NCBI GenBank assembly: GCA_947475445.1
Contig: CANJLC010000005.1
Location: forward strand, 1 to 64,000
Length of the DNA: 64,000 nt
Source: Alphaproteobacteria bacterium
Lineage (GTDB): Bacteria; Pseudomonadota; Alphaproteobacteria; Micropepsales; Micropepsaceae
Direction: 5' to 3'
Shown: positions 1 through 64,000 of the stretch, piece after piece
Layout: every line of letters begins with the position of its first letter
Position numbering within the stretch: the first letter of the stretch is position 1
The notes under the pieces: generated by a model
The model's database searches: none
What the model saw: the letters and a program-made list of their open reading frames with translations, nothing else
What the model was told of the DNA's origin: nothing
Position numbers and translations under genes: made by a program

Positions 1-149
1 GCCACCACTACAACACCGTCAGACCCCATTCATCGCTGGGATATCGGCCACCTGCGCCGCAGGCCTTTATGCCCGCGCCGCCCCATCTAGATCGGGCGGT
101 GTCCATGCAGTAGTCTCATTCACGCTGGTACAAAATATCCGGCAGGCCA
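1..149 (+). mobile_element. Right end of an IS3-family insertion sequence (transposase C-terminus)
   Basis: Positions 3-113 (third frame, stop TAG at 111-113) read as a transposase tail containing HHYNTVRPHSSLGYRPPAP. This is the hallmark C-terminal signature of IS3-family OrfB (DDE integrase) proteins. The next ~36 bases (TCTCATTCACGCTGGTACAA onward) look like the terminal inverted repeat. They finish with CA at 148-149, as expected for IS3 elements (5'-TG...CA-3'). Ku coding sequence begins immediately after. The rest of the element lies outside the window, so subgroup and completeness are unknown. The signature is seen directly; the exact end at ~149 is inferred. Confidence 0.8.
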
Positions 150-804
150 CACCGATCCGGACACCGGTCCGGTTGAGCGCGCCGACCTGGTCAAGGGCTA
201 TGAGATCACCAAGAACCATTATGTCGTGGTCACGCCCGACGAACTGGATTCGGTGAAGCTGGAAACCACCCATGTTATCGAGATCGAGCGCTTTGTGGAC
301 GAGAAGGAGATTGACCGCCTCTACTGGAACGATCCCTATTACCTGATCCCCAATGAGAAGACGGGCGTCGAGGCCTACACCGTGATCCGCGAGGCACTGT
401 CCGAAGCGGGCCGTATCGCCCTGGGACGGGTGGTGATGCACACGCGCGAACGCCTGGTGGCGCTGGAGCCGCGCGACAAGGGCATCCTGGTCTATACCTT
501 GCGCATGGCCGATGAAGTGGTGGAGCCCAGGCATGCTTTCGCCGACATCCCCGCCACCAAGCCTGACCGGCGCATGATCGAGATTGCCCGCAAGATCATC
601 GAGCAGCAGGAAGGCGCTTTCGAGCCGGACAAGTTTGAGGACCGCTATGAGACGGCGCTGCGCGAACTGATCCGCCGCAAGGAAAAGGGCGAAAAACTTG
701 TCACGGCCGAGCCGGTCGAGGACGATAACGTGATCGACCTGATGGAAGCCCTGAAAAAAAGCCTCAAGCAAAAGGGTGCTGCCGGCCGCCGCAAGGCGGG
801 CTAG
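150..804 (+). pseudogene. ku: Ku protein (NHEJ DNA end-binding), N-terminus lost to IS insertion
   Basis: Bacterial Ku forms a homodimeric ring on DNA double-strand ends and recruits LigD. The reading frame is open from position 91 (in-frame stop at 88). It becomes recognisably Ku only from about 151 (TDPDTGPVERADLVKGYEI). It then continues through the typical core (PYYLIP, VIREAL, ALGRVV, KGILVYTLR) to a short Lys/Arg-rich tail (DLMEALKKSLKQK). Full bacterial Ku proteins are usually 250-300 residues, and roughly the first 50-60 are missing here. The first possible in-frame start is a GTG at 226, giving 192 residues without the opening beta-barrel strands, so activity is doubtful. No ligD is seen in the window. 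Family assignment is firm; inactivation is inferred. Confidence 0.85.
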
Positions 805-864
805 CCGCATTGACGCAATTTGTGGCGGCCAGCATTGTGCGCCCGGACACTCACCGGACCGGCA

Positions 865-2904
865 ATGCAGCCTTCACCCCTGGATACCGCACAGGCCCTG
901 CTTCTCTCCGGCCGGCCCGAGGAATCGCTGGCGGCCTTTGACGCGCTGCTGGTCGCCAATCCGGCGGATCTTCACGCCCTGTTTGGCCGTACCAATGCGC
1001 TCAAGATGCTGGGCCGCCTGGCGGAAGCACATGCGGGCTATGACGCCATCCTTGCCAAGATGCCCGGTGCCGTGGGCGCCCTCAACAATCGCGGCGAAGT
1101 CCTGACCCTTATGGGCAAGCCGGAGCTGGCGCTGGCGGATTTTAACCGCGCCCTCCAGCTCAAGCCCGATTTCGTGGACGGCTATTATTATCGCGGCAAC
1201 GCCTTGATCGCCCTCTGGCGCTATGAGGAAGCCCTGGCGGATTTCTCCCGCGCCATTGCCGCGGCGCCGGATTTTGCCGAATGCCATGTCGGGCGCGGCA
1301 TCGCCCTGACCCGCCTGAACCGCCCTGCCGATGCGCTGCCCAGCCTGGACAAGGCCATCGCCATCTGGCCGGACTATGCCGATGCGCATTTTCACCGCGC
1401 CTTGGTGCTGGAGCAGCTGGGCAATCCGGCGGACGCCATAAAGGCCTATGACAAGGTCATTGCCCTGCAGCCATCGTCGCTCGCGGCCATGAACAACCGC
1501 GCGATTGCGCTGCATGGCCTCAGGCTGTTTGCCGAAGCCGCACGCGGCTACGCGGCGTTGGAGCCGCTCGCGCCGGATGTGGCGCTGAACGGGCTGGCCA
1601 TTTGCGCGGCCCATGCCTGCGACTGGTCGCACAGCGAGGAATACCGCACGCGCCTGGCTGCCGCCATACGCGCAGGCAAACCGGCGATCCTGCCCGGCAT
1701 CCTGCTGGCCTATAGCGACGATCCGGAACTCATGCTGGCCTGCACCCGCAATGCCCTGGCCGGCAAGCTGCCGCCGTCGCCCAAACGGTTAGGGCGCGGC
1801 ACGCCATTCTCCGGCGCCAGGATAAAGCTGGCCTATTGTTCTGCCGATTTCCACAGCCACGCCACCTCCTACCTGATTGCGGAGCTGTTCGAACGCCATG
1901 ACCGCAGCCGCTTCGAGGTGATCGGCATTTCATTCGGCGAGGACGATGCCACGCCCATGCGCCAGCGCGTGGTGAAATCCTTCGACCAGTTTCATGACGT
2001 CCGCTTCCGGAGCGACGCAGAAATCGCCGCGCTCATGGCCGATCTGGGGGTGGATATCGCGATTGACCTCAAGGGCCTGACGCGCGAGGCGCGCATGGGA
2101 ATCTTCGCCCATCGTCCCGCGCCGGTGCAGGTCAATTACCTGGGTTTCCCCGGGACAATGGGCGTGGATTTCATGGATTATATCCTCGCCGACGCCATCG
2201 TGCTGCCGTTGGAGCAGCAGGAATTCTATCCGGAAAAAATCGCCCACCTTCCCGATTGCTACCAGGCCAATGACTCCAAACGCGCTTTGCCGGACGCGCC
2301 CACCCGCACGGCCGCCGGGCTTCCACCCAGCGGTTTTGTGTTCTGCTGCTTCAACAACAATTACAAGATCACTGCGCCGCTGTTCGACATCTGGATGCGG
2401 CTGCTCCAAGCCGTGCCGGGGTCGGTGCTATGGCTGATCGAGGATTCGCGCGAAGCCGCCGACAATCTGCGCCGCAGCGCCGCCCAGCGCGGCGTGGCCC
2501 CCGACCGGCTGGTTTTTGCGCCCCGCGCCGCCCCTGACGATCACATCGCCCGTCACCGGCTGGCCGACCTGTTCCTCGACACCCTGCCTTACAATGCCCA
2601 CACCACCGCCAGCGATTCCCTTTGGGCCGGCGTTCCACTGGTGACCTGCAGGGGCAAGGGATTTCCGGGCCGGGTCGCCGCCAGCATCCTGTCCGCCGCC
2701 GGACTGCCCGAATTGATTGCCGAAAACCTGGAAGATTATGAAAAGCTCGCGCTGGCGCTGGCAACGGACGCGCCCCGTCTCGCCGCGCTCAGGAAAAAAC
2801 TGGAAGCCGCCCGCACCACCGCGCCCTTGTTCGACATCGCGCGCTTTACAGCCGGCATGGAAACAGCGTTCGAGCGCATGCGCGACGATTTCCGCAAAGC
2901 CTAG
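865..2904 (+). CDS. TPR protein with SPINDLY/OGT-type O-GlcNAc transferase domain (GT41)
   Basis: The 679-residue protein has about seven N-terminal tetratricopeptide repeats (residues ~5-250; e.g. GEVLTLMGKPELALADFNRAL). A GT41 catalytic region follows (from ~315, KLAYCSADFHSHATSYL, to ~660), including the conserved stretches VCFNNNYKI-like FCCFNNNYKI, DTLPYNAHTTASDSLWAGVP and GKGFPGRVAASIL. These enzymes transfer GlcNAc or related sugars from nucleotide sugars onto Ser/Thr of proteins. ATG at 865 is chosen over a TTG at 820 because homology begins there. It lies 60 bases after the Ku stop on the same strand. Its TAG stop overlaps the convergent glcF stop as CTAG (2901-2904). The target protein is unknown. 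Confidence 0.85.
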   Translation: MQPSPLDTAQALLLSGRPEESLAAFDALLVANPADLHALFGRTNALKMLGRLAEAHAGYDAILAKMPGAVGALNNRGEVLTLMGKPELALADFNRALQLKPDFVDGYYYRGNALIALWRYEEALADFSRAIAAAPDFAECHVGRGIALTRLNRPADALPSLDKAIAIWPDYADAHFHRALVLEQLGNPADAIKAYDKVIALQPSSLAAMNNRAIALHGLRLFAEAARGYAALEPLAPDVALNGLAICAAHACDWSHSEEYRTRLAAAIRAGKPAILPGILLAYSDDPELMLACTRNALAGKLPPSPKRLGRGTPFSGARIKLAYCSADFHSHATSYLIAELFERHDRSRFEVIGISFGEDDATPMRQRVVKSFDQFHDVRFRSDAEIAALMADLGVDIAIDLKGLTREARMGIFAHRPAPVQVNYLGFPGTMGVDFMDYILADAIVLPLEQQEFYPEKIAHLPDCYQANDSKRALPDAPTRTAAGLPPSGFVFCCFNNNYKITAPLFDIWMRLLQAVPGSVLWLIEDSREAADNLRRSAAQRGVAPDRLVFAPRAAPDDHIARHRLADLFLDTLPYNAHTTASDSLWAGVPLVTCRGKGFPGRVAASILSAAGLPELIAENLEDYEKLALALATDAPRLAALRKKLEAARTTAPLFDIARFTAGMETAFERMRDDFRKA

Positions 2905-4193
2905 AGCGAGGCCGGCTTCGGCCCGCCAGTGGCCCAGTCCAGCAATTCGGCGGTATGGATCATGCACGCGCCGCCGCTTTGTCCTTCTTTTGGCGCCAGC
3001 TGCGTCATGCAGCCGATATTGCCGGTGACGACAATCGGCGCCTGTGTTGCGGCGATGTTGCCCAGCTTGCGCTCCCGCAATTGTCCCGACAGCTCCGGCT
3101 GCAGGATGGAGTAGGTGCCCGCCGAACCGCAGCAGATATGGCCTTCGGCAATCTCGCGCACCTCAAAGCCCGCCCGGGCCAAGAGCTCGCGCGGCGCGCT
3201 GCTGATTTTCTGGCCATGCTGCATCGAGCAGGCGGAATGATAGGCAACAGACTGGCCTGCCGGAATGACAGGCGCGTTCAGCCCGATTTGCGCCATGACT
3301 TCAGTAACGTCCTTGCACAGGGCCGAGATGCACGCCGCGCGCCCCGCCCAATCCGGCTCGTCCTTCAGCAGGAATCCATAATCCTTCAGCACCGTGCCGC
3401 ATCCCGACGTCGAAATCACGATGGCGTCCAGCCCGGCGGCCATTTCCTTTTCCCAGGCCGCGATATTGGCCTTGGCCCTTTCCCTTGCGCCGGCATGGTC
3501 GCCCATGTGATGGGCCAGCGCGCCGCAACAGCCCTGTCCCTCAGCCACCACCATCTCCACGCCGTGGCGGGTGAGAAGCCGTATCACCGCTTCGTCAATC
3601 GAAGGCGCCAGCACCGGCTGGACGCAGCCCGACATCAACGCCATGCGAAGGCGCTTGGGACCCTGCGCCGCGAACTGGCCGGGCAGGGCTTCGCGCCCCG
3701 CCTTGGGCAAATGGGCCGGCGCCTGCGCCAGCATGGTTTTCAATTTTTTGGGCAAGGCAAAAGCAATAGGCTTCGCCAGCATCGCAAGGTGCAGGAATGC
3801 GCGAAACAGCCCGCGATCCGACAGCACCCGCACCAGAAGCTTGCGGAAGATGCGTTCGGGCAGTGGCCGGACCTTGTAATCCTCGATCTTCGCGCGGGCG
3901 TGATCCACCAGGTGCATGTAATTGACCCCGGACGGGCAGGTGGTCATGCAGGACAGGCAGGTCAGGCAGCGATCCAGGTGCAGCACCGTGGTCGGCTCAG
4001 GGGCCTTGTCCCGTTCCAGCATTTCCTTGATCAGGTAGATGCGGCCGCGCGGCGAATCCAGCTCGTCCCCCAACAGCAGGTAGGTGGGGCAGGTGGCGGT
4101 ACAGAAGCCGCAATGCACACAGGCGCGCAGCTGCGTGTTCGAGCTGGCTGTCGCGGGATCGGCAAGCTGTGCCGGCGTGAATTTGGTCTGCAT
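2901..4193 (-). CDS. glcF: Glycolate oxidase iron-sulfur subunit GlcF
   Basis: The 430-residue protein has two N-terminal [4Fe-4S] motifs of the CxxCxxCxxxCP type (CVHCGFCTATCP near residue 25, CLTCLSCMTTCP near 75). Two C-terminal cysteine-rich CCG domains follow, with GQGCCGALAHHMGD and GHICCGSAGTYS. In the glycolate oxidase complex this subunit passes electrons from the flavin subunits GlcD/GlcE towards the quinone pool. The start is ATG 4193 (MQTKFT, matching the E. coli GlcF start); an upstream in-frame extension to 4232 has no homology support. GlcD and GlcE are not present in this window, so the partner genes must be elsewhere or a related FAD-linked dehydrogenase is used. Confidence 0.9.
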   Translation of the reverse strand: MQTKFTPAQLADPATASSNTQLRACVHCGFCTATCPTYLLLGDELDSPRGRIYLIKEMLERDKAPEPTTVLHLDRCLTCLSCMTTCPSGVNYMHLVDHARAKIEDYKVRPLPERIFRKLLVRVLSDRGLFRAFLHLAMLAKPIAFALPKKLKTMLAQAPAHLPKAGREALPGQFAAQGPKRLRMALMSGCVQPVLAPSIDEAVIRLLTRHGVEMVVAEGQGCCGALAHHMGDHAGARERAKANIAAWEKEMAAGLDAIVISTSGCGTVLKDYGFLLKDEPDWAGRAACISALCKDVTEVMAQIGLNAPVIPAGQSVAYHSACSMQHGQKISSAPRELLARAGFEVREIAEGHICCGSAGTYSILQPELSGQLRERKLGNIAATQAPIVVTGNIGCMTQLAPKEGQSGGACMIHTAELLDWATGGPKPASL

Positions 4194-4291
4194 CCTGGCT
4201 TCGCCGTAACATAAGTTGCGGAATTCGCGCAATTCTCACTTGTGCCCGCGCCGAATGCGCCTACCTTGGCTCCGACAAGGAGATTTTCCAG

Positions 4292-4843
4292 ATGGCGCAT
4301 GACGTGGTGGTGATTGTGGGCAGCACCCGCAAGGCTTCGATCAATCTCAAGATTGCCAGGGCGCTGGCCGCGCTGGCGCCGGCGTCCATGGCGCTGGACA
4401 TCGTGCCCATCGGCGGATTGCCGCTTTATAACCAGGACCTGGAGGCCGCTCCGCCGCCCGAATGGGTGGCTTTCAAGGCGCGGGTCAAAAAGGCCGCAGC
4501 CGTCCTGTTCGTCACGCCGGAATATAACCGCTCCGTTCCCGCTGCCCTGAAAAACGCGATTGACATGGCCTCCCGTCCCTATGGTGACAGCGCCTGGAAC
4601 GGCAAGCCTGCCGCCATCGTCTCCGCTTCACCCGGTGCGATCAGCGGCTTCGGCGCCAATCACCATCTGCGCCAGTCGCTGGTGTTCCTCAACATGCCCA
4701 CCATGGCCCAGCCCGAAGCCTATATCGGCCATGCCGACAAGCTGTTCGACGACAGCGGCAAGCTCATCAACGAAGGCACCGAGACGTTTTTCAGGACCTT
4801 CCTCGCCGCCTTCGACAAATGGATCGCCGCCAACGCCGCCTAG
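4292..4843 (+). CDS. NADPH-dependent FMN reductase family protein (flavodoxin fold)
   Basis: The 183-residue cytosolic protein opens with the FMN-phosphate loop VGSTRKASINLKIA (residues 9-22). It also carries the family motif FVTPEYNRSVPAALKNAIDMAS (around 75-95), shared with quinone, chromate and azo reductases of the ChrR/YieF type. It should reduce FMN or FMN-bound quinone/metal substrates with NAD(P)H. A clear AAGGAG ribosome site lies about 8 bases upstream. It is divergent from glcF across ~100 bases and convergent with a lipoprotein gene, sharing the CTAG stop at 4840-4843. Substrate cannot be told from sequence. Confidence 0.85.
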   Translation: MAHDVVVIVGSTRKASINLKIARALAALAPASMALDIVPIGGLPLYNQDLEAAPPPEWVAFKARVKKAAAVLFVTPEYNRSVPAALKNAIDMASRPYGDSAWNGKPAAIVSASPGAISGFGANHHLRQSLVFLNMPTMAQPEAYIGHADKLFDDSGKLINEGTETFFRTFLAAFDKWIAANAA

Positions 4844-5184
4844 CTCTTGGCGTCCTTCACCGGCACTTCAATCTTGTAGATCTTCAGTGCCAGCCAGCCC
4901 TTGGGCTCGAAACACATGGCATCCTTGCCGTCGCCGCTGGGCATGCCGCGCACAATCGCCGCCATGTCGCACGGCGCCTGGTTGCCCTCGGCATCAGGAT
5001 CGTCCCAGCCGGTAAAGCGATAGCCCGCCTGGTCCATGCAGGCCTGAATGGCCTTCATGGGCTGGCCGGGCCCGGTGTGGGTGGCATTGGCTTCGCAAGC
5101 ATACAATTGCTTCTGCTGGTCGCTGAAGCATCCCGCCAAGGGCAGGGCCAACACTAACATGAGCAAATATCGAGGCCGGATCAT
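4840..5184 (-). CDS. Small lipoprotein of unknown function
   Basis: The 114-residue protein has a type II signal peptide: basic MIRPR, a hydrophobic core, then the lipobox LAGC with Cys19 as the acylated residue. The mature part contains four further cysteines (at roughly 30, 49, 68 and 91), an even number that would allow two disulfides in the periplasm. I recognise no named domain. The stop shares CTAG with the FMN reductase gene. Hypothetical, but the lipobox and codon pattern support a real gene. Confidence 0.7.
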   Translation of the reverse strand: MIRPRYLLMLVLALPLAGCFSDQQKQLYACEANATHTGPGQPMKAIQACMDQAGYRFTGWDDPDAEGNQAPCDMAAIVRGMPSGDGKDAMCFEPKGWLALKIYKIEVPVKDAKS

Positions 5185-5256
5185 CGTTCCCTCATTCTGC
5201 GATCCGCGAATTCTAGCAGAATTGGATTGGGGGCAAAAGCCATGCCGCCGGACAGC

Positions 5257-5289
5257 AAAATCCCGCAGGTGAAAACCGGCGGGATTTTT
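5257..5289 (-). terminator. Bidirectional rho-independent terminator
   Basis: AAAATCCCGC (5257-5266) pairs with GCGGGATTTT (5279-5288) around a 12-base loop and is flanked by A and T runs. It sits just after the stop of the 63-residue membrane protein on the minus strand and would end that transcript. Confidence 0.75.
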
Positions 5290-5302
5290 GTTTGGACGAA
5301 AC

Positions 5303-5494
5303 TTATTTTCCGACGCGAATGGCGCCCAGGTCGCCCAGCAGGCCGAACACCTGCAGCAGCCAGATCACAACGGCAATCACGACCACGGCGTTGAGGATGG
5401 ATTTGATCTTGCTGTCCATCGGAATGTAGGTGTTGACCAGCCACAGCAGGATGCCAACCACAATCAGGACAACGACTATTGAGAGCAACGGCAT
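5303..5494 (-). CDS. Thivi_2564-type small membrane protein
   Basis: The 63-residue protein has two hydrophobic helices (MPLLSIVVVLIVVGILLWLV and NAVVVIAVVIWLLQVFGLLG) joined by the polar hairpin NTYIPMDSKIKSIL. This matches the small inner-membrane family named after Thivi_2564, whose role is unknown. The start at ATG 5494 is preferred because GGAG lies six bases upstream; an ATG four codons earlier (5506) is the alternative. It is followed by its own terminator, so it is probably monocistronic. Confidence 0.75.
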   Translation of the reverse strand: MPLLSIVVVLIVVGILLWLVNTYIPMDSKIKSILNAVVVIAVVIWLLQVFGLLGDLGAIRVGK

Positions 5495-5618
5495 GAAATT
5501 CTCCATCTAAATCTGCCCCTTTAACGGGCGCTGCTGCTGAAAGTTCCCGCCAGCCATGCGCGCGGTGCGGGTCTCAGGCCCCTTCGCCTGCGCTAGGGTG
5601 TGATTGGAGGGTCAAGCC

Positions 5619-5861
5619 ATGCTGGAACTGCGTCCCAATTGCGAATGCTGCAACAAGGATCTGCCGCCTTCCGCGCCAGACGCCATGATCTGCACCTATG
5701 AATGCACCTTCTGCCGCGATTGTGCGGATACCAAGCTGGGGGATGTCTGTCCCAATTGCGGCGGCAATTTCCAGCCGCGACCGCACCGTCCGCCGGCAAA
5801 GCTGCTCAAGGACCCGCCGTCCGTCACCCGCATCGTCAAGCCGCGGGGTTGCGCGGCCTAG
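5619..5861 (+). CDS. DUF1272 zinc-ribbon-like protein
   Basis: The 80-residue protein is dominated by paired cysteines (CECC at 8-11, then C-x3-C-x2-C-x2-C in CTYECTFCRDC, then CPNC). This fits the DUF1272 family, which looks like a compact two-zinc fold. GGAGG at 5606-5610 precedes ATG 5619, deciding the start over an in-frame TTG at 5604. The stop shares CTAG (5858-5861) with the convergent DUF6496 gene. Function unknown. Confidence 0.8.
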   Translation: MLELRPNCECCNKDLPPSAPDAMICTYECTFCRDCADTKLGDVCPNCGGNFQPRPHRPPAKLLKDPPSVTRIVKPRGCAA

Positions 5862-6052
5862 CTCTTGCTTCTGGCGGTCTTTTTCTTCGGGACTTTCTTG
5901 CCGGCCGCCCGCGCTTCCGACAGGCCGATGGCGATAGCCTGCTTGCGGCTGGTCACCTTCCTGCCCGAACTGCTTTTGAGCGTGCCTTCCTTGCGCTCAT
6001 GCATGACCTTCTCGACTTTCTTGGATGCAGCCTTGGAATATTTGCGCGCCAT
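5858..6052 (-). CDS. DUF6496 small basic protein
   Basis: The 64-residue, strongly basic protein (MARKYSKAASKKVEKVMHER... KKVPKKKTARSKS) has the family core TSRKQAIAIGLSEARAAG. Such proteins resemble small DNA- or RNA-binding stress proteins, but no function is established. The start is ATG 6052, with GAGGAACC directly upstream; an upstream in-frame GTG at 6076 is less likely. The gene lies 10 bases after the DUF3309 gene on the same strand, so the two probably share a transcript. Confidence 0.75.
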   Translation of the reverse strand: MARKYSKAASKKVEKVMHERKEGTLKSSSGRKVTSRKQAIAIGLSEARAAGKKVPKKKTARSKS

Positions 6053-6062
6053 GGTTCCTCCG

Positions 6063-6218
6063 TCAGATTTTGCCAACCAGGATCAGGACCAGCAGGATCA
6101 CCAGGAGCAGCCCGGCGCCGCTGCTGGGGTAATAGCCCCAGCCCGCGCTATAGGGCCAAAACGGCGCCGAGCCCAGCAGCAACAGCACCAACAGAATAAG
6201 CAGGACGAGTCGCAGCAT
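6063..6218 (-). CDS. DUF3309 small membrane protein
   Basis: The 51-residue protein has two short hydrophobic helices (MLRLVLLILLVLLLLG and GAGLLLVILLVLILVG) separated by the aromatic linker APFWPYSAGWGYYPSS. That linker is the DUF3309 signature. AAGGAAG upstream of ATG 6218 gives a plausible ribosome site; longer in-frame extensions lack homology. It is first in a two-gene minus-strand unit with DUF6496 and divergent from bioF. Function unknown. Confidence 0.75.
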   Translation of the reverse strand: MLRLVLLILLVLLLLGSAPFWPYSAGWGYYPSSGAGLLLVILLVLILVGKI

Positions 6219-6318
6219 GGCGCTTCCTTGTCTGGCATTCCGCCAAACAACGGGTTTGCGCAATTTTGGTTCAAATTGGCCGCTTGCCCCCTCAAATGCC
6301 CTGTGGAATGGATGCGCG

Positions 6319-7446
6319 ATGGAGAAGGGCCACAAGGACGTGCTGGAGGGTCTGGCGGCGCGCGGCAGGCTGCGCAGCCTCACCGGCACGCGCGGCCTGG
6401 ACTTTACCTCCAATGACTATCTGGCCCTGGCCGACAGCCCTGTCTTGCGTGATGCCGTCGCAGAAGCCCTTGCCCGGGGCGTGCCGGTCGGCGCCGGCGG
6501 CTCGCGCCTGCTGCGCGGCAATCATCCCGAACATGAAGCCCTGGAAGAAGAAGCCGCCGCCTTTTTTGGCGCGGAGACAGCCCTCTATTTCCCCACCGGC
6601 TTTGCCGCCAATGCCGCCATCGCCGCCACGCTGCCGCGCCGGGGCGACCTTATCCTGCATGACGCGCTGATCCATGCCAGCTTTCGCGACGGCCTGGATC
6701 CAGCGCGCGCCGCGATAGTGGAAACACCCCATAACAATGTGAACGCGATGGAAGACGCCATCACCCATTGGCGCGGGCAAGGTCGCCGCGGGCGGGTGTG
6801 GATCGCCGTGGAAACGCTTTACAGCATGGATGGTGACTGCGCCCCGCTGGACGATCTGGCGGCGCTGGCCGCGCGGCACGACGCCATGCTGATCCTGGAT
6901 GAGGCGCATGCCACGGGCGTCTATGGACCGCAGGGGCGCGGCCTCGCCGCCGGCATGGAAGGCGCGTCCAACGTCATTTCCCTGCACACCTGCGGCAAGG
7001 CGCTGGGCGTGATGGGCGGGCTGGTCTGCCTGCCGCGAACCTTGCGCGATTTCATGGTCAATCGTGGCCGCAGCTTCATCTATTCCACCGCGCCCTCGCC
7101 ACTGATGGCGGCGGCGACGCGCGCCGCGCTGAAGATTGCCGCCGGCGCCAATCAGGAACGCAGCCAGCTCATGGCGCTGGTGCGCCATGCCGGGACAGTG
7201 ATGAAAGTCCGCCTTGGGCTTGCCCCCAGCGGATCACAGATCCAGCCCGTCATCGTGGGCGCCGACAGCCGCGCCACCGCATTGGCCGCCGCGATGCAGG
7301 CGCGCGGTTACGACATCCGCGCCATCCGGCCGCCCACCGTGCCCGAAGGCACGGCGCGGCTGCGCATTGCCCTGACCTTGCATGCCGACACGCAAATCCT
7401 CGACCGGCTGTTCGCCGATCTCGCCGCCGAACTGGAAAAAGCGTGA
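6319..7446 (+). CDS. bioF: 8-amino-7-oxononanoate synthase
   Basis: This PLP enzyme condenses pimeloyl-ACP/CoA with L-alanine in biotin synthesis. The 375-residue protein shows the alpha-oxoamine synthase pattern: DFTSNDYLALA, GAGGSRLLRGN, HDALIHAS, DEAHATGVYG (PLP-binding Asp) and SLHTCGKALGVMGG (Schiff-base Lys). The start at ATG 6319 (MEKGHKDVLEGL) is where homology begins; an in-frame ATG at 6217 would add 34 residues that look non-coding. It is the first gene of a bioF-bioD-bioA-msrA unit and overlaps bioD by GTGA. Confidence 0.93.
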   Translation: MEKGHKDVLEGLAARGRLRSLTGTRGLDFTSNDYLALADSPVLRDAVAEALARGVPVGAGGSRLLRGNHPEHEALEEEAAAFFGAETALYFPTGFAANAAIAATLPRRGDLILHDALIHASFRDGLDPARAAIVETPHNNVNAMEDAITHWRGQGRRGRVWIAVETLYSMDGDCAPLDDLAALAARHDAMLILDEAHATGVYGPQGRGLAAGMEGASNVISLHTCGKALGVMGGLVCLPRTLRDFMVNRGRSFIYSTAPSPLMAAATRAALKIAAGANQERSQLMALVRHAGTVMKVRLGLAPSGSQIQPVIVGADSRATALAAAMQARGYDIRAIRPPTVPEGTARLRIALTLHADTQILDRLFADLAAELEKA

Positions 7447-8057
7447 GCGTTTTTGTTGTCACCGGCACCGATACCGGCTTGGGCAAGACCGTGTTTGCGG
7501 CGGCGCTCACCGCGGCCCTCAAGGGGGTTTACTGGAAGCCGGTGCAGGCAGGCCTGGACGGCGAGACCGACAGCCAGGCCGTGGCGCGCCTGTCCGGGCG
7601 GCCCGTGCTCCCGGAACTTTACCGCTTTGCGCTGGCCGCCTCGCCCCACAAGGCCGCGGCGGCGCAAGGCATCGCCATCGACCCGGCGAAACTTGTCCTG
7701 CCGCCAAGCGATGCGCCGCTGGTCGTGGAAGGGGCGGGCGGATTGCTGGTGCCGCTCAGCGACAATATTTTGTTTGCGGATATTTTTGCCCGCTGGCAGG
7801 CGCCGCTGGTCCTGTGCGCCCGCACCAGCCTCGGCACCATCAACCACACCTTGCTGTCGCTGGAAGCAATCCGTACACGGAATATACCGCTGCTGGGCGT
7901 CGCCTTTGTCGGCGGGGCCGATGCGGAAAATGAGCGCATCATCTGCAAGATCAGCGGTGCCCGCAGGCTGGGCCGCCTCGCGCCGGTATCGCCTCTCAAT
8001 GGCGAAACCCTGTCGCGGGCCTTCGCCGCCGGATTCGACAAAAGCGAATTCGCATGA
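7443..8057 (+). CDS. bioD: ATP-dependent dethiobiotin synthetase
   Basis: It carboxylates 7,8-diaminononanoate and closes the ureido ring using ATP. The 204 residues begin with the P-loop variant GTDTGLGKT (8-16), then WKPVQAG, VEGAGGLLVPL (conserved Glu) and ARTSLGTINHTLLSLEA. The start is GTG, overlapping the bioF TGA (GTGA), and the end overlaps bioA by ATGA, so translational coupling is likely. Confidence 0.93.
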   Translation: MSVFVVTGTDTGLGKTVFAAALTAALKGVYWKPVQAGLDGETDSQAVARLSGRPVLPELYRFALAASPHKAAAAQGIAIDPAKLVLPPSDAPLVVEGAGGLLVPLSDNILFADIFARWQAPLVLCARTSLGTINHTLLSLEAIRTRNIPLLGVAFVGGADAENERIICKISGARRLGRLAPVSPLNGETLSRAFAAGFDKSEFA

Positions 8058-9319
8058 CCACCCCCAAATCTCCGGTCTGGCACCCTTTCACCCAGCATGC
8101 CCTGACCCCGGATATGCCGCTGGTCGCCACGGGCGAGGGCGCCTGGCTGCAAACCCAGGGTGGCGATCGCCTGCTCGATGCCATCTCGTCCTGGTGGGTC
8201 ATCACCCATGGCCACCGTCATCCCAGGATAGTCGCCGCCGCCAAGGCGCAGCTGGACCAGCTCGACCAGGTGATCTTCGCCGGCTACAGCCACCAGCCGG
8301 CGGAGGATGTGGCGCGTGAACTGGTGCGCATCGCGCCGCCCGGCCTGGCGCATGTGTTCTATTCCGACAGCGGTTCCACCGCGGTCGAGGTCGGACTCAA
8401 GATGGCGCTGGGCTACTGGCGGGCGCAGGCAAAGCCGCGTCACCGCATCCTCGCGCTGGAACATGCCTATCATGGCGATACCATCGGTGCGATGGCGGCC
8501 GGCGCGCGCGGCGTCTTCAACGCCGCCTATGAACCCCTGCTGTTTGACGTGGAGCGGCTGCCCTTTCCCCAGGGCGCAGCTGCGGACACGCTCGCCGCGC
8601 TGGAAAAACTGGCGCCGGATGCCGCCGCCCTGATTGTGGAGCCCTTGCTGCTGGGCGCCGGCGGCATGCTGACCTATCCGGCGGAAATCCTCGCCGCCAT
8701 GAAACGCATTTGTGAAAAGCATGGCGTGCTTTTCATCGCCGATGAGGTGCTGACCGGTTTTGGCCGCACCGGGTCCCTGTTCGCCTGCGAGCAGGCCGGC
8801 ATTGCGCCCGACATCCTGTGCCTCGCCAAGGGGCTGAGCGGCGGCGTGCTCCCGCTGGCGGCCACCCTGGCGACGGAAGAAATCTTCGCGGCCCATTTTT
8901 CCACCGACCGCAGCCGCACTTTCTTCCATTCCAGCTCTTTCACCGCCAATCCGGTGGCCTGCGCCGCGGCGCGGGCCAATCTGGAAATCTGGAAAAGCGA
9001 ACCGGTGACAGACCGCATCAAGGCGCTTGGCCTGTTGCAGGAGGAACGGCTGGCGGCCTTCCGGCACGACAGGCGTTTTTCGCAGGTGCGCCGCATCGGC
9101 ACGGTGACGGCGCTGGACCTCAAGGTTCCCGATCGCGGCTATCTTGCAGGCGTCGGCCCGGATCTGGCGCGGTTTTTCGCCGGGCGGGGCATCTTGCTGC
9201 GCCCGCTGGGCAATACCATCTATGTCTTGCCGCCTTATTGCGTGATCCCCTCCGAGCTGGATCTCGTATATGATGTGATCGCCGCCGCTGCGGCCAAATT
9301 CGGGAGCCTTCAGGCATGA
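8054..9319 (+). CDS. bioA: Adenosylmethionine-8-amino-7-oxononanoate aminotransferase
   Basis: This class III PLP aminotransferase uses S-adenosylmethionine as amino donor to make 7,8-diaminononanoate. The 421-residue protein shows VWHPFTQH at the start, ISSWWVITHGH, YSDSGSTAVEVGLKMA, LEHAYHGDTIGAMA, FIADEVLTGFGRTGSLFA (PLP Asp) and LCLAKGLSGGVLPL (Schiff-base Lys). It overlaps both neighbours by ATGA. bioB, bioC and bioH are not in the window. Confidence 0.95.
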   Translation: MTTPKSPVWHPFTQHALTPDMPLVATGEGAWLQTQGGDRLLDAISSWWVITHGHRHPRIVAAAKAQLDQLDQVIFAGYSHQPAEDVARELVRIAPPGLAHVFYSDSGSTAVEVGLKMALGYWRAQAKPRHRILALEHAYHGDTIGAMAAGARGVFNAAYEPLLFDVERLPFPQGAAADTLAALEKLAPDAAALIVEPLLLGAGGMLTYPAEILAAMKRICEKHGVLFIADEVLTGFGRTGSLFACEQAGIAPDILCLAKGLSGGVLPLAATLATEEIFAAHFSTDRSRTFFHSSSFTANPVACAAARANLEIWKSEPVTDRIKALGLLQEERLAAFRHDRRFSQVRRIGTVTALDLKVPDRGYLAGVGPDLARFFAGRGILLRPLGNTIYVLPPYCVIPSELDLVYDVIAAAAAKFGSLQA

Positions 9320-9993
9320 GACGCGCCCCGTTCTACGCCATAATCGCCATTGGCCTGGTCATGTCGGCCGCCTCGGCCGCCGATCTGGGCAAGAAGATTC
9401 CGGCACCCGCGCTCGATCCTGCGGGCACCGCTTCCAGCGAAATCGCCGTCCTTGCGGGCGGCTGCTTCTGGGGCCAGCAGGGCGTGTTCGAGCATGTGAA
9501 GGGCGTCAGCAAGGTGGTGTCGGGTTATTCCGGCGGCACCAGGGAAACAGCGTTTTATCCCATCGTCGGCACCGAAACGACAGGCCACGCCGAATCCGTC
9601 CAGATCACCTTCGATCCCAGGGTGATCTCGTTCGGCAAAATCCTGCAGATCTATTTTTCGGTGGCGCATGATCCCACCCAGCTGAACCGCCAGGGTCCCG
9701 ATTCTGGCCCCAGCTATCGTTCGCAAATCTTCTTCGCCAGCCCGGCCCAGGAAAAGACGGCCCGTGCCTATGTCGCCCAGCTCAATGCGGCGCGCCTTTT
9801 TGCGAAACCGATTGTGACGCGGATCGAGGCGCTCAAGGCCTTCTATCCCGCCGAGGATTATCACCAGGACTATCTCTTCCTCCACCCGACCGACGGCTAC
9901 ATCGTCTTTAACGATTTGCCCAAGATCGCGGCGCTGAAGGCGGTCTGGCCGGATTATTACCGCGAGAAACCGGCGCTGCTGGCCGGCCGCTAA
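9316..9993 (+). CDS. msrA: Peptide-methionine (S)-S-oxide reductase MsrA, exported form
   Basis: It repairs S-methionine sulfoxide in proteins. The catalytic motif is GGCFWGQQGVFEHVKGV with Cys50, followed by VVSGYSGG, TGHAESVQI and the PAEDYHQDY region. The first ~22 residues (MRRAPFYAIIAIGLVMSAASAA) form a Sec signal peptide, so this copy acts in the periplasm. It is coupled to bioA by an ATGA overlap. A stand-alone exported MsrB is encoded 1.4 kb downstream on the other strand, with two IalB-like genes in between. The 225-residue length is normal for a single-domain MsrA plus signal peptide. Confidence 0.93.
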   Translation: MRRAPFYAIIAIGLVMSAASAADLGKKIPAPALDPAGTASSEIAVLAGGCFWGQQGVFEHVKGVSKVVSGYSGGTRETAFYPIVGTETTGHAESVQITFDPRVISFGKILQIYFSVAHDPTQLNRQGPDSGPSYRSQIFFASPAQEKTARAYVAQLNAARLFAKPIVTRIEALKAFYPAEDYHQDYLFLHPTDGYIVFNDLPKIAALKAVWPDYYREKPALLAGR

Positions 9994-10082
9994 CCGCTGG
10001 CGGCGGGCGGCAAAAAAGCCGCTCCTGCCTGCCCATTACCGCCTTTTCACCACATTGGGGTGCTAACCAATTGCTGGAAAAA

Positions 10083-10107
10083 GGCAAAGGTGAGCGTTTC
10101 CTTTGCC
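10083..10107 (+). other. Perfect 8-bp hairpin in the msrA-ialB spacer
   Basis: GGCAAAGG (10083-10090) pairs perfectly with CCTTTGCC (10100-10107) around a nine-base loop. It lies about 40 bases upstream of an intrinsic terminator and well before the next start codon. This arrangement could be a leader attenuator or the body of a small RNA. Only the structure is seen; the role is inferred. Confidence 0.4.
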
Positions 10108-10146
10108 CAAATGATCTGCTAACCACTCCGCCGGTTCAGGGGCGAG

Positions 10147-10168
10147 CCGGCCATTCGGGCCGGTTTTT
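10147..10168 (+). terminator. Rho-independent terminator upstream of the IalB-like genes
   Basis: CCGGCC (10147-10152), loop ATTCG, GGCCGG (10158-10163), then five T residues (10164-10168). It precedes ATG 10203. It may end the bio-msrA transcript, a small RNA, or a regulated leader. Confidence 0.7.
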
Positions 10169-10202
10169 CGCCGGACAACAGACAAAAAGCGAATTCAAAC
10201 AG

Positions 10203-10766
10203 ATGAACAAACTGACTGAACGTCTTGTATTGGGCGGCGCCGCCCTGGTGGTCGGCCTTCTGGTCGGCTGGGCCGGCCGCGGTCTTGCTTCCTACAATTC
10301 CAATATGGAAAGCATGACGAGCTACCAGGACTGGCGCACCGCCTGTCCCCCGGCCTCGGTCAAGGAACAGAGCTGCCAGGTGATCGAGGAAATGCTCGAC
10401 AACAACACCCGCGCCCCCGTGGTGCGGATCGCCATCACCAAGGAAGAGAACAAGGAAGTGATCGGCATCACCTTGCCCCTGGGCGTGGCGCTGGAGCCTG
10501 GCCTGAAGCTCACGCTTGGCAAGGATGCGGCCCTGGATGTGCCCTTCCGCACCTGCAGCGCCGTGGGCTGCTTCGCGGTCATGCCGGTCACCGACAAGCT
10601 GATGGCGTCGTTCAAAGCCGCCGAAGACGGCAAGATCACCGCCTATGGCCTGGACGGCAAAGCCGTTGATATCCCCATGTCCTTCAAAGGTTACAGCGAC
10701 GCCCTGCGCGCCTATCACAATGGCGAAACACGGCGCAGTTCCTGGTTCTGGAGAATGTTCTCATGA
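10203..10766 (+). CDS. Invasion-associated locus B (IalB)-like protein, membrane-anchored
   Basis: The 187-residue protein has one N-terminal membrane segment (LVLGGAALVVGLLVGWAG, ~8-25) followed by a periplasmic domain. That domain has the IalB family layout: YQDWRTACP, the central TLPLGVALEPGLKLTL, and paired cysteines FRTCSAVGCFAVMPV (around 120-130). IalB proteins of Bartonella are linked to erythrocyte invasion, but homologues are widespread in free-living alphaproteobacteria with unknown envelope roles. The start at ATG 10203 lies below the terminator; in-frame upstream codons back to 10071 would read through it. It overlaps the next gene by ATGA. Confidence 0.8.
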   Translation: MNKLTERLVLGGAALVVGLLVGWAGRGLASYNSNMESMTSYQDWRTACPPASVKEQSCQVIEEMLDNNTRAPVVRIAITKEENKEVIGITLPLGVALEPGLKLTLGKDAALDVPFRTCSAVGCFAVMPVTDKLMASFKAAEDGKITAYGLDGKAVDIPMSFKGYSDALRAYHNGETRRSSWFWRMFS

Positions 10767-11323
10767 CAATTTCGAAACTCTTGACCGGTCTTGTTCTCGC
10801 CGGCGGCCTGGTGCTGCCCGGTCTCGCGCTGGCGCAGGGTGCTGCGCCCGTGGTGCCGACCGACACCAAGACAATCGGCTCCTGGACGGTGCGTTGCTAT
10901 CCCAATGGCGGCCCGCGCCCCTGCGACATGTCGGAAGTGATGCAGGACAAGAATACCGGCCAGCGCGTGCTGGGCGTTTCCTTCGCCTTTGATCCGATGG
11001 CCGACCGCCATGTCGTGCAGATCGCCGTGCCCCTGGGCGTGGCCATCCAGAGCGGCATCGTCATCAAGGCGGCGTCCTTCACCTCGGAAAAGATGCCCTA
11101 CCGGCGCTGCGACAATGCCGGCTGCTATGTCGAGATGATCATTCCCAACCAGCTGACCGATACGCTGGCCCAGTCCGGCAACAGCAGCACGGTCAATATT
11201 GCCGCCAATGCCGGCAAGGTTGTTCCCTTGCCGCTTTCGCTGGACGGCTTCGCTGCCGCGCATGACGCCATGATGACGTTGGCCCGCCAGAAGGCCAAGC
11301 CCGCCGAAGCGCCCAAGCCGTAA
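10763..11323 (+). CDS. Invasion-associated locus B (IalB)-like protein, secreted
   Basis: The 186-residue protein has a cleavable signal peptide ending at ALAQGA (~25). Its domain is parallel to that of its upstream neighbour: IGSWTVRCYPNGG, QIAVPLGVAIQSGIVI and the cysteine pair YRRCDNAGCYVEM. The two adjacent genes look like an old tandem duplication in which one copy keeps a membrane anchor. The C-terminus is Pro/Lys/Ala-rich (KAKPAEAPKP). A strong terminator follows at 11347. Function is unknown beyond family membership. Confidence 0.82.
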   Translation: MTISKLLTGLVLAGGLVLPGLALAQGAAPVVPTDTKTIGSWTVRCYPNGGPRPCDMSEVMQDKNTGQRVLGVSFAFDPMADRHVVQIAVPLGVAIQSGIVIKAASFTSEKMPYRRCDNAGCYVEMIIPNQLTDTLAQSGNSSTVNIAANAGKVVPLPLSLDGFAAAHDAMMTLARQKAKPAEAPKP

Positions 11324-11346
11324 TCACGGTTTTTTCAGACAGGAAA

Positions 11347-11374
11347 AGAGCCGCTCTTGGGCGGCTCTTTTTTT
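11347..11374 (+). terminator. Rho-independent terminator between IalB and msrB
   Basis: AGAGCCGC (11347-11354), six-base loop, GCGGCTCT (11361-11368), then six or more T. It ends the two-gene IalB transcript and touches the 3' end of the convergent msrB. Confidence 0.85.
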
Positions 11375-11831
11375 ATGCGGCTTTGAAACTCAGCGCCACG
11401 CCATTCATGCAATATCTCAAGCCCGTGGGCCTGGGACCATCTTCGAAAACATGGCCCAGATGGCCGCCGCAGCGCCGGCAATGCACTTCCACGCGCTCAA
11501 CGCCCAGGCTGGTATCGCGCGATGTTTCCACCGCGTTCGGCAGCGGCTTCCAGAAACTCGGCCAGCCGGTGCGGCTGTCATACTTGGTGTCCGAGGAAAA
11601 ATTGGGCAGCGCGCAACCGGCGCAGGAATAAGTTCCCTTGCGCGTGTTGAAATCCAGCGGGCTGGAGAATGGCTGCTCCGTGCCTTCTTCGCGCAGGACA
11701 TGAAAGGCGGCGGGCGAAAGCTGCGCTTTCCAGGCGGCCACGCTCTTGCTGACTTCAAAAGCGGCCACGCGCGTGGCGGCGTAACTTGTTGCTCCCAGCA
11801 GCAGGCCGATCGTGAATGTCCGTCTGTCCAT
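11373..11831 (-). CDS. msrB: Peptide-methionine (R)-S-oxide reductase MsrB, exported form
   Basis: It reduces R-methionine sulfoxide in proteins. The 152 residues show YSCAGCALPNFSS and VHCRRCGGHLGHVFEDG (four zinc cysteines), RTGWPSFW, and the catalytic RYCMNGVALSF. The N-terminus MDRRTFTIGLLLGATSYAATRV has a twin-arginine-like start and a hydrophobic core, so export (Tat or Sec) is likely. The start at ATG 11831 fits this signal; upstream in-frame codons lack homology. With the exported MsrA it would cover both sulfoxide epimers outside the cytoplasm. Confidence 0.92.
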   Translation of the reverse strand: MDRRTFTIGLLLGATSYAATRVAAFEVSKSVAAWKAQLSPAAFHVLREEGTEQPFSSPLDFNTRKGTYSCAGCALPNFSSDTKYDSRTGWPSFWKPLPNAVETSRDTSLGVERVEVHCRRCGGHLGHVFEDGPRPTGLRYCMNGVALSFKAA

Positions 11832-11944
11832 GAAGTCCTCCGGTCTGCTCAATATAGGCATCTTCTGCCGTAAAAAAAGGCACAGGAACCAAGACTTGCA
11901 ACATCCGTTATCTCCCTCGTTCCCCAAACCCAACAGGAGTTTTC

Positions 11945-12127
11945 ATGGACAAGGACAGGATTGCCGGTTCCGCCAACCAGGCTAAGGGCGCCATCAAGGA
12001 GGCCGCTGGCACACTCACCGGCGACGCCAAGCTCAAGGCCGAAGGCGCGGCCGACAAGGCCACCGGCAAGGTGCAGAATGCGGTTGGCGGCGCCAAAGAC
12101 GCCATTCGCGATGCCTTGAAGCACTAA
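11945..12127 (+). CDS. CsbD family stress protein
   Basis: The 60-residue hydrophilic protein has the CsbD repeat pattern: MDKDRIAGSANQAKGAIKEA, TGDAKLKAEGAADKATGKVQN, DAIRDALKH. CsbD-like proteins are abundant, largely unstructured general-stress proteins of unknown mechanism. It is divergent from msrB across 113 bases, has a plausible AGGAG site just upstream, and ends in a strong terminator, so it is monocistronic. Confidence 0.9.
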   Translation: MDKDRIAGSANQAKGAIKEAAGTLTGDAKLKAEGAADKATGKVQNAVGGAKDAIRDALKH

Positions 12128-12141
12128 ACGGCCTTTCTCTC

Positions 12142-12180
12142 AAAAGCCCGGTATCGCTCTTGCGGATACCGGGCTTTTTT
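12142..12180 (+). terminator. Rho-independent terminator after csbD-like gene
   Basis: AAAAGCCCGGTATC (12142-12155) pairs with GATACCGGGCTTTT (12165-12178) across a nine-base loop and is followed by T. It is a long, perfect stem that should isolate the CsbD gene from sppA. Confidence 0.9.
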
Positions 12181-12226
12181 GCGCCCCACGCGCTATAAGG
12201 GGCGCCGTGCTCCCGAAGGATTCGCC

Positions 12227-14011
12227 ATGATCGCCCTGTTACGCTGGCTTCGCTCCATTCTGGCCGCAGTCCTGAACGGCGTCGCCAAGTTCGTTTTGCT
12301 GCTGGTGCTGGTGGCCGGTGTGCTGTTGGTGTTTTCGCTGGCGCGCGGCGACGGGCAGCCCGACAACATGGTGCTGACGATGGATTTGCGCTCGTCCATC
12401 GCGGATTCCGCCACCGGCCCCAGCTTTCCGCTGGCAAACCGTCCGGTGACAATCATGGACCTGGTATTTGCGCTGGACGCAGCGGGCCGCGACAAGCGCG
12501 TCAAGGGCGCGGTGATCCGGCTGGGCGGCGGCGCACTTTCCCTCGCCCAGGCGGAAGAATTGACCGAAGTGCTGAAACGCTTCCGCGCCCAGGGCAAATT
12601 CGTCATTGCCCAGGCCACGGCTTTTTCCGGCGCCGGCATGGGCGATTATGTGCTGGCGACAGCGGCGGACCAGATCTGGGTGCAGCCCAAAAGCGACTTC
12701 GCCGTGTCCGGCGCCGGCGCGGGCACGGTTTTCCTGCGCGGACTGTTCGACAAGATCCATGCCGTGCCGCAAATGGCCAAGCGTTCGGAATACAAGAGCG
12801 CCGCCGACATGTTCATGGAAAAATCCATGACGGCGCCCGACCGCGAACAGCTCACGGCCGTGATGCAGTCCTGGTACGATTCCGCGCTGGCAGCGGCCGC
12901 GCCGGCACGCCGCCTCAGCAAGGCGCAGTTGCAGGCTGCGTTCGAAGCCAGCCCGCAATTCGCCGAAGATGCCAGGGCGAAGGGCCTGCTGGACCGCATC
13001 GGCTATGACGATGACGCACTGGCGGCAGCCACGGGGCGGGCCGGCAACGGCGCCAAGTCCGTCAAGATCAGCGATTATATCAAGAGCCGCGATTCCGACT
13101 TCAGCACGGCCGGCGCCAATATCGCCGTGGTGGAGGCGGCGGGCGAAATCGCCGACGGCACGGCGCAGAACAGCCTGCTCTCGGGTTCTTCCGGCATCGC
13201 CAGCGACGATCTGTCGGCGGCGATCCGCCAGGCGACGCGCGATGCGAACATCAAGGCCATCGTGCTGCGGGTGGATTCGCCCGGCGGATCGGTCACCGCC
13301 TCCGACCAGATTCTCGATGCCGTGAAGAAGGCGCAAAAGGCCGGCAAGCCCGTGGTGGTGAGCATGGGCGGGGTGGCGGCGTCGGGCGGCTATTACATCG
13401 CCGCCAGCGCCGAGCGCATCGTGGCCCAGCCCGCCACGCTGACCGGCTCGATCGGTGTCCTCACGGGCAAGGTTTCGTTCGGCGGCACGGCCGACCTGAT
13501 CGGCGTGCGGATGGATGAAGTTGCGGTCGGCAAGAACACGCTGATGGATTCGCCCGTCACGCCCTATACGCCCGAGCAGTGGGCGGCGCTGAACCATGAA
13601 GCCGATGTGATCTACCAGGATTTCCTGGGCAAGGTGGCGGCGGGGCGGCACTTGCCGCTGGCAAAGGTGGCGGATGCGGCGCGGGGCCGGGTCTGGACCG
13701 GCGCCGATGCCAAGGCCCATGGCCTGGTCAACGAGCTGGGCGGTTTCTGGACGGCGGCGCGCCTTGCGGCGCAATTGGCCAGGATCGACCCTGCCCAGAT
13801 GGCCTTTCGCATCTATCCCCGCCCGAAAGGCTTCCTGGACGGGCTGGCAAAGCTGTTTGGCGGCGCTGGCGACAGCGTGAAGGCGCTGGAGGGCCTCAGC
13901 ACCCTGATGCACCTGCCTGGCGTGCAGGGCGTGGTGGAGGCGGTTCGGGATGCCCCCCGCCGGGGGATTGAACTGCGTGCCCCCAACTTGCCCCGGAGCT
14001 TTGGCAATTAA
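12227..14011 (+). CDS. sppA: Signal peptide peptidase SppA, long (67K) type
   Basis: This membrane-anchored serine protease degrades cleaved signal peptides. The 594-residue protein has an N-terminal hydrophobic anchor (~12-38, VLNGVAKFVLLLVLVAGVLL) and two tandem S49 domains. The catalytic dyad is visible: Lys190 in RSEYKSAADMF of the first domain and Ser386 in GGVAASGGYYIAA of the second. TLTGSIGVLTGKVSF is also typical. The ATG 12227 start has GAAGGAT upstream. The double-domain architecture is full length. It appears to be transcribed alone. Confidence 0.93.
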   Translation: MIALLRWLRSILAAVLNGVAKFVLLLVLVAGVLLVFSLARGDGQPDNMVLTMDLRSSIADSATGPSFPLANRPVTIMDLVFALDAAGRDKRVKGAVIRLGGGALSLAQAEELTEVLKRFRAQGKFVIAQATAFSGAGMGDYVLATAADQIWVQPKSDFAVSGAGAGTVFLRGLFDKIHAVPQMAKRSEYKSAADMFMEKSMTAPDREQLTAVMQSWYDSALAAAAPARRLSKAQLQAAFEASPQFAEDARAKGLLDRIGYDDDALAAATGRAGNGAKSVKISDYIKSRDSDFSTAGANIAVVEAAGEIADGTAQNSLLSGSSGIASDDLSAAIRQATRDANIKAIVLRVDSPGGSVTASDQILDAVKKAQKAGKPVVVSMGGVAASGGYYIAASAERIVAQPATLTGSIGVLTGKVSFGGTADLIGVRMDEVAVGKNTLMDSPVTPYTPEQWAALNHEADVIYQDFLGKVAAGRHLPLAKVADAARGRVWTGADAKAHGLVNELGGFWTAARLAAQLARIDPAQMAFRIYPRPKGFLDGLAKLFGGAGDSVKALEGLSTLMHLPGVQGVVEAVRDAPRRGIELRAPNLPRSFGN

Positions 14012-14038
14012 AGTTCTTTTACTGCTGCAACAGAGATA

Positions 14039-14044
14039 TATAAT
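14039..14044 (+). promoter_or_regulatory. Possible -10 element upstream of xseB-dxs
   Basis: The 116-base gap between sppA and xseB is clearly AT-richer than its surroundings and holds a perfect TATAAT at 14039-14044. No good -35 is placed 16-18 bases upstream. A separate TTGACT at 14055-14060 lacks a matching -10. Weak, sequence-only call. Confidence 0.25.
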
Positions 14045-14127
14045 TTCCCACTGCTTGACTATATAGCGCAGATGCAGCAAACCTGCGAAATTATGACAGA
14101 GGTGCGTCGGGGGCGACGCGCCCAGAC

Positions 14128-14403
14128 ATGGTGGAACCAGTGACCAATTCCGCATCCCTGAAAAAGCCGGCCGCCGAGGTCGGCAGCCTGAGCTTTGAAG
14201 CTGCGCTGGGCGAGCTGGAAGGCATTGTCTCGCGCCTGGAGCAGGGTGAAGTGGATCTGGAAGATTCCATCGCGCTGTATGAGCGCGGCCAGGCGCTGAA
14301 GGCGCATTGCGAAGCCAAGCTGAAGGCCGCCGAAGGGCGTCTGGAAAAACTGGTGTTGGGCGCCAACGGTCCCGTCGGAAGCGAGACCGTCAATGCGGCG
14401 TGA
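14128..14403 (+). CDS. xseB: Exodeoxyribonuclease VII small subunit
   Basis: The 91-residue helical protein has the XseB core LSFEAALGELEGIVSRLEQG, then EVDLEDSIALYERGQALKAHC and AEGRLEKLV. It binds XseA to form the ssDNA exonuclease used in repair. The large subunit gene is in this same window at 30106, not adjacent. It lies 12 bases upstream of dxs, a common alphaproteobacterial pairing. The start at ATG 14128 is followed by a ~20-residue non-conserved lead, so a later start is possible. Confidence 0.9.
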   Translation: MVEPVTNSASLKKPAAEVGSLSFEAALGELEGIVSRLEQGEVDLEDSIALYERGQALKAHCEAKLKAAEGRLEKLVLGANGPVGSETVNAA

Positions 14404-14415
14404 ATTGGAGTCAGT

Positions 14416-16350
14416 ATGACGAGTTCGTCCCGGACGCCGCTGCTGGATGGCATCCAGTCTCCCGCCGACCTGCGCAGGCTGCCCAAGGCGCAGCTGCGTC
14501 AGGTGGCCGATGAATTGCGCACCGACCTGATTGATATCGTCTCGGTGACCGGCGGCCATTTCGGCGCCGGGCTGGGCGTGGTCGAACTGACCACCGCGTT
14601 GCATTATGTGTTCAATACGCCCGATGACCGCCTGATCTGGGATGTGGGCCACCAGGCCTATCCGCACAAGATTCTCACCGGCCGCCGCGGCCGCATGCGC
14701 AGCTTGCGCCAGGGGGGAGGCCTGTCCGGCTTCACCCGGCGCAGCGAAAGCGAATATGACCCCTTCGGTGCCGCCCATTCCTCGACCTCGATCTCGGCGG
14801 GCCTGGGCATGGCGGTGGCGCGCGATCTTCTCGGGGCCACGAACAACGTCATTGCCGTGATCGGCGACGGCTCGATGAGCGCGGGCATGGCCTATGAGGC
14901 GATGAACAATGCCGGCGCCCACAAGAACCGGCTGATCGTCATCCTGAACGACAACGACATGTCCATTGCACCGCCGGTTGGCGCCATGAGCGCCTATCTG
15001 GCGCGGCTGGTTTCCAGCCGTTCCTTCACCGGCATGCGCAATTTCTTCAAGCGCCTGGCGCGCAAGATGCTGCCGCGCGGGCTGTTCAAGGTGGCGCAGC
15101 GCACGGAAGAATTTGCCCGCGGCATCGCCATGGGCGGCACGCTGTTTGAGGAGCTTGGTTTTTATTATGTCGGTCCGATCGACGGCCACAATCTCGATCA
15201 TCTGATCCCGGTGCTGGAGAATGTCCGTGATACCATCACCGGCCCGGTGCTGGTGCATGTCGTGACCAAGAAGGGCCATGGCTATGCCCCGGCGGAAGCA
15301 GCCCCCGACAAATACCACGCAGTCAGCAAGTTCACGGTTCTCACCGGCGAACAGAAGAAGCCGGCGCCCAGCAATCCGCAATACCAGAAAGTGTTCGGCG
15401 AAGCCCTGATCGCGGAAGCGAAAAAGGACAGTTCCATTGTCGCCATCACTGCCGCCATGCCGTCCGGTACCGGCGTGGATTTGTTCGGCAAGGCGTTCCC
15501 GGAGCGCACCTTCGATGTCGGCATTGCCGAGCAGCATGCCGTGACCTTCGCCGCGGGCCTTGCCACCGAAGGCATGAAGCCGTTCTGCGCCATCTATTCG
15601 ACCTTCCTGCAGCGCGCCTATGACCAGGTGGTGCATGACGTGGCAATCCAGTCGCTGCCGGTGCGCTTCGCCATGGACCGTGCCGGGCTTGTCGGCGCCG
15701 ATGGCGCCACCCATGCCGGCAGCTTCGACATTGCCTATCTGGCGACCCTGCCCAATTTCGTGGTGATGGCCGCCGCCGACGAGGCCGAGCTGACCCACAT
15801 GGTCGCCACCCAGGTGGCGATCAACGACCGGCCCAGCGCCCTGCGTTATCCGCGCGGCGAGGGCACCGGCGTTGCCCGGCCCAGCGAAGGCGTGGCCCTG
15901 CCCATCGGCAAGGGGCGCATGATCCGCGAAGGCTCCGGTATCGCCATTCTCAGCTTCGGCACACGCCTGGGCGAAGTGATGCTGGCGGCCGAAAAATTGT
16001 CCGCATACGGACTATCTCCCACCATCGCCGATGCCCGTTTCGCCAAGCCGCTGGACGCGGAATTGATCACGAAGCTGGCACGCGAGCATGAAGTCCTTGT
16101 CACCATCGAGGAAGGGGCCGCCGGCGGCTTTGGCGCCCATGTCGCCCATTTCCTGGCCTGGGAAGGCCTCCTGGACAGGGGGCTGAAGTTCCGCCCCATG
16201 ACCCTGCCGGATATCTTCCAGGAGCATGACACGCCCGAGCGCATGTATGCCGAGGCCGGGCTGGACGCCGATGGCATCGTGCTGACGGTTCTCAACGCCC
16301 TGGGCCGCTCCAACGAAGTCCCCGCCGCAGCAGTTGGCCGCATCGCCTAA
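14416..16350 (+). CDS. dxs: 1-deoxy-D-xylulose-5-phosphate synthase
   Basis: It condenses pyruvate and glyceraldehyde-3-phosphate with TPP, the first step of the MEP isoprenoid pathway and a precursor for thiamine and PLP. The 644 residues are full length. Seen are [18 protein letters not shown], the TPP motif [18 protein letters not shown]...NDNDMSI, the transketolase Pyr domain with [18 protein letters not shown], and [23 protein letters not shown] site lies six bases before ATG 14416. It probably shares the xseB transcript, with tlyA 18 bases downstream. Confidence 0.97.
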
Positions 16351-16368
16351 ACACGCTAGAGAACGCCC

Positions 16369-17097
16369 ATGACAAGGGCAGATCTGTTTCTGGTCGAGAA
16401 GGGGCATGCGGCAAGCCGCAGCGAAGCGCAGGCGGCCATCAAGGCCGGCCTGGTGCGCGCCGATGGCGAGGTCGTGGCCAAGCCCGCCGCCGACCTCAAG
16501 GACGGCGCACGCATCGAATATAAAAAGCCCCATCCCTTTGTCTCGCGCGGCGGTGTCAAGCTGGCGGCGGCGCTGGACCATTTCCAGCTTTCCCCCGACG
16601 GACTTGTCTGCCTCGATATTGGCGCCTCCACCGGCGGCTTTACCGAAGTGTTGCTGGCGGGGGGTGCCGCCAAGGTCTTCGCCGTCGATGTGGGCCATGG
16701 CCAGATGCATTCCAGCCTGCGCCGCGATCCACGCGTGGTGATGCGCGACGGCGTCAACGCCCGCGATCTTTCCGTCACCCATGTGCCGAGTGCGCCGCAG
16801 GCCATCGTGGTGGATGTCAGCTTCATCGGCCTGAAGCTGGTGCTGCCGCCGGCGCTTGAAATGGCGCTGCCGGGCGCCTGGCTGGTGGCCCTGGTCAAGC
16901 CGCAATTCGAGGTGGGACGGCTTTGGGTCGGCAAGGGCGGCATCGTCAGGGATGCCGAAATGCAGGCCGAAGCGGTTGCCGATCTTGAGAAATTCATTGC
17001 CGACCAGTCGCGCTGGTCCGTCATCGGCCATATCGAAAGTCCCATCCAGGGCGGCGATGGCAACCGCGAATTCCTCATCGCCGCCCAGAAGGCATGA
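16369..17097 (+). CDS. tlyA: TlyA-type rRNA 2'-O-methyltransferase
   Basis: The 242-residue protein has an N-terminal S4 RNA-binding domain (RADLFLVEKGHAASRSEAQAAIKAGLV) followed by an FtsJ/RrmJ-like SAM domain (CLDIGASTGGFTEVLLAGGA near 82-101, VDVGHGQMH). The catalytic K-D-K-E residues are plausibly in SRGGVKL, VDVSFIG and VALVKPQFE. TlyA enzymes methylate 16S/23S rRNA cytidines and affect capreomycin sensitivity; older annotations call them hemolysin A. It follows dxs by 18 bases and overlaps the next methyltransferase by ATGA. Confidence 0.9.
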   Translation: MTRADLFLVEKGHAASRSEAQAAIKAGLVRADGEVVAKPAADLKDGARIEYKKPHPFVSRGGVKLAAALDHFQLSPDGLVCLDIGASTGGFTEVLLAGGAAKVFAVDVGHGQMHSSLRRDPRVVMRDGVNARDLSVTHVPSAPQAIVVDVSFIGLKLVLPPALEMALPGAWLVALVKPQFEVGRLWVGKGGIVRDAEMQAEAVADLEKFIADQSRWSVIGHIESPIQGGDGNREFLIAAQKA

Positions 17098-18161
17098 CAC
17101 CCTGCCGTCACTTTGGCGTCTGCGGCGGCTGCAGCCTGCAAGACCTATCCCCTGAAGCCTATCGCGCGCGCAAGCGCGACAGCGTGGTTGCCGCGCTGGT
17201 GGCCGTGGGACTTGGCAATGTCACTGTCGAAGAAACCATTCTCGTGCCGCAAAAGACGCGGCGCCGCGCCGTCTTCAAGATTGCAAAAAACAGGGAGGTG
17301 GTGGAAATCGGTTTTCACGCCCAGCGCAGCCACGACATTGTGGACATGCACGAATGCCTGGTGCTGACGCCGTCCTTGCTGGCGCTGGCCGATGTGTTGC
17401 GCCAGGCGCTGGCCCCCATCTTCAATCCCGGCGAAAAAGCCGAACTGCATGTCAACGAGAGCGATACCGGCTTCGACCTAGCCTTTCGCTGCGAACGCAA
17501 GCTGACCCCGGTGATGACATCCATGTTGGCGAAAGCGCTGGCGGGCAAAGGCATTGCCCGCATCCTCTTCAACGGCGATGTCCTGATGGAAAACGCCGCG
17601 CCTTCCATCACCCTGCACGGTTCAAAACTTGCCCTGCCGCCCCAGGCGTTCCTGCAGGCGACCCGCGAAGGTGAAGCGATGTTGCAGGAACGTGTCCTGG
17701 CATTGACGGGCACGGCAAAAAATATCGCCGACCTTTTTGCGGGTCTTGGCACCTTCACGCTGGCGTTGGCGCGCAAAGCCAAGGTCCATGCCGTGGAACA
17801 GGATGGCGCCGCCCTCTCGGCGCTGGCGGCAGCGGCGCGCGCCACGCCGGGCCTCAAGCCGGTGACCACGGAAAGGCGAGACCTGTTCAAGGTGCCCATG
17901 ACCCCGGCCGAGCTCAAACCCTTCAATGCCGTGGTGCTGGACCCGCCCCGCGCCGGGGCCTTGGGCCAGGCCAAAGCCCTGGCGGCCTCGCAAATTGGCC
18001 GGATTGTCTATGTTTCCTGCGATGCCGCCAGTTTTTCCCGCGATGCCGCCATCCTGGTGGAGGCCGGTTTCCGGCCCGGCAGCGTGACCCCGATAGACCA
18101 ATTTCTTTACTCGGGGCATATTGAATTGGTGGCCGGTTTCGAGCGAAGCAGGAAACTATGA
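17094..18161 (+). CDS. RNA (uracil-C5)-methyltransferase, TrmA/RlmD family
   Basis: The 355-residue protein starts with a four-cysteine Fe-S-type cluster (C4, C10, C13 in CRHFGVCGGC, and Cys at ~88 in DMHECL). A Rossmann SAM domain follows with NIADLFAGLGTFTLALA, VVLDPPRAGALGQ and the catalytic-Cys loop VYVSCDAASFSRDAA. It should form m5U in rRNA or tRNA. The N-terminal TRAM domain of E. coli RlmD is missing, as in many short alphaproteobacterial members. The exact target (U1939, U747 or tRNA U54) cannot be assigned. It overlaps tlyA and the C13 peptidase gene by ATGA on each side. Confidence 0.87.
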   Translation: MTPCRHFGVCGGCSLQDLSPEAYRARKRDSVVAALVAVGLGNVTVEETILVPQKTRRRAVFKIAKNREVVEIGFHAQRSHDIVDMHECLVLTPSLLALADVLRQALAPIFNPGEKAELHVNESDTGFDLAFRCERKLTPVMTSMLAKALAGKGIARILFNGDVLMENAAPSITLHGSKLALPPQAFLQATREGEAMLQERVLALTGTAKNIADLFAGLGTFTLALARKAKVHAVEQDGAALSALAAAARATPGLKPVTTERRDLFKVPMTPAELKPFNAVVLDPPRAGALGQAKALAASQIGRIVYVSCDAASFSRDAAILVEAGFRPGSVTPIDQFLYSGHIELVAGFERSRKL

Positions 18162-18874
18162 GAAAGATCGCCCTCGCTATCCTGATGTGCCTTTTTGCAG
18201 CCCCTGCCTTCGCGGCGGGTTTTTCCGATTGGGCCGTGCTGCTGGTTGCGGGCGATGACCACGCCCATTCCGGCGCGCAGAGCCAGGTGTTCGACAATGC
18301 GCGCCGCGACTTGGCCGCGTCTTTCGCCGGTATCGGCTTTTCGCGAAACAACATGGTGCAGTTCTCGGTTGAGCCCGACAAGGAAGCCCAGGAAACCGGC
18401 ACCACCGCCATCGCCAATGCGTTATGGGATGTGACGGACCGCGCCAAGGGCGGCTGCCTGATCTATTTTACTTCGCATGGCACGGGCGATGGCATCGTCA
18501 CCAATGGCACGGTGCTGGGGCCGGACCTGTTCAGCAAAATGGTGGACAATAGCTGCGGCAAGCGTCCCAGCATCGTGGTGATGTCTGCCTGCTTCTCGGG
18601 CCAGTTCGTGCCCGTGCTGGCGGGCGACAATCGCATGGTCTTCACGGCGGCGCGCCCGGATCGCACCTCCTTTGGCTGCGGCGAGCAGGATCATTACACC
18701 TTCTTCGACGGCTGCTTCCTGCAGGCGCTTCCCGGCTCGACCGATTTTGCCGGTTTGGCGGACAAGACCCGGGCCTGTGTCTCCAAACAGGAACAGGAGC
18801 TGGGCGTGGACTATCCATCCGAGCCGCAGCTTTATATCGGAAAGGCGATCGCGGCCAATTTGCGCTGGAAGTAG
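18158..18874 (+). CDS. Exported C13 (legumain-like) cysteine peptidase
   Basis: The 238-residue protein has a Sec signal peptide cleaved near AFAA (residue 20). It has a clan CD protease core with catalytic His107 in IYFTSHGTGDG and Cys145 in IVVMSACFSGQF, each after a hydrophobic strand as in legumains and caspases. The mature part also holds Cys at 100, 133, 174, 186 and 207, which could form disulfides. Clan CD C13 enzymes cleave after Asn or Asp, but specificity here is untested. The ATGA overlap with the RNA methyltransferase gene suggests co-transcription although the proteins act in different compartments. Confidence 0.85.
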   Translation: MRKIALAILMCLFAAPAFAAGFSDWAVLLVAGDDHAHSGAQSQVFDNARRDLAASFAGIGFSRNNMVQFSVEPDKEAQETGTTAIANALWDVTDRAKGGCLIYFTSHGTGDGIVTNGTVLGPDLFSKMVDNSCGKRPSIVVMSACFSGQFVPVLAGDNRMVFTAARPDRTSFGCGEQDHYTFFDGCFLQALPGSTDFAGLADKTRACVSKQEQELGVDYPSEPQLYIGKAIAANLRWK

Positions 18875-18952
18875 CGCGGGATTGTCAGGTCCCCTTGTGG
18901 TTTATATCCCTGGCATCGCTGATGCTTGCACGCCCGCCAAGGAGCACCCGCC

Positions 18953-19130
18953 ATGACCGATTATCCCGACACCATTGTCGTGTAACGTCCATAGAACATG
19001 CGGGCGAAACCAAGGTGCGCATTGCATGGAAATGATCGTGGATGTGCATCGCCTGGCGCAGGTGGGCAGCGACCTGCTGCACGCCGCGATTGAAACGATG
19101 AATGCCGACGAAAAACCGGCGGGAACTTGA
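18953..19130 (+). pseudogene. Small gene apparently broken by two frameshifts
   Basis: AAGGAG (18939-18944) is ideally placed before ATG 18953, but that frame stops after ten codons (MTDYPDTIVV). Sensible protein then continues in the next frame (TSIEHAGETKVRIAWK, about 18985-19032). It continues in the third frame to a TGA at 19128-19130 (MIVDVHRLAQVGSDLLHAAI...). Each shift is equivalent to one lost base. Joined, this would be a ~59-residue soluble protein. I recognise no family. It could be a decaying gene or two base-calling errors. If both shifts are coincidence, this is plain spacer. Confidence 0.4.
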
Positions 19131-19131
19131 G

Positions 19132-20232
19132 TCAGCCTGTCTGTCCGCGGTGCATTAGCGCCGCATCGGCCAGCACGCAGGCCATCATCGCTTCCCCTAC
19201 CGGCACGGCGCGAATACCGACACAGGGGTCATGACGGCCCTTGGTGATGATGCTGGTTTCATTGCCATCCACATCAATGGTCTTGCGCGGGCTGAGGATG
19301 GATGATGTCGGCTTCACCGCGAAGCGCGCCACGATTTCCTGGCCGGTGGAAATGCCGCCCAATATGCCGCCGGCATGGTTGGCGAGGAATTTCGGCTTGC
19401 CCTTTGGACCCTTGCGCATCTCGTCGGCATTTTCCTCGCCCGACAGGCGCGCCGCCGCGAAGCCATCGCCGATTTCCACGCCCTTGACGGCGTTGATGCT
19501 CATCAGGCCCGAGGCCAGCTCGCTGTCCAGCTTGGCATAAACCGGCGCGCCCAGCCCGGCGGGAATGCCTTGCGCCACCAGTTCAATAATCGCGCCGATG
19601 GACGAGCCCTTCTTGCGCAGGCTTTCCAGGTATTTCGTCCAGCTCGCTACAGCCTTGGCATCCGGGCAGAAGAAATCGTTCTTGCCCACCTGCGCCCAGT
19701 CCCAGTTTTTGCGCGTGATTTCCTGCGTGCCCATCGCGACCATGGCGCCGCGTACGATCACTTTGCCGTAAAGACTGTTCAATATCTTGCGTGCGATCGC
19801 ACCGGCCGCGACGCGGGCAGCGGTTTCGCGCGCGCTCTGCCGTCCGCCGCCGCGATAATCGCGCACGCCATATTTCGCCCAATAGGTGAAGTCGGCATGG
19901 CCGGGCCGGAACTTGTCGCGGATATCGCCATAATCCCTGGAGCGCTGGTCCCTATTCTCGATCAGCAGCGCGATGGGTGTGCCGGTGGTCACCTGCTTCT
20001 TCATCCGCTCGTCCTGGAAGACGCCGGAGAGAATGCGCACCGTATCGGGTTCTTTGCGCTGGGTGACGAATTTGCTCTGGCCGGGACGGCGGCGGTCCAG
20101 GTCAATCTGGATATCGGCTTCGGTGAGGGGGATGCCCGGCGGGCAGCCATCCACCACGCAGCCCAGCGCCGGCCCATGGCTTTCGCCAAAGGTGGTGACA
20201 CGAAACATGTGGCCAAAGCTGTTGAAAGACAT
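19132..20232 (-). CDS. aroC: Chorismate synthase
   Basis: It converts EPSP to chorismate using reduced FMN, the last shikimate step and source of aromatic amino acids and 4-hydroxybenzoate for ubiquinone. The 366 residues show the start [51 protein letters not shown] and [20 protein letters not shown]. The C-terminal segment [18 protein letters not shown] is also typical. It lies 24 bases downstream of the phosphatase gene in the fabI unit. Confidence 0.97.
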
Positions 20233-20256
20233 GAGGACCGAATAAACCGATTTGGA

Positions 20257-20877
20257 TCACGGGTCCAGCCGGACGACCTCGTTGCCCCTTATGCGGAAAA
20301 CCACGCCCTGGGGCTCGTCCATATTGCTCATCTCCTGCCAGGTCAGGCCCAGCAGCAATCCCCGCAGGATGCGGCCAAGGGCCCCGTGGCTGACGGCGAA
20401 CGTATCGGCGGTCAGGCTGACGGCCCAGTCACAGGCCCGGGCCGCCACCTCGGCGTAATTCTCACCCTCCGGCACGCGCACCTGCCATTTGTTGGCCACC
20501 CGCGCTTCAAAAAAAGCCGGATCCAGGGCGCGCGCCTGGGTGTCGGTCAACTGGTCCCACAGGCCAAGGTCAATTTCCTCCAGCCTTGCATCGGTGGAAA
20601 AACTGCCCGGCGGCAGCGCCAGGACTTCGCGCACGATCCGCATCGTGGCCTGGGCCCGTGCCAGCGGACTGGAGACAAAATTCAGCGAAGGCGGCACATC
20701 GCATTCGCGCTTGAGGATTTCGCCGATTGCCTGCGCCTGCTCGCGGCCCCGGTCGGTCAGGGGCGTATCGCGCTTGCCGGAAAAGCGCTGCTGGGTATTG
20801 GCCAGCGTCTCGCCATGGCGGGCCAGGTACAGCGTCACACCGGGCGGAATGGCCGCAAACGGTTCTTCAGGGTTCAT
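20257..20877 (-). CDS. Histidine phosphatase (phosphoglycerate mutase-like) family protein
   Basis: The 206-residue protein has the RHG motif LARHGETLANTQQRFSGK (catalytic His21), the second Arg region SPLARAQATMRIVRE, the acid in EIDLGLWDQLT and the second His in TFAVSHGALGRILRG. Members are phosphatases or mutases acting on small phosphorylated metabolites; the substrate cannot be named. Its start overlaps the end of fabI by 11 bases, so it is translated from the fabI transcript and precedes aroC. Confidence 0.87.
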   Translation of the reverse strand: MNPEEPFAAIPPGVTLYLARHGETLANTQQRFSGKRDTPLTDRGREQAQAIGEILKRECDVPPSLNFVSSPLARAQATMRIVREVLALPPGSFSTDARLEEIDLGLWDQLTDTQARALDPAFFEARVANKWQVRVPEGENYAEVAARACDWAVSLTADTFAVSHGALGRILRGLLLGLTWQEMSNMDEPQGVVFRIRGNEVVRLDP

Positions 20878-21688
20878 TCTTTGCGACGGCGATGTCCGGC
20901 GCGTCTTCCGCCTTCATGCCGACGACATGATAGCCCGCATCGACATGCAGGCATTCGCCCGTCACGGCACGGCCCAGGTCGGACAAAAGATACAGCGCGC
21001 TGTGGCCGACTTCGTCGATCGTAACAGTGCGGCGCAGCGGCGCGTTCAGCTCATTCCATTTCAGGATATAGCGGAAATCGCCAACGCCGCTTGCGGCAAG
21101 GGTCTTGATCGGCCCGGCGGATATGGCGTTGACGCGAATGCCTTTCTTGCCCAAATCCTCGGCCATGTAGCGCACGCTGGCTTCCAGCGCCGCCTTCGCC
21201 AAGCCCATCACGTTGTAATGCGGCATGACTTTTTCGCTGCCATAATAGGTGAGGGTGGCAAGGCAGCCGCCATTCTTCATCATCTTCTCGGCGCGCTGCG
21301 CCACGGCGGTGAAGGAATAGCAGGAGACGTCCATGGTCATGCGGAAATTTTCCGCCGTGGTGTCGACATAGCGGCCCTTGAGCTGCTCCTTGTCGGAGAA
21401 GCCGATGGCATGCACCACGAAATCCAGATTGTCCCAGACCTTGGCCAGGTCCGCGAAGGCGGCGTCGATCGACGCCTGGTCCGAGACATCGCAATCGATC
21501 ATCGCGGCGGGATTCATCGACGCCACCAGCGGCGTGACCCGCTTCTTGAAGACATCGCCCTGATAGGAAAAGGCCAATTCCGCGCCGGCCTCGTGCAGCA
21601 CCCTGGCCACGCCCCAGGCGATGGAGCGGTCATTGGCCACGCCCATGATGAGCCCGCGTTTGCCCTTCATCAGCCCTTCGAACGCCAT
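20867..21688 (-). CDS. fabI: Enoyl-[acyl-carrier-protein] reductase (NADH)
   Basis: It performs the last reduction in fatty-acid elongation and is the triclosan/isoniazid target class. The 273 residues are full length. Seen are the modified nucleotide motif GLIMGVANDRSIAWGVA (12-28), the SDR-like catalytic pair Tyr158/Lys165 in MPHYNVMGLAKAALE, and NAISAGPIKTLAASG. The start at ATG 21688 is where homology starts; in-frame upstream codons to 21781 read through a leader hairpin. It is the first gene of fabI-phosphatase-aroC. Confidence 0.96.
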   Translation of the reverse strand: MAFEGLMKGKRGLIMGVANDRSIAWGVARVLHEAGAELAFSYQGDVFKKRVTPLVASMNPAAMIDCDVSDQASIDAAFADLAKVWDNLDFVVHAIGFSDKEQLKGRYVDTTAENFRMTMDVSCYSFTAVAQRAEKMMKNGGCLATLTYYGSEKVMPHYNVMGLAKAALEASVRYMAEDLGKKGIRVNAISAGPIKTLAASGVGDFRYILKWNELNAPLRRTVTIDEVGHSALYLLSDLGRAVTGECLHVDAGYHVVGMKAEDAPDIAVAKNEP

Positions 21689-21761
21689 GCCAGATATGCT
21701 CCCCGCGATTTGCCCGGACTTTAGTGATTTACCCCAAAATAACCAGCCTGTTACTGGCGTG

Positions 21762-21781
21762 GTGAGGCTCGAAAGCCACAC
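21762..21781 (-). promoter_or_regulatory. Hairpin with TTCG loop between the dnaJ-like gene and fabI
   Basis: On the minus strand GTGTGGCT and AGCCTCAC (7 of 8 pairs) enclose a TTCG loop. It lies ~42 bases after the dnaJ-like stop and ~74 bases before the fabI start. No T-run follows, so it is either a weak terminator or part of the fabI leader. Confidence 0.3.
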
Positions 21782-21822
21782 ATGACAGTGGGTTATAGGT
21801 AAGTTTTGTACACTTCCCCGTC

Positions 21823-22755
21823 CTAGCGCATTTTGGCGCGCGGATCGTATGTCGCCGACCAGTTTTCGGCGAAGCGGGTCAGCTCGGAATCGGGTTTTTC
21901 CGGCAGGCTGACAACCAGGCGCACATAGAGATCGCCTGCGGCGGTTCCCGGGACGCCCTTGCCCTTCAGCCGCAGCACCGCGCCGGTATTGGAGCCGGCC
22001 GGTATGGACAGGTTCAAAGTTCCACTCAGGGTCGGCACCGGCACTTTGGCCCCCAGCACGGCCTCCTGCAGCGTGACGGGCAGGTCCATGCGCAGATCAT
22101 TGCCATCGCGGCTGATGAAAGGGTGGGGTGCGATATGGGCCTGGATCAGCACATCGCCATTGGGACCGCCGCCCTTGCCGGCGCCGCCGCGGCCCTTGAC
22201 GCGGATCTGCTGGCCCTCTTTCAGGCCGGCGGGAATTTTCACATCAATCTGCTCGCCATTCTGAAGGATCACCCGCCGCGTGCCCCCCTGTATGGCTTCG
22301 CCGAAGCTGACGGTGACGGCGACCGGAAAATCCTCGCCGCGCGCCACGCGCGGGCCCTGCCGCCCCCGGCGTCCGCCGCCCAGTATTTCGGAAAAAATAT
22401 CCTCGGCGCTGAAGCCGCCTTGCTGTTCGCCACCCTGGCCCCAGCTGAATTGAAAATCCCGATCGCCGCCGGCGCTGCCGCCGCCGAAGGGATTGCCGCG
22501 AAAGCCATGCTGGCGCGGATCAAAGCCCCGTGCGTTGCCCGAGGCATCGATCTCCCCGGCATCGAACTTGGCCCGCTTCTCCTTGTCGCCGATAACGTCA
22601 TAGGCGGACGAGATTTCCTGGAAGCGTTGCTTGGCCTTGTCGTCGCCCGGATGGGTATCGGGATGATGTTTCTTGGCCAGGTTGCGGAAGGCCTTTTTGA
22701 TTTCGGCCTCGCTTGCGGTTTTGGAAACACCAAGCGTTTTGTAGGGATCACTCAT
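21823..22755 (-). CDS. DnaJ/CbpA-like co-chaperone
   Basis: The 310-residue protein has an N-terminal J-domain (residues 3-67) with the HPD motif at 31-33 that stimulates DnaK. A Gly/Phe-rich linker (~75-120) and two DnaJ C-terminal substrate-binding domains follow (VAVTVSFGEAIQGG..., LPVTLQEAVLGAKVPVPTL). It lacks the zinc-finger domain of true DnaJ, so it belongs to the CbpA type. It follows the Sel1-type lipoprotein gene by 79 bases on the same strand. Confidence 0.9.
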   Translation of the reverse strand: MSDPYKTLGVSKTASEAEIKKAFRNLAKKHHPDTHPGDDKAKQRFQEISSAYDVIGDKEKRAKFDAGEIDASGNARGFDPRQHGFRGNPFGGGSAGGDRDFQFSWGQGGEQQGGFSAEDIFSEILGGGRRGRQGPRVARGEDFPVAVTVSFGEAIQGGTRRVILQNGEQIDVKIPAGLKEGQQIRVKGRGGAGKGGGPNGDVLIQAHIAPHPFISRDGNDLRMDLPVTLQEAVLGAKVPVPTLSGTLNLSIPAGSNTGAVLRLKGKGVPGTAAGDLYVRLVVSLPEKPDSELTRFAENWSATYDPRAKMR

Positions 22756-22834
22756 TCAGGCTCCTGCCGCCGAATCTGCAATGGCGGCCCCCCCAATATA
22801 GGTACCGGCGGCGCTTTCGCTAAGGCTGGCGCTT

Positions 22835-23470
22835 TTAAGGCTGTGCAGGGCGCAGGGGTGTGGCGCTGGAGGCGGTGGTGGTGGGGGCCGGCGGGGGCCT
22901 GCCCGGTGCAGAAATCGGCGATTCCGGGCCAAGTTCGTCCAGCCGGGCCTGCGCCTCCGGCATGCCATGGCTGGCCGCCGCGCCATAAAGTTGCCGGGCG
23001 ACATGCATATCCTTGGGAACCAGCCCGCCTTGTTCGTACAGCTGGGCCAGCTCGAACTGGGCAATGGGGTGATTGGCGGCGGCGGCGGCTTCCAGCAGCG
23101 GCAAAGCGCGCTTGGGATCGGGCGCCCCGGCCTCGCCCTTGATCAGCATGTCGGCCAGGTCGGCCTGGGCCGTGGGCAGGCCCGCCTGCGCCGCCATCTC
23201 GAAAAGATCCTCGGCCTTTTTGGGGTCCCTGGGCACGCCCTGGCCCTTCCTCAGCATCATCCCCACATTGCGCATGGCGGCCAGATCCACCTCCTGGATG
23301 GTGCTCCATATCTTGTAGGCCCGGGGATAATCGCCCGCGTCATAGGCCTGGACGCCGGAATCGAAAGTCTGGCGCAGGGCTTCGCCGCTCTGGACCGTGG
23401 CGCAGCCCTGCAGAAGAACAAGAGGCATGACAAACAGGAATACCGGCACCCTGGACGACAGTTTACGCAT
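22835..23470 (-). CDS. Sel1/TPR-repeat lipoprotein
   Basis: The 211-residue protein has a lipoprotein signal peptide (MRKLSSR, hydrophobic core, LLQGC lipobox with Cys23). Sel1-like alpha-helical repeats follow ([55 protein letters not shown]), then a Pro/Ala-rich tail. Sel1 repeats are protein-interaction scaffolds, often for envelope complexes. It is divergent from pdxH by 64 bases. Partner unknown. Confidence 0.8.
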
Positions 23471-23534
23471 GGCTTCTCCCTCGTGCGCACGCTACCTTGC
23501 CCGAACCCAAGATGTCACGCCACCCGAGAAAATC

Positions 23535-24161
23535 ATGAGCGATATCGGCGGACCCCAGGACGATGGCGGCATCGCGGCGGCCGGCGATCCCATGAGCCTG
23601 TTCGCGCAATGGATGGCGGAGGCGCAAAAGAAAGAGTCCGCCGAACCCACCGCCATGTCGCTGGCCACCGTGGATGCGAAAGGCCGGCCGAACATCCGCA
23701 TGGTGCTGCTGAAAAGCTGGGACGCGCAGGGTTTTGTTTTCTACTCCAACAAGGAAAGCGCAAAGGGCTCGGAAATTTTCAGCCATCCCCATGTCGCGCT
23801 GTGCCTGCACTGGAAATCGCTGGCGCGCCAGGTGCGCGTACGCGGGGCGGTGAGTGAAGTGAGCGCCGGGGAAGCTGACGCCTATTTCGCCACGCGCGCC
23901 AAGGATGCGCAAATCGGCGCCTGGGCCTCGGCCCAGTCGCGGCCGATGGAAACGCGCTTTGTGTTTGAAAAAGAAATTGCCCGATACGCCGCCAAGTTCG
24001 CGCTGGGAAAAGTGCCGCGCCCGGCCTATTGGACCGGCTTTCGCGTCGCTCCGTTCGAGATTGAGTTCTGGCGCGACCGGCCTTTCCGCCTGCATGACCG
24101 GCTGGTCTATCGCCGCGACGGCGCCAAACTTCCCTGGACAACGCAGCGGCTGTTTCCGTAA
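23535..24161 (+). CDS. pdxH: Pyridoxamine 5'-phosphate oxidase
   Basis: This FMN enzyme oxidises PNP/PMP to pyridoxal phosphate. The 208 residues show [60 protein letters not shown] and the C-terminal [16 protein letters not shown]...PWTTQRLFP. The start at ATG 23535 sits after AGAAAATC, with homology from residue ~20. PLP made here would serve BioF and BioA encoded in this window. The stop abuts the convergent antiporter stop with no gap. Confidence 0.95.
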
Positions 24162-25385
24162 TCAGGCCGCCGGCGCGCGCCGCAGCCTGAGGCCGGCAAG
24201 GTCAAAGCCCATGATGCGGGCCTGGCCCAATATCACCTTGTGCATCAGCCGCGCCATCAGGAACCAGATCGGGCTTGCCAGCAGCGACATGGCGATCACG
24301 GCGATGGCGAGCTTGTGGCCGGCCACGGTCAAGGCGCCCACGCCCAGTCCCGCGCTGGCGATGACGAAGGAAAATTCTCCCACCGGCGACAGGAACAGCG
24401 ACGCCTGCACTGCCGTGTCGAAGGGCTCGCCCGCGATCATCAGCAGCAGCCAGTTGAGGAAGGTCTTGCCGCCCGTCACCACGACCAGGGCCGCGAGGAT
24501 GACCCACATCTGCTCGCGCAGATATTGCAGATCGATCAGCAGGCCCACCGACAGGAAAAACACAAACAGCAGGATGGACTGGATCGGCGCGGCCATGTGT
24601 TCCGCGGCGCGGCGCAGGGTGGAATGGCCCACGCCCAGCCCGCAAAGGAATGCCCCCAGCGCCGGCGACAAGCCGATCAGGCCCGACAAAGCCGCCGCTG
24701 CAAAGCAAAGCCCGACAATGCCCAGCGTGCCGACGTCAAAATCCTTCAGCAAATATTCGTCGCCGGGAAAACGGAAGCTCTTCAACCGTCCCAGCAGCGC
24801 GATAAAGCCCGCGAGCAACCCGAGCGCCAGCGCCAGCCGCCCCGCAATTCCCAGGAGGCTGGGATGGTTGCCCGTGCCAAGGCCGTCGGTGATCAGCAGC
24901 AACGGGATTACCGCCAAATCCTGCGCCACCAATATGGCGATGGCGAGCCGCCCGGCAGGCGAGTTTTTCTCCTCGGCATCCGCCATCATCTTCATCGCAA
25001 CAGCGGTGGAGGAAATGGACAGCATGAATCCGATCACCACCCCGCCCATCAATTCGCCATGGACGAAATGGGTGAAGGCCGCCACCGATGAGGCAATCAC
25101 CGCAATCGTGACTGCGGTGACGCCCAGCGCCAGCGGCAGCAACTTGCGGAAGGATTGCAGCCGCAATTCCATCCCGATGATGAACAGCAGCATCAGCACG
25201 CCCAGATCGGCCATGGTGGCGATGGAGGCAGAAGGCTGGATCAGCCCGGCGCCGCTGGGCCCCAGCCCCACCCCCACCAGGATGAAACCCGCGGCGGCAG
25301 GCAGGCGCAGGCGCGACATGAGAAGGCCACAGGCCACGGCGGCGGCCAGAAGCAGGGCGAGGGCGGTGAGGTTCTGGGTATGCAT
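24162..25385 (-). CDS. Monovalent cation:proton antiporter, CPA2/Kef-type membrane domain
   Basis: The 407-residue protein has about 12-13 predicted membrane helices from LTALALLLAAAVACGLL onward. It has the CPA2 signatures AGFILVGVGLGPSGAGLI, LLFIIGMELRL, ALSGLIGLSPALGAFLCGLGVG and ASLFLSPVGEFSFVIASAGLG. It should exchange K+ or Na+ for protons across the inner membrane. No C-terminal RCK/TrkA-N nucleotide domain is present, so it is the short form without Kef-type ligand gating. The start is ATG 25385; an upstream in-frame start at 25424 is possible. Confidence 0.85.
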   Translation of the reverse strand: MHTQNLTALALLLAAAVACGLLMSRLRLPAAAGFILVGVGLGPSGAGLIQPSASIATMADLGVLMLLFIIGMELRLQSFRKLLPLALGVTAVTIAVIASSVAAFTHFVHGELMGGVVIGFMLSISSTAVAMKMMADAEEKNSPAGRLAIAILVAQDLAVIPLLLITDGLGTGNHPSLLGIAGRLALALGLLAGFIALLGRLKSFRFPGDEYLLKDFDVGTLGIVGLCFAAAALSGLIGLSPALGAFLCGLGVGHSTLRRAAEHMAAPIQSILLFVFFLSVGLLIDLQYLREQMWVILAALVVVTGGKTFLNWLLLMIAGEPFDTAVQASLFLSPVGEFSFVIASAGLGVGALTVAGHKLAIAVIAMSLLASPIWFLMARLMHKVILGQARIMGFDLAGLRLRRAPAA

Positions 25386-25547
25386 GCCGCGATATAAGCA
25401 GAAGACGCGGCCGTGCAAAAACAAAAAGGCGCTGGGTGAGCCCGCGGTTCATGAGCAGGTCTCGCACTACGCTGCCGCTAGCGAGGGACTTGCGAAAGCG
25501 GGCGAACGCCGCGAGCCCCCAGCGAGCGGCTGGACCGGCCTCAAGCA

Positions 25548-25576
25548 AAAAGGCGCGGGGACTACCCGCGCCTTTT
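25548..25576. terminator. Bidirectional rho-independent terminator
   Basis: AAAAGGCGCGGG (25548-25559) pairs with CCCGCGCCTTTT (25565-25576) around a five-base loop. It lies just after the stop of the Sel1 gene (minus strand), ending that transcript before the antiporter gene. The rest of the 25386-25598 gap shows no gene. Confidence 0.8.
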
Positions 25577-25598
25577 CTGCAACGTCAGAGGAGCCTGA

Positions 25599-26189
25599 TT
25601 AGCCGCAATTCTTGAAGTTCATCGACCGGCAGCGCTGGGACATCTGCGTGCCCTGGTTGATGGCCGCAGCGGTCATGCGCTGGCGCAGATTGTTGCGGTT
25701 GGCGATGGCCTGCGGCACGTTCTGGGAAGCCGCCAGGTCGAACCACATATAGGCCTTGAGCGGGTCAACCCGGGTGCCCTGGCCGTTCAGGAACATCAGG
25801 CCCAGATTGGCCTGCGCGCCGGGATTGCCCTGCGCCGCAGCCGCCTGGAAGAATGTGATGGCCTTGCCAAAGTCGCGCGTCACGCCCCGGCCGTCGCGAT
25901 ACATGCCGCCGAGGTTGTTCTGGCCCAGCGAAGAACCGCTGGCGGCCGAACGCGAGAACCATTGCAGCGCGGTGGTGTAGTTGCGCGGCACGCCGCGGCC
26001 GTTCATGTACATCACGCCGTAATTGTTCTGCACCGTGGGATTGTTGTTGGCCAGCGAACGCCAGCTATTGATGGCGCGGCCATAGTCGCCGCGCTTGTAC
26101 GCGGTGGCGCCATCGGAAAAGGCGTCCGCCATGACGCTCACAGTAGAAAGGGCAAGCATCGCTGCCGCCAGTGTCAGGAATTTGCGCAT
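25599..26189 (-). CDS. Exported Sel1-repeat protein
   Basis: The 196-residue protein has a Sec signal peptide (MRKFLTLAAAMLALSTVSVMA, cleavage near residue 22) followed by three to four Sel1 repeats (VQNNYGVMYMNGRGVPRNY, GQNNLGGMYRDGRGVTRDF, AQANLGLMFLNGQGTRVDP). It ends with a Cys pair (QRCRSMNFKNCG) likely to be disulfide-bonded in the periplasm. GGAGAAC before ATG 26189 decides the start. It is a probable periplasmic scaffold, monocistronic with its own terminator. Confidence 0.82.
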   Translation of the reverse strand: MRKFLTLAAAMLALSTVSVMADAFSDGATAYKRGDYGRAINSWRSLANNNPTVQNNYGVMYMNGRGVPRNYTTALQWFSRSAASGSSLGQNNLGGMYRDGRGVTRDFGKAITFFQAAAAQGNPGAQANLGLMFLNGQGTRVDPLKAYMWFDLAASQNVPQAIANRNNLRQRMTAAAINQGTQMSQRCRSMNFKNCG

Positions 26190-26287
26190 AGTTCTCCACC
26201 GCTCATAAATCACAAACGGCAGATTAACAAAGACGGCCTAACGGGAGGTTACCAGGACGCCGATAGGTTTGTGCCAGAGCGGCACAG

Positions 26288-26509
26288 CTACTTCTTCTGC
26301 GCGTCCTTCAATATGTCGGAAATCGCATCCTTGCCGTCGGGGCTGTGGATCCAGGCTTCCGCCGCCTGCAGGGTGGGGAATTGCAGCGGCACCCGGTGGG
26401 GCTTGTTGCGCTCGGGCACCGGCACCAGCACTTCAAAGGTTCCGGCCAGGCGCACATCCTTGGTTTCGGCGGCATAGGGCGGCGGCAATTTCGGTGTCTT
26501 GTTTTTCAT
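26288..26509 (-). CDS. Hypothetical 73-residue protein coupled to the pseudouridine synthase
   Basis: Soluble, no signal or membrane segment. Features seen are a Lys/Pro-rich start (MKNKTPKLPPPYAAETKD), the middle part VPVPERNKPHRVPLQFPTLQ and an acidic-basic helical end (DAISDILKDAQKK). Its ATG overlaps the stop of the upstream rluB-like gene (ATGA), so it is translated from that mRNA. I recognise no family. Confidence 0.6.
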   Translation of the reverse strand: MKNKTPKLPPPYAAETKDVRLAGTFEVLVPVPERNKPHRVPLQFPTLQAAEAWIHSPDGKDAISDILKDAQKK

Positions 26510-27405
26510 GACGTCTTCTTTCGCTTGCCGCTCGCCGCTTTTTTCGGAGCCTCGCCATGCGCACCCTTTTTTGCTCGGCCTGCCGCTTCGCTACTTGGGG
26601 CCCATGGCTTGTCGTGCGCGGCTTCTACCCGCTTTTTGCGGCCAATGCCAAGCTGTTCGCGCCAAAGCCGGGTGGGAATTTCCTCGACCGCGCCTTCCGC
26701 CAGGTGGCCGAGCTGGAAGGGGCCATAGGAAATGCGGATCAGCCGCGCCACTTTCAGGCCCAGGCTCTCCATCACCCGTTTGACTTCGCGGTTCTTGCCT
26801 TCCTTCAGGCTGACCGTGGCCCAGGAATAATTGCCCTTGGCGCGCTCGATATCGGCGACGATGGGCCCATAGGTGACGCCGGCGATGGTGACGCCCGTGG
26901 CCAGGTTGTCGAGATCGGCCTGGGTGACCTTGCCGAACAGGCGGGCGCGGTATTTGCGCACCCAGCCTGCCGAGGGAACTTCCAGCCGCCGGGCGATCTC
27001 GCCGTCATTGGTCAGCAGCAAGAGGCCTTCGGAATTGAAATCCAGCCGCCCCACCGACACCACCCGGCCCAATGTCTTGGGCAAGGCGGCGAATACGGTG
27101 GGCCGGCCTTTTTCGTCCTTGTGCGTGGTCACCAGGCCGGAAGGCTTGTGAAAGCGCCACAGCCGGGCGGCCTCCGGCTGGGCCAGGGGCTTGCCGTCAA
27201 TCTGGATGACGCTGTTGGCCGTCACTTTCACGGCGGGGGTGGTGAGCAGCGCGCCATCCACCATCACCCGGCCTTCGGCGATCATTTTCTCGGCATCGCG
27301 GCGCGAGCAGATGCCGGCCCGGGCAATGACCTTGGCGATGCGCTCGCCATCGGGCCCGGAGTCCGGCTCGCCTTCTGAATCGTCTTCGGCCACAATGCTC
27401 TCCAT
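26506..27405 (-). CDS. RsuA/RluB/RluE-family rRNA pseudouridine synthase
   Basis: The 299-residue protein has an acidic N-terminal lead (~1-17), an S4 domain (RIAKVIARAGICSRRDAEKMIAEGRVMVDG) and a pseudouridine synthase domain with the catalytic Asp in VSVGRLDFNSEGLLLLTNDGE. Further motifs are YRARLFG, EGKNREVKRVMESLGLKVARLIRISYGP, and a Lys-rich tail (KRKKTS). RluB (23S U2605) is the likeliest ortholog by tail type, but RsuA or RluE cannot be excluded. The start ATG 27405 overlaps the tadA ATG on the other strand within one CATG. Confidence 0.88.
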   Translation of the reverse strand: MESIVAEDDSEGEPDSGPDGERIAKVIARAGICSRRDAEKMIAEGRVMVDGALLTTPAVKVTANSVIQIDGKPLAQPEAARLWRFHKPSGLVTTHKDEKGRPTVFAALPKTLGRVVSVGRLDFNSEGLLLLTNDGEIARRLEVPSAGWVRKYRARLFGKVTQADLDNLATGVTIAGVTYGPIVADIERAKGNYSWATVSLKEGKNREVKRVMESLGLKVARLIRISYGPFQLGHLAEGAVEEIPTRLWREQLGIGRKKRVEAAHDKPWAPSSEAAGRAKKGAHGEAPKKAASGKRKKTS

Positions 27406-27853
27406 GACGGACGCAGAAGCCATAGCACTGGCCTTGCAGGAAGCCAAAGAGGCCGCAATCCGGGGCGAGGTGCCGGTGGGCGCGGTGCTGCTGGGGCCTG
27501 ACGGCGCGCTGCTGGCGCAGGACGGCAACCGGATTGTCGAATACCGCGATCCCACCGCCCATGCCGAAATGCTGGTGCTGCGCAAAGGGGCGGCGGCGCT
27601 GGGCAATGAGCGGCTGACCGGCGCGCAATTGTTCGTTTCGCTGGAACCCTGCGCCATGTGTGCCGGGGCGATGTCCCTGGCGCGGGTGGCGCGGCTGGTG
27701 TTCGTGGCGCAAGACCCCAAGGGCGGCGCCGTGATCAGCGGGCCGCGCTTTTTCGAACAGGCCACCTGCCATCACCGGCCTGTGATCGCGCGCGCGGGGG
27801 ACGCGGCGGCTGCAGGCGAAATGCTGAAGGAATTTTTCCGGGCGCGCCGCTAA
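27404..27853 (+). CDS. tadA: tRNA adenosine(34) deaminase
   Basis: It converts A34 to inosine in tRNA-Arg(ACG). The 149 residues carry the zinc/proton motif HAEM (His53, Glu55) and PCAMCAGAM (Cys83, Cys86), plus GEVPVGAVL and FEQATCHHRP. The start ATG 27404 fits homology (MTDAEAIALALQEA). There is no Shine-Dalgarno sequence just upstream, and the codon shares AT with the divergent rluB-like start, so initiation is probably leaderless or from a promoter inside the neighbour. An ATG at 27395 is an alternative. Confidence 0.92.
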   Translation: MTDAEAIALALQEAKEAAIRGEVPVGAVLLGPDGALLAQDGNRIVEYRDPTAHAEMLVLRKGAAALGNERLTGAQLFVSLEPCAMCAGAMSLARVARLVFVAQDPKGGAVISGPRFFEQATCHHRPVIARAGDAAAAGEMLKEFFRARR

Positions 27854-28044
27854 GCCAGAAGGTCGAGCAGGACGCCGATATGCGGGCTGGTCAGTCCGGC
27901 TTTCACCAGCGCAGTCTTTTCCAGGCTGGTGGCAACCTGTTGCAGCTTGTCGGCTTCATGGGGCGCCGTCGCCTGTTTGGCGGCGCGGCGCAAGTCTCCC
28001 GCATAGGAAACCATCTGCGTCACGGAATTGATCTCTTGTCCCAT
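27850..28044 (-). CDS. Hypothetical small helical protein
   Basis: 64 residues, no signal peptide, predicted almost all helical (EINSVTQMVSYAGDLRRAAKQ, EADKLQQVATSLEKTALVKAG). It convergently overlaps the tadA stop by three bases (CTAA). No recognised family. It is accepted as a gene because its codon pattern resembles that of neighbours and it fills the gap exactly. Confidence 0.5.
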   Translation of the reverse strand: MGQEINSVTQMVSYAGDLRRAAKQATAPHEADKLQQVATSLEKTALVKAGLTSPHIGVLLDLLA

Positions 28045-28094
28045 GGCGCCATGATGACAGTGGCGGCGCCTGGTTCAACGGGAACCCGAAAGCA

Positions 28095-28115
28095 GCGGTA
28101 ACAAAGTCTTACCGC
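28095..28115 (-). terminator. Hairpin adjoining the PAP2 stop
   Basis: GCGGTAA (28095-28101) and TTACCGC (28109-28115) form a perfect seven-base stem with a seven-base loop directly after the PAP2 stop codon on the minus strand. No proper T-run follows, so this is a weak terminator candidate. Confidence 0.35.
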
Positions 28116-28116
28116 G

Positions 28117-28737
28117 CTAGAACCACAAGGGCGCAAAGCCAGCAAAACCAAGCAGCAGCACCTCGCGCGCCGCAATCAGGCCGATGCCGGCGCCGATCAA
28201 AACATCGCTGAGAAAATGCGCCGTGAGCAGGGCGCGCGTTACTGCCAGCACGAAGGCAATGGCGAACCAGACCGGCCACAGCATGGGCCAGACACAGGTG
28301 AAGATCACCGCCACGCAGCAGATGGTCAGCGCATGCCCTGACGGAAAGGAATTATATTCCAGGTTGAAGGCGAAAGGCACGAAACCGTACAGGCCCATTT
28401 CCATGTCGTCGCGCGGACGCCGCCGTCCCAGCACCAGCTTGATGACATGCAGCACCGCGCTGCCGAGTGTCAGGCTGGCGATGAAGGCAAGGGAGTAATT
28501 GATCATCAGCGCGCCTTCCGCTTCTTTGACATGGAAGCGCTTGAACACCGCCGCCACGATCAGCGCCAAAATCGCCGCCGCCAGCCAGTGCCCCGCCTTG
28601 GCGTAATGGGTGATGCCGTCCAGGAATTTGTGGGCCCGGGCGTTCACATGGTCATAGATGAAATGCGCCAGGGCGCGGTCAATCGCCAGGGCGCAAAGCC
28701 CCAGCGCGATCAGGATCAGTCCGGCCCAGAACAGCAT
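28117..28737 (-). CDS. PAP2-family membrane phosphatase
   Basis: The 206-residue inner-membrane protein with about six helices carries the three PAP2 motifs: KLVLGRRRP (Lys100...Arg107-Pro108), PSGH (133-135) and TRALLTAHFLSD (Arg168, His174, Asp178). The class dephosphorylates lipid phosphates such as undecaprenyl-PP, PA or PGP; the substrate is not set by sequence. The start at ATG 28737 begins just before the first helix; an upstream TTG at 28779 is possible. It is downstream of purD on the same strand. Confidence 0.87.
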   Translation of the reverse strand: MLFWAGLILIALGLCALAIDRALAHFIYDHVNARAHKFLDGITHYAKAGHWLAAAILALIVAAVFKRFHVKEAEGALMINYSLAFIASLTLGSAVLHVIKLVLGRRRPRDDMEMGLYGFVPFAFNLEYNSFPSGHALTICCVAVIFTCVWPMLWPVWFAIAFVLAVTRALLTAHFLSDVLIGAGIGLIAAREVLLLGFAGFAPLWF

Positions 28738-28790
28738 GGATGCTGGTTGCCGCGCCCCGGCCCCCAAGTCAACTGGCAATGCCCCGCGGA

Positions 28791-30059
<1,269 letters not shown>

Positions 30060-30105
30060 GCCCGGCCCCTATATTTGCATTCCGGTCTGTAGCATTACTC
30101 CCAGC

Positions 30106-31506
30106 ATGAGCGAACCCCTCTCCAATCTGCCCGAATTTTCGGTCACAGAAATATCCGGCGCCCTCAAGCGCATGGTGGAGGAGAATTTCGCCCTGGTGCG
30201 TGTCCGGGGCGAGATTTCGGGCCTGAAATTCCATTCTTCGGGCCATGTCTATTTCGATCTCAAGGATGACAAATCCGTCCTCAATGCCGTGATCTGGCGG
30301 CCCAGCGTGCCGCGCCTGGCGATCCGGCCCGAATCGGGCATGGACGTTGTGGTGACCGGCCGCCTGTCCACCTATGCCGGTTCGTCGCGCTACCAGATCA
30401 TTGTCGACCAGGTGGAACTGGCGGGGCTTGGCGCGCTGATGGCGCTGCTGGAAGAGCGGCGCAAGAAGCTGACGGACGAAGGTCTGTTCGACGCCTCGCG
30501 CAAGAAGAAACTGCCCTTCCTGCCCGAGGTGATCGGCGTGGTGACGTCGCCCACCGGCGCCGTGATCCGCGATATCATGCATCGGCTCAATGCGCGGTTT
30601 CCGCGCCGGGTGCTGCTGTGGCCGGTGGCGGTGCAGGGCGAAAAGGCGGCGGCGGAAATCGCGGCCGCCATTACCGGCTTCAACAATATGGGCGAAAAAT
30701 TCCCCACACCCGACCTGCTGATCGTGGCGCGCGGCGGCGGCTCGGTGGAAGATTTGATGGCGTTCAATGACGAGGCCGTGGTGCGCGCCGTGGCCGCCAG
30801 CCGCATTCCCGTGATCTCGGCGGTAGGCCATGAGACCGACACCACGCTGATTGATTTCGCCGCCGACATGCGCGCACCTACGCCAACCGCCGCCGCCGAG
30901 CTGGCCGTGCCGGTGCGGGCCGAGCTTCTGTCGCAGACACTGGATTTCCAGCGCCGCATGCTGGCCTGTTTCACGCGCGGGGTGGAACAGCGCCGCCGTC
31001 ATCTCTTGCAATTGGCGCGGGTGCTGCCGCGGGCGGACCAATTGTTCGCCGCGCCGCGCCAGCGCTTCGACATTGCAGGCGACAAGCTGGGCAAGGCGCT
31101 GCTGGCAAATGTCCAGAAACATCGCGGCCGCTTTCACAAGGCGGACGTGCTGTTGCGGCGCAAGGTTCTGGATAATCGCATTGCCCTGGGGCAAGAGCGC
31201 GTTGGCGCCCTGGCGGCGCGGGCACAGCGGGCGCGCGATTCCCGAATTGCCGAAGCCCGCAAGCACCTGGACGGGCTGGCCCGTCTGTTGTCGGGTGTCT
31301 CCTATAGAAGTGTCCTGGAGCGGGGTTTCGCGCTGGTCCGGGGCGATGACGGCAAGGTCCGGCGCAGGGCTGCCGCGCTCAAATCGGGCGAAAATGTGAG
31401 CCTGAGCTTTGCCGATGGCGAGGCGCAGGCCGTGGTGGGCGGTACACCCCGGCCGCCCGCGGCGAAGCCAAAAAAATCTCCCACCGACCAGGGCAATCTG
31501 TTTTAA
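30106..31506 (+). CDS. xseA: Exodeoxyribonuclease VII large subunit
   Basis: The 466-residue catalytic subunit of the ssDNA exonuclease. It has an N-terminal OB-fold (FSVTEISGALKRMVEENFALVRVRGEISG...FHSSGHVYFDLKDD), then the XseA core with GVVTSPTGAVIRDI, ARGGGSVEDLMAFNDE and SAVGHETDTTLIDFAAD...APTPTAAAE. A long helical segment rich in Arg/Ala follows and binds XseB. The start at ATG 30106 is where homology begins. DUF2093 follows after 10 bases. The small subunit is at 14128. Confidence 0.96.
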   Translation: MSEPLSNLPEFSVTEISGALKRMVEENFALVRVRGEISGLKFHSSGHVYFDLKDDKSVLNAVIWRPSVPRLAIRPESGMDVVVTGRLSTYAGSSRYQIIVDQVELAGLGALMALLEERRKKLTDEGLFDASRKKKLPFLPEVIGVVTSPTGAVIRDIMHRLNARFPRRVLLWPVAVQGEKAAAEIAAAITGFNNMGEKFPTPDLLIVARGGGSVEDLMAFNDEAVVRAVAASRIPVISAVGHETDTTLIDFAADMRAPTPTAAAELAVPVRAELLSQTLDFQRRMLACFTRGVEQRRRHLLQLARVLPRADQLFAAPRQRFDIAGDKLGKALLANVQKHRGRFHKADVLLRRKVLDNRIALGQERVGALAARAQRARDSRIAEARKHLDGLARLLSGVSYRSVLERGFALVRGDDGKVRRRAAALKSGENVSLSFADGEAQAVVGGTPRPPAAKPKKSPTDQGNLF

Positions 31507-31516
31507 GATAGCGCGC

Positions 31517-31729
31517 ATGAACAAGATGGATCAGGGCGAGGCAAAGCTGCGTTTTCTCGACGGGGATTACGATGTGCTGGAGCCCGGCACCTATATACGC
31601 TGCGCCGTGAGTGGCGCGCATATCCCGCTGGATGCCTTGCGGTACTGGAGCGTGGATTTGCAGGAGGCCTATGCCAGCCCCGGCCTCGCCACCCAGCGCA
31701 TGCAGGAAAAGGGCCTGGTTCCCAAATGA
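31517..31729 (+). CDS. DUF2093 small protein
   Basis: The 70-residue protein has the DUF2093 core LEPGTYIRCAVSGAHIPLDALRYWSVDLQEAY, typical of alphaproteobacteria and often found beside xseA. It lies 10 bases after xseA and just before the M23 peptidase gene, so the three probably form one transcript. No function known. Confidence 0.85.
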   Translation: MNKMDQGEAKLRFLDGDYDVLEPGTYIRCAVSGAHIPLDALRYWSVDLQEAYASPGLATQRMQEKGLVPK

Positions 31730-31742
31730 TCCGGTCCAGCAA

Positions 31743-32573
31743 GTGAGGCGGCGCGAATTTCTCGCTTCTGGCCTTGCCCTGACCGCCACCTCTGCATTTG
31801 CGGCCGATCCAATCCGTTTCTCCATAACCGGCACGATGGAGCAGGGCAGCCTGGTCCTGGGCAGCGCGCCACCCGGCTCGCTGGCGGCGCTGGATGGCAG
31901 GCCGCTGACGATCACCGCGGATGGCCGCTTTGTGTTCGGTTTTGCCTATGACCAGACCAGGCCGTCCCTGGTGACGGTGCGCTATCCCGATGGCGGCGGC
32001 GACAGCCGTTCCTACACGCCCGCCAGGCGGCAATATGACATCCAGCGGGTCAACGGCCTGCCACAGAATACCGTGACGCCGCCGCCGGAAGTCACGGCCC
32101 GCATCGAGCGCGAGGCGGAGCAGATCTATCTTGCGCGCCTGACCAGCAGCAGCGGCAGCGATTTTCTTTCGGGATTCGACTGGCCCGCGCCTGGCATCGA
32201 AAGCGGCGTGTTCGGCAGCCAGCGCATCGACAATGGGGTGCCGGTGGCGCCGCATTTCGGCGTGGACATGGCCGCGCCGGTGGGAACGCCGATCCATGCG
32301 CCCGCGGAGGGACGGATCAGCATCAGCGCCGACCATTATCTCAATGGCGGCTTTACGCTGATCGATCACGGTCAGGGCGTTTCCACCTCCTACCTGCACC
32401 AGTCCAGGCGGCTGGTGAAGGATGGCGACATGGTCAAGCGCGGCCAGTTGATCGGGTTGATCGGCCAGACCGGCCGCGCCACCGGGCCGCATCTGCACTG
32501 GGCGATGAACTGGTTCCAGGTCCGGCTCGATCCTTCACGCACCACCCGCAAACCCAAGCCTGAACCGCTTTAG
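31743..32573 (+). CDS. Exported M23-family metallopeptidase
   Basis: The 276-residue protein begins VRRREFLASGLALTATSAFA, a twin-arginine-like signal peptide cleaved near residue 20-21. A beta-rich N-domain and a LytM/M23 zinc domain at ~165-260 follow, with all ligands visible: HFGVD (His171, Asp175) and HLH (His250, His252), plus His219. M23 enzymes cut peptidoglycan cross-bridges or stems. The only sensible in-frame start is GTG 31743, 13 bases after the DUF2093 stop. The stop shares TTAG with lpxL. Confidence 0.87.
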   Translation: MRRREFLASGLALTATSAFAADPIRFSITGTMEQGSLVLGSAPPGSLAALDGRPLTITADGRFVFGFAYDQTRPSLVTVRYPDGGGDSRSYTPARRQYDIQRVNGLPQNTVTPPPEVTARIEREAEQIYLARLTSSSGSDFLSGFDWPAPGIESGVFGSQRIDNGVPVAPHFGVDMAAPVGTPIHAPAEGRISISADHYLNGGFTLIDHGQGVSTSYLHQSRRLVKDGDMVKRGQLIGLIGQTGRATGPHLHWAMNWFQVRLDPSRTTRKPKPEPL

Positions 32574-33469
32574 GCCGGCCAGCGCCGATGGATCCAGAGC
32601 CATTGTGATGGCTCTGCCCGTATCATCTCTTCCACCCGGGCCGTGATTTTTTCTGTCAGCGCCCGCGTGTCGGCCGCCTCATCGCCGGTCGGCGCTACGT
32701 CGAGGCCGGGATAGATGCTGACGTCGAAGCGCGCGCTGCGTCCGCGCCGGCGGTTTCCCGCGAACAGGATTCGCAGGCCCATCTTCAGGGCCAGCGCGGC
32801 AGGCACGGGCGTGGTCATGGCGTCGCGGCCGAAGAAGGGCACTGGGATGCCTTCATTGTTCTTCTGGTCCACCAGGATGTAGATGACCTTGCCGGCCCGC
32901 ATCTGTGTGAAGATCTGCCGCGCGCCGCTGTGCTTGCCGATCTGGTCCTTGGGCCCGACAAGTCCGCGCTGGCGCTCAAGCCATCGCGCGACATAGGGAT
33001 TGTTGGGATGGCGCACCATGGTGGCGCCAGGAAAACCCAGAAGCTCGCCGGTGATTGGCATGCTTTCCCAGTTGCCCACATGGGCGGACAGGAACATGAC
33101 ACCTTTTCCTTCCGCGATGACGGAGGGCGCGTCGGCAAGATCGGTGATGGTGAGGCGCGGATCCGGACCGGTCAGGCGGAATTTGTCCAGATGCGGATAC
33201 TCCGCCACGGTGCGGCCGAGATTGTCCCACATCTCGGTGAGAATTTTTTCCCGCTCGGCTTCGCTCTTGTCGGGAAAGGCCATCTTGAGATTTGCGCGTG
33301 CGGTGCGCGCCGGCGGCAGGCGGGAAAACACTGTGCGGCCGATCCAGCCGCCCAGCGCGGACGCCCGATCCAGGCCCAGCAGGCGGAACAGAACCATGAA
33401 GGCGAAGAACAGCGCTGCTTCCGCGCCATAGCGCAGTTTCTGGCCGGATGAGAGGGAGCGGTCCTTCAT
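32570..33469 (-). CDS. Lipid A lauroyl/myristoyl acyltransferase (LpxL/HtrB family)
   Basis: It adds a secondary acyl chain to Kdo-lipid A at the inner membrane. The 299 residues have an N-terminal membrane helix (~16-33), the acyltransferase HX4(D/E) motif at His130-Glu135 (FLSAHVGNWE) and the C-terminal QWLWIHRRWP. GIPVPFFGRDAMTTPVPAALALK is also typical. It is the last gene of the minus-strand lipid A operon, 9 bases after lpxK. LpxL versus LpxM activity cannot be distinguished. Confidence 0.88.
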   Translation of the reverse strand: MKDRSLSSGQKLRYGAEAALFFAFMVLFRLLGLDRASALGGWIGRTVFSRLPPARTARANLKMAFPDKSEAEREKILTEMWDNLGRTVAEYPHLDKFRLTGPDPRLTITDLADAPSVIAEGKGVMFLSAHVGNWESMPITGELLGFPGATMVRHPNNPYVARWLERQRGLVGPKDQIGKHSGARQIFTQMRAGKVIYILVDQKNNEGIPVPFFGRDAMTTPVPAALALKMGLRILFAGNRRRGRSARFDVSIYPGLDVAPTGDEAADTRALTEKITARVEEMIRAEPSQWLWIHRRWPA

Positions 33470-33478
33470 AATCTGGCG

Positions 33479-34411
33479 CTAAACCGCCGCCACAAGCCTG
33501 TCAAGCAAAGCGGCATCATCGAACGCCGCCCGTACCCTGAGAACCGCAATTCCCGCGCGCATTCCCGGCGTCAGCCGCACCAGATCCTTTTCCGTGGTGA
33601 CCAGAATCGCGTCCTGCGCCTCGCGGCGCAAATCCGCGATTTCCGCCGCCGTGTAGGGATGGTGGTCGGCAAAAAACCGGGTGCCGGTCACGATGGCGCC
33701 GGAGGCTTTCAGCGAGGCAATGAATTTTTCCGGGCGACCGATTCCGGCAAAGGCGAAAACCCGCTTGCCCTGGAAGTCTGTGCCTTCGGCAGTCAATCGT
33801 GCCCGCAGCACACAGCTGGAAAATTTTTCCAGGTCAGGATTGCCGTCGCCGATTACAATAACCGCATCGGCGCGCGAAAGGCCCTGTCCGACGGGTTCGC
33901 GCAGCGGGCCTGCCGGAATCATCAGGCCATTGCCAAAGCCGGTCTCGCCGTCCACCACAACCAGCGAAACATCCTTGGCCAGCGCAAAATTCTGGTGGCC
34001 GTCATCCATCACGACTACTTGCGCGCCTTGTGCGACGGCAAGCTTGGCACCCTCGGCCCGGTCATGGGCGACGATGGTGGGCGCGGTGCGCGCCAGCAGC
34101 AGTGCTTCGTCACCAACTTCGGCGGCATTTTGATCCCTGACCAGCAGCGGCCCGCTTTGCCTGCCGCCATAGCCACGCGTCAGAAAAAAAACCTTGTCGC
34201 CGCGTGCCAACAGGCTTTGTGCAACGGCGATTGCCACCGGCGTCTTGCCGCTGCCGCCCGCCGTCAGATTGCCGACGCAGATGACGCGGGCGCTGCAGCG
34301 CCAGGGCGTGCCGCCCGCTTTCACGGCCACGCTCAGGCCATACAACATCCCCAGCGGGCTGAGCAGCAGCGCCAGCGGGCCGCGGCTTTTCCAGAAATCA
34401 GGCGGGCGCAT
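33479..34411 (-). CDS. lpxK: Tetraacyldisaccharide 4'-kinase
   Basis: It phosphorylates the 4' position of the lipid A disaccharide at the inner leaflet. The 310-residue protein has an N-terminal membrane-associated region (GPLALLLSPLGMLYGLSV), the P-loop GNLTAGGSGKT (48-57) and the LpxK signatures GYGG, DEALLLA and VVVMDDGHQN. VDGETGFGNGLMIPAGPLREP is also present. It overlaps waaA by 14 bases, implying tight coupling. Confidence 0.95.
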   Translation of the reverse strand: MRPPDFWKSRGPLALLLSPLGMLYGLSVAVKAGGTPWRCSARVICVGNLTAGGSGKTPVAIAVAQSLLARGDKVFFLTRGYGGRQSGPLLVRDQNAAEVGDEALLLARTAPTIVAHDRAEGAKLAVAQGAQVVVMDDGHQNFALAKDVSLVVVDGETGFGNGLMIPAGPLREPVGQGLSRADAVIVIGDGNPDLEKFSSCVLRARLTAEGTDFQGKRVFAFAGIGRPEKFIASLKASGAIVTGTRFFADHHPYTAAEIADLRREAQDAILVTTEKDLVRLTPGMRAGIAVLRVRAAFDDAALLDRLVAAV

Positions 34412-35687
34412 GGATCATGCCTTCCAGCACGGCAATGGTGCGCGCCACTGCGCCGGCCTGGGTTGCCGCGCCGCGGGCGGCGGCTTCGCCGGTTTGTACG
34501 GCCAAGGCGGGATTTTCCAGGAGTTTTCTTGCCTGGCGCGCGATATCGGCGCTGCTGGCGACATCGCCGAACCCCTGCGCCGACAAGATTGCCTGGTAGG
34601 CGCCCTCGGCACTGGTGCGATGCGGCCCCGCCAGGATGGCGCAGTGAAGCACAGCGGGTTCCAGCGGATTATGCCCCCCCAGCGGCACCAGCGTGCCGCC
34701 GATGAAACAGAATTTCGCCAGGCGATAGAACAGGCCCAACTCGCCCAGGGTGTCGGCGATATAGACCTGCGTATCGTCGCCGATCTGGTCGCCCCCCGCA
34801 CGGCGCGCCGGCTGGCGCGCGCCGCACAGCATGGCGATATCGGGGCCGCGCACCGGATGGCGCGGCACGATGATGGTGAGCAGGTCGGGAAAATGGACGC
34901 GCAGCAGGTCGTGTGCCGGCAACACGGTTTCGTCCTCGCCGGGATGGGTCTGCGCCGCAATCAGGAGCGGGCGCGTGCCGATTTGCGCCTGCAGGGCTTC
35001 CAGCGCATGGGGATCGCAGGACAAGGGCGGCGCATCGGCTTTCAGGCTTCCCACCACCCGCACATCGTGTGCGCCCAGGGCGCGGAAACGCGCGGCAATT
35101 TCTTCATCCTGCGCCAGCACGGCATCGAAGGCGCCGATCAACCGGCGGCCGGATTTGGGGGCCCGTTTCCAGCCTAGCGCAGAGCGCTGCGAAATGCGGG
35201 CGTTGACCAGGGCCAGGCGCATGCCGCGCTGCGCCGCCGCCAGCACGAGATTGGGCCACAAATCGGATTCCACGAACAATCCGGCGTCCGGCTTCCAGTG
35301 ATCCAGGAAGCGCGCCACGGCCTGCGGAATATCCAGGGGTACATACTGATGAATGGCGCGTTGACCATTTGAAGTTTGGGGGGGCAGACGCTGTTCCAGG
35401 ATGCGTGCGCTGGTGACGGTGCCGCTGGTGACTAGTACCGAGCTGCCGCCGGCCATCAGTCTTTCAATCAGGGGGAGGGCGGCAAGGCTCTCGCCCACGC
35501 TGGCGCCGTGAATCCACACCAGCCGCCCGGTGGGGCGCGGGCAGGACGCCACGCCCAGCCTTTCCTGCAGGCGCGAACGGTCTTCCTTGCCGCGCGCGGC
35601 GCGCCGGGACAGCAAGAGATTTGCAAAGGGTGATGCGGCGGTGGTCAGGATCCGCCATGCACGCAAACCCGGCGGCAGCGGCGCCAT
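34398..35687 (-). CDS. waaA: 3-deoxy-D-manno-octulosonic acid (Kdo) transferase
   Basis: It attaches Kdo to lipid IVA. The 429-residue GT30 enzyme has the catalytic motif WIHGASVGESLAALPLI (Glu66), WPNLV, QTHPGEDETVL, IIVPRHPVRG and the C-terminal FCFIGGTLVPLGGHNPLEPA. It overlaps the MsbA-like stop by one base (TGATG) and lpxK by 14 bases. It could be mono- or bifunctional; sequence alone does not tell. Confidence 0.95.
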   Translation of the reverse strand: MAPLPPGLRAWRILTTAASPFANLLLSRRAARGKEDRSRLQERLGVASCPRPTGRLVWIHGASVGESLAALPLIERLMAGGSSVLVTSGTVTSARILEQRLPPQTSNGQRAIHQYVPLDIPQAVARFLDHWKPDAGLFVESDLWPNLVLAAAQRGMRLALVNARISQRSALGWKRAPKSGRRLIGAFDAVLAQDEEIAARFRALGAHDVRVVGSLKADAPPLSCDPHALEALQAQIGTRPLLIAAQTHPGEDETVLPAHDLLRVHFPDLLTIIVPRHPVRGPDIAMLCGARQPARRAGGDQIGDDTQVYIADTLGELGLFYRLAKFCFIGGTLVPLGGHNPLEPAVLHCAILAGPHRTSAEGAYQAILSAQGFGDVASSADIARQARKLLENPALAVQTGEAAARGAATQAGAVARTIAVLEGMIHAPA

Positions 35688-37465
35688 CAGGCAGGCTCCG
35701 GCTCGGTCAAATTGTGATGATAAAGCTTGGCGTAAAGGCCGCCCTTGGCAATCAGCGCTTCATGCGTGCCATGTTCCGCCACCTTGCCGCGATCCAGGAC
35801 ATAGATGCGGTCGGCATCGAGCACGGTGGAAAGCCGGTGGGCAATCACGATGGTTGTGCGGCCCTGCATCAGGCGCGACAGGGCATCCTGCACCTGCCGC
35901 TCGCTGGTCGTGTCCAGGGCGCTGGTGGCTTCATCCAGCAACAGAATGGGCGCGCCGCGCAGCATGGCGCGGGCAATCGCGATGCGCTGGCGCTGGCCGC
36001 CGGAAAGCTTGAGGCCGCCTTCGCCCACGCTGGTGTCATAACCCAATGGCAAGTCGGTGATGAAATCATGCGCCGCCGCGTCTCGGGCGGCCTGCTCGAT
36101 TTCGGCGCGTGACGCGCCCGGGCGGCCCAGCGCGATATTGGCCGCCACGCTTTCGTCGAACAGGATCGCTTCCTGGGTGACCAGCGCAATATTGGCGCGC
36201 AGCGAGGCCAGGGTCACGTCATGGATGTCCTGGCCGTCAATCGAGATGCTGCCCTTGTCGGCGTCGTAGAAGCGCAGCAACAGGTTGAACAAGGTACTCT
36301 TGCCCGCGCCGGAGGGCCCCACCAGCGCGATTTTGCGGCCCGCCGGGATTTCAATGTCCACCTGCTCGAGCGTGGGCCCGGCATCGGCATGATAGGCGAA
36401 GCTGACATCGCTAAAGCGCACCGCGCCGCCATTGGCGGGCAGTTTGAGGTCGGTCGCGCCGGGGCGGTCGGCAATTTCCGGCTTGGCGTCGATCAGGGAA
36501 AAGACCCGCTGCGCCGCCGCAATGCCGACCGATGCGGTTGGCCATAACTGGCTGAGATTGCGCACCGGCTGTTGCGCCAGCATCAGCGCGCCCGCGAAGG
36601 CGATAAAGCCGGCCAGGGTCAATTCGCCATGGACCGACTGGTAGCCGGCGAAAAACACCACCAGCGCCACCACCATCCCGACGAAAATGTCCGTTGAGGG
36701 TGCTGCGGCGCTGCGCGCCCGCACGGCCCGCAGCAGGGTCTTGAGCCTGGCGCCGAGCTTGGCATTCACCCGTACGGCGCTGTGATCTTCCAGGCCATAG
36801 GCCTTGATGATGCGCCGGCCGTCCATCGCTTCGGACAGGACGATGGACAGGTCGCCGGTTTCGGTCATGCCGCGCGTGGCGGCGCGCCGCATTGCGCGTC
36901 CCAGCTGGCCCATCACCCAGGCGACCAGCGGCAGCACCAGCATGGCCAGCAGGCCCAGCTGCCAGTCGGCATTGAGCATGATGGCGGCATAGACGAACAG
37001 TGAAACAAACTCGATGGCGCCTGCCGCGATGCCCTGGCCGATGGCATCGCGCATCAAGGTGGCGTCATACAGGAAGTTGGAGACGAACTGTCCCGAATGG
37101 ATGGCATTGAGGGCAGCGAGGTCGCGGCGGATCAGGTTGCGGAACATGTCGCGCTGGCAGGCGGCGACGATGTGTTCGGCCAGGCTGTCAATCAGCGCCT
37201 TGCCGCCGAAAAAGGACAGCGCCCGCACCAGCATGATGGCAAAGGCGCTGGCGGCAATCAGCAGCAGCAGGTCGGCGCGCTGGTCCACGAAGATAAGTTG
37301 CGTCGCCTGGCCAAGGCCCCAGGGCAGCAGCCCGCTCATGGCGTCGGTGACCAGCATGCAAAGGATGCCCAGCCCCAGCACGCTCCAGCGTCCGGGCAGG
37401 TAATCGCGCGCCATGCGCCGGATCACGGCGCCGGTGGCGAGGTCTTTCGGGGCGGGGATGGTCAT
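35687..37465 (-). CDS. MsbA-like lipid ABC exporter (fused membrane and ATPase domains)
   Basis: The 592-residue protein has six membrane helices (residues ~25-310) followed by an ABC ATPase. Walker A GPSGAGKSTLFNLLLRF, signature LSGGQRQR, Walker B ILLLDEATSALD and switch His in IVIAHRLSTV are all intact. Its place in the Kdo/lipid A operon suggests it flips lipid A precursor across the inner membrane as MsbA does. It is a half-transporter that works as a homodimer. Confidence 0.88.
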   Translation of the reverse strand: MTIPAPKDLATGAVIRRMARDYLPGRWSVLGLGILCMLVTDAMSGLLPWGLGQATQLIFVDQRADLLLLIAASAFAIMLVRALSFFGGKALIDSLAEHIVAACQRDMFRNLIRRDLAALNAIHSGQFVSNFLYDATLMRDAIGQGIAAGAIEFVSLFVYAAIMLNADWQLGLLAMLVLPLVAWVMGQLGRAMRRAATRGMTETGDLSIVLSEAMDGRRIIKAYGLEDHSAVRVNAKLGARLKTLLRAVRARSAAAPSTDIFVGMVVALVVFFAGYQSVHGELTLAGFIAFAGALMLAQQPVRNLSQLWPTASVGIAAAQRVFSLIDAKPEIADRPGATDLKLPANGGAVRFSDVSFAYHADAGPTLEQVDIEIPAGRKIALVGPSGAGKSTLFNLLLRFYDADKGSISIDGQDIHDVTLASLRANIALVTQEAILFDESVAANIALGRPGASRAEIEQAARDAAAHDFITDLPLGYDTSVGEGGLKLSGGQRQRIAIARAMLRGAPILLLDEATSALDTTSERQVQDALSRLMQGRTTIVIAHRLSTVLDADRIYVLDRGKVAEHGTHEALIAKGGLYAKLYHHNLTEPEPA

Positions 37466-37551
37466 GCGGAAGGTCGTTTAGCACGGGTTCCCCCGTCCGG
37501 CGAGGTCAAAAAGGCCCCAGGAGAGCCAATAACCCTAAATGCGCCAAAGGC

Positions 37552-37809
37552 TTAATGGTCCTGCCCCTCGTCATTGTCGTCATCCGGCTCCATCAGGCGA
37601 TGGATATGGACCACGAAGTAGCGCATCTGGGCATTGTCCACGGTGGATTGCGCCTTGCTGAGCCAGGCGCGCTTTGCTTCCGCAAAGTTGGGAAACATGC
37701 CCACAATATCGAGCTTGGAGAGGTCCTTGAACTCGACATCGTCGGTATTCTTCAACTCGCCGCCAAACACGAAATGCAGAAGCTGGGGCTTGGAATGGGA
37801 TTTGGCCAT
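37552..37809 (-). CDS. DUF4170 protein
   Basis: The 85-residue soluble protein has the core LLHFVFGGELKNTDDVEFKDL and AEAKRAWLSKAQSTVDNAQMRYFVVHIHRLMEP, ending in an acidic tail. In alphaproteobacteria the family typically sits, as here, between an inositol-monophosphatase-like gene and the lipid A/Kdo genes. This suggests a role in envelope lipid synthesis, but no activity is known. Confidence 0.85.
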   Translation of the reverse strand: MAKSHSKPQLLHFVFGGELKNTDDVEFKDLSKLDIVGMFPNFAEAKRAWLSKAQSTVDNAQMRYFVVHIHRLMEPDDDNDEGQDH

Positions 37810-37867
37810 GACGGGCTCCGAAAGAAGATGTTTTTCTAGGCTGAACCGGCTTCTGTACTAAGCCCTC

Positions 37868-38662
37868 TTATTGTCGCAGATGTTCCAGCAATTTTGCATG
37901 GAGTCTTGGTCCGGCAGCGATGCTTGTGCGCTGGGTGGCGGCAGGCTGGTTGTAGACCAGCGCATGGCCTGCCTCGTTGGTAAGCAGCCCGCCCGCTTCC
38001 TGCACAATCAGGTCGGCGGCCGCCAGATCCCAGTCGCGCTTGACCGACAGGCTGACGACAGCATCGTGCCGCCCCGCCGCGACCAGCGCGATTCGATAGG
38101 CGACGGAACTGTAGGAGGTCACGTCCATCGGCGGCCAGCCTTCCGCGAAACTGGCCTTGGGGCCCAGCATGCGCGCGCCTTCGATCCTGTCGCGGTCCGT
38201 GACATGGATCGCTGCGCCGTTGAGCGTGGCGCCGCCGCCATGTCGCGCGGCGAAACATTCCCCGGTGATGGGATTGAAAACGACAGCGGTGCGGGGACGG
38301 CCCTTTTCCACCACGGCCGCGCATATCGTGAAATGCGGCCGGTGCTTGAGGAACGCCACCGTGCCATCAATGGGATCCACCACGAAGACCCGTGCGCGTG
38401 TCAGCCTTTGCTCGCTGTCCACGCTTTCTTCCGACAGCCAGCCATAATCCGGCCTGGCCGCGAGCAGATTTTCCCGAAGATAATTGTCCACGGCCAGGTC
38501 CGCTTCGCTGACCGGGCTTCCGCCCGGCTTGCTCCAGCGTTTGACATCCTGGCCATAGAATTTTCGCGCAATCCCGCCCGCCGCGCTTACCGCGCTTTCC
38601 AGAAGCGCAAGATCCTGGTCATGCTCTCCATGCTGTTGGGTCGCGTGACCGCCGCCAGCCAT
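37868..38662 (-). CDS. Inositol monophosphatase / CysQ-type phosphatase
   Basis: The 264-residue Mg-dependent phosphatase has the metal motifs Glu78-Glu79 (WLSEES), VVDPIDGTVAFL (Asp96, Asp99) and the distal WDLAAADLIVQEAGG. CysQ members hydrolyse 3'-phosphoadenosine 5'-phosphate; others act on inositol phosphates. The start at ATG 38662 has no clear ribosome site, and the gene overlaps no neighbour. The stop of pmbA lies 34 bases upstream. Confidence 0.85.
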   Translation of the reverse strand: MAGGGHATQQHGEHDQDLALLESAVSAAGGIARKFYGQDVKRWSKPGGSPVSEADLAVDNYLRENLLAARPDYGWLSEESVDSEQRLTRARVFVVDPIDGTVAFLKHRPHFTICAAVVEKGRPRTAVVFNPITGECFAARHGGGATLNGAAIHVTDRDRIEGARMLGPKASFAEGWPPMDVTSYSSVAYRIALVAAGRHDAVVSLSVKRDWDLAAADLIVQEAGGLLTNEAGHALVYNQPAATQRTSIAAGPRLHAKLLEHLRQ

Positions 38663-38696
38663 TTTTTTTAGGCCATCACCACCGGGGTCTGGTCGG

Positions 38697-40034
38697 TCAC
38701 GCTCCGGCAATCGTCATGCCCTCGATGCGCACGGTCGGCGCGTTGGTGCCATGGCGGAAGACCAGGTCACTGGCAGGGGTCAGGTTCAGGAACATGTCCT
38801 TGAGGTTGCCGGCGATGGTGACTTCCGAAACCGGAAACGCAATCTTGCCTTTCTCGATCCAGAATCCCGCCGCGCCGCGGCTGTAATCGCCGGTGACGCC
38901 ATTGACGCCCATGCCCATCAACTCGGTGACATAGAAACCCTGTTCGATGTCGGCGATCAGGGCCTCTGGGGAAACTGCGCCGGCCTCCATGTAGAGATTG
39001 GTGGCCGAAGGATGTGGCGGCCCGCCGGTGCCGCGCGCGGCATGGCCCGTGGTGAACAGGCCAAGCTGCCGGGCGCTGGCGCAATCCAGCAGCCAGGTTG
39101 TGAGCCGGCCCTGTTCGACCAGCTCGCGGCGGCGGTTGGCGACGCCTTCGCCGTCGAAGGGCTTGGAACGCAACCCGCGCAGGCGGTGGGGATCGTCGAT
39201 GATGGAAACGCCGGCGGCAAAAACCTGCTCGCCCATCTTGTCCTTGAGGAAGCTGACGCCGCGCGCGATCGCGCTGCCGGAAATGGCGCCTGCGAAATGG
39301 CCCACCAGCCCGGCAGATTCACGCGGATCAAACACCACCGGTACGCTTTGGGACTTCACCTTGCGCGGATTAAGGCGCGCGATGGTGCGCTCGCCCGCGG
39401 TCTTGCCGATATCGGCTGCGGATCGCAGGTCGCTGGCATGCCGGGCGCTGGCATGGTCATAGTCGCGTTCCATGCCGGTGCCTTCGCCGGCCAACACGGC
39501 CACCCCGATGCCATGGCTGGTGCCGGCATAACGGCCGTAAAAACCCGCGCTGGTGGCCAGCGCCACGGCCGCGCGCGAAAAGGACGCCCCGCCGCCTTCG
39601 GAATTGGTGACACCCTTGACCGCCATGGCGGAAGCTTCGGCGGTGCGGGCGCGCTCGACCAGGATTTCGGGCGCGGGTTCTTCGGGGTCTTCCAGGTCCA
39701 GGGCGGGAATGTCCTTGGCCAGCCTGTCGGCCGGCGCAAGGCCGGCGAACTTGTCTTCCGGCGCCAGCCTGGCCATGGCGATGGCACGCTCCGGCAAGGC
39801 GGCCAGGGCCTCGGGGGAAAAATCCGTGGAGGAAACGAAAGCCACCCGGCTCCCCAGGAAAACCCGCAGGCCCAGATCGGCGCTTTCGCTGCGCTCCACA
39901 TCTTCCAGCTTGCCCAGGCGGTAGGACACGCTGGCGGAAACATTCTCCACGAACAGCGCATCGGCGGTGTCGGCGCCCGCACGTTTGGCGGCATCGAGCA
40001 GGGAACTCAGAATGGCTTGCGAATTTGCGGTCAT
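38697..40034 (-). CDS. pmbA: PmbA/TldE metallopeptidase-like subunit
   Basis: The 445-residue TldE subunit partners TldD, encoded here at 49804. It shows SVSYRLGKLEDVERSESADLGLRVF, NSEGGGASFSR, VFDPRESAGLVGHFAGAISGSAIARG, TTGHAARGTGGPP and GVNGVTGDYSRGAAGFWIEKG. As in other TldE proteins it lacks the HExxxH zinc motif, which TldD supplies. The TldD/E protease cuts unfolded peptides, matures microcin B17 and degrades CcdA in E. coli. Confidence 0.92.
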   Translation of the reverse strand: MTANSQAILSSLLDAAKRAGADTADALFVENVSASVSYRLGKLEDVERSESADLGLRVFLGSRVAFVSSTDFSPEALAALPERAIAMARLAPEDKFAGLAPADRLAKDIPALDLEDPEEPAPEILVERARTAEASAMAVKGVTNSEGGGASFSRAAVALATSAGFYGRYAGTSHGIGVAVLAGEGTGMERDYDHASARHASDLRSAADIGKTAGERTIARLNPRKVKSQSVPVVFDPRESAGLVGHFAGAISGSAIARGVSFLKDKMGEQVFAAGVSIIDDPHRLRGLRSKPFDGEGVANRRRELVEQGRLTTWLLDCASARQLGLFTTGHAARGTGGPPHPSATNLYMEAGAVSPEALIADIEQGFYVTELMGMGVNGVTGDYSRGAAGFWIEKGKIAFPVSEVTIAGNLKDMFLNLTPASDLVFRHGTNAPTVRIEGMTIAGA

Positions 40035-40085
40035 GGCCTTTCGATGCCGCAAAGGGCCCGGGCCGTCAAGGCGCGCTGTTTGGCG

Positions 40086-41612
40086 TTAGCGCCAGATCGG
40101 CTTGCCGCTGCCTGGAAGGCCCAAGGACGGCCATTTTTCCGTGACGGTGCGGATAACGTCTTCGTCCATCGCCATCTTGCGGCCCCATTCGCGCTTGGTC
40201 TCGGGCGGCAGCTTGTTGGTGGCGTCCAGGCCGATCTTGGAGCCCAAGCCACTCTCGGGCGATGCAAAGTCGAGATAATCGATCGGCGTATTTTCGATCA
40301 GGGTGATGTCGCGCGCCGGGTCCATGCGGGTGGAGACGGCCCACATCACGTCTTTCCAGTCGCGGGCATTGATATCGTCATCCACCACGATGACCCATTT
40401 GGTGTACATGAACTGGCGCAGGTACGACCACACCGCCATCATCACGCGCTTGGCATGGCCGGGATAGGCTTTCTTCATGCTGACCACCGCGATTCGGTAG
40501 GAGCAGCCTTCCGGCGGCAGCCAGAAATCCACGATCTCGGGAAACTGCTGGCGGATCAGGGGCACGAAGACTTCGTTGAGGGCTTCGCCCAGCACCGAGG
40601 GTTCATCCGGCGGGCGTGATGTGTAGGTGGAAAGATAGATCGGGTTCTTGCGCATGGTGATGGCAGTCACCGTGAAGACGGGAAACTGCTCCACCGAATT
40701 GTAATAGCCGGTGTGATCGCCATAGGGGCCTTCGTCGCGGTAATCGGTCAGCGACACGGTGCCCTCGATCACGATCTCGGCTTCCGCGGGAACTTTCAGC
40801 GGCTGGCTGACGCAATCGGCCAGCACGACGCGCGTGCCGCGCAGCAATCCGGCGAACTGATATTCCGAAAGCGTCTCCGGCACCGGCGTTACGGCCGCCA
40901 GAATGATGCCGGGATCGGCGCCCAGCACGATGGCGGCGGGCAGGGGCTCGGGCTTCGCCGCCCCCCAGCGCTGGTGATGCTGCGCCCCGCCACGATGCTT
41001 GAGCCAGCGCATGATGGTCTGGTTCTTGTTCAGAACCTGCATGCGATAGATGCCCAGATTGTAATTGTCCTCGCGCGCGTCAGACGGGCCCTTGGTCACT
41101 ACCAGCGGCCAGGTGATCAGCGGCGCGGGCTCGCCCGGCCAGCAGGTCTGGATCGGCAGGGCGCTCAGATCGATGTCGTCACCCGTGAGGACCACTTCCT
41201 GGCAGGGCGGCTTGCTGACCGTCTTGGGTTTCATCGCCAGAACGGTTTTCACCAGCGGCAGCAATTTCGCCGCTTCGCCGAAGCTGCGCGGCGGCTGGGG
41301 CTGGCGCAGCTGGGCCAGCAATTCGCCCACTTCGCGCAGATCGGTTGCGGTAGTGCGCTCCTTGCCGCCCATGGTCACGCCCATGGCGACGCGTTTCACT
41401 GTGCCGAACAAATTGACCAGCACGGGCATGGCGCTCGCCGTGCCGTCGGCCTTGATGGGTTTTTCGAAAATGACGGCGGGTCCGCCTTCGGCGATCAGGC
41501 GGGTCTGGATTTCCGTCATTTCCAGCACGGTGGAAACCGGCGCGGTCACCCGCACCAACTCGCCGTCTTTTTCCAGACGGGCCAGGAAATCACGCAAGGA
41601 GCTATAGGCCAT
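40086..41612 (-). CDS. ubiD: 3-octaprenyl-4-hydroxybenzoate decarboxylase
   Basis: This prenyl-FMN-dependent decarboxylase of ubiquinone synthesis. The 508 residues show [72 protein letters not shown] and the C-terminal [18 protein letters not shown]. UbiX, which makes prenyl-FMN, is not in the window. The ubiA prenyltransferase gene lies about 4 kb away. Confidence 0.95.
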
Positions 41613-41648
41613 GACCCGGTTCTACCGCGCCCCGGCGGGCGCTGTCGA

Positions 41649-43091
41649 TCACCGCTTCAGGGCATAAGCCGGGATTTTGGCGTGCTTGCGCGCATAGAGG
41701 AAGTAGACCGCCATGCCGATCGCAAACCACACCGCCAGCCGGATCCAGGTGTCCAGCGGCAGGCCCGCCATCATCGCGCCGCAGACCAGGATGCCGGCGA
41801 TCGGCACGATCGGCACCATGGGCGTGCGGAAGGGGCGATGGACATTGGGATGGGTCTTTCTCAGCACCATCACCGAGACGCAGACCAGCACGAAGGCGGC
41901 CAGGGTGCCGATGGACACAAGCTCGATCAGCAAGTCATGCGGCAGGAAGGCCGACAGCAGGGCCGCGAAGCCGCCGATGGCGATGGTCGAGATATAGGGC
42001 GTGCGGAATTGCGGATGCACTTTCTTGAAGACCGGCGGCATCATGCCGTCGCGCGACATGGCATAGAAGATGCGCGACTGGCCCAGCAGCAGCACCAGCA
42101 CCACGGTGCCCAGGCCCAGTGTCGCGCCAAGGTCCACCATGATCTTCAGCCAGCCGAAGGAGGGGCCCATGGCTTCCACCGCCACGGCCACCGGCATCGG
42201 AACATCCAGCGTGGTGTAGTTGGTGACGCCGGTCATCACGATGCACATCAGCACATACAGCACGGTGCAGATGGCCAGCGACCCCAGGATGCCGATGGGC
42301 ATGTTGCGCTGGGGGTTCTTGGCTTCCTGCGCCGCGACGGAGACGCTGTCGAAGCCGATATAGGCGAAGAACACCACGCCCGAGGCGCGCAGCACGCCGC
42401 TCCAGCCGAATTCGCCGAACGATCCGAGGTTGGGCGGCACGAAGGGCGTGAGGTTGTCCATGGTGACGAATTGCAGGCCAAAGCCGATCACCAGCAGCAC
42501 CACGATCAGCTTGAGCAGCACCATGATGCCGTTGAAGGTGGCGCTGGCGCGAATGCCGATCACCAGCAGCACGGTGAGAAGCAGGACCAGGCAGGCGGCG
42601 GGCAAATTGATGACGGCCCCGGACAGGCTGAGCACATGGTCGGCGCCCATGGTGACGGGCGACTTGGAAAGATTTTCCGGCAGGATGATGCCGAAATCCG
42701 CCAGCAGGCCGTTGAAATATCCGGCCCAGCCGACGGCGACGGCGGAACCCGCCGCAAGATATTCCAGGATCAGGTCCCAGCCGATGATCCAGGCGAAGAA
42801 TTTTCCCAGCGTGGCGAAGGTGTAGGAATAGGCGCTGCCCGCAACCGGGATCATCGCCGAGAATTCCGCATAGCAAAGGCCCGCCAGCAGGCAGCCGAAA
42901 CCGGCGACCAAATAGGAGAACATCACGGCGGGGCCGGCATAGTTGGCGGCGGCCTGGCCGGTGGAAACGAAGATGCCGGCGCCGATGATCGCGCCGATGC
43001 CGAGCGCAATCAGGTGTACGGGCCCCAGGGCGCGGCGAAGCTCGTTGCCGCCGTCTTCCGCATCCGGGTTCAATGGAATGTTCGCTGCCAT
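41649..43091 (-). CDS. APC-superfamily amino acid permease
   Basis: The 480-residue protein with 12 predicted helices has the APC helix-1 motif LGIGAIIGAGIFVSTGQAAANYAGP and VSVAAQEAKNPQRNMPIGI. GQSRIFYAMSRDGMMPPVFKKVH is also present. The layout resembles cationic amino acid transporter-type (YfnA/CAT) permeases with a C-terminal pair of helices. The substrate is unknown. ATG 43091 is used rather than a TTG two codons upstream. Confidence 0.87.
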   Translation of the reverse strand: MAANIPLNPDAEDGGNELRRALGPVHLIALGIGAIIGAGIFVSTGQAAANYAGPAVMFSYLVAGFGCLLAGLCYAEFSAMIPVAGSAYSYTFATLGKFFAWIIGWDLILEYLAAGSAVAVGWAGYFNGLLADFGIILPENLSKSPVTMGADHVLSLSGAVINLPAACLVLLLTVLLVIGIRASATFNGIMVLLKLIVVLLVIGFGLQFVTMDNLTPFVPPNLGSFGEFGWSGVLRASGVVFFAYIGFDSVSVAAQEAKNPQRNMPIGILGSLAICTVLYVLMCIVMTGVTNYTTLDVPMPVAVAVEAMGPSFGWLKIMVDLGATLGLGTVVLVLLLGQSRIFYAMSRDGMMPPVFKKVHPQFRTPYISTIAIGGFAALLSAFLPHDLLIELVSIGTLAAFVLVCVSVMVLRKTHPNVHRPFRTPMVPIVPIAGILVCGAMMAGLPLDTWIRLAVWFAIGMAVYFLYARKHAKIPAYALKR

Positions 43092-43143
43092 GATCAAGCC
43101 CCCGTGTTACTGGCGCTACTGTGGCAGAGCATTCGGGCTGCGC

Positions 43144-43779
43144 CTAGCCCCGAAGTAGTTGCCAAACCCCGGTTTCGCGTATTTCCCGGTCCTCAAGCTC
43201 GCGGGTGGTGGCGACGGAATAGCTCGCCAATTGTGCAAGACCTTGCTTGGGGAAATAGGAACGGCCGGGATCTCCCAGAAGTATTTCTGCCGGTGAAGAT
43301 TTGAGCCAGGCCATCAGCCTTTCTGCCAGCGGCCGCTCGTAGCACATGTCGCCGACCAGCATCACATCGTAGGGCTCGCTGCTGCCGATCACATCGTCGG
43401 AGGTGGTGGCGATAGCGAGTTGGTTGGCCTGCGCATTCGCCGCGATGGCAGCAATGGAAAATTTGTCGATGTCGGCGGCCAGCACATGGGCCGCGCCCGC
43501 CTTCGCCGCGGCCAGGGCGACGATGCCGCTGCCGGAGCCGAAATCCAGCACCCGCTTGCCCGCCACCAGCGCCGGAGTGTCGAGCACGTAACGCGCCAGC
43601 GCCTGGCCGCCGGCCCAGGCGAAAGCCCAGTAAGGCGGCGGCACGCCCATCTCTTCCAATTCTTCTTCAGTCTTGCGCCACAGGGGCACGACTTCCGTCG
43701 CCAGGAAAAGGCGCAGTTCCGGCACCAGCGGCGGGGCCGTGAGCACGGCATTGTCACGGATGAAGGATTCGGGTGTCAT
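43144..43779 (-). CDS. Class I SAM-dependent methyltransferase (nicotinamide/lysine MTase-like)
   Basis: The 211-residue protein has motif I VLDFGSGSGIVALAAAKAG (77-95) and motif II HVLAADIDKFSIAAIAANA. VMLVGDMCYERPL and LLGDPGRSYFP are the kind of segments seen in ETFB-lysine- and NNMT-type methyltransferases. It begins MTPESFIRDNAVLTAPPLVPEL. Substrate unknown, with protein lysine favoured by resemblance. It is divergent from the DUF962 gene across 54 bases. Confidence 0.8.
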   Translation of the reverse strand: MTPESFIRDNAVLTAPPLVPELRLFLATEVVPLWRKTEEELEEMGVPPPYWAFAWAGGQALARYVLDTPALVAGKRVLDFGSGSGIVALAAAKAGAAHVLAADIDKFSIAAIAANAQANQLAIATTSDDVIGSSEPYDVMLVGDMCYERPLAERLMAWLKSSPAEILLGDPGRSYFPKQGLAQLASYSVATTRELEDREIRETGVWQLLRG

Positions 43780-43833
43780 GCGGCCCAACTTGCGGCGGGA
43801 CGCCTGGCGCTGCAAGCTTAATGCGAGGACGCC

Positions 43834-44133
43834 ATGCGCTATTCCAGCTTCGCGGAATTTTATCCCTTCTATCTCGGCGAACATGCGCAGCCCGCAACGC
43901 GGCGCATGCATTTCGCCGGTTCGGCGCTGGCATTGCTCTGCCTGCTCGCGGCGGTGATCACGGGCAATCTGCGGTGGCTGGGCGGTGCCTTGCTGTGTGG
44001 CTATGGCTTTGCCTGGGCGGCCCATCTGCTGTTCGAAAAAAACCGGCCCGCGACCTTCCGCTACCCGCTCTACAGCTTCATGGGCGACTGGAAGATGTTT
44101 TTTGAAATATTGACCGGGCGGATCGCCTTCTAG
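43834..44133 (+). CDS. DUF962 / Mpo1-like membrane protein
   Basis: The 99-residue protein has MRYSSFAEFYPFYLGEHAQPATRRMHFAGS (conserved His residues), two membrane helices (ALALLCLLAAVITG and GALLCGYGFAWAAHLL) and FEKNRPATFRYPLYSFMGDWKMF. These are the DUF962 signatures. Yeast Mpo1 in this family is an Fe-dependent dioxygenase of 2-hydroxy fatty acids; bacterial members are untested. The stop shares CTAG with ubiA. Confidence 0.87.
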   Translation: MRYSSFAEFYPFYLGEHAQPATRRMHFAGSALALLCLLAAVITGNLRWLGGALLCGYGFAWAAHLLFEKNRPATFRYPLYSFMGDWKMFFEILTGRIAF

Positions 44134-45065
44134 CCGAACCACGCAGCCGCAAAGAACGCCAATCCGATCAGCGCTCCCGTGATGCGGTTGGCGCGGAACA
44201 ACATCAGGCAATTTTCCGCGCTGGTGATGTCCAGGCTTTTCACCTGCCACAGCATGTGCGCTCCTGCCAGCACCATGACGAAGCCGAATGGCCAGCCGGC
44301 ATGGTCGGAAAAACCCGCCGCCAAAATCAGCGTGAAGGCGGCGGCATAGAAGCGCAAAATCCATTTGCGGCTTTGCCCGCCCAGCAGCAGGGCGGTGGAT
44401 TTGACGCCGATCAGCGCGTCATCTTCCTTGTCCTGGTGGGCATAGATCGTGTCATAGCCCAGGGTCCAGAAGAACAGACCGGCATAGAGATAGAGTACGC
44501 CGATATCCAGCCTTCCGGTCTGGGCCGTGAAACCCAGCAATGCGCCCCAGTTGAAGGTCAGGCCCAGCCAGGCCTGCGGCCACCAGGTGATGCGCTTCAT
44601 GAAAGGGTAGGCGGCGACCAGCAGCAGCGAGGCTGCGCCCAGCCCCACCGTCAGCCAGTTGAACTCCAGCAGGATGATCAATCCCATCAAACACAGGGCA
44701 ACGGTGAACAGCACCGCCTGGCGCGGCGTGATGGCGCCGGAGGGAATGGGTCGCCCCCTTGTGCGCGCGACAGAGGCGTCGAAATCGCGGTCAATAATGT
44801 CGTTGAAGGCGCAGCCGGCACCGCGCATCACGATGGTGCCCAGGGCGAACAGGCCCACATAATAAAGATCACGCCAATCGGTGAAATTGCGCTCGTCCGC
44901 CATGGCGCCCAGGAACAGGCCAAACAGGCAGGGCCAGAACAGCAGCCAGCCGCCGATGGGCCGGTCCAGCCGCATCAGCTGGGCCCAGGGCTTCACGCGC
45001 GGCGGCAGGGCAGCGAACCAGGTCGCGGCAACGGCGTCGGCGGGGGCTTGCGTGGAATGGGACAT
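44130..45065 (-). CDS. ubiA: 4-hydroxybenzoate polyprenyltransferase
   Basis: It prenylates 4-hydroxybenzoate in ubiquinone synthesis. The 311-residue protein has about eight membrane helices and both Asp-rich motifs, FNDIIDRDFDASVARTRGRP and YDTIYAHQDKEDDALIGVKS. The start is ATG 45065 (MSHSTQ); an ATG at 45083 (MPQLSV) is equally possible. Either start pairs with an ATG of rsmE in a CATG on the opposite strand. No ribosome site is visible for either. Confidence 0.94.
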   Translation of the reverse strand: MSHSTQAPADAVAATWFAALPPRVKPWAQLMRLDRPIGGWLLFWPCLFGLFLGAMADERNFTDWRDLYYVGLFALGTIVMRGAGCAFNDIIDRDFDASVARTRGRPIPSGAITPRQAVLFTVALCLMGLIILLEFNWLTVGLGAASLLLVAAYPFMKRITWWPQAWLGLTFNWGALLGFTAQTGRLDIGVLYLYAGLFFWTLGYDTIYAHQDKEDDALIGVKSTALLLGGQSRKWILRFYAAAFTLILAAGFSDHAGWPFGFVMVLAGAHMLWQVKSLDITSAENCLMLFRANRITGALIGLAFFAAAWFG

Positions 45066-45081
45066 GACGCTCAATTGTGGC

Positions 45082-45825
45082 ATGGCGGACGAGATTACAG
45101 AAGCGGGTGGCAAGTTGCGTCTTTGCGTGACGGCCGAGCTGGGCACGGGCGCGGCGGTGAGCGTTTCGGAAGGCCAGGCCCATTATCTCCTGCATGTGAT
45201 GCGGGCGAAGCCGGGCCAGTTCGTTTCGCTGTTCAATGGCCGGGACGGCGAATGGCTGGCTGAGATCGAAAGCGCTGCCAAGCGCGGCGTGACCCTGAGA
45301 TGCCGCAAGCAGACCGCGCCGCAGGCCGGCGTGCCCGATCTGTGGCTGGTGTTCGCGCCGGTCAAGAAAACCCCTTCCGATTACCTCACCCAGAAAGCGA
45401 CAGAATTGGGCGTGTCGTGCCTGCTGCCGGTGATGACCCGCCGCACCGTCGTCAGCCGCATCAACCAGGAGCGCATGGCCGCCAATGCCGTCGAGGCGGC
45501 GGAACAATCGGGCCGCCTGTCGGTGCCGGAAATCCGCGAAGCCGTGACGCTGGAGAAAGTGTTGGCGTCATGGCCGAAAGAAAGGCGGCTTTATTTCTGT
45601 GACGAGGGCGGTGAGGCGCCGCCGCTGGCAAAAGCGGCGCAAGCCGGACCGGCCGCCATTCTCACGGGACCCGAAGGCGGTTTCGATCCGGCGGAGCGCA
45701 AGATGCTGCGCGCCTTGCCCTTCGTCACGCCGGTGACGCTGGGGCCGCGCATCCTGCGCGCCGACACGGCCGCGCTGGCGGCGCTGGCGATCTGGCAATC
45801 CGTTGCCGGCGATTTCCGGGACTGA
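45082..45825 (+). CDS. rsmE: 16S rRNA (uracil(1498)-N(3))-methyltransferase
   Basis: The 247-residue SPOUT methyltransferase has an N-terminal PUA-like part (LLHVMRAKPGQFVSLFNGRDGEW) and a trefoil-knot SAM site. Visible are KKTPSDYLTQKATELGVSCLLPVMT, RTVV, AAEQSGRLSVPEI, ILTGPEGGFDPAE and LGPRILRADTAALAAL. It starts at ATG 45082 (alternative 45064) with only 16 bases to the divergent ubiA start. The stop is two bases from the convergent SRPBCC stop. Confidence 0.94.
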   Translation: MADEITEAGGKLRLCVTAELGTGAAVSVSEGQAHYLLHVMRAKPGQFVSLFNGRDGEWLAEIESAAKRGVTLRCRKQTAPQAGVPDLWLVFAPVKKTPSDYLTQKATELGVSCLLPVMTRRTVVSRINQERMAANAVEAAEQSGRLSVPEIREAVTLEKVLASWPKERRLYFCDEGGEAPPLAKAAQAGPAAILTGPEGGFDPAERKMLRALPFVTPVTLGPRILRADTAALAALAIWQSVAGDFRD

Positions 45826-45827
45826 CG

Positions 45828-46364
45828 TTATTTGCCGTAGGCGTTTTGAGCCTCGCGCCACACATTCCAGAAGGCGGGCGGGGTTTTGCCTTCGGCGCGG
45901 TATTGCAGCACGTCCAGATGGCTGTGCCAGCCGCCGGTGACACCGGTGCGATAACTTTCGTCCGGGATCTTGCTGTGGGTGAGGGTGAGGCGCACCTTGT
46001 TGTCGCCCATATCCTCCAGCCTGAATTCCACTTCGCTGATCTTGTCGGGCGACATTTTCGAGCCGCCGAAGGTGAAAGCCAGCAAATGCGGCGGCTCCAT
46101 CTTCAACAGGGTGTTGACGGCGCTGTGGCCGGTCTTGTCCATCTCCGCCATGCTGTCGGGCGGTGGCGCGGTGTTGGGCGACAGCTCGCTGTGCTTCCAG
46201 CGCAGCTCGAAGGGCTCGCCCACCTTGCCGAACGGGCCCTTGGCGAACCACTGGCCGCGCTTTTCGCTGTCCACCAGGTAATCCCAGATCTTCTCGATCG
46301 GGCCCGGCAGGACGCGGACAAACTGGATCGTGTGGTCGTCAATCTTCCTGGCCAGATCGCCCAT
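45828..46364 (-). CDS. SRPBCC (AHSA1/START-like) protein
   Basis: The 178-residue protein begins MGDLARKIDDHTIQFVRVLPGPIEKIWDYLVDSEKRGQWFA, with FGKVGEPFELRW, VEFRLEDMGDNKVRLTLTHS and a C-terminal GGWHSHLDVL. This is the hydrophobic-pocket fold of activator-of-Hsp90 homologue proteins. It follows the arsR-type gene by 12 bases on the same strand. Such ArsR-SRPBCC pairs are common, with the SRPBCC protein probably binding a hydrophobic ligand; the ligand is unknown. Confidence 0.85.
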   Translation of the reverse strand: MGDLARKIDDHTIQFVRVLPGPIEKIWDYLVDSEKRGQWFAKGPFGKVGEPFELRWKHSELSPNTAPPPDSMAEMDKTGHSAVNTLLKMEPPHLLAFTFGGSKMSPDKISEVEFRLEDMGDNKVRLTLTHSKIPDESYRTGVTGGWHSHLDVLQYRAEGKTPPAFWNVWREAQNAYGK

Positions 46365-46376
46365 GCATCACCTTTG

Positions 46377-46685
46377 TTATGATTTGCTGCTTTTCAGCGC
46401 TTCTTCCAGCGCATCCAGTTTCGGAACCCAGAAGGCGCGGATGCGCGCGATCCAGTCCGACAATTCCTTCACCCCATCGGGGTTCAATTCATAGATTCGC
46501 CGCTGCTTGTCGGCATGGACGCTTACCAGCCTGGCATCTCGCAGGGTTTTGAGATGCTGCGACACGGCCGGCTTGCTGAGTTCAAACCGGCTGGCAATGT
46601 CGCCCGATGACAGCGCCCCGCTGGCGGCCAGCATTTCCACAATGCGCTGGCGGGTCGGGTCGGACAAGGCCTGCAATCCATTCAT
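46377..46685 (-). CDS. ArsR-family transcriptional regulator
   Basis: The 102-residue winged-helix repressor has MNGLQALSDPTRQRIVEMLAA, GDIASRFELSKPAVSQHLKTLRDARLV (recognition helix) and the wing VHADKQRRIYELNPDGV. The metal-binding ELCVCDL box of ArsR/SmtB is absent, so this is a non-metal member of the type paired with SRPBCC genes. A 38-base dyad (46693-46730) lies 8 bases upstream of its start, consistent with autoregulation. ATG 46685 is chosen by homology. Confidence 0.9.
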   Translation of the reverse strand: MNGLQALSDPTRQRIVEMLAASGALSSGDIASRFELSKPAVSQHLKTLRDARLVSVHADKQRRIYELNPDGVKELSDWIARIRAFWVPKLDALEEALKSSKS

Positions 46686-46692
46686 GAAAAAG

Positions 46693-46730
46693 TATTTGCA
46701 TGTAAACTTAATTAAGTCAACACGCAAATA
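46693..46730. promoter_or_regulatory. Large palindromic operator upstream of the arsR-type gene
   Basis: Centred between 46711 and 46712, 16 of 19 base pairs are symmetric. Outer arms TATTTGC (46693-46699) and GCAAATA (46724-46730) flank inner TGT/ACA and a perfect 12-base core ACTTAATTAAGT (46706-46717). It is sharply AT-rich against the GC-rich background. Its place next to the repressor start suggests the repressor's own site, overlapping the promoter. It also lies 74 bases before gshA. Confidence 0.7.
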
Positions 46731-46803
46731 AAAGGGGCCCCGCCTTGCGCCGTTCTTGGGCCGTGCCTAAGTACGCCGCTCGTCCCCCAGGAAAGCCGCC
46801 CGC

Positions 46804-48168
46804 ATGTCCATTCCCCAGTCCGCCGGCGGCCCGATCCAGGGCCGGGACGACCTGGTGCGGCATTTGTCGAAGGGGTCGCGCCCAGCCTCGGAATGGCGCA
46901 TCGGCACCGAGCACGAGAAATTCGTCTACGACCTCAAGACCCACAAACCCGTCGCCTATGACGGCAAGCCCGGCATCCGCCAGCTGCTGGAAGGCATGCA
47001 GCGCTTCGGCTGGCAGCCGGTGATGGAAGGGGCGAACATCATCGGCCTCAGCCAGAACGGCGCTTCGCTGTCGCTGGAGCCGGGCGGACAGTTTGAATTG
47101 TCCGGCGCGGCGGTGAAAACCATCCATGAAACCTGCGCCGAAGTGACATTGCACCAGGAACAGACGCGCGAGGTTGCGGGCGAGATGGGCGTGGGCGTGC
47201 TGGGCTTCGGCTTTGCGCCCAGCTGGACGCTGGACGAAGTGCCCGTGATGCCCAAGGGGCGTTACGGCATCATGCGCCGCTACATGCCCAAGGTGGGCGG
47301 CTATGGCCTGGACATGATGTTCCGCACCTGCACCGTGCAGGTGAATCTGGACTTTGAATCCGAAGCCGACATGGTCAAGAAATTCCGCGTCGGCCTGGCG
47401 CTGCAGCCGGTGACCACGGCGCTGTTCGCCAATTCACCGTTCCGCGAAGGCCGCCCCAGCGGGTTCCTGTCCTACCGCGCGCAAGTGTGGACCGATGTCG
47501 ACAATGCGCGCGCCGGGATGCTGCCCTGGGTGTTCGATGACGGCATGAGCTTTGAGCGTTACGTGGATTACGCGCTCGATGTGCCGATGTATTTTGTCTA
47601 TCGCGACGGCAAATATATCGACGTGGCAGGCAAGAGCTTCCGCGATTTCCTGGCCCGCAAGATTCCCGAAGTGGCTCATATCGAACCGATGATGAGCGAT
47701 TGGGCTGATCACCTCACCACCATCTTCCCGGAAGTGCGGCTCAAATCCTTCCTGGAAATGCGCGGCACCGATGGCGGCGCCTGGCGGCGCATCTGCGGCA
47801 TGCCGGCGCTGTGGGTTGGACTTCTCTATGACAGCGTGGCGCTGGATGCCGCTTACGACCTGGTCAAGGACTGGACGGCGGAAGAACGCCAGGCCATGCG
47901 CGACGGCGTGGGCAAGCAGGGCTTCAAGACGCCCTTCCGCAAGGCCACGGTGCATGAACTGGCGCACCGCATGCTGGAGATTTCGGCGGCGGGCCTGAAG
48001 CGCCGCGCCGAACTCGATGGCGGGGGGATGAGCGAGGAAGGCTTCCTCAACCCGCTGCGCGAACTGGTCAATCGCGGCTACACGCGCGCCGAGGAGATGC
48101 TGAAGAATTATCACGGCGTGTGGGGCAGGGACCTGACGCCCTTGTTCACCGAGTATAATTTTCTTTAG
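46804..48168 (+). CDS. gshA: Glutamate-cysteine ligase, plant/alphaproteobacterial type
   Basis: It makes gamma-glutamylcysteine, the first step of glutathione synthesis. The 454 residues show WRIGTEHEKFVYD, LEPGGQFELSGA, GFGFAPSWTLDEVPVMPKGRYGIMRRYMP, FRTCTVQVNLDF and EMRGTDGGAWRRICGMPALWVGLLYD. The length is typical of this type, which is regulated by an intermolecular disulfide in plants. AGGAAAG upstream supports ATG 46804. gshB is not in the window. The stop shares TTAG with a small membrane protein gene. Confidence 0.95.
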   Translation: MSIPQSAGGPIQGRDDLVRHLSKGSRPASEWRIGTEHEKFVYDLKTHKPVAYDGKPGIRQLLEGMQRFGWQPVMEGANIIGLSQNGASLSLEPGGQFELSGAAVKTIHETCAEVTLHQEQTREVAGEMGVGVLGFGFAPSWTLDEVPVMPKGRYGIMRRYMPKVGGYGLDMMFRTCTVQVNLDFESEADMVKKFRVGLALQPVTTALFANSPFREGRPSGFLSYRAQVWTDVDNARAGMLPWVFDDGMSFERYVDYALDVPMYFVYRDGKYIDVAGKSFRDFLARKIPEVAHIEPMMSDWADHLTTIFPEVRLKSFLEMRGTDGGAWRRICGMPALWVGLLYDSVALDAAYDLVKDWTAEERQAMRDGVGKQGFKTPFRKATVHELAHRMLEISAAGLKRRAELDGGGMSEEGFLNPLRELVNRGYTRAEEMLKNYHGVWGRDLTPLFTEYNFL

Positions 48169-48359
48169 CGCCTGCGCCGGCGGGCGGTGAAAACCAGCGC
48201 CAATCCCATCAGGATCAAGAAAATGCCGCGCCAGATCCAGGGCCTCTGGTCCAGCATGAAGCTTTCGCGCGGCCAGTGCACGATGCCTGCACCCTGCAGC
48301 GCGAACAGCAGCCCCATCGCCAGCAGGGCAAAGCCGGCTGCGAAAAAAGCCCGCTTCAT
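48165..48359 (-). CDS. Small two-helix membrane protein
   Basis: The 64-residue protein has two hydrophobic helices (AFFAAGFALLAMGLLFALQG and IWRGIFLILMGLALVF) with a short outer loop (HWPRESFMLDQRPW) and an Arg-rich C-terminus (TARRRRR). By the positive-inside rule the C-terminus is cytosolic. The ATG overlaps the pirin stop (ATGA), so it is translated from the pirin message. No family recognised. Confidence 0.65.
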   Translation of the reverse strand: MKRAFFAAGFALLAMGLLFALQGAGIVHWPRESFMLDQRPWIWRGIFLILMGLALVFTARRRRR

Positions 48360-49225
48360 CGCTTGTCTTCTGGCAGGGGAATGAATTCCTGGTCGTCGCC
48401 GGGAATGAGGCCGAAGACGCCGTCCTTCCATTCCTGCTTGGCGCGTTCGATGCGCTCCTTCGAGGACGAGACGAAATTCCACCAGATATGGCGCGGCCCA
48501 TCCAGCGCCGCGCCGCCGAACAGCATCACCCTTGTGGGCGTATCAGTGTAGAGCGTGACCTCTTCGCCCTTATCAAGGGCCAGCATGGTGCCGGCTTCGA
48601 ACATGCGGTCGCCGATCTGGATGGCGCCTTCGATAATGAACAGGCCCCGCTCTTCATGCTCGGTATCATAGGTGAGGGCGCCGCCAGCCTCGAATCGCGC
48701 ATCGGCATAGAAAATGGGCGAGAAGGTCTTTACGGGCGAGGTCAGGCCGAAAGCGCTGCCGGTGATCATCTTTAAGGTGACATCGCCGCGGTCCTGCAGC
48801 GGCAGGTCGGCGGATTTGAAATGCTGGAAGTGCGGCGGCGCTTCCTCGTCGCCGGCAGGAAGGCCAACCCAGGTCTGGATGCCGTGCAGGCGATGGCCAG
48901 TGGCGCGGGTTTCCACGCCCGTGCGCTCGGAATGGGCGATGCCGCGTCCGGCCGTCATCCAGTTGACGTCACCGGGCAGGATTTCCTGCACCGATCCCAG
49001 CGTGTCGCGGTGCATCTGCGCCCCGTCGAACAAATAGGTGACGGTGGCCAGGCCGATATGGGGATGCGGCCGCACGTCGATCCCCTTGCCCGGTGGAAAA
49101 TCCACCGGCCCGAAATAATCGAAGAACAGGAATGGCCCCACGCTGCGGCGGGCGGCATTGGGCAGCAGGCGGCTGATCATGAAGCCGTCGCCAAGGTCGT
49201 GGGACTTGCCGGGAATAACGATCAT
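48356..49225 (-). CDS. Pirin family protein
   Basis: The 289-residue bicupin has GPFLFFDYFGPVDFPPGKGIDVRPHPHIGLATVTYLFDG, with the conserved metal His residues of HPHIG. DVNWMTAGRGIAHSER and the C-terminal cupin GLFIIEGAIQIGDRMFEAGTM follow. Pirins are Fe-binding; some have quercetin 2,3-dioxygenase activity, others modulate transcription. It is coupled to the DUF952 gene by an ATGA overlap. Confidence 0.9.
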   Translation of the reverse strand: MIVIPGKSHDLGDGFMISRLLPNAARRSVGPFLFFDYFGPVDFPPGKGIDVRPHPHIGLATVTYLFDGAQMHRDTLGSVQEILPGDVNWMTAGRGIAHSERTGVETRATGHRLHGIQTWVGLPAGDEEAPPHFQHFKSADLPLQDRGDVTLKMITGSAFGLTSPVKTFSPIFYADARFEAGGALTYDTEHEERGLFIIEGAIQIGDRMFEAGTMLALDKGEEVTLYTDTPTRVMLFGGAALDGPRHIWWNFVSSSKERIERAKQEWKDGVFGLIPGDDQEFIPLPEDKR

Positions 49226-49557
49226 GGGGCGAAGGATAGGCGCGCTTGCGCGTCATCTGCAATCGGCTGGACCGAAATCACGGCGCTTTTGGGCAGCCAG
49301 CCATAGAGATGCGGGAAATCCTGGCTGCGCGACGGCGAATGTTCCCAGCGCAGCGCTGCGCCCAGCGCCGTCACATTCACAGCGATCAGCAGCAAGTCGG
49401 TCTGCCCTGCATAATAAAGCCGCAGCGTCTCGCACAGTTGATCCTTGGTTGAGAAGTGCAGGAAGCCGTCAGCACTGTCATGCGCTGAGCCCTTGTAAGG
49501 ATCGCCACTGCTTTCCCATTCGCCGCGCGGCACGATCTTGTAGATCGGGTCAGTCAT
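49222..49557 (-). CDS. DUF952 protein
   Basis: The 111-residue soluble protein has YKIVPRGEWE, SADGFLHFSTKDQLCETLRLYYAG, WEHSPSRSQDFPHLYGWLP and other DUF952 motifs. The fold resembles ADP-ribosyltransferase/glutathione-transferase-like small domains, but activity is unproven. The start at ATG 49557 is preferred; an ATG three codons earlier (49566) is possible. It overlaps the upstream membrane protein gene by 8 bases and pirin by ATGA. Confidence 0.82.
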   Translation of the reverse strand: MTDPIYKIVPRGEWESSGDPYKGSAHDSADGFLHFSTKDQLCETLRLYYAGQTDLLLIAVNVTALGAALRWEHSPSRSQDFPHLYGWLPKSAVISVQPIADDAQARLSFAP

Positions 49558-49804
49558 CACGGCCATTCCGCCAACGCCAGCCCCCTTCCGTTTTGAAATA
49601 GGAAATCACCATCATCGGAATCACCACCAGCGCCACGCCAGACAGCGCTACCAATATCTGCGTGGTGCGGTCGGAAATCTGCTTGGCCTCGATCACCACC
49701 AGGAAGATCAGCATGACGCCCACCAGCGTCAGGGTCCAACCCTGCCAGGTGTTGGGCGTGGAGCCAAAGCCGATGCGTTTCTGGCGGAACCAGTATTTGG
49801 CCAT
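49550..49804 (-). CDS. Two-helix membrane protein of unknown function
   Basis: The 84-residue protein has a basic, aromatic start (MAKYWFRQKRIGFGSTPNTWQGW) and two membrane helices (TLTLVGVMLIFLVVIEA and ILVALSGVALVVIPMMVISYF). A polar tail follows (KTEGGWRWRNGRDD). ATG 49804 overlaps the tldD TGA by one base (TGATG). Similar short proteins follow tldD in other alphaproteobacteria, but I know no function. Confidence 0.7.
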   Translation of the reverse strand: MAKYWFRQKRIGFGSTPNTWQGWTLTLVGVMLIFLVVIEAKQISDRTTQILVALSGVALVVIPMMVISYFKTEGGWRWRNGRDD

Positions 49805-51231
49805 CACGCCGCCTGGGCAGTACCGCCCACGGTCAATCCGTCAAGCCGTATGGTCGGCTGGCCCACGCCCACCGGCACGCTCTGGCCGTTCTTGCCGCAG
49901 GTGCCGATGCCGGTATCGAGCTTCATGTCGTTGCCAATCATGGAAACTCGCGTCAGGCATTCCGGGCCGCTGCCGATCAGGGTGGCGCCCTTGATGGCGT
50001 GGCCCAGCTTGCCGTTCTCGATCTTGTAGGCCTCGGTGCAGCTGAAAACGAATTTGCCGTTGGTGATGTCGACCTGGCCGCCGCCGAAATTCACGGCATA
50101 GATTCCGTTCTTGACGCTTTCCAGGATTTCCTTGGGGTCGCGGTCGCCGCCCAGCATGTAGGTGTTGGTCATGCGCGGCATCACCGGCGAGGAATAACTC
50201 TGCCGCCGCCCATTGCCGGTGGGCGCCATGCCCATCAGCCGGGCATTCTGGCGGTCCTGCATGTAACCTTTCAGGATTCCGTCCTCGATCAGCACGGTGC
50301 GCGAGGTGGGCGTGCCTTCGTCATCAATCGAAAGCGAACCACGCCGTCCGTCGATGGTACCGTCATCCACCACCGTGACGCCGGGGGCGGCGACGCGCTC
50401 GCCCAGAAGTCCCGCGAAGGCCGATGTCTTCTTGCGGTTGAAGTCGCCTTCCAGCCCATGGCCGATGGCTTCATGCAGAAGAATGCCGGGCCAGCCCGGT
50501 CCCAGCACCACGGTCATCTCGCCGGCGGGCGCGGGCACCGAAGAAAGATTGACCAGCGCCTGGCGCAAGGCTTCGTCCACCGCGCCGTGCCAGTAAGCCG
50601 GATCAACATAGGTTTCGTAACCGCCGCGGCCGCCGCCGCCGAAGCTGCCGGATTCCTGGCGGCCATCCTGCTCCACCACAACCGAGACATTGAGTCGGAC
50701 CAGGGGACGGATGTCGGAATAATGCTCGCCCCCGGCGCGCATGATCTCGATGCGCTGCCATTCGCCGGCCAGCGAGGCGGAAACCTGGCGCACGCGGCTG
50801 TCCTTGGCCCTGGCATAGGCGTTCAGTTCTTCCAGCAATTTCACTTTCGTCTCGAAGCCTGCCGTCTGCAGCGGGTCGAGGTCGGTATAGAGCTTCATGT
50901 TGCTGCGGGCGGGACCGGGCGCGACGGTGCCGGAGCGGCCATCGGACACGGCGCGCACGGTACGCGCGGCGCGGGCGATGGCGTCTTCCGACAATTCGGT
51001 GGCATGGGCATAGCCGGTGGCTTCTCCCGCCACCGAGCGCAGGCCAAAGCCCTGGGAGGTGTCGAAGGTGGCGGCTTTCAGCCGGCCATCGTCAAAGGCG
51101 AACGATTCGCTTTGGCTGTATTCCAGGAACAATTCCCCGTCATCGGCGCCATGCAGGGCCTGGTCGAGGGTGCGCTGGACTCTGCCCCGGTCCATGCCGG
51201 TGCGGGAAAAGAACAAGTCATTGTCAGCCAT
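49804..51231 (-). CDS. tldD: TldD zinc metallopeptidase subunit
   Basis: The 475-residue catalytic partner of PmbA/TldE. The zinc motif HEAIGH (His253, Glu254, His258) lies in PGILLHEAIGHGLEGDFNRKKTSAF. Other conserved parts are FLEYSQSESFAFDDG, GFGLRSVAGEATGYAHA, SIDDEGTPTSRTVLIEDGILKGYMQDRQNARLMG and SYSSPVMPRMTNTYM. AGGAGC before ATG 51231 sets the start; a longer in-frame reading to 51381 lacks homology. It is first in a chain of five minus-strand genes overlapping by 1-8 bases. Confidence 0.95.
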   Translation of the reverse strand: MADNDLFFSRTGMDRGRVQRTLDQALHGADDGELFLEYSQSESFAFDDGRLKAATFDTSQGFGLRSVAGEATGYAHATELSEDAIARAARTVRAVSDGRSGTVAPGPARSNMKLYTDLDPLQTAGFETKVKLLEELNAYARAKDSRVRQVSASLAGEWQRIEIMRAGGEHYSDIRPLVRLNVSVVVEQDGRQESGSFGGGGRGGYETYVDPAYWHGAVDEALRQALVNLSSVPAPAGEMTVVLGPGWPGILLHEAIGHGLEGDFNRKKTSAFAGLLGERVAAPGVTVVDDGTIDGRRGSLSIDDEGTPTSRTVLIEDGILKGYMQDRQNARLMGMAPTGNGRRQSYSSPVMPRMTNTYMLGGDRDPKEILESVKNGIYAVNFGGGQVDITNGKFVFSCTEAYKIENGKLGHAIKGATLIGSGPECLTRVSMIGNDMKLDTGIGTCGKNGQSVPVGVGQPTIRLDGLTVGGTAQAA

Positions 51232-51415
51232 AAGGTGCTCCTGAGACGCGGCAAAAAGCCCCGCGAACCCCATAGATATCGTGCCTTGGACGCCGTCCGG
51301 CAAGGCTTGAAGCAAGGCTGGGGGCCGGGTTTCCGGGGCATGTGTTCCGGGGCGCCTTGGCCATGCACAGGACCGTGCCATAAGGTCGCAATGACTTTAA
51401 GGGCTTAACCCCTCT

Positions 51416-51450
51416 AAATCCCTCGCAAGAATCTGAAACGCGCGGGATTT
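51416..51450 (+). promoter_or_regulatory. Inverted repeat in the coxB leader
   Basis: AAATCCCTCGC (51416-51426) and GCGCGGGATTT (51440-51450) match at 10 of 11 positions around a 13-base loop. The repeat lies 33 bases before coxB in the 252-base tldD/coxB spacer. It could be an RNA leader hairpin or a protein-binding site. No FNR-like box was seen nearby. Confidence 0.4.
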
Positions 51451-51483
51451 TCGCCCGGGCGTGGGCTTTTACGAGGTCGCCTC

Positions 51484-52302
51484 ATGACGTTTCGCAAAAC
51501 CGCGATCAGTGCCGCTCTGCTCACCTTGCTGGCGAGCAGTTCCGCCATGGCACTGCCGATCGACTGGCAGACCGGCTTCCAGGCGTCCGCGACGCCGGTC
51601 ATGGAACAGATCGAGAGCTTCCACCGGGAGCTCTTCTACATCATCACGGCGGTCTCGATCTTCGTGGCCGTCCTGCTGGGCTGGGTGATCATCAAGTTCC
51701 GCGCCAGCGTGAACCCCAACCCGTCCAAGGTGCACCACAACACGCTGCTGGAAGTGGCCTGGACCCTGATCCCCGTCATCATCCTGGTGGTGATCGCGAT
51801 CCCGTCCTTCAAGCTGCTGTATTTTGAATCGGAAATCCCCACGCCTGACGTCACGATCAAGGCGATCGGCAAGCAGTGGTTCTGGACCTATGAATATCCC
51901 GGCGCCGATGGCGGATTTACCTATGACAGCCTCGGCCTGAGCGACGAGGCCGCCGCCAAGGCCGGCAAGCCGCGCCTGCTGGGCGTGGACAACAACATCG
52001 TCGTGCCGGTCAACAAGGTGGTCGAGATCGTGACCACGGGCGCCGACGTGATCCACAGCTGGGCCATCCCGCAGTTCGGCGTGAAGATGGACGCCGTTCC
52101 GGGCCGCATCAACAAGACCTGGTTCAAGGCCACGCAGGTGGGCACCTTCTACGGCCAGTGCTCGGAGCTGTGCGGCGCGCGCCACGCCTACATGCCAATT
52201 GAAGTCAAAGTTGTAAGCGATGCGGAATATGCCGCCTGGCTTGCGGACTCCAAGAAGAAATTCGCCGCCCTCGACGTTCCCACCCGCGTCGCAGCGAAAT
52301 AG
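51484..52302 (+). CDS. coxB: Cytochrome c oxidase subunit II
   Basis: It carries the CuA centre that accepts electrons from cytochrome c. The 272 residues have a signal peptide (to ~23), two membrane helices (~50-72 and ~90-113) and a periplasmic cupredoxin domain with all CuA ligands: His191, Cys226, Glu228, Cys230, His234, Met237 in [16 protein letters not shown]. The aromatic patch [11 protein letters not shown] is intact. No cytochrome c is fused at the C-terminus, so it is an aa3-type subunit. It is the first gene of the cox operon. Confidence 0.97.
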
Positions 52303-52313
52303 GACAGATTGAT

Positions 52314-53921
52314 ATGACCGACGCAGCACACGACCACGACGACCATGGCGATCACCACCTGCCCACGGGCTGGCGGCGTTACGTCTATTCGACCAACCAC
52401 AAAGACATCGGCACGATGTATTTGATCTTCGCGGTGGTCGCCGGCCTGGTTGGCGGCTTCTTCTCGATAATGATGCGCGCGGAATTGATGTATCCCGGCC
52501 TGCAGATTTTCGCCGAGCCGCATGAATTCAACGTGTTCGTGACGGGCCACGGCCTGATCATGGTGTTCTTCATGATCATGCCCGCCATGATCGGCGGCTT
52601 CGGCAACTGGCTGGTGCCGCTGATGATCGGCGCGCCGGACATGGCGTTCCCGCGCATGAACAACATTTCCTTCTGGCTGCTGCCCTTCTCGCTGCTGTTC
52701 CTGATCATGTCGGTGTTCGTCGAAGGCGACAGCGGCGGCATGGGTGTCGGCGGCGGCTGGACGGTCTATGCCCCGCTTTCCACCTATGGATCACCGGGAC
52801 CGGCGATGGACTTCGCCATCTTCTCGCTGCACATCGCGGGCGCGTCCTCGATCCTGGGCGCCATCAACTTCATCACCACCATCTTCAACATGCGCGCGCC
52901 GGGCATGACGCTGCACAAGATGCCGCTGTTCGTCTGGTCGATCCTGGTTACGGTATGGCTGCTGCTGCTGTCGCTGCCGGTCCTGGCGGGCGCCATCACC
53001 ATGCTGCTGACCGACCGCCATTTTGGCACGTCGTTCTTCAATCCGGCCGGCGGCGGCGACGTGATCCTGTACCAGCATCTGTTCTGGTTCTTCGGTCACC
53101 CGGAAGTGTACATCCTGATCCTGCCCGGCTTCGGCATGATCAGCCATGTCATTGCCACCTTCTCGCGCCGTCCCGTGTTCGGCTATCTCGGCATGGCCTA
53201 CGCCATGGTCGCGATTGGCTTCATCGGCTTCCTGGTCTGGGCGCACCACATGTACACGGTGGGCCTGTCGGTCGACACCAAGGCCTATTTCGTCTTCGCC
53301 ACAATGGTCATCGCGGTGCCCACCGGCATCAAGGTGTTCAGCTGGATCGCAACCATGTGGGGCGGTTCGATTGATTTCAAAACTCCCATGCTGTGGGCGA
53401 CGGGATTTGTCTTCCTGTTCACGGTCGGTGGCGTCACCGGCGTGGTGCTGGCCAATGCCGGCGTCGATGTCGTGCTGCAGGACACCTATTACGTGGTGGC
53501 GCACTTCCATTACGTGCTGTCGCTGGGCGCGGTGTTTGCGATCTTCTCGGGCTTCTATTTCTGGTTCCCGAAATTCACCGGCTACATGTACAGCGAATTC
53601 CTGGGCAAGCTGCATTTCTGGATTACCTTCGTGGGCGTCAATCTCGCCTTCTTCCCGATGCATTTCCTGGGTCTGCAGGGCATGCCGCGCCGCTATGCGG
53701 ACTATCCCGATGCCTTTGCCGGCTGGAACTATGTCTCGTCCATCGGCTCCTTCATTGCCGGGTTCGGCGTGCTGATCTTCCTGGTCATGCTGGTCGAAGC
53801 CTTCATGAAGAAGCGCATTGCAGGCGACAATCCCTGGGGCGTGGGTGCGACGACGCTGGAATGGACGCTGCCGTCGCCGCCGCCGTTCCACCAGTTCAAC
53901 GAATTGCCGCATATTCACTAA
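52314..53921 (+). CDS. coxA: Cytochrome c oxidase subunit I
   Basis: The 535-residue, 12-helix catalytic subunit has heme a, heme a3 and CuB. Seen are [40 protein letters not shown] and the His-Tyr crosslink region [17 protein letters not shown]. The A-family K-channel/D-channel features ([18 protein letters not shown]) are also present. It lies 11 bases after coxB. All expected heme and copper histidines appear present. Confidence 0.98.
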
Positions 53922-53943
53922 GTACGGGCACCAAGGACGATAG

Positions 53944-54861
53944 ATGGCGATCGCCGAAAGCTTTGCCTACCCCAGGGTTACGACGGTCGGAGACTTCTTC
54001 GCGCTGCTGAAGCCGCGCGTGATGTCGCTGGTCATCTTCACCGGGCTGGCAGGCATCGTCGTGGCGCCGGGCGACCTGCATCCGCTGACCGCGTTTACCG
54101 CCTTGCTCTGCATCGCGGTGGCCGCGGGCGCTTCGGGCGCGCTCAACATGGCCTATGACAGCGACATTGACGGGCTGATGGCGCGTACCGCGACCCGTCC
54201 CATTCCGATGGGCCATATTGCGCGCGAAGATGCGCTGGCTTTTGGCTGGGCGCTGGCGGCGATGTCGGTGGCCATCATGTGGCTGTTCGTCAACGAGCTG
54301 GCGGCGGGCCTGCTGGCCTTCACCGTCTTCATCTATATCGGCGTCTACACCCTTTGGCTGAAGCGCCGCACGCCGCAGAATATCGTGATCGGCGGTCTGT
54401 CGGGCGCGCTGCCGCCCGCCATCGGCTGGGCTGCGGTGACCGGATCGCTGTCGCTGGCGCCGCTGGTGCTGGTGGCGATCATCTTCATGTGGACCCCGCC
54501 GCATTTCTGGGCGCTGTCGCTGTGGCGCTCCGAGGATTATGCCCGCGCCGGCGTGCCGATGCTGCCGGTGGTCAAGGGCAAGCCTTCCACCCGCCGCCAT
54601 ATCCTTCTCTATACGATCCTGCTGGCGCCGCTGGGCGTGGTGCCTGCCTTTATCGGCCTGGGCGGCATGCTGTACCTGATCGCTTCCGCCAGCATGGGCT
54701 TCTGGATGTTGCTGGAGGCCTTTGCCACCTGGCGCGAGAAGGACACCATCAAGGAACCCTCGGCCAAGCGGCTGTTCGCGGTTTCCCTGCTTTATCTTTT
54801 TGTGCCGTTCGCGGCGCTGATCATTGAACGTATTCTCCACCTTTCGCCGCTGTGGTCATGA
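53944..54861 (+). CDS. ctaB: Protoheme IX farnesyltransferase (heme o synthase)
   Basis: It farnesylates heme b to heme o for the oxidase. The 305-residue UbiA-superfamily membrane protein has LLKPRVMSLVIFTGLAGIV, the Asp-rich NMAYDSDIDGLMARTATRPIP, YTLWLKRRTPQNIVIGGLSGALPPAIGWAAVTG and WTPPHFWALSLWRSEDYARAGVPMLPV. It overlaps the next small gene by ATGA. Confidence 0.96.
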   Translation: MAIAESFAYPRVTTVGDFFALLKPRVMSLVIFTGLAGIVVAPGDLHPLTAFTALLCIAVAAGASGALNMAYDSDIDGLMARTATRPIPMGHIAREDALAFGWALAAMSVAIMWLFVNELAAGLLAFTVFIYIGVYTLWLKRRTPQNIVIGGLSGALPPAIGWAAVTGSLSLAPLVLVAIIFMWTPPHFWALSLWRSEDYARAGVPMLPVVKGKPSTRRHILLYTILLAPLGVVPAFIGLGGMLYLIASASMGFWMLLEAFATWREKDTIKEPSAKRLFAVSLLYLFVPFAALIIERILHLSPLWS

Positions 54862-54974
54862 GCGATGACAAGTGGGAAAAAGAACGGCGTAAACGCAACA
54901 TCGTCCTGGCGCTGGTGCTGGGGGCATTCGGATTTCTGATTTACCTGATGTCGCTCGTGCAGTGGCGCGGGTAA
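54858..54974 (+). CDS. CoxF/CtaF-like small membrane protein of the cox operon
   Basis: The 38-residue protein starts with the charged [14 protein letters not shown], then one membrane helix ([20 protein letters not shown]) and QWRG. It is too short for routine gene calls, but the ATGA overlap with ctaB and its position before coxC support it. Alphaproteobacterial cox operons often hold such a 35-60 residue protein at this place (CoxF or similar), usually followed by ctaG, which is absent here. Function unproven. Confidence 0.7.
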
Positions 54975-54999
54975 TTCGGGCAGTAGAGAGGACAGTTTC

Positions 55000-55908
55000 A
55001 TGAGCGGTGACGCAAAGCACGATTATCATCTGGTAGATCCCAGCCCGTGGCCGGTTGTCGGCTCGCTGGGCGCTTTCACTATGCTCGCCGGCGCCGTGTT
55101 CTGGATGAACAAGGACTATACCGGCTTCTTCCATTTGCCGGTGAACGGAACCTCGGTGATCTTCTTCGTCGGCCTGGCGCTGGTGCTCTACACCATGGCC
55201 GGCTGGTGGCGTGACATCATCAAGGAATCCGTGGTGCTGGGTAACCACACCCCGGTGGTGAAGCTGCATCTGCGTTACGGCATGCTGCTGTTCATCGCGT
55301 CGGAAGTGATGTTCTTCGTGGCCTGGTTCTGGGCCTATTTCAATTCGGCGTTGTTCTACAACGACGTCGCCATCGGTTCCTGGCCGCCCGCGGGCATCAT
55401 CACGCTCAGCCCCTGGCATTTCCCGCTGCTGAACACGCTGCTTCTGCTCACCTCGGGCACGTCGGTGACCTGGGCGCACCACGCCCTGCAGCAGGGCAAC
55501 CGCAAGGACGCGATCTGGGCCCTGATCATCACGGTTGTGCTGGGCGCCAGCTTCACCTGCGTCCAGGCCTATGAATATGCCAATGCGCCCTTCACGTTCG
55601 GTTTCAATAATCTGGCGCTGGGAGCCCTGACGGACGCGGCGCATGCCAACCTGACCCAGGCGGGCAATTTTGGCGCCATCTATGGTTCGACCTTCTTCAT
55701 GGCGACCGGTTTCCACGGCGCGCATGTGCTGATCGGCACCATCTTCCTGATCGTTGCCCTGGCGCGCACCATCGCCGGCCAGTTCACCCCGACCCGCCAT
55801 TTCGGTTTCGAGGCGGCCGCCTGGTACTGGCACTTCGTCGACGTGGTCTGGCTGTTCCTGTTCGCCTGCATTTATGTGTGGGGCCAAGGGCCAGTATCTA
55901 TTGGGTAA
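55000..55908 (+). CDS. coxC: Cytochrome c oxidase subunit III
   Basis: The 302-residue protein has seven membrane helices. It has [66 protein letters not shown] and the C-terminal [20 protein letters not shown]...[22 protein letters not shown]. It stabilises the catalytic core. A GAGAGG site precedes ATG 55000. The gene end overlaps the DUF983 gene. Confidence 0.97.
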
Positions 55909-56257
55909 AGCCAATACGGCAAGAGAATGCCTCCTCGGCCTCTGCCCGCAATGCGGTCAGGGGCCGTTGTTTGACGGCTATATCGCTGTGCGCAAGCACT
56001 GCCCCTCCTGCCATCTCGATTATGCGATGTTCGACGCCGGTGACGGTCCGGCCGTGTTCGGCATCCTGATCGTGGGGGCGATTGTCTGCGGGTTGGCGTT
56101 ATACGTGGAATTCCATTTCCATCCGCCGCTCTGGGTTCACATGGTTCTCTGGATACCGCTGATCCTGGGGCTGACATTCGGGTTCTTGCGCCTGGCCAAA
56201 TCCACCCTGCTGGTGCTGCAATACAAGCACAAGGCGGGCGAGGGACGCCGGTCATGA
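55874..56257 (+). CDS. DUF983 zinc-ribbon membrane protein
   Basis: The ~127-residue protein has the zinc ribbon [14 protein letters not shown]...[20 protein letters not shown] and two membrane helices ([36 protein letters not shown]). It normally lies between coxC and surf1, as here, suggesting a role in oxidase assembly. The start is uncertain: ATG 55874 overlaps coxC by 35 bases, while TTG 55901 overlaps its stop by 8. Coupling to surf1 is by ATGA. Confidence 0.82.
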
Positions 56258-56958
56258 CGTTCCGGCCCTATCCCGGCCTGACCCTCGCCACACTCATCCT
56301 GGTTGCATTCCTCACCTGGCTCGGCGCCTGGCAACTGCAGCGCCTGCAATGGAAAGAAGCCCTGATCGCCACGGTGGGCGGTCACATGGACGCCAAACCC
56401 GTCACCCTGGATGAGGCGCTGAAACTGGACGCTGATGCGGTTCAATATCGCCGCGTCGCACTCTCGGGTCATTTTGACAACGCCAAGGAGGCCTATGTTT
56501 TCACCACGGGCAAGGAAGGCGACCCCGTCTATCATGTGCTGACGCCTTTCATCACGGCAGATGGCAGGACGCTGATGGTGGACCGGGGAAAAATTCCCGC
56601 CGAAAAACTCGCCCCCCAAACCCGCCCCCCCATCACGGGCGAAGCTGCCCTGGTCGGCGTTTGGCGGGTGCCCGACAGGCCTGGCGTTTTTACGCCCGCG
56701 CCTGATCCGGCGCGGCGTATCTGGTATGCGCGCGACCTGGCGGAAATCGCGGCAGCCGATGGCGTCAAGCTTGCGGCGCCGGTGGTGATTGAGGCCGACA
56801 GCCGCCCCAATCCCGGCGGCTGGCCCCAGGGCGGCCAGACCGTGGTGAGCTTCACCAACAACCACCTCTCCTATGCCATCACCTGGTTTGGGCTTGCGGC
56901 GGGGCTCGTCGGCGTTTATTTCGCCTATCACATCTCCAAGGGCCGCTTCCGCCTATGA
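56254..56958 (+). CDS. SURF1 family cytochrome oxidase assembly factor
   Basis: The 234-residue protein has two membrane helices at the ends (TLATLILVAFLTWLGAWQL and AITWFGLAAGLVGVYFAY) and a periplasmic domain between. Motifs are LGAWQLQRLQWKEALI, RRVALSGHFDNAKEAYVFT, VDRGKIPAE, and NNHLSYAITWFGLA. It helps heme a insertion into subunit I. Overlaps by ATGA on both sides. Confidence 0.93.
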   Translation: MTFRPYPGLTLATLILVAFLTWLGAWQLQRLQWKEALIATVGGHMDAKPVTLDEALKLDADAVQYRRVALSGHFDNAKEAYVFTTGKEGDPVYHVLTPFITADGRTLMVDRGKIPAEKLAPQTRPPITGEAALVGVWRVPDRPGVFTPAPDPARRIWYARDLAEIAAADGVKLAAPVVIEADSRPNPGGWPQGGQTVVSFTNNHLSYAITWFGLAAGLVGVYFAYHISKGRFRL

Positions 56959-58343
56959 CGGATTCCTCGCATTTCATCTCCACCCGCGGGCAGGCGCCGC
57001 GCGCGAATTTTGCGCAAGTCCTGCTGGCAGGACTGGCGCCCGATGGCGGGCTCTATGTTCCGGTGGCCTGGCCGCAATTCAGCCAAGCGCAGATTGCTGA
57101 CTTCGCAGGCAAGCGCTACCAGGAGGTGGCGTTCGAAGTGCTGCGCCGTTTTGTTGGCGACGCCTTCAGCGAAGCGGATCTCAAAGCCGATATCGAGGCG
57201 GCCTATGCCGGCTTCGAGTTGCCTGCGATCGCACCCCTTAGCGAAATTGGCGACGGGCAATATCTGCTGGAGCTGTTCCACGGCCCTACCTTTGCCTTCA
57301 AGGATATCGCGCTGCAGATATTGGGCCGGCTGTTCGCCCGCGCGCTCAAGGCGCGCGGCGGCCGCGCCACCATCGTGGCTGCGACCTCGGGCGATACGGG
57401 TTCGGCTGCCATCGCCGCCCTGGGCGGCTTGCCCAACATCGAAGTCTTTGTCCTGCATCCCAAGGGCCGGGTCAGCGACGTGCAGCGCCGCCAGATGACC
57501 ACCAGCCCCCACGCCAATGTGCACAATATTGCGCTGGAAGGCAGCTTCGACGACGCCCAGGCGCTGGTGAAAGGCCTGTTCGCGGAAACGGACTTCGCCA
57601 GGGAGATCAGCCTTACGGCCGTCAACTCGATCAATTTCGTACGCATCGCGGCGCAGGCGGTCTATTACTTCACGGCCACAGCGGCCTTGGGGCGCCCCGC
57701 CACTTTCGTCGTGCCGACGGGCAATTTCGGCGACATTTTTGCGGGTGAAGCGGCGGGCCGCATGGGTCTTGCGATCGAGCGGCTGGTCATCGCCACCAAT
57801 GAAAATGATATCATGGCCCGCGCCCTCAATACGGGTGTTTACGCAGCGGGCGCGGAACATCACACGCTGAGCCCCTCCATGGACATCCAGGTGGCTTCCA
57901 ATTTCGAGCGGGCGTTGTTTGAAGCATCGGGCCGCGACAGCGACTGGACGGCGGCCGCGATGAATGATTTTTCCAAAACGCGCCGGCTGGTGCTTCCCGC
58001 GAATGTGCTGGAGGATCTGCGCTCGCGCTACAGCGCCTTCGCCTGCAGCGACGATGAAACGCTGGCCGCCATCAGGCGCGTCCATGCCGCCACGGGCCGC
58101 ATCATTGATCCGCACACCGCCGTGGCGGCCTCAGCCGCCGCGCATTTTGGCGCCAGGCCCAGTGTCATTCTTTCCACGGCCCATCCCGCCAAATTTCCCG
58201 ATGCCGTGACGCGCGCCATCGCACAGGCGCCGCCGGTTCCGCCTGCGCTGGCGGCCCTGGAAAAAATGCCGGAAAAGCTGAGCGATCTGGCGAACAAGCT
58301 TCCTTTGCTTCGCCAGTTCATCTCTTCTAGACTGACGGCATGA
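56955..58343 (+). CDS. thrC: Threonine synthase
   Basis: This PLP enzyme converts O-phosphohomoserine to threonine. The 462-residue protein shows FHGPTFAFKDIALQ (Schiff-base Lys), ATSGDTGSAAIAALGG, VQRRQMTTSPHANVHNIALEG and SINFVRIAAQAVYYF. PTGNFGDIFAGEAAGRMG completes the set. It sits between surf1 and the M16 peptidase as in many alphaproteobacteria and overlaps both by ATGA. Confidence 0.96.
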   Translation: MTDSSHFISTRGQAPRANFAQVLLAGLAPDGGLYVPVAWPQFSQAQIADFAGKRYQEVAFEVLRRFVGDAFSEADLKADIEAAYAGFELPAIAPLSEIGDGQYLLELFHGPTFAFKDIALQILGRLFARALKARGGRATIVAATSGDTGSAAIAALGGLPNIEVFVLHPKGRVSDVQRRQMTTSPHANVHNIALEGSFDDAQALVKGLFAETDFAREISLTAVNSINFVRIAAQAVYYFTATAALGRPATFVVPTGNFGDIFAGEAAGRMGLAIERLVIATNENDIMARALNTGVYAAGAEHHTLSPSMDIQVASNFERALFEASGRDSDWTAAAMNDFSKTRRLVLPANVLEDLRSRYSAFACSDDETLAAIRRVHAATGRIIDPHTAVAASAAAHFGARPSVILSTAHPAKFPDAVTRAIAQAPPVPPALAALEKMPEKLSDLANKLPLLRQFISSRLTA

Positions 58344-59620
58344 ACTTGGAAATATCAAGTCTTTCCAATGGCTTGACCGTTGTCACGGACCCTATGGCCG
58401 GGCTGGAAAGCGCCGCGCTGGGCGTTTGGGTGGGAACCGGCTCACGCAACGAATTGCCGGCCCAGATGGGCATCTCGCACATGCTCGAGCACATGGCCTT
58501 CAAGGGAACCGCCACGCGCAGCGCCCGGCAGATTGCCGAGGAGATCGAAGCGGTGGGCGGGTATCTTAACGCCTATACCAGCCGCGAGCAGACGGCCTTT
58601 CATGCCCGCGTGCTCAAAGCGGATGTGGCGCTGGGCCTGGAACTGGTTGCCGACATTCTCACCGCGTCCAGCTATGACCCGGCGGAACTGGAGCGCGAGC
58701 GCCAGGTGGTGCTGCAGGAATTGGGGCAGGCGCGCGACACGCCAGACGATATTGTCTTTGATCACCTGCAATCCATCATCTATCGCGGCCAGGCGCTGGG
58801 CTGGCCCATCCTGGGCGAGGAAGCCACCGTCTCCGCCTTTACCCCCGCGCACCTGCGCGACTATGCCGGTGCGCGTTACCGCGCCTCCAACATGACGCTG
58901 GTGTCGTCCGGCGCTGTTTCACATGGCGAGATCGTGGCCCTGGCGTCCGAAAAATTCGCGGGCCTGCCGGCCGGACCCGCTGCCGCCAGCGAACCCGCAC
59001 AGTATGTCGGCGGCGACATGCGCGTGGTGGAAGATTTGGAACAGGCGCACATCACCTATGCCTTCCCCGGACTCTCGGCGCGCCATCCCGATTTTTACGT
59101 CGCGCAGCTTTACACGATGGTGCTGGGCGGCGGCATGTCCTCCCGCCTGTTCCAGGAAGTGCGTGAAAAACGCGGCCTGTGCTATTCCATCTATGCCTTC
59201 TCCAACAATTTCCAGGATGGCGGAATTACCGGCATCTATGTCGGCACCAGCGAGAAGGACGCGGGCGAAGTCTCCGCCGTGATCGCCGGCGAGATGGAAG
59301 CCCTGACGGGCAAGATTACCGATGCTGAACTTGGCCGGGCCAAGGCGCAGCTCAAGTCTGGCCTTTTGATGGGGCTGGAACGGCCCGGTACTCGCGCCGA
59401 AGCCATTGCCGGCCAGATATTCTCGCTGGGCCGGGTCCAGTCCGTGGCGGAGATCGTCGCGCAGCTCGATGCGATAGATGCCGATGCCGTAAAGCGCTAT
59501 GCCGCCTTCAGCATGGGCTCGCCCTCCATCGCCGCCATCGGTCCGGTGGGCAGGCTGGAATCCCACGCCAAATTCGCCGGCCGCTTCGCCGCGCACAACA
59601 AGGTTCACGCTGCCGAATGA
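58340..59620 (+). CDS. M16 family zinc metallopeptidase (MPP-like)
   Basis: The 426-residue protein has the inverted zinc motif HMLEH (His47, Glu50, His51) in MGISHMLEHMAFKGTATRSARQIAEE. Also present are GGYLNAYTSREQTAFHARVLK, ERQVVLQELGQARDTPDDIVFD and the glycine-rich LGGGMSSRLFQEVREKRGLCYSIYAF. It is the bacterial relative of the mitochondrial processing peptidase beta subunit. The N-terminus lacks a clear signal peptide, so cytosolic action is likely. Overlaps both neighbours by ATGA. Confidence 0.93.
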   Translation: MNLEISSLSNGLTVVTDPMAGLESAALGVWVGTGSRNELPAQMGISHMLEHMAFKGTATRSARQIAEEIEAVGGYLNAYTSREQTAFHARVLKADVALGLELVADILTASSYDPAELERERQVVLQELGQARDTPDDIVFDHLQSIIYRGQALGWPILGEEATVSAFTPAHLRDYAGARYRASNMTLVSSGAVSHGEIVALASEKFAGLPAGPAAASEPAQYVGGDMRVVEDLEQAHITYAFPGLSARHPDFYVAQLYTMVLGGGMSSRLFQEVREKRGLCYSIYAFSNNFQDGGITGIYVGTSEKDAGEVSAVIAGEMEALTGKITDAELGRAKAQLKSGLLMGLERPGTRAEAIAGQIFSLGRVQSVAEIVAQLDAIDADAVKRYAAFSMGSPSIAAIGPVGRLESHAKFAGRFAAHNKVHAAE

Positions 59621-60246
59621 TGCATTCCAGACCCATGGCTTTCATGCGCGGGCTGACCTTTCCTGGCGGCCAGCAGCCGGTCATTCACGGCAAGGATGTG
59701 TACCTGCGCTATCCGCGCATCGCCGATTATCATTTCTGGGCGGCGCTGCGCGGCGAAAGCCGTGAGTTCCTCACCAAGTGGGAGCCGGTCTGGGCCGAGG
59801 ATGAGCTCACGCGCGGCGCCTTTCGCCGCCGCATCAAGCGGTATCACAAGGAAACGCGGCTGGATTCGGCCTATGTGTTTTTTGTTTTCCGCCGCAGCGA
59901 CGATACGCTGATGGGCGGCTGTACCTTGTCCAATGTCCGGCGCGGGGTGACGCAATGCTGCGCCCTGGGCTACTGGATCGGGGCACGCTTTTCGCGCCAG
60001 GGCTATATGCGCGATGCACTGCAATCGCTCATTCCTTTTGTCTTCAAGACGCTGGGCATGCACCGCATCGAAGCCGCCTGCGTGCCGGAAAATGAACCCT
60101 CCCGCAGCCTGCTGGGAAAGCTGGGCTTCCGCGAGGAAGGACTGGCCAAGCGCTACCTGCTTATCAATGGCGAATGGAGCGACCATATCCAGTTCGCCTT
60201 GCTTGAAGACGAAACGCCACGCATCAACGGGGCCGGCGCTGGCTGA
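59617..60246 (+). CDS. GNAT acetyltransferase, RimJ/RimL type
   Basis: The 209-residue protein has the acyl-CoA site ALGYWIGARFSRQGYMRDALQSLIPFVFKTLGMHRIEAACVPENEPSRSLLGKLGFREEG, as in ribosomal-protein alanine acetyltransferases. The ATGA overlap with the M16 gene makes it the last coupled gene of the cox-surf1-thrC run. The acceptor is unknown. Start alternatives exist at the second and seventh codons. Confidence 0.87.
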   Translation: MMHSRPMAFMRGLTFPGGQQPVIHGKDVYLRYPRIADYHFWAALRGESREFLTKWEPVWAEDELTRGAFRRRIKRYHKETRLDSAYVFFVFRRSDDTLMGGCTLSNVRRGVTQCCALGYWIGARFSRQGYMRDALQSLIPFVFKTLGMHRIEAACVPENEPSRSLLGKLGFREEGLAKRYLLINGEWSDHIQFALLEDETPRINGAGAG

Positions 60247-60277
60247 CGCCGCGCCAGCCCTCAAAAGACAAGACGAC

Positions 60278-63175
60278 ATGACATTCAGAATGGCCGCCCT
60301 CGCGCTTCTCTGTTGGATGCTTGCCAGCATCGGCGTCGGGTTGGCCGCCGATCCGCCGCGGCCGACCGTGACGCCGCCGCACCAGGTGGATTTCGGCAGC
60401 ACGGAAAACGTCATCGCCCTGAAATCGGCGCTCACGCCCTATCACGCGCCGGGCGGCGCCGAGAAGGACGGATCGCTCTGGTACATGCTTGCGGTGACCA
60501 ACGACCAGGTCCGCCCCGTAAGCCGCGTGCTTCTGGCGGGCCAGCCGCCGCGCATGGCGCTGGCCATCCTGCCGCGCTCGACAAGGCCGCAGATCATGGC
60601 GGTCGCCAGTTCGGATTCCGGCGTGCTGGTCGAACCCGCACCGGCTTATGGCCATCGCGCCTGGCGTGTCGTCATTCCGCCCGTGACGTCGGTGGGGCTG
60701 GCGCTGCAGGTGGGAAGCGCCCAGACGCCACCGGCTCTGTCGGCCTGGACCGAACCGGCGCTGGCCGGGCACAATCGCAGTCTTGCCATTTTCATTACGG
60801 CGGTGGGCGCGCTGATCGGCGCTGCCGCCCTGATCACCGGCGGCCTTGCCGTACTGATTGGCCATGCCGCGCCGCGTTGGGTGGCGGTGACGCTGGCCAT
60901 GCTGCTGTGGAGCTGGCTGGCGGGCACGGGCATGTTCGACGCCAGCCTTGCCACGCATATTGGCGGGCCTTATGGCCTGACCGCTTTTCTTACCGCGCTG
61001 GCACTGGCCGCGGGCGCACGCCTGGCCGACGCGATTATTCCCGTGCGCGAAACCTTCCCCGCCCATGAAAAATATTTCCGCCGCGCACTGTATGGCCTGT
61101 GCGGCCTTGGCGCGCTGGCCTATCTGGGCGTGCCTGCCGCCACATTGCTGACCGACATGGCCGTGGTCACAGGCAGCACTGTGCTGGCCTGGTATCTCTT
61201 CACCTGCGGCCGCAAGGGCATGAAAGCGGCGCAAGTTGTTGCGCCAAGTGCCGTGGCCTTTGCGCTGGTGGCGCTGGCCGCAGCCGCCACGGCCCTGGGC
61301 GGATTGGGCGAAAGTCTCACCGGCCCCGCCGCCACCGGCGGCTTTGCTGCCGCCGGCGCGATTTTGCTGGCGCTTTCGGTGATCGCCAGCGAAGAAATCG
61401 CCGTGCTGCCCTTCCTGCACGGCAGCTATGCGGCCCGCTTGCTGGAAGCCCAGGCCAACAACAACGCCGATGTGGCGGCGGATCCTGCAACGCCTTTCGC
61501 CAATCTGGCGCTGGCGGCGATCGGCTCGGCGCATCAGGGCGTTTTCGCGCTCGACCTGCGCGCGCAATTGCTCACTTTGTCGCCGGAAGCCACCGCCATG
61601 CTGGGCTTGGGCGCGCATGAAAGCACCCTGTCGGAAGCGGACTGGTTTGCCCATCTGCATCCCGACGATCGCGCCCTGCTCCGCGACGCGCTGGATCACG
61701 CCCGGCCGGGACAGAATTTCCGCCTGGAATTCCGCACCCTGATCGCGGGCTTTGGCGGCAGTTCGGTGACACGCTGGCTGGAGCTGCGCGCCAGCGTCAA
61801 CCGGCTGGACGACGCCGCCGACTTGCTGGGCCTGCTCAGCGACATCACGGTGCGCAAGGAAGAGGAAGCGCGCAAGGCGGCGCTGCCGCCCACCGACGAG
61901 CTGACGGGGCTGGGCAATCGCGTGGCGCTGATGAGCGCGCTGGACGGGCCGCCATTCCCCGGCGGCATCCTGGCATTGCTCGACCTGGATCGCTTCAAAT
62001 CCATTCATGCCAGCGTGGGGGACGCCGGCGGCGACGTGATCCTGCGTGCCACGGCCGACCGGCTGACCCACCGCTTTGCACAGGAAGCGCAGATTTTCCG
62101 CGTCGGCGGCGACGCTTTTGCGCTGCTGTTTGCCAAAAGCCGCCTGTCACCCGAAGCGCTGGGCGAGGCGCTGGTGGCCCAGTGCAGTCCGGCCCATCCC
62201 TATGAAGGCCGCAATATTTTCGCGCCTGCCAGCGCCGGCATCGCGCTCAGCGGCGAAGACCCCCTGGCCATGATCAAGAATGCCGAAGTGGCGCTGGGCG
62301 CGGCCAAGCGGCGCGGCGGCGACTGCGCCTGCGTCTATGACGCAAATTTGGAGGCCGATGCGCCCCACGATGCCGTGGCGCTGGAGGCCGATCTGCGCCG
62401 GGCGCTGGACAATGACGAGATCGCCGTCTTCTACCAGCCGATCATGCGGCTGTCGGACCGCAGCGTGGCGGGATTCGAGGCGCTGCTGCGCTGGCACCAT
62501 CCCGAGCGCGGCCTGATCGCGCCGGGGGACTTCATCGCCCATTCCGAAGAGACGGGCCTGATCGTGGCGCTGGGCCGTTTTGCGCTCGAGCGCGCCGCCG
62601 CCGACCTGTCGCACTGGCAGCGTTATTTCCCGGTCAATCCGCCGCTGTTCGCGGCCGTCAATCTCTCGCGCCGGCAATTGCGTGACAGCGGCTTTGAAGC
62701 CCTGTTCGGCCAGGTTTTGAAAAACAACCAGATCGCGCCCGGCAGCCTCAAGCTGGAAATCACGGAAAGCGCCGTGGGCAGCGACACGGAGCTGGCGGGC
62801 ATGCTGGGCCGGCTGCGCGCCGCCGGGGCAGGGCTTTCGATCGACGATTTCGGCACCGGCGCTTCCACCCTCAGCCGGCTGCGCAGCCTTCCCTTCGACA
62901 CCATCAAGATAGACCGCAGCTTCCTGGCCCGCCACGCCGGCAGCGAACTGGGCAATGACAGTGCCGTGGTGGTCAGCTCGGTGGTCGCCATGGCCCATGA
63001 ACTGGGCCGGGCCGTGGTGGTGGAAGGGGTTGAAAGCGAAGGCGATGCCGCCTGGCTGAATTCGCTGGGCTGCGCCTATGGCCAGGGCTATTATTTCTCC
63101 ACCCCGCTGGCGCCCGCCGAGGCGCTTGCCTTCATCGCAAAGCATTACGACGTCACAGCCGTGACGCCGTCCTGA
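60278..63175 (+). CDS. Membrane PAS-GGDEF-EAL cyclic-di-GMP phosphodiesterase
   Basis: The 965-residue protein has an N-terminal signal/anchor helix, a periplasmic domain (~30-160) and about seven membrane helices (~165-375). A PAS-like domain follows (~410-530, TLSPEATAMLGLG...WFAHLHPDDRALL...LLSDITVRKEEE). A GGDEF domain has the degenerate signature GGDAF (610-614), and the EAL domain starts at Glu734 (FEALLRWHHPERG). EAL metal and base residues look intact (NLSRRQL, EITES, DDFGTG, KIDRSF, VEGVES, QGYYFS). It should hydrolyse c-di-GMP, with the GGDEF possibly a GTP sensor. The start is ATG 60278, 31 bases after the GNAT stop. Confidence 0.88.
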   Translation: MTFRMAALALLCWMLASIGVGLAADPPRPTVTPPHQVDFGSTENVIALKSALTPYHAPGGAEKDGSLWYMLAVTNDQVRPVSRVLLAGQPPRMALAILPRSTRPQIMAVASSDSGVLVEPAPAYGHRAWRVVIPPVTSVGLALQVGSAQTPPALSAWTEPALAGHNRSLAIFITAVGALIGAAALITGGLAVLIGHAAPRWVAVTLAMLLWSWLAGTGMFDASLATHIGGPYGLTAFLTALALAAGARLADAIIPVRETFPAHEKYFRRALYGLCGLGALAYLGVPAATLLTDMAVVTGSTVLAWYLFTCGRKGMKAAQVVAPSAVAFALVALAAAATALGGLGESLTGPAATGGFAAAGAILLALSVIASEEIAVLPFLHGSYAARLLEAQANNNADVAADPATPFANLALAAIGSAHQGVFALDLRAQLLTLSPEATAMLGLGAHESTLSEADWFAHLHPDDRALLRDALDHARPGQNFRLEFRTLIAGFGGSSVTRWLELRASVNRLDDAADLLGLLSDITVRKEEEARKAALPPTDELTGLGNRVALMSALDGPPFPGGILALLDLDRFKSIHASVGDAGGDVILRATADRLTHRFAQEAQIFRVGGDAFALLFAKSRLSPEALGEALVAQCSPAHPYEGRNIFAPASAGIALSGEDPLAMIKNAEVALGAAKRRGGDCACVYDANLEADAPHDAVALEADLRRALDNDEIAVFYQPIMRLSDRSVAGFEALLRWHHPERGLIAPGDFIAHSEETGLIVALGRFALERAAADLSHWQRYFPVNPPLFAAVNLSRRQLRDSGFEALFGQVLKNNQIAPGSLKLEITESAVGSDTELAGMLGRLRAAGAGLSIDDFGTGASTLSRLRSLPFDTIKIDRSFLARHAGSELGNDSAVVVSSVVAMAHELGRAVVVEGVESEGDAAWLNSLGCAYGQGYYFSTPLAPAEALAFIAKHYDVTAVTPS

Positions 63176-63204
63176 AGCTTCATCAACCTCCAAGGGAGTT
63201 TTTC

Positions 63205-63705
63205 ATGACCATCAAGATTGGCGACAAGGTACCGTCCGGCACATTCATGCAGATGGTGGATGGCAAGCCCACCCCCATCACCACCGAGGAACTGTTCGCC
63301 GGCAAGACCGTGGCGCTGTTCGCGCTGCCCGGCGCCTTCACGCCCACCTGCTCGGCCAAGCATGTGCCGGGTTTTGTCCAGAATTCCGACGCCTTCAAGG
63401 CCAAGGGCGTGGACCAGATCGCCTGCGTTTCCGTCAACGACGCTTTTGTGATGGGCGCCTGGGGCAAGGACCAGGGCGCGGGCGACAAGGTGATGATGCT
63501 GGCCGACGGCAACGGCGATTTCACGCGCGCCCTGGGACTGGAATTCGACGCTTCCAAGTTCGGCATGGGCAAGCGCAGCCAGCGTTATTCCATGATCGTC
63601 AAGGATGGCGTGGTCAAGTCGCTGAATGTTGAAGCGCCGGGCGCCTTCGAAGTCTCCAGCGCCGAACATATGCTCAACGCCGGCCACCTCGAAGCGCTTC
63701 TCTAG
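63205..63705 (+). CDS. Peroxiredoxin, Prx5 type
   Basis: The 166-residue thioredoxin-fold peroxidase has peroxidatic Cys49 in PGAFTPTCSAKHVPGF. Thr46 and the distal Arg of GKRSQRYSMIVKDG complete the active site. It reduces hydrogen peroxide and organic peroxides using glutaredoxin/glutathione or thioredoxin. GGGAG before ATG 63205 gives a good ribosome site. The protein is cytosolic. It ends three bases before the convergent rnhA stop. Confidence 0.93.
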   Translation: MTIKIGDKVPSGTFMQMVDGKPTPITTEELFAGKTVALFALPGAFTPTCSAKHVPGFVQNSDAFKAKGVDQIACVSVNDAFVMGAWGKDQGAGDKVMMLADGNGDFTRALGLEFDASKFGMGKRSQRYSMIVKDGVVKSLNVEAPGAFEVSSAEHMLNAGHLEALL

Positions 63706-63708
63706 CGC

Positions 63709-64000
63709 CTATTCTTTTTTCGAATTTGGAATGGCCGACCGCGCAAGCGCGTCGGCCCTTTCGTTTTCGACATGGCCGTCATGGCCGCGCACCCAGACCC
63801 ATTTGATCTGGTGCCGCGCCATCGCGCCGTCCAGCGCCCGCCACAAATCCTCATTCTTGACCGGCTTCTTGTCAGCGGTCTTCCAACCCCGGGCTTTCCA
63901 GTTCTTGAGCCAGGTCGTCGCGCCATCCATCACATAACGCGAATCCGTATGGAGTGTGACGGCGGAAGGGTTCTTCAGCGCATTCAGGGCTTCGATCGCC
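63709..64000 (-). CDS. rnhA: Ribonuclease HI, C-terminal part (cut by the window edge)
   Basis: The visible ~96 residues contain [26 protein letters not shown] (third catalytic Asp in TDSRYV) and [43 protein letters not shown] carries the histidine loop and the fourth Asp. RNase HI cuts RNA in RNA-DNA hybrids. The N-terminus with the first two catalytic acids lies beyond position 64000. Confidence 0.95.

Follow-up and report, generated by a model that had tools for sequence, protein, structure and literature searches.

How does a ku gene come to begin, without its front, at the very end of an insertion sequence (IS), and has the lineage that carries it lost NHEJ? The distribution of NHEJ among bacteria is patchy, and a loss is as a rule deduced solely from which genes are present or absent; here the scar of what looks like a recent loss is still readable. 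The gene lies at the start of contig C5 (137,542 bp) of G000, a draft and likely metagenome-derived genome of 2,166,302 bp with a completeness of 98.4% and a contamination of 0.1%. The shortest of its 29 contigs measures 3,095 bp, so that shorter ones may be missing. The stretch of DNA analysed, hereafter the window, covers bases 1-64000 of this contig. A first-pass annotation had proposed extending the sequence upstream to the left end of the IS; window base 1 is contig base 1, and there is no sequence beyond it. Among named relatives, the Ku sequences nearest to this one come from uncultured Alphaproteobacteria MAGs, and G009, the sister genome, was used as the reference for the ku-ligD locus. 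The features of the locus are as follows.

1 to 149, plus strand: right end of an IS3-family element that is truncated where the contig starts; shared with contigs C24, C25, C2 and C1, all of which diverge past 149
3 to 113, plus strand: C-terminal 36 residues of the transposase (OrfB), HHYNTVRPHSSLGYRPPAPQAFMPAPPHLDRAVSMQ, with stop codon; Pfam rve_3, E=3.5e-6
88 to 90, plus strand: stop codon in the ku frame, upstream of the remnant and inside the IS, read from the sequence
124 to 149, plus strand: terminal inverted repeat region of the right end; inverse TGGCCTGCCGGATATTTTGTACCAGC, the left ends reading TGACCTGCATGGCTCTTTTTGTACCAAGC
150 to 804, plus strand: ku remnant of 217 codons (counted from 151) and a stop, about 80 N-terminal codons being missing; from TIGR02772 and comparison with G009 Ku
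226 to 804, plus strand: longest open reading frame with a usual start codon (GTG) in the ku frame, predicted, 192 aa; from the ORF list
865 to 2904, plus strand: TPR/glycosyltransferase family 41 gene, which adjoins ku in G009 too
2901 to 4193, minus strand: Fe-S protein gene, syntenic in G009 and G025; by sequence we take it to be GlcF-like
4292 to 4843, plus strand: FMN reductase-like gene, syntenic in G009; presumably NADPH-dependent FMN reductase-like

The transposase tail and IS end that had been recognised at the contig start were borne out by the translation, the rve_3 match and the presence of five copies in the genome. These copies (C5, C24, C25, C2 and C1) are identical or similar up to ...CCGGCAGGCCA and then all differ, which places the IS terminus at base 149. 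Contig C24 begins with the same 149 bases and C25 with bases 6-149, while the copies on C2 and C1 are 87-90% alike to the IS end at ku. The C1 copy is a right end only; that on C2 is complete (1241 bp), with OrfA (HTH_Tnp_1) and OrfB (rve and HTH_21) both open and in different frames. Its OrfB scored 233.4 bits against NF033516 transpos_IS3 (cut-off 160), and the combination of an OrfA with HTH and an OrfB with a DDE integrase core in overlapping frames, as expected of IS3, is thus present in this copy. The copy at ku retains only the OrfB tail, 86% identical to that of the complete element. Imperfect TG...CA inverted repeats are also present, the left end reading TGACCTGC... and the inverse of the right end TGGCCTGC..., with TTTTGTACCA in both. 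Six left ends, all starting TGACCTGC, were found at contig ends (C12, C23, C19, both ends of C28, and C17). The three right and six left junctions are each identical as a set over about 145 bases, and the IS has therefore spread recently. A plasmid search with the IS end returned only distant IS3 elements, at most 86% identical, and no target repeat was seen at the flanks of the complete C2 copy.

Past the IS, Ku homology starts at 151 (the T of TDPDTGPVERADLVKGYE), one base beyond the element, in nearly all relatives compared. The first-pass annotation had let Ku codons run straight on from about 135, but the residues TKYPAG at 130-147 are encoded by IS bases. From 151 to 801 the frame reads as Ku without a break (Pfam Ku, E=3.4e-35). 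The remnant scores 224.8 bits against TIGR02772, above the cut-off of 150 for membership of the bacterial Ku family, and covers positions 47-259 of 259, so that the gene is indeed decapitated and its core domain lacks 46 N-terminal positions. It is 87% identical to G009 Ku (297 aa) from G009 residue 81, which raises the loss from the 50-60 N-terminal residues estimated earlier to about 80; the missing part includes a basic N-terminal extension common to relatives. The stop at 88, the frame open to 804 and the 192-codon frame from GTG 226, which is the earliest usual start codon remaining, are as had been described. No repeats were found at the IS/ku junction.

The remnant shows no decay. Among 111 residues invariant in 12 relatives, 110 are kept and one is changed, and dN/dS against G009 is 0.057 (YN00), a rough value given a dS of 1.16. 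The mean dN to six outgroups, remnant minus intact G009 Ku, is -0.002 (bootstrap 95% -0.022 to 0.019). Because the remnant is undecayed, the loss of ku looks recent, as had been proposed, and a recent loss would account for both the undecayed remnant and the recent spread of the IS. Selection on a short Ku would also fit this pattern, but both the ligase partner and the beginning of the fold are absent.

Such a protein would be expressed with GTG 226 as its start or through a promoter in the IS. The intact frame and the purifying pattern are what a selected short Ku should leave, but a recent truncation yields the same pattern. Beyond the 46 core positions absent from the remnant as a whole, translation from GTG 226 would start about 70 positions into the core, giving a fragment of 192 residues that lacks the beginning of the Ku fold, and a scan of bases 1-900 found no sigma-70-type promoter site, although such scans are weak. 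Together with the absence of a ligD partner, this makes a working short Ku highly improbable, and function of the 192-residue fragment is, by these comparisons, unlikely.

The absence of that partner was consistent across searches: ligD was not found in the G000 assembly with the TIGR02778 profile, with the full G009 LigD protein, or with G009 DNA. The same profile search was positive in 39 of the 69 genomes of the genus. The LigD that working NHEJ would have in the same genome is thus missing from G000. An intact second ku, which would have overturned the first reading, is likewise not there, the whole G000 assembly giving a single Ku match, and the N-terminal part of G009 Ku matches nothing in G000 beyond the remnant. 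The earlier proposal of an NHEJ-minus lineage, strengthened by the absence of ligD, is supported as probable: judged from its gene content, the G000 lineage is most likely NHEJ-minus.

The arrangement before the loss can be read from G009. There, ku lies beside ligD in divergent orientation, with 47 bp between their first ATG codons, and downstream of ku come the glycosyltransferase-41/TPR, Fe-S protein and FMN-reductase-like genes, ordered as in the window. Since G009, with ku-ligD intact, is sister to G000 on a Dxs protein tree (support 95/95), the gene pair was most likely present in their common ancestor and disappeared on the branch leading to G000 alone. What is missing comprises the front of ku and ligD, at least about 3 kb if removed in a single piece. 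On the far side of ligD, the genes of G009 show no synteny in G000 from which the deletion could be sized. The far edge was also sought through synteny, but the genes beyond G009 ligD and those around ku or ligD in relatives point to no left-end contig. Two small G009 genes match C2:183174-183594; these lie inside a contig and without wider synteny, and were rejected as a deletion edge.

We therefore considered how the locus was broken. Because ku and ligD are adjacent in G009 and both are lost, an IS-associated deletion fits better than a simple insertion. In the proposed model, the recently amplified IS3-family element would form the boundary of a single deletion that took about 80 codons of the ku front, the spacer between the two genes and the entire divergent ligD, with the undecayed 217-codon remnant left abutting the IS right end. 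The route, judged from the one IS side present in the assembly, was most likely an IS-adjacent deletion or recombination between two IS copies. We consider it probable that an IS-bounded deletion removed the ku front and ligD and left the lineage without NHEJ.

The first-pass annotation had implied a plain insertion of the IS into ku, under which the ku 5' part and ligD would still be in the cell and have dropped out of the assembly or bin. The contig does end in a multicopy IS, where assemblies break, and the three right-end and six left-end contigs do not pair by target repeat, which indicates that some junction contigs are absent. However, the displaced ku 5'/ligD piece with its IS ends would be about 3.3 kb or more, longer than the 3,095 bp of the shortest contig unless another IS cuts it, and in a genome 98.4% complete neither the ku 5' part nor any part of LigD was found. 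Nor do any of the six left-end flanks carry ku, ligD or the CAC repeat expected of a simple insertion: CAC lies to the right of the IS at ku, and no left flank in the assembly ends in CAC. The missing CAC partner fits a deletion without proving it, as the contig with the partner flank may itself be absent. On this evidence a plain insertion is unlikely.

An assembly artefact or a mixed population, with ku-ligD intact in some cells or a false join at the junction, would be conceivable in a draft assembly that is likely metagenomic. However, the junction falls exactly at the IS terminus set by the other copies, and ku is followed by the genes expected from synteny. A false join through a repeat would connect two unique flanks through the IS, not create a new IS/ku border 149 bp into a contig. 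We regard this explanation as very unlikely.

A deletion at an IS edge would follow known behaviour. IS3-family elements cause adjacent deletions and serve as sites of IS-IS recombination (Ngan et al. 2024, PMC11708052). As in that work, the IS lies at the deletion edge, no target repeat was found, and the IS3 family is among the elements concerned; unlike that evolution experiment, G000 is a natural genome in which one IS side only is seen. IS transposition is reported to inactivate CRISPR-Cas in nature (PMC10359306). The case described there resembles the present one in that IS elements brought about the loss, under natural conditions, of a system acting on DNA, and differs in being insertion into cas genes, where the NHEJ locus has most likely suffered a deletion. 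Among the titles and abstract openings searched, we found no report of IS-caused loss of a bacterial ku or ligD. The kind of event is well known, and the loss in G000 alters no principle; it is new only as a visible scar, perhaps one among several in the genus. It points to deletion by a mobile element across two divergent genes as a concrete route, for which other losses can be examined.

The distribution of the genes in the genus was examined in this light. Among 68 relatives, 36 have both ku and ligD, 28 have neither, 3 have ligD only and 1 has ku only; 8 changes in the ku label are required on a Dxs tree of 30 rows. Where intact ku is lacking, genomes are smaller, with medians of 2.9 vs 3.85 Mb (48 best genomes; Mann-Whitney p 0.0015, relatedness ignored). 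Among the losses inferred in bacteria, the most frequent removes Ku and LigD in one step, and NHEJ is linked to larger genomes (Sharda et al. 2020, PMC7719229). The genus, in which ku and ligD are gained and lost jointly, agrees with that study in both joint loss and the genome-size link, and G000 itself, with the ku front and ligD gone together from a small genome, is of this kind. Unlike the losses reported there, which were inferred from presence or absence, the IS-edged break is still visible here.

Two further genomes carry related IS ends at the genes or their neighbours. In G036, which lacks ku, contig C50 starts with a related IS left end (83% over 146 bp), and the last 275 or so codons of ligD follow directly (L239, G036:C50:1-4000, 1-966). 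This ligD is cut to its polymerase domain, a second and separate decapitation of an NHEJ gene. In G025, which lacks ku and ligD, a related IS left end (79% over 180 bp; L203, G025:C1:200001-215244, last 330 bases) lies at the end of a contig. It precedes by about 130 bp the gene found next to ku in G000 and G009, and the gap between them contains the tail of another reading frame (...GWEQRYVQRGLNGLRVSARRIALPH). Two other candidates were set aside: the 'ligD only' state of G014 reflects a polymerase-domain gene that stands alone and has no adjacent IS, and the ligD of G008 is merely split over two contigs. The cases of G000, G036 and G025 suggest that IS-linked loss of NHEJ may recur in the genus, although contigs tend to end at IS copies. 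That one IS3-family group has repeatedly removed ku-ligD, cutting ku in G000 and ligD in G036 and taking both in G025, is a tentative and rather doubtful proposal; if true, it would point to a preferred target or to selection for NHEJ loss during genome shrinkage.

Two minor observations concern G000 more widely. Solitary IS ends, lacking the remainder of the element, occur on C12 (left end, 51407-51528) and on C1 (right end, 275847-275978), which may be signs of further IS-linked rearrangement in this small genome. The TPR/glycosyltransferase-41 family to which the gene beside ku (865-2904) belongs has 21 matches in G000 and up to 28 in one relative, an unusually large expansion in the genus.
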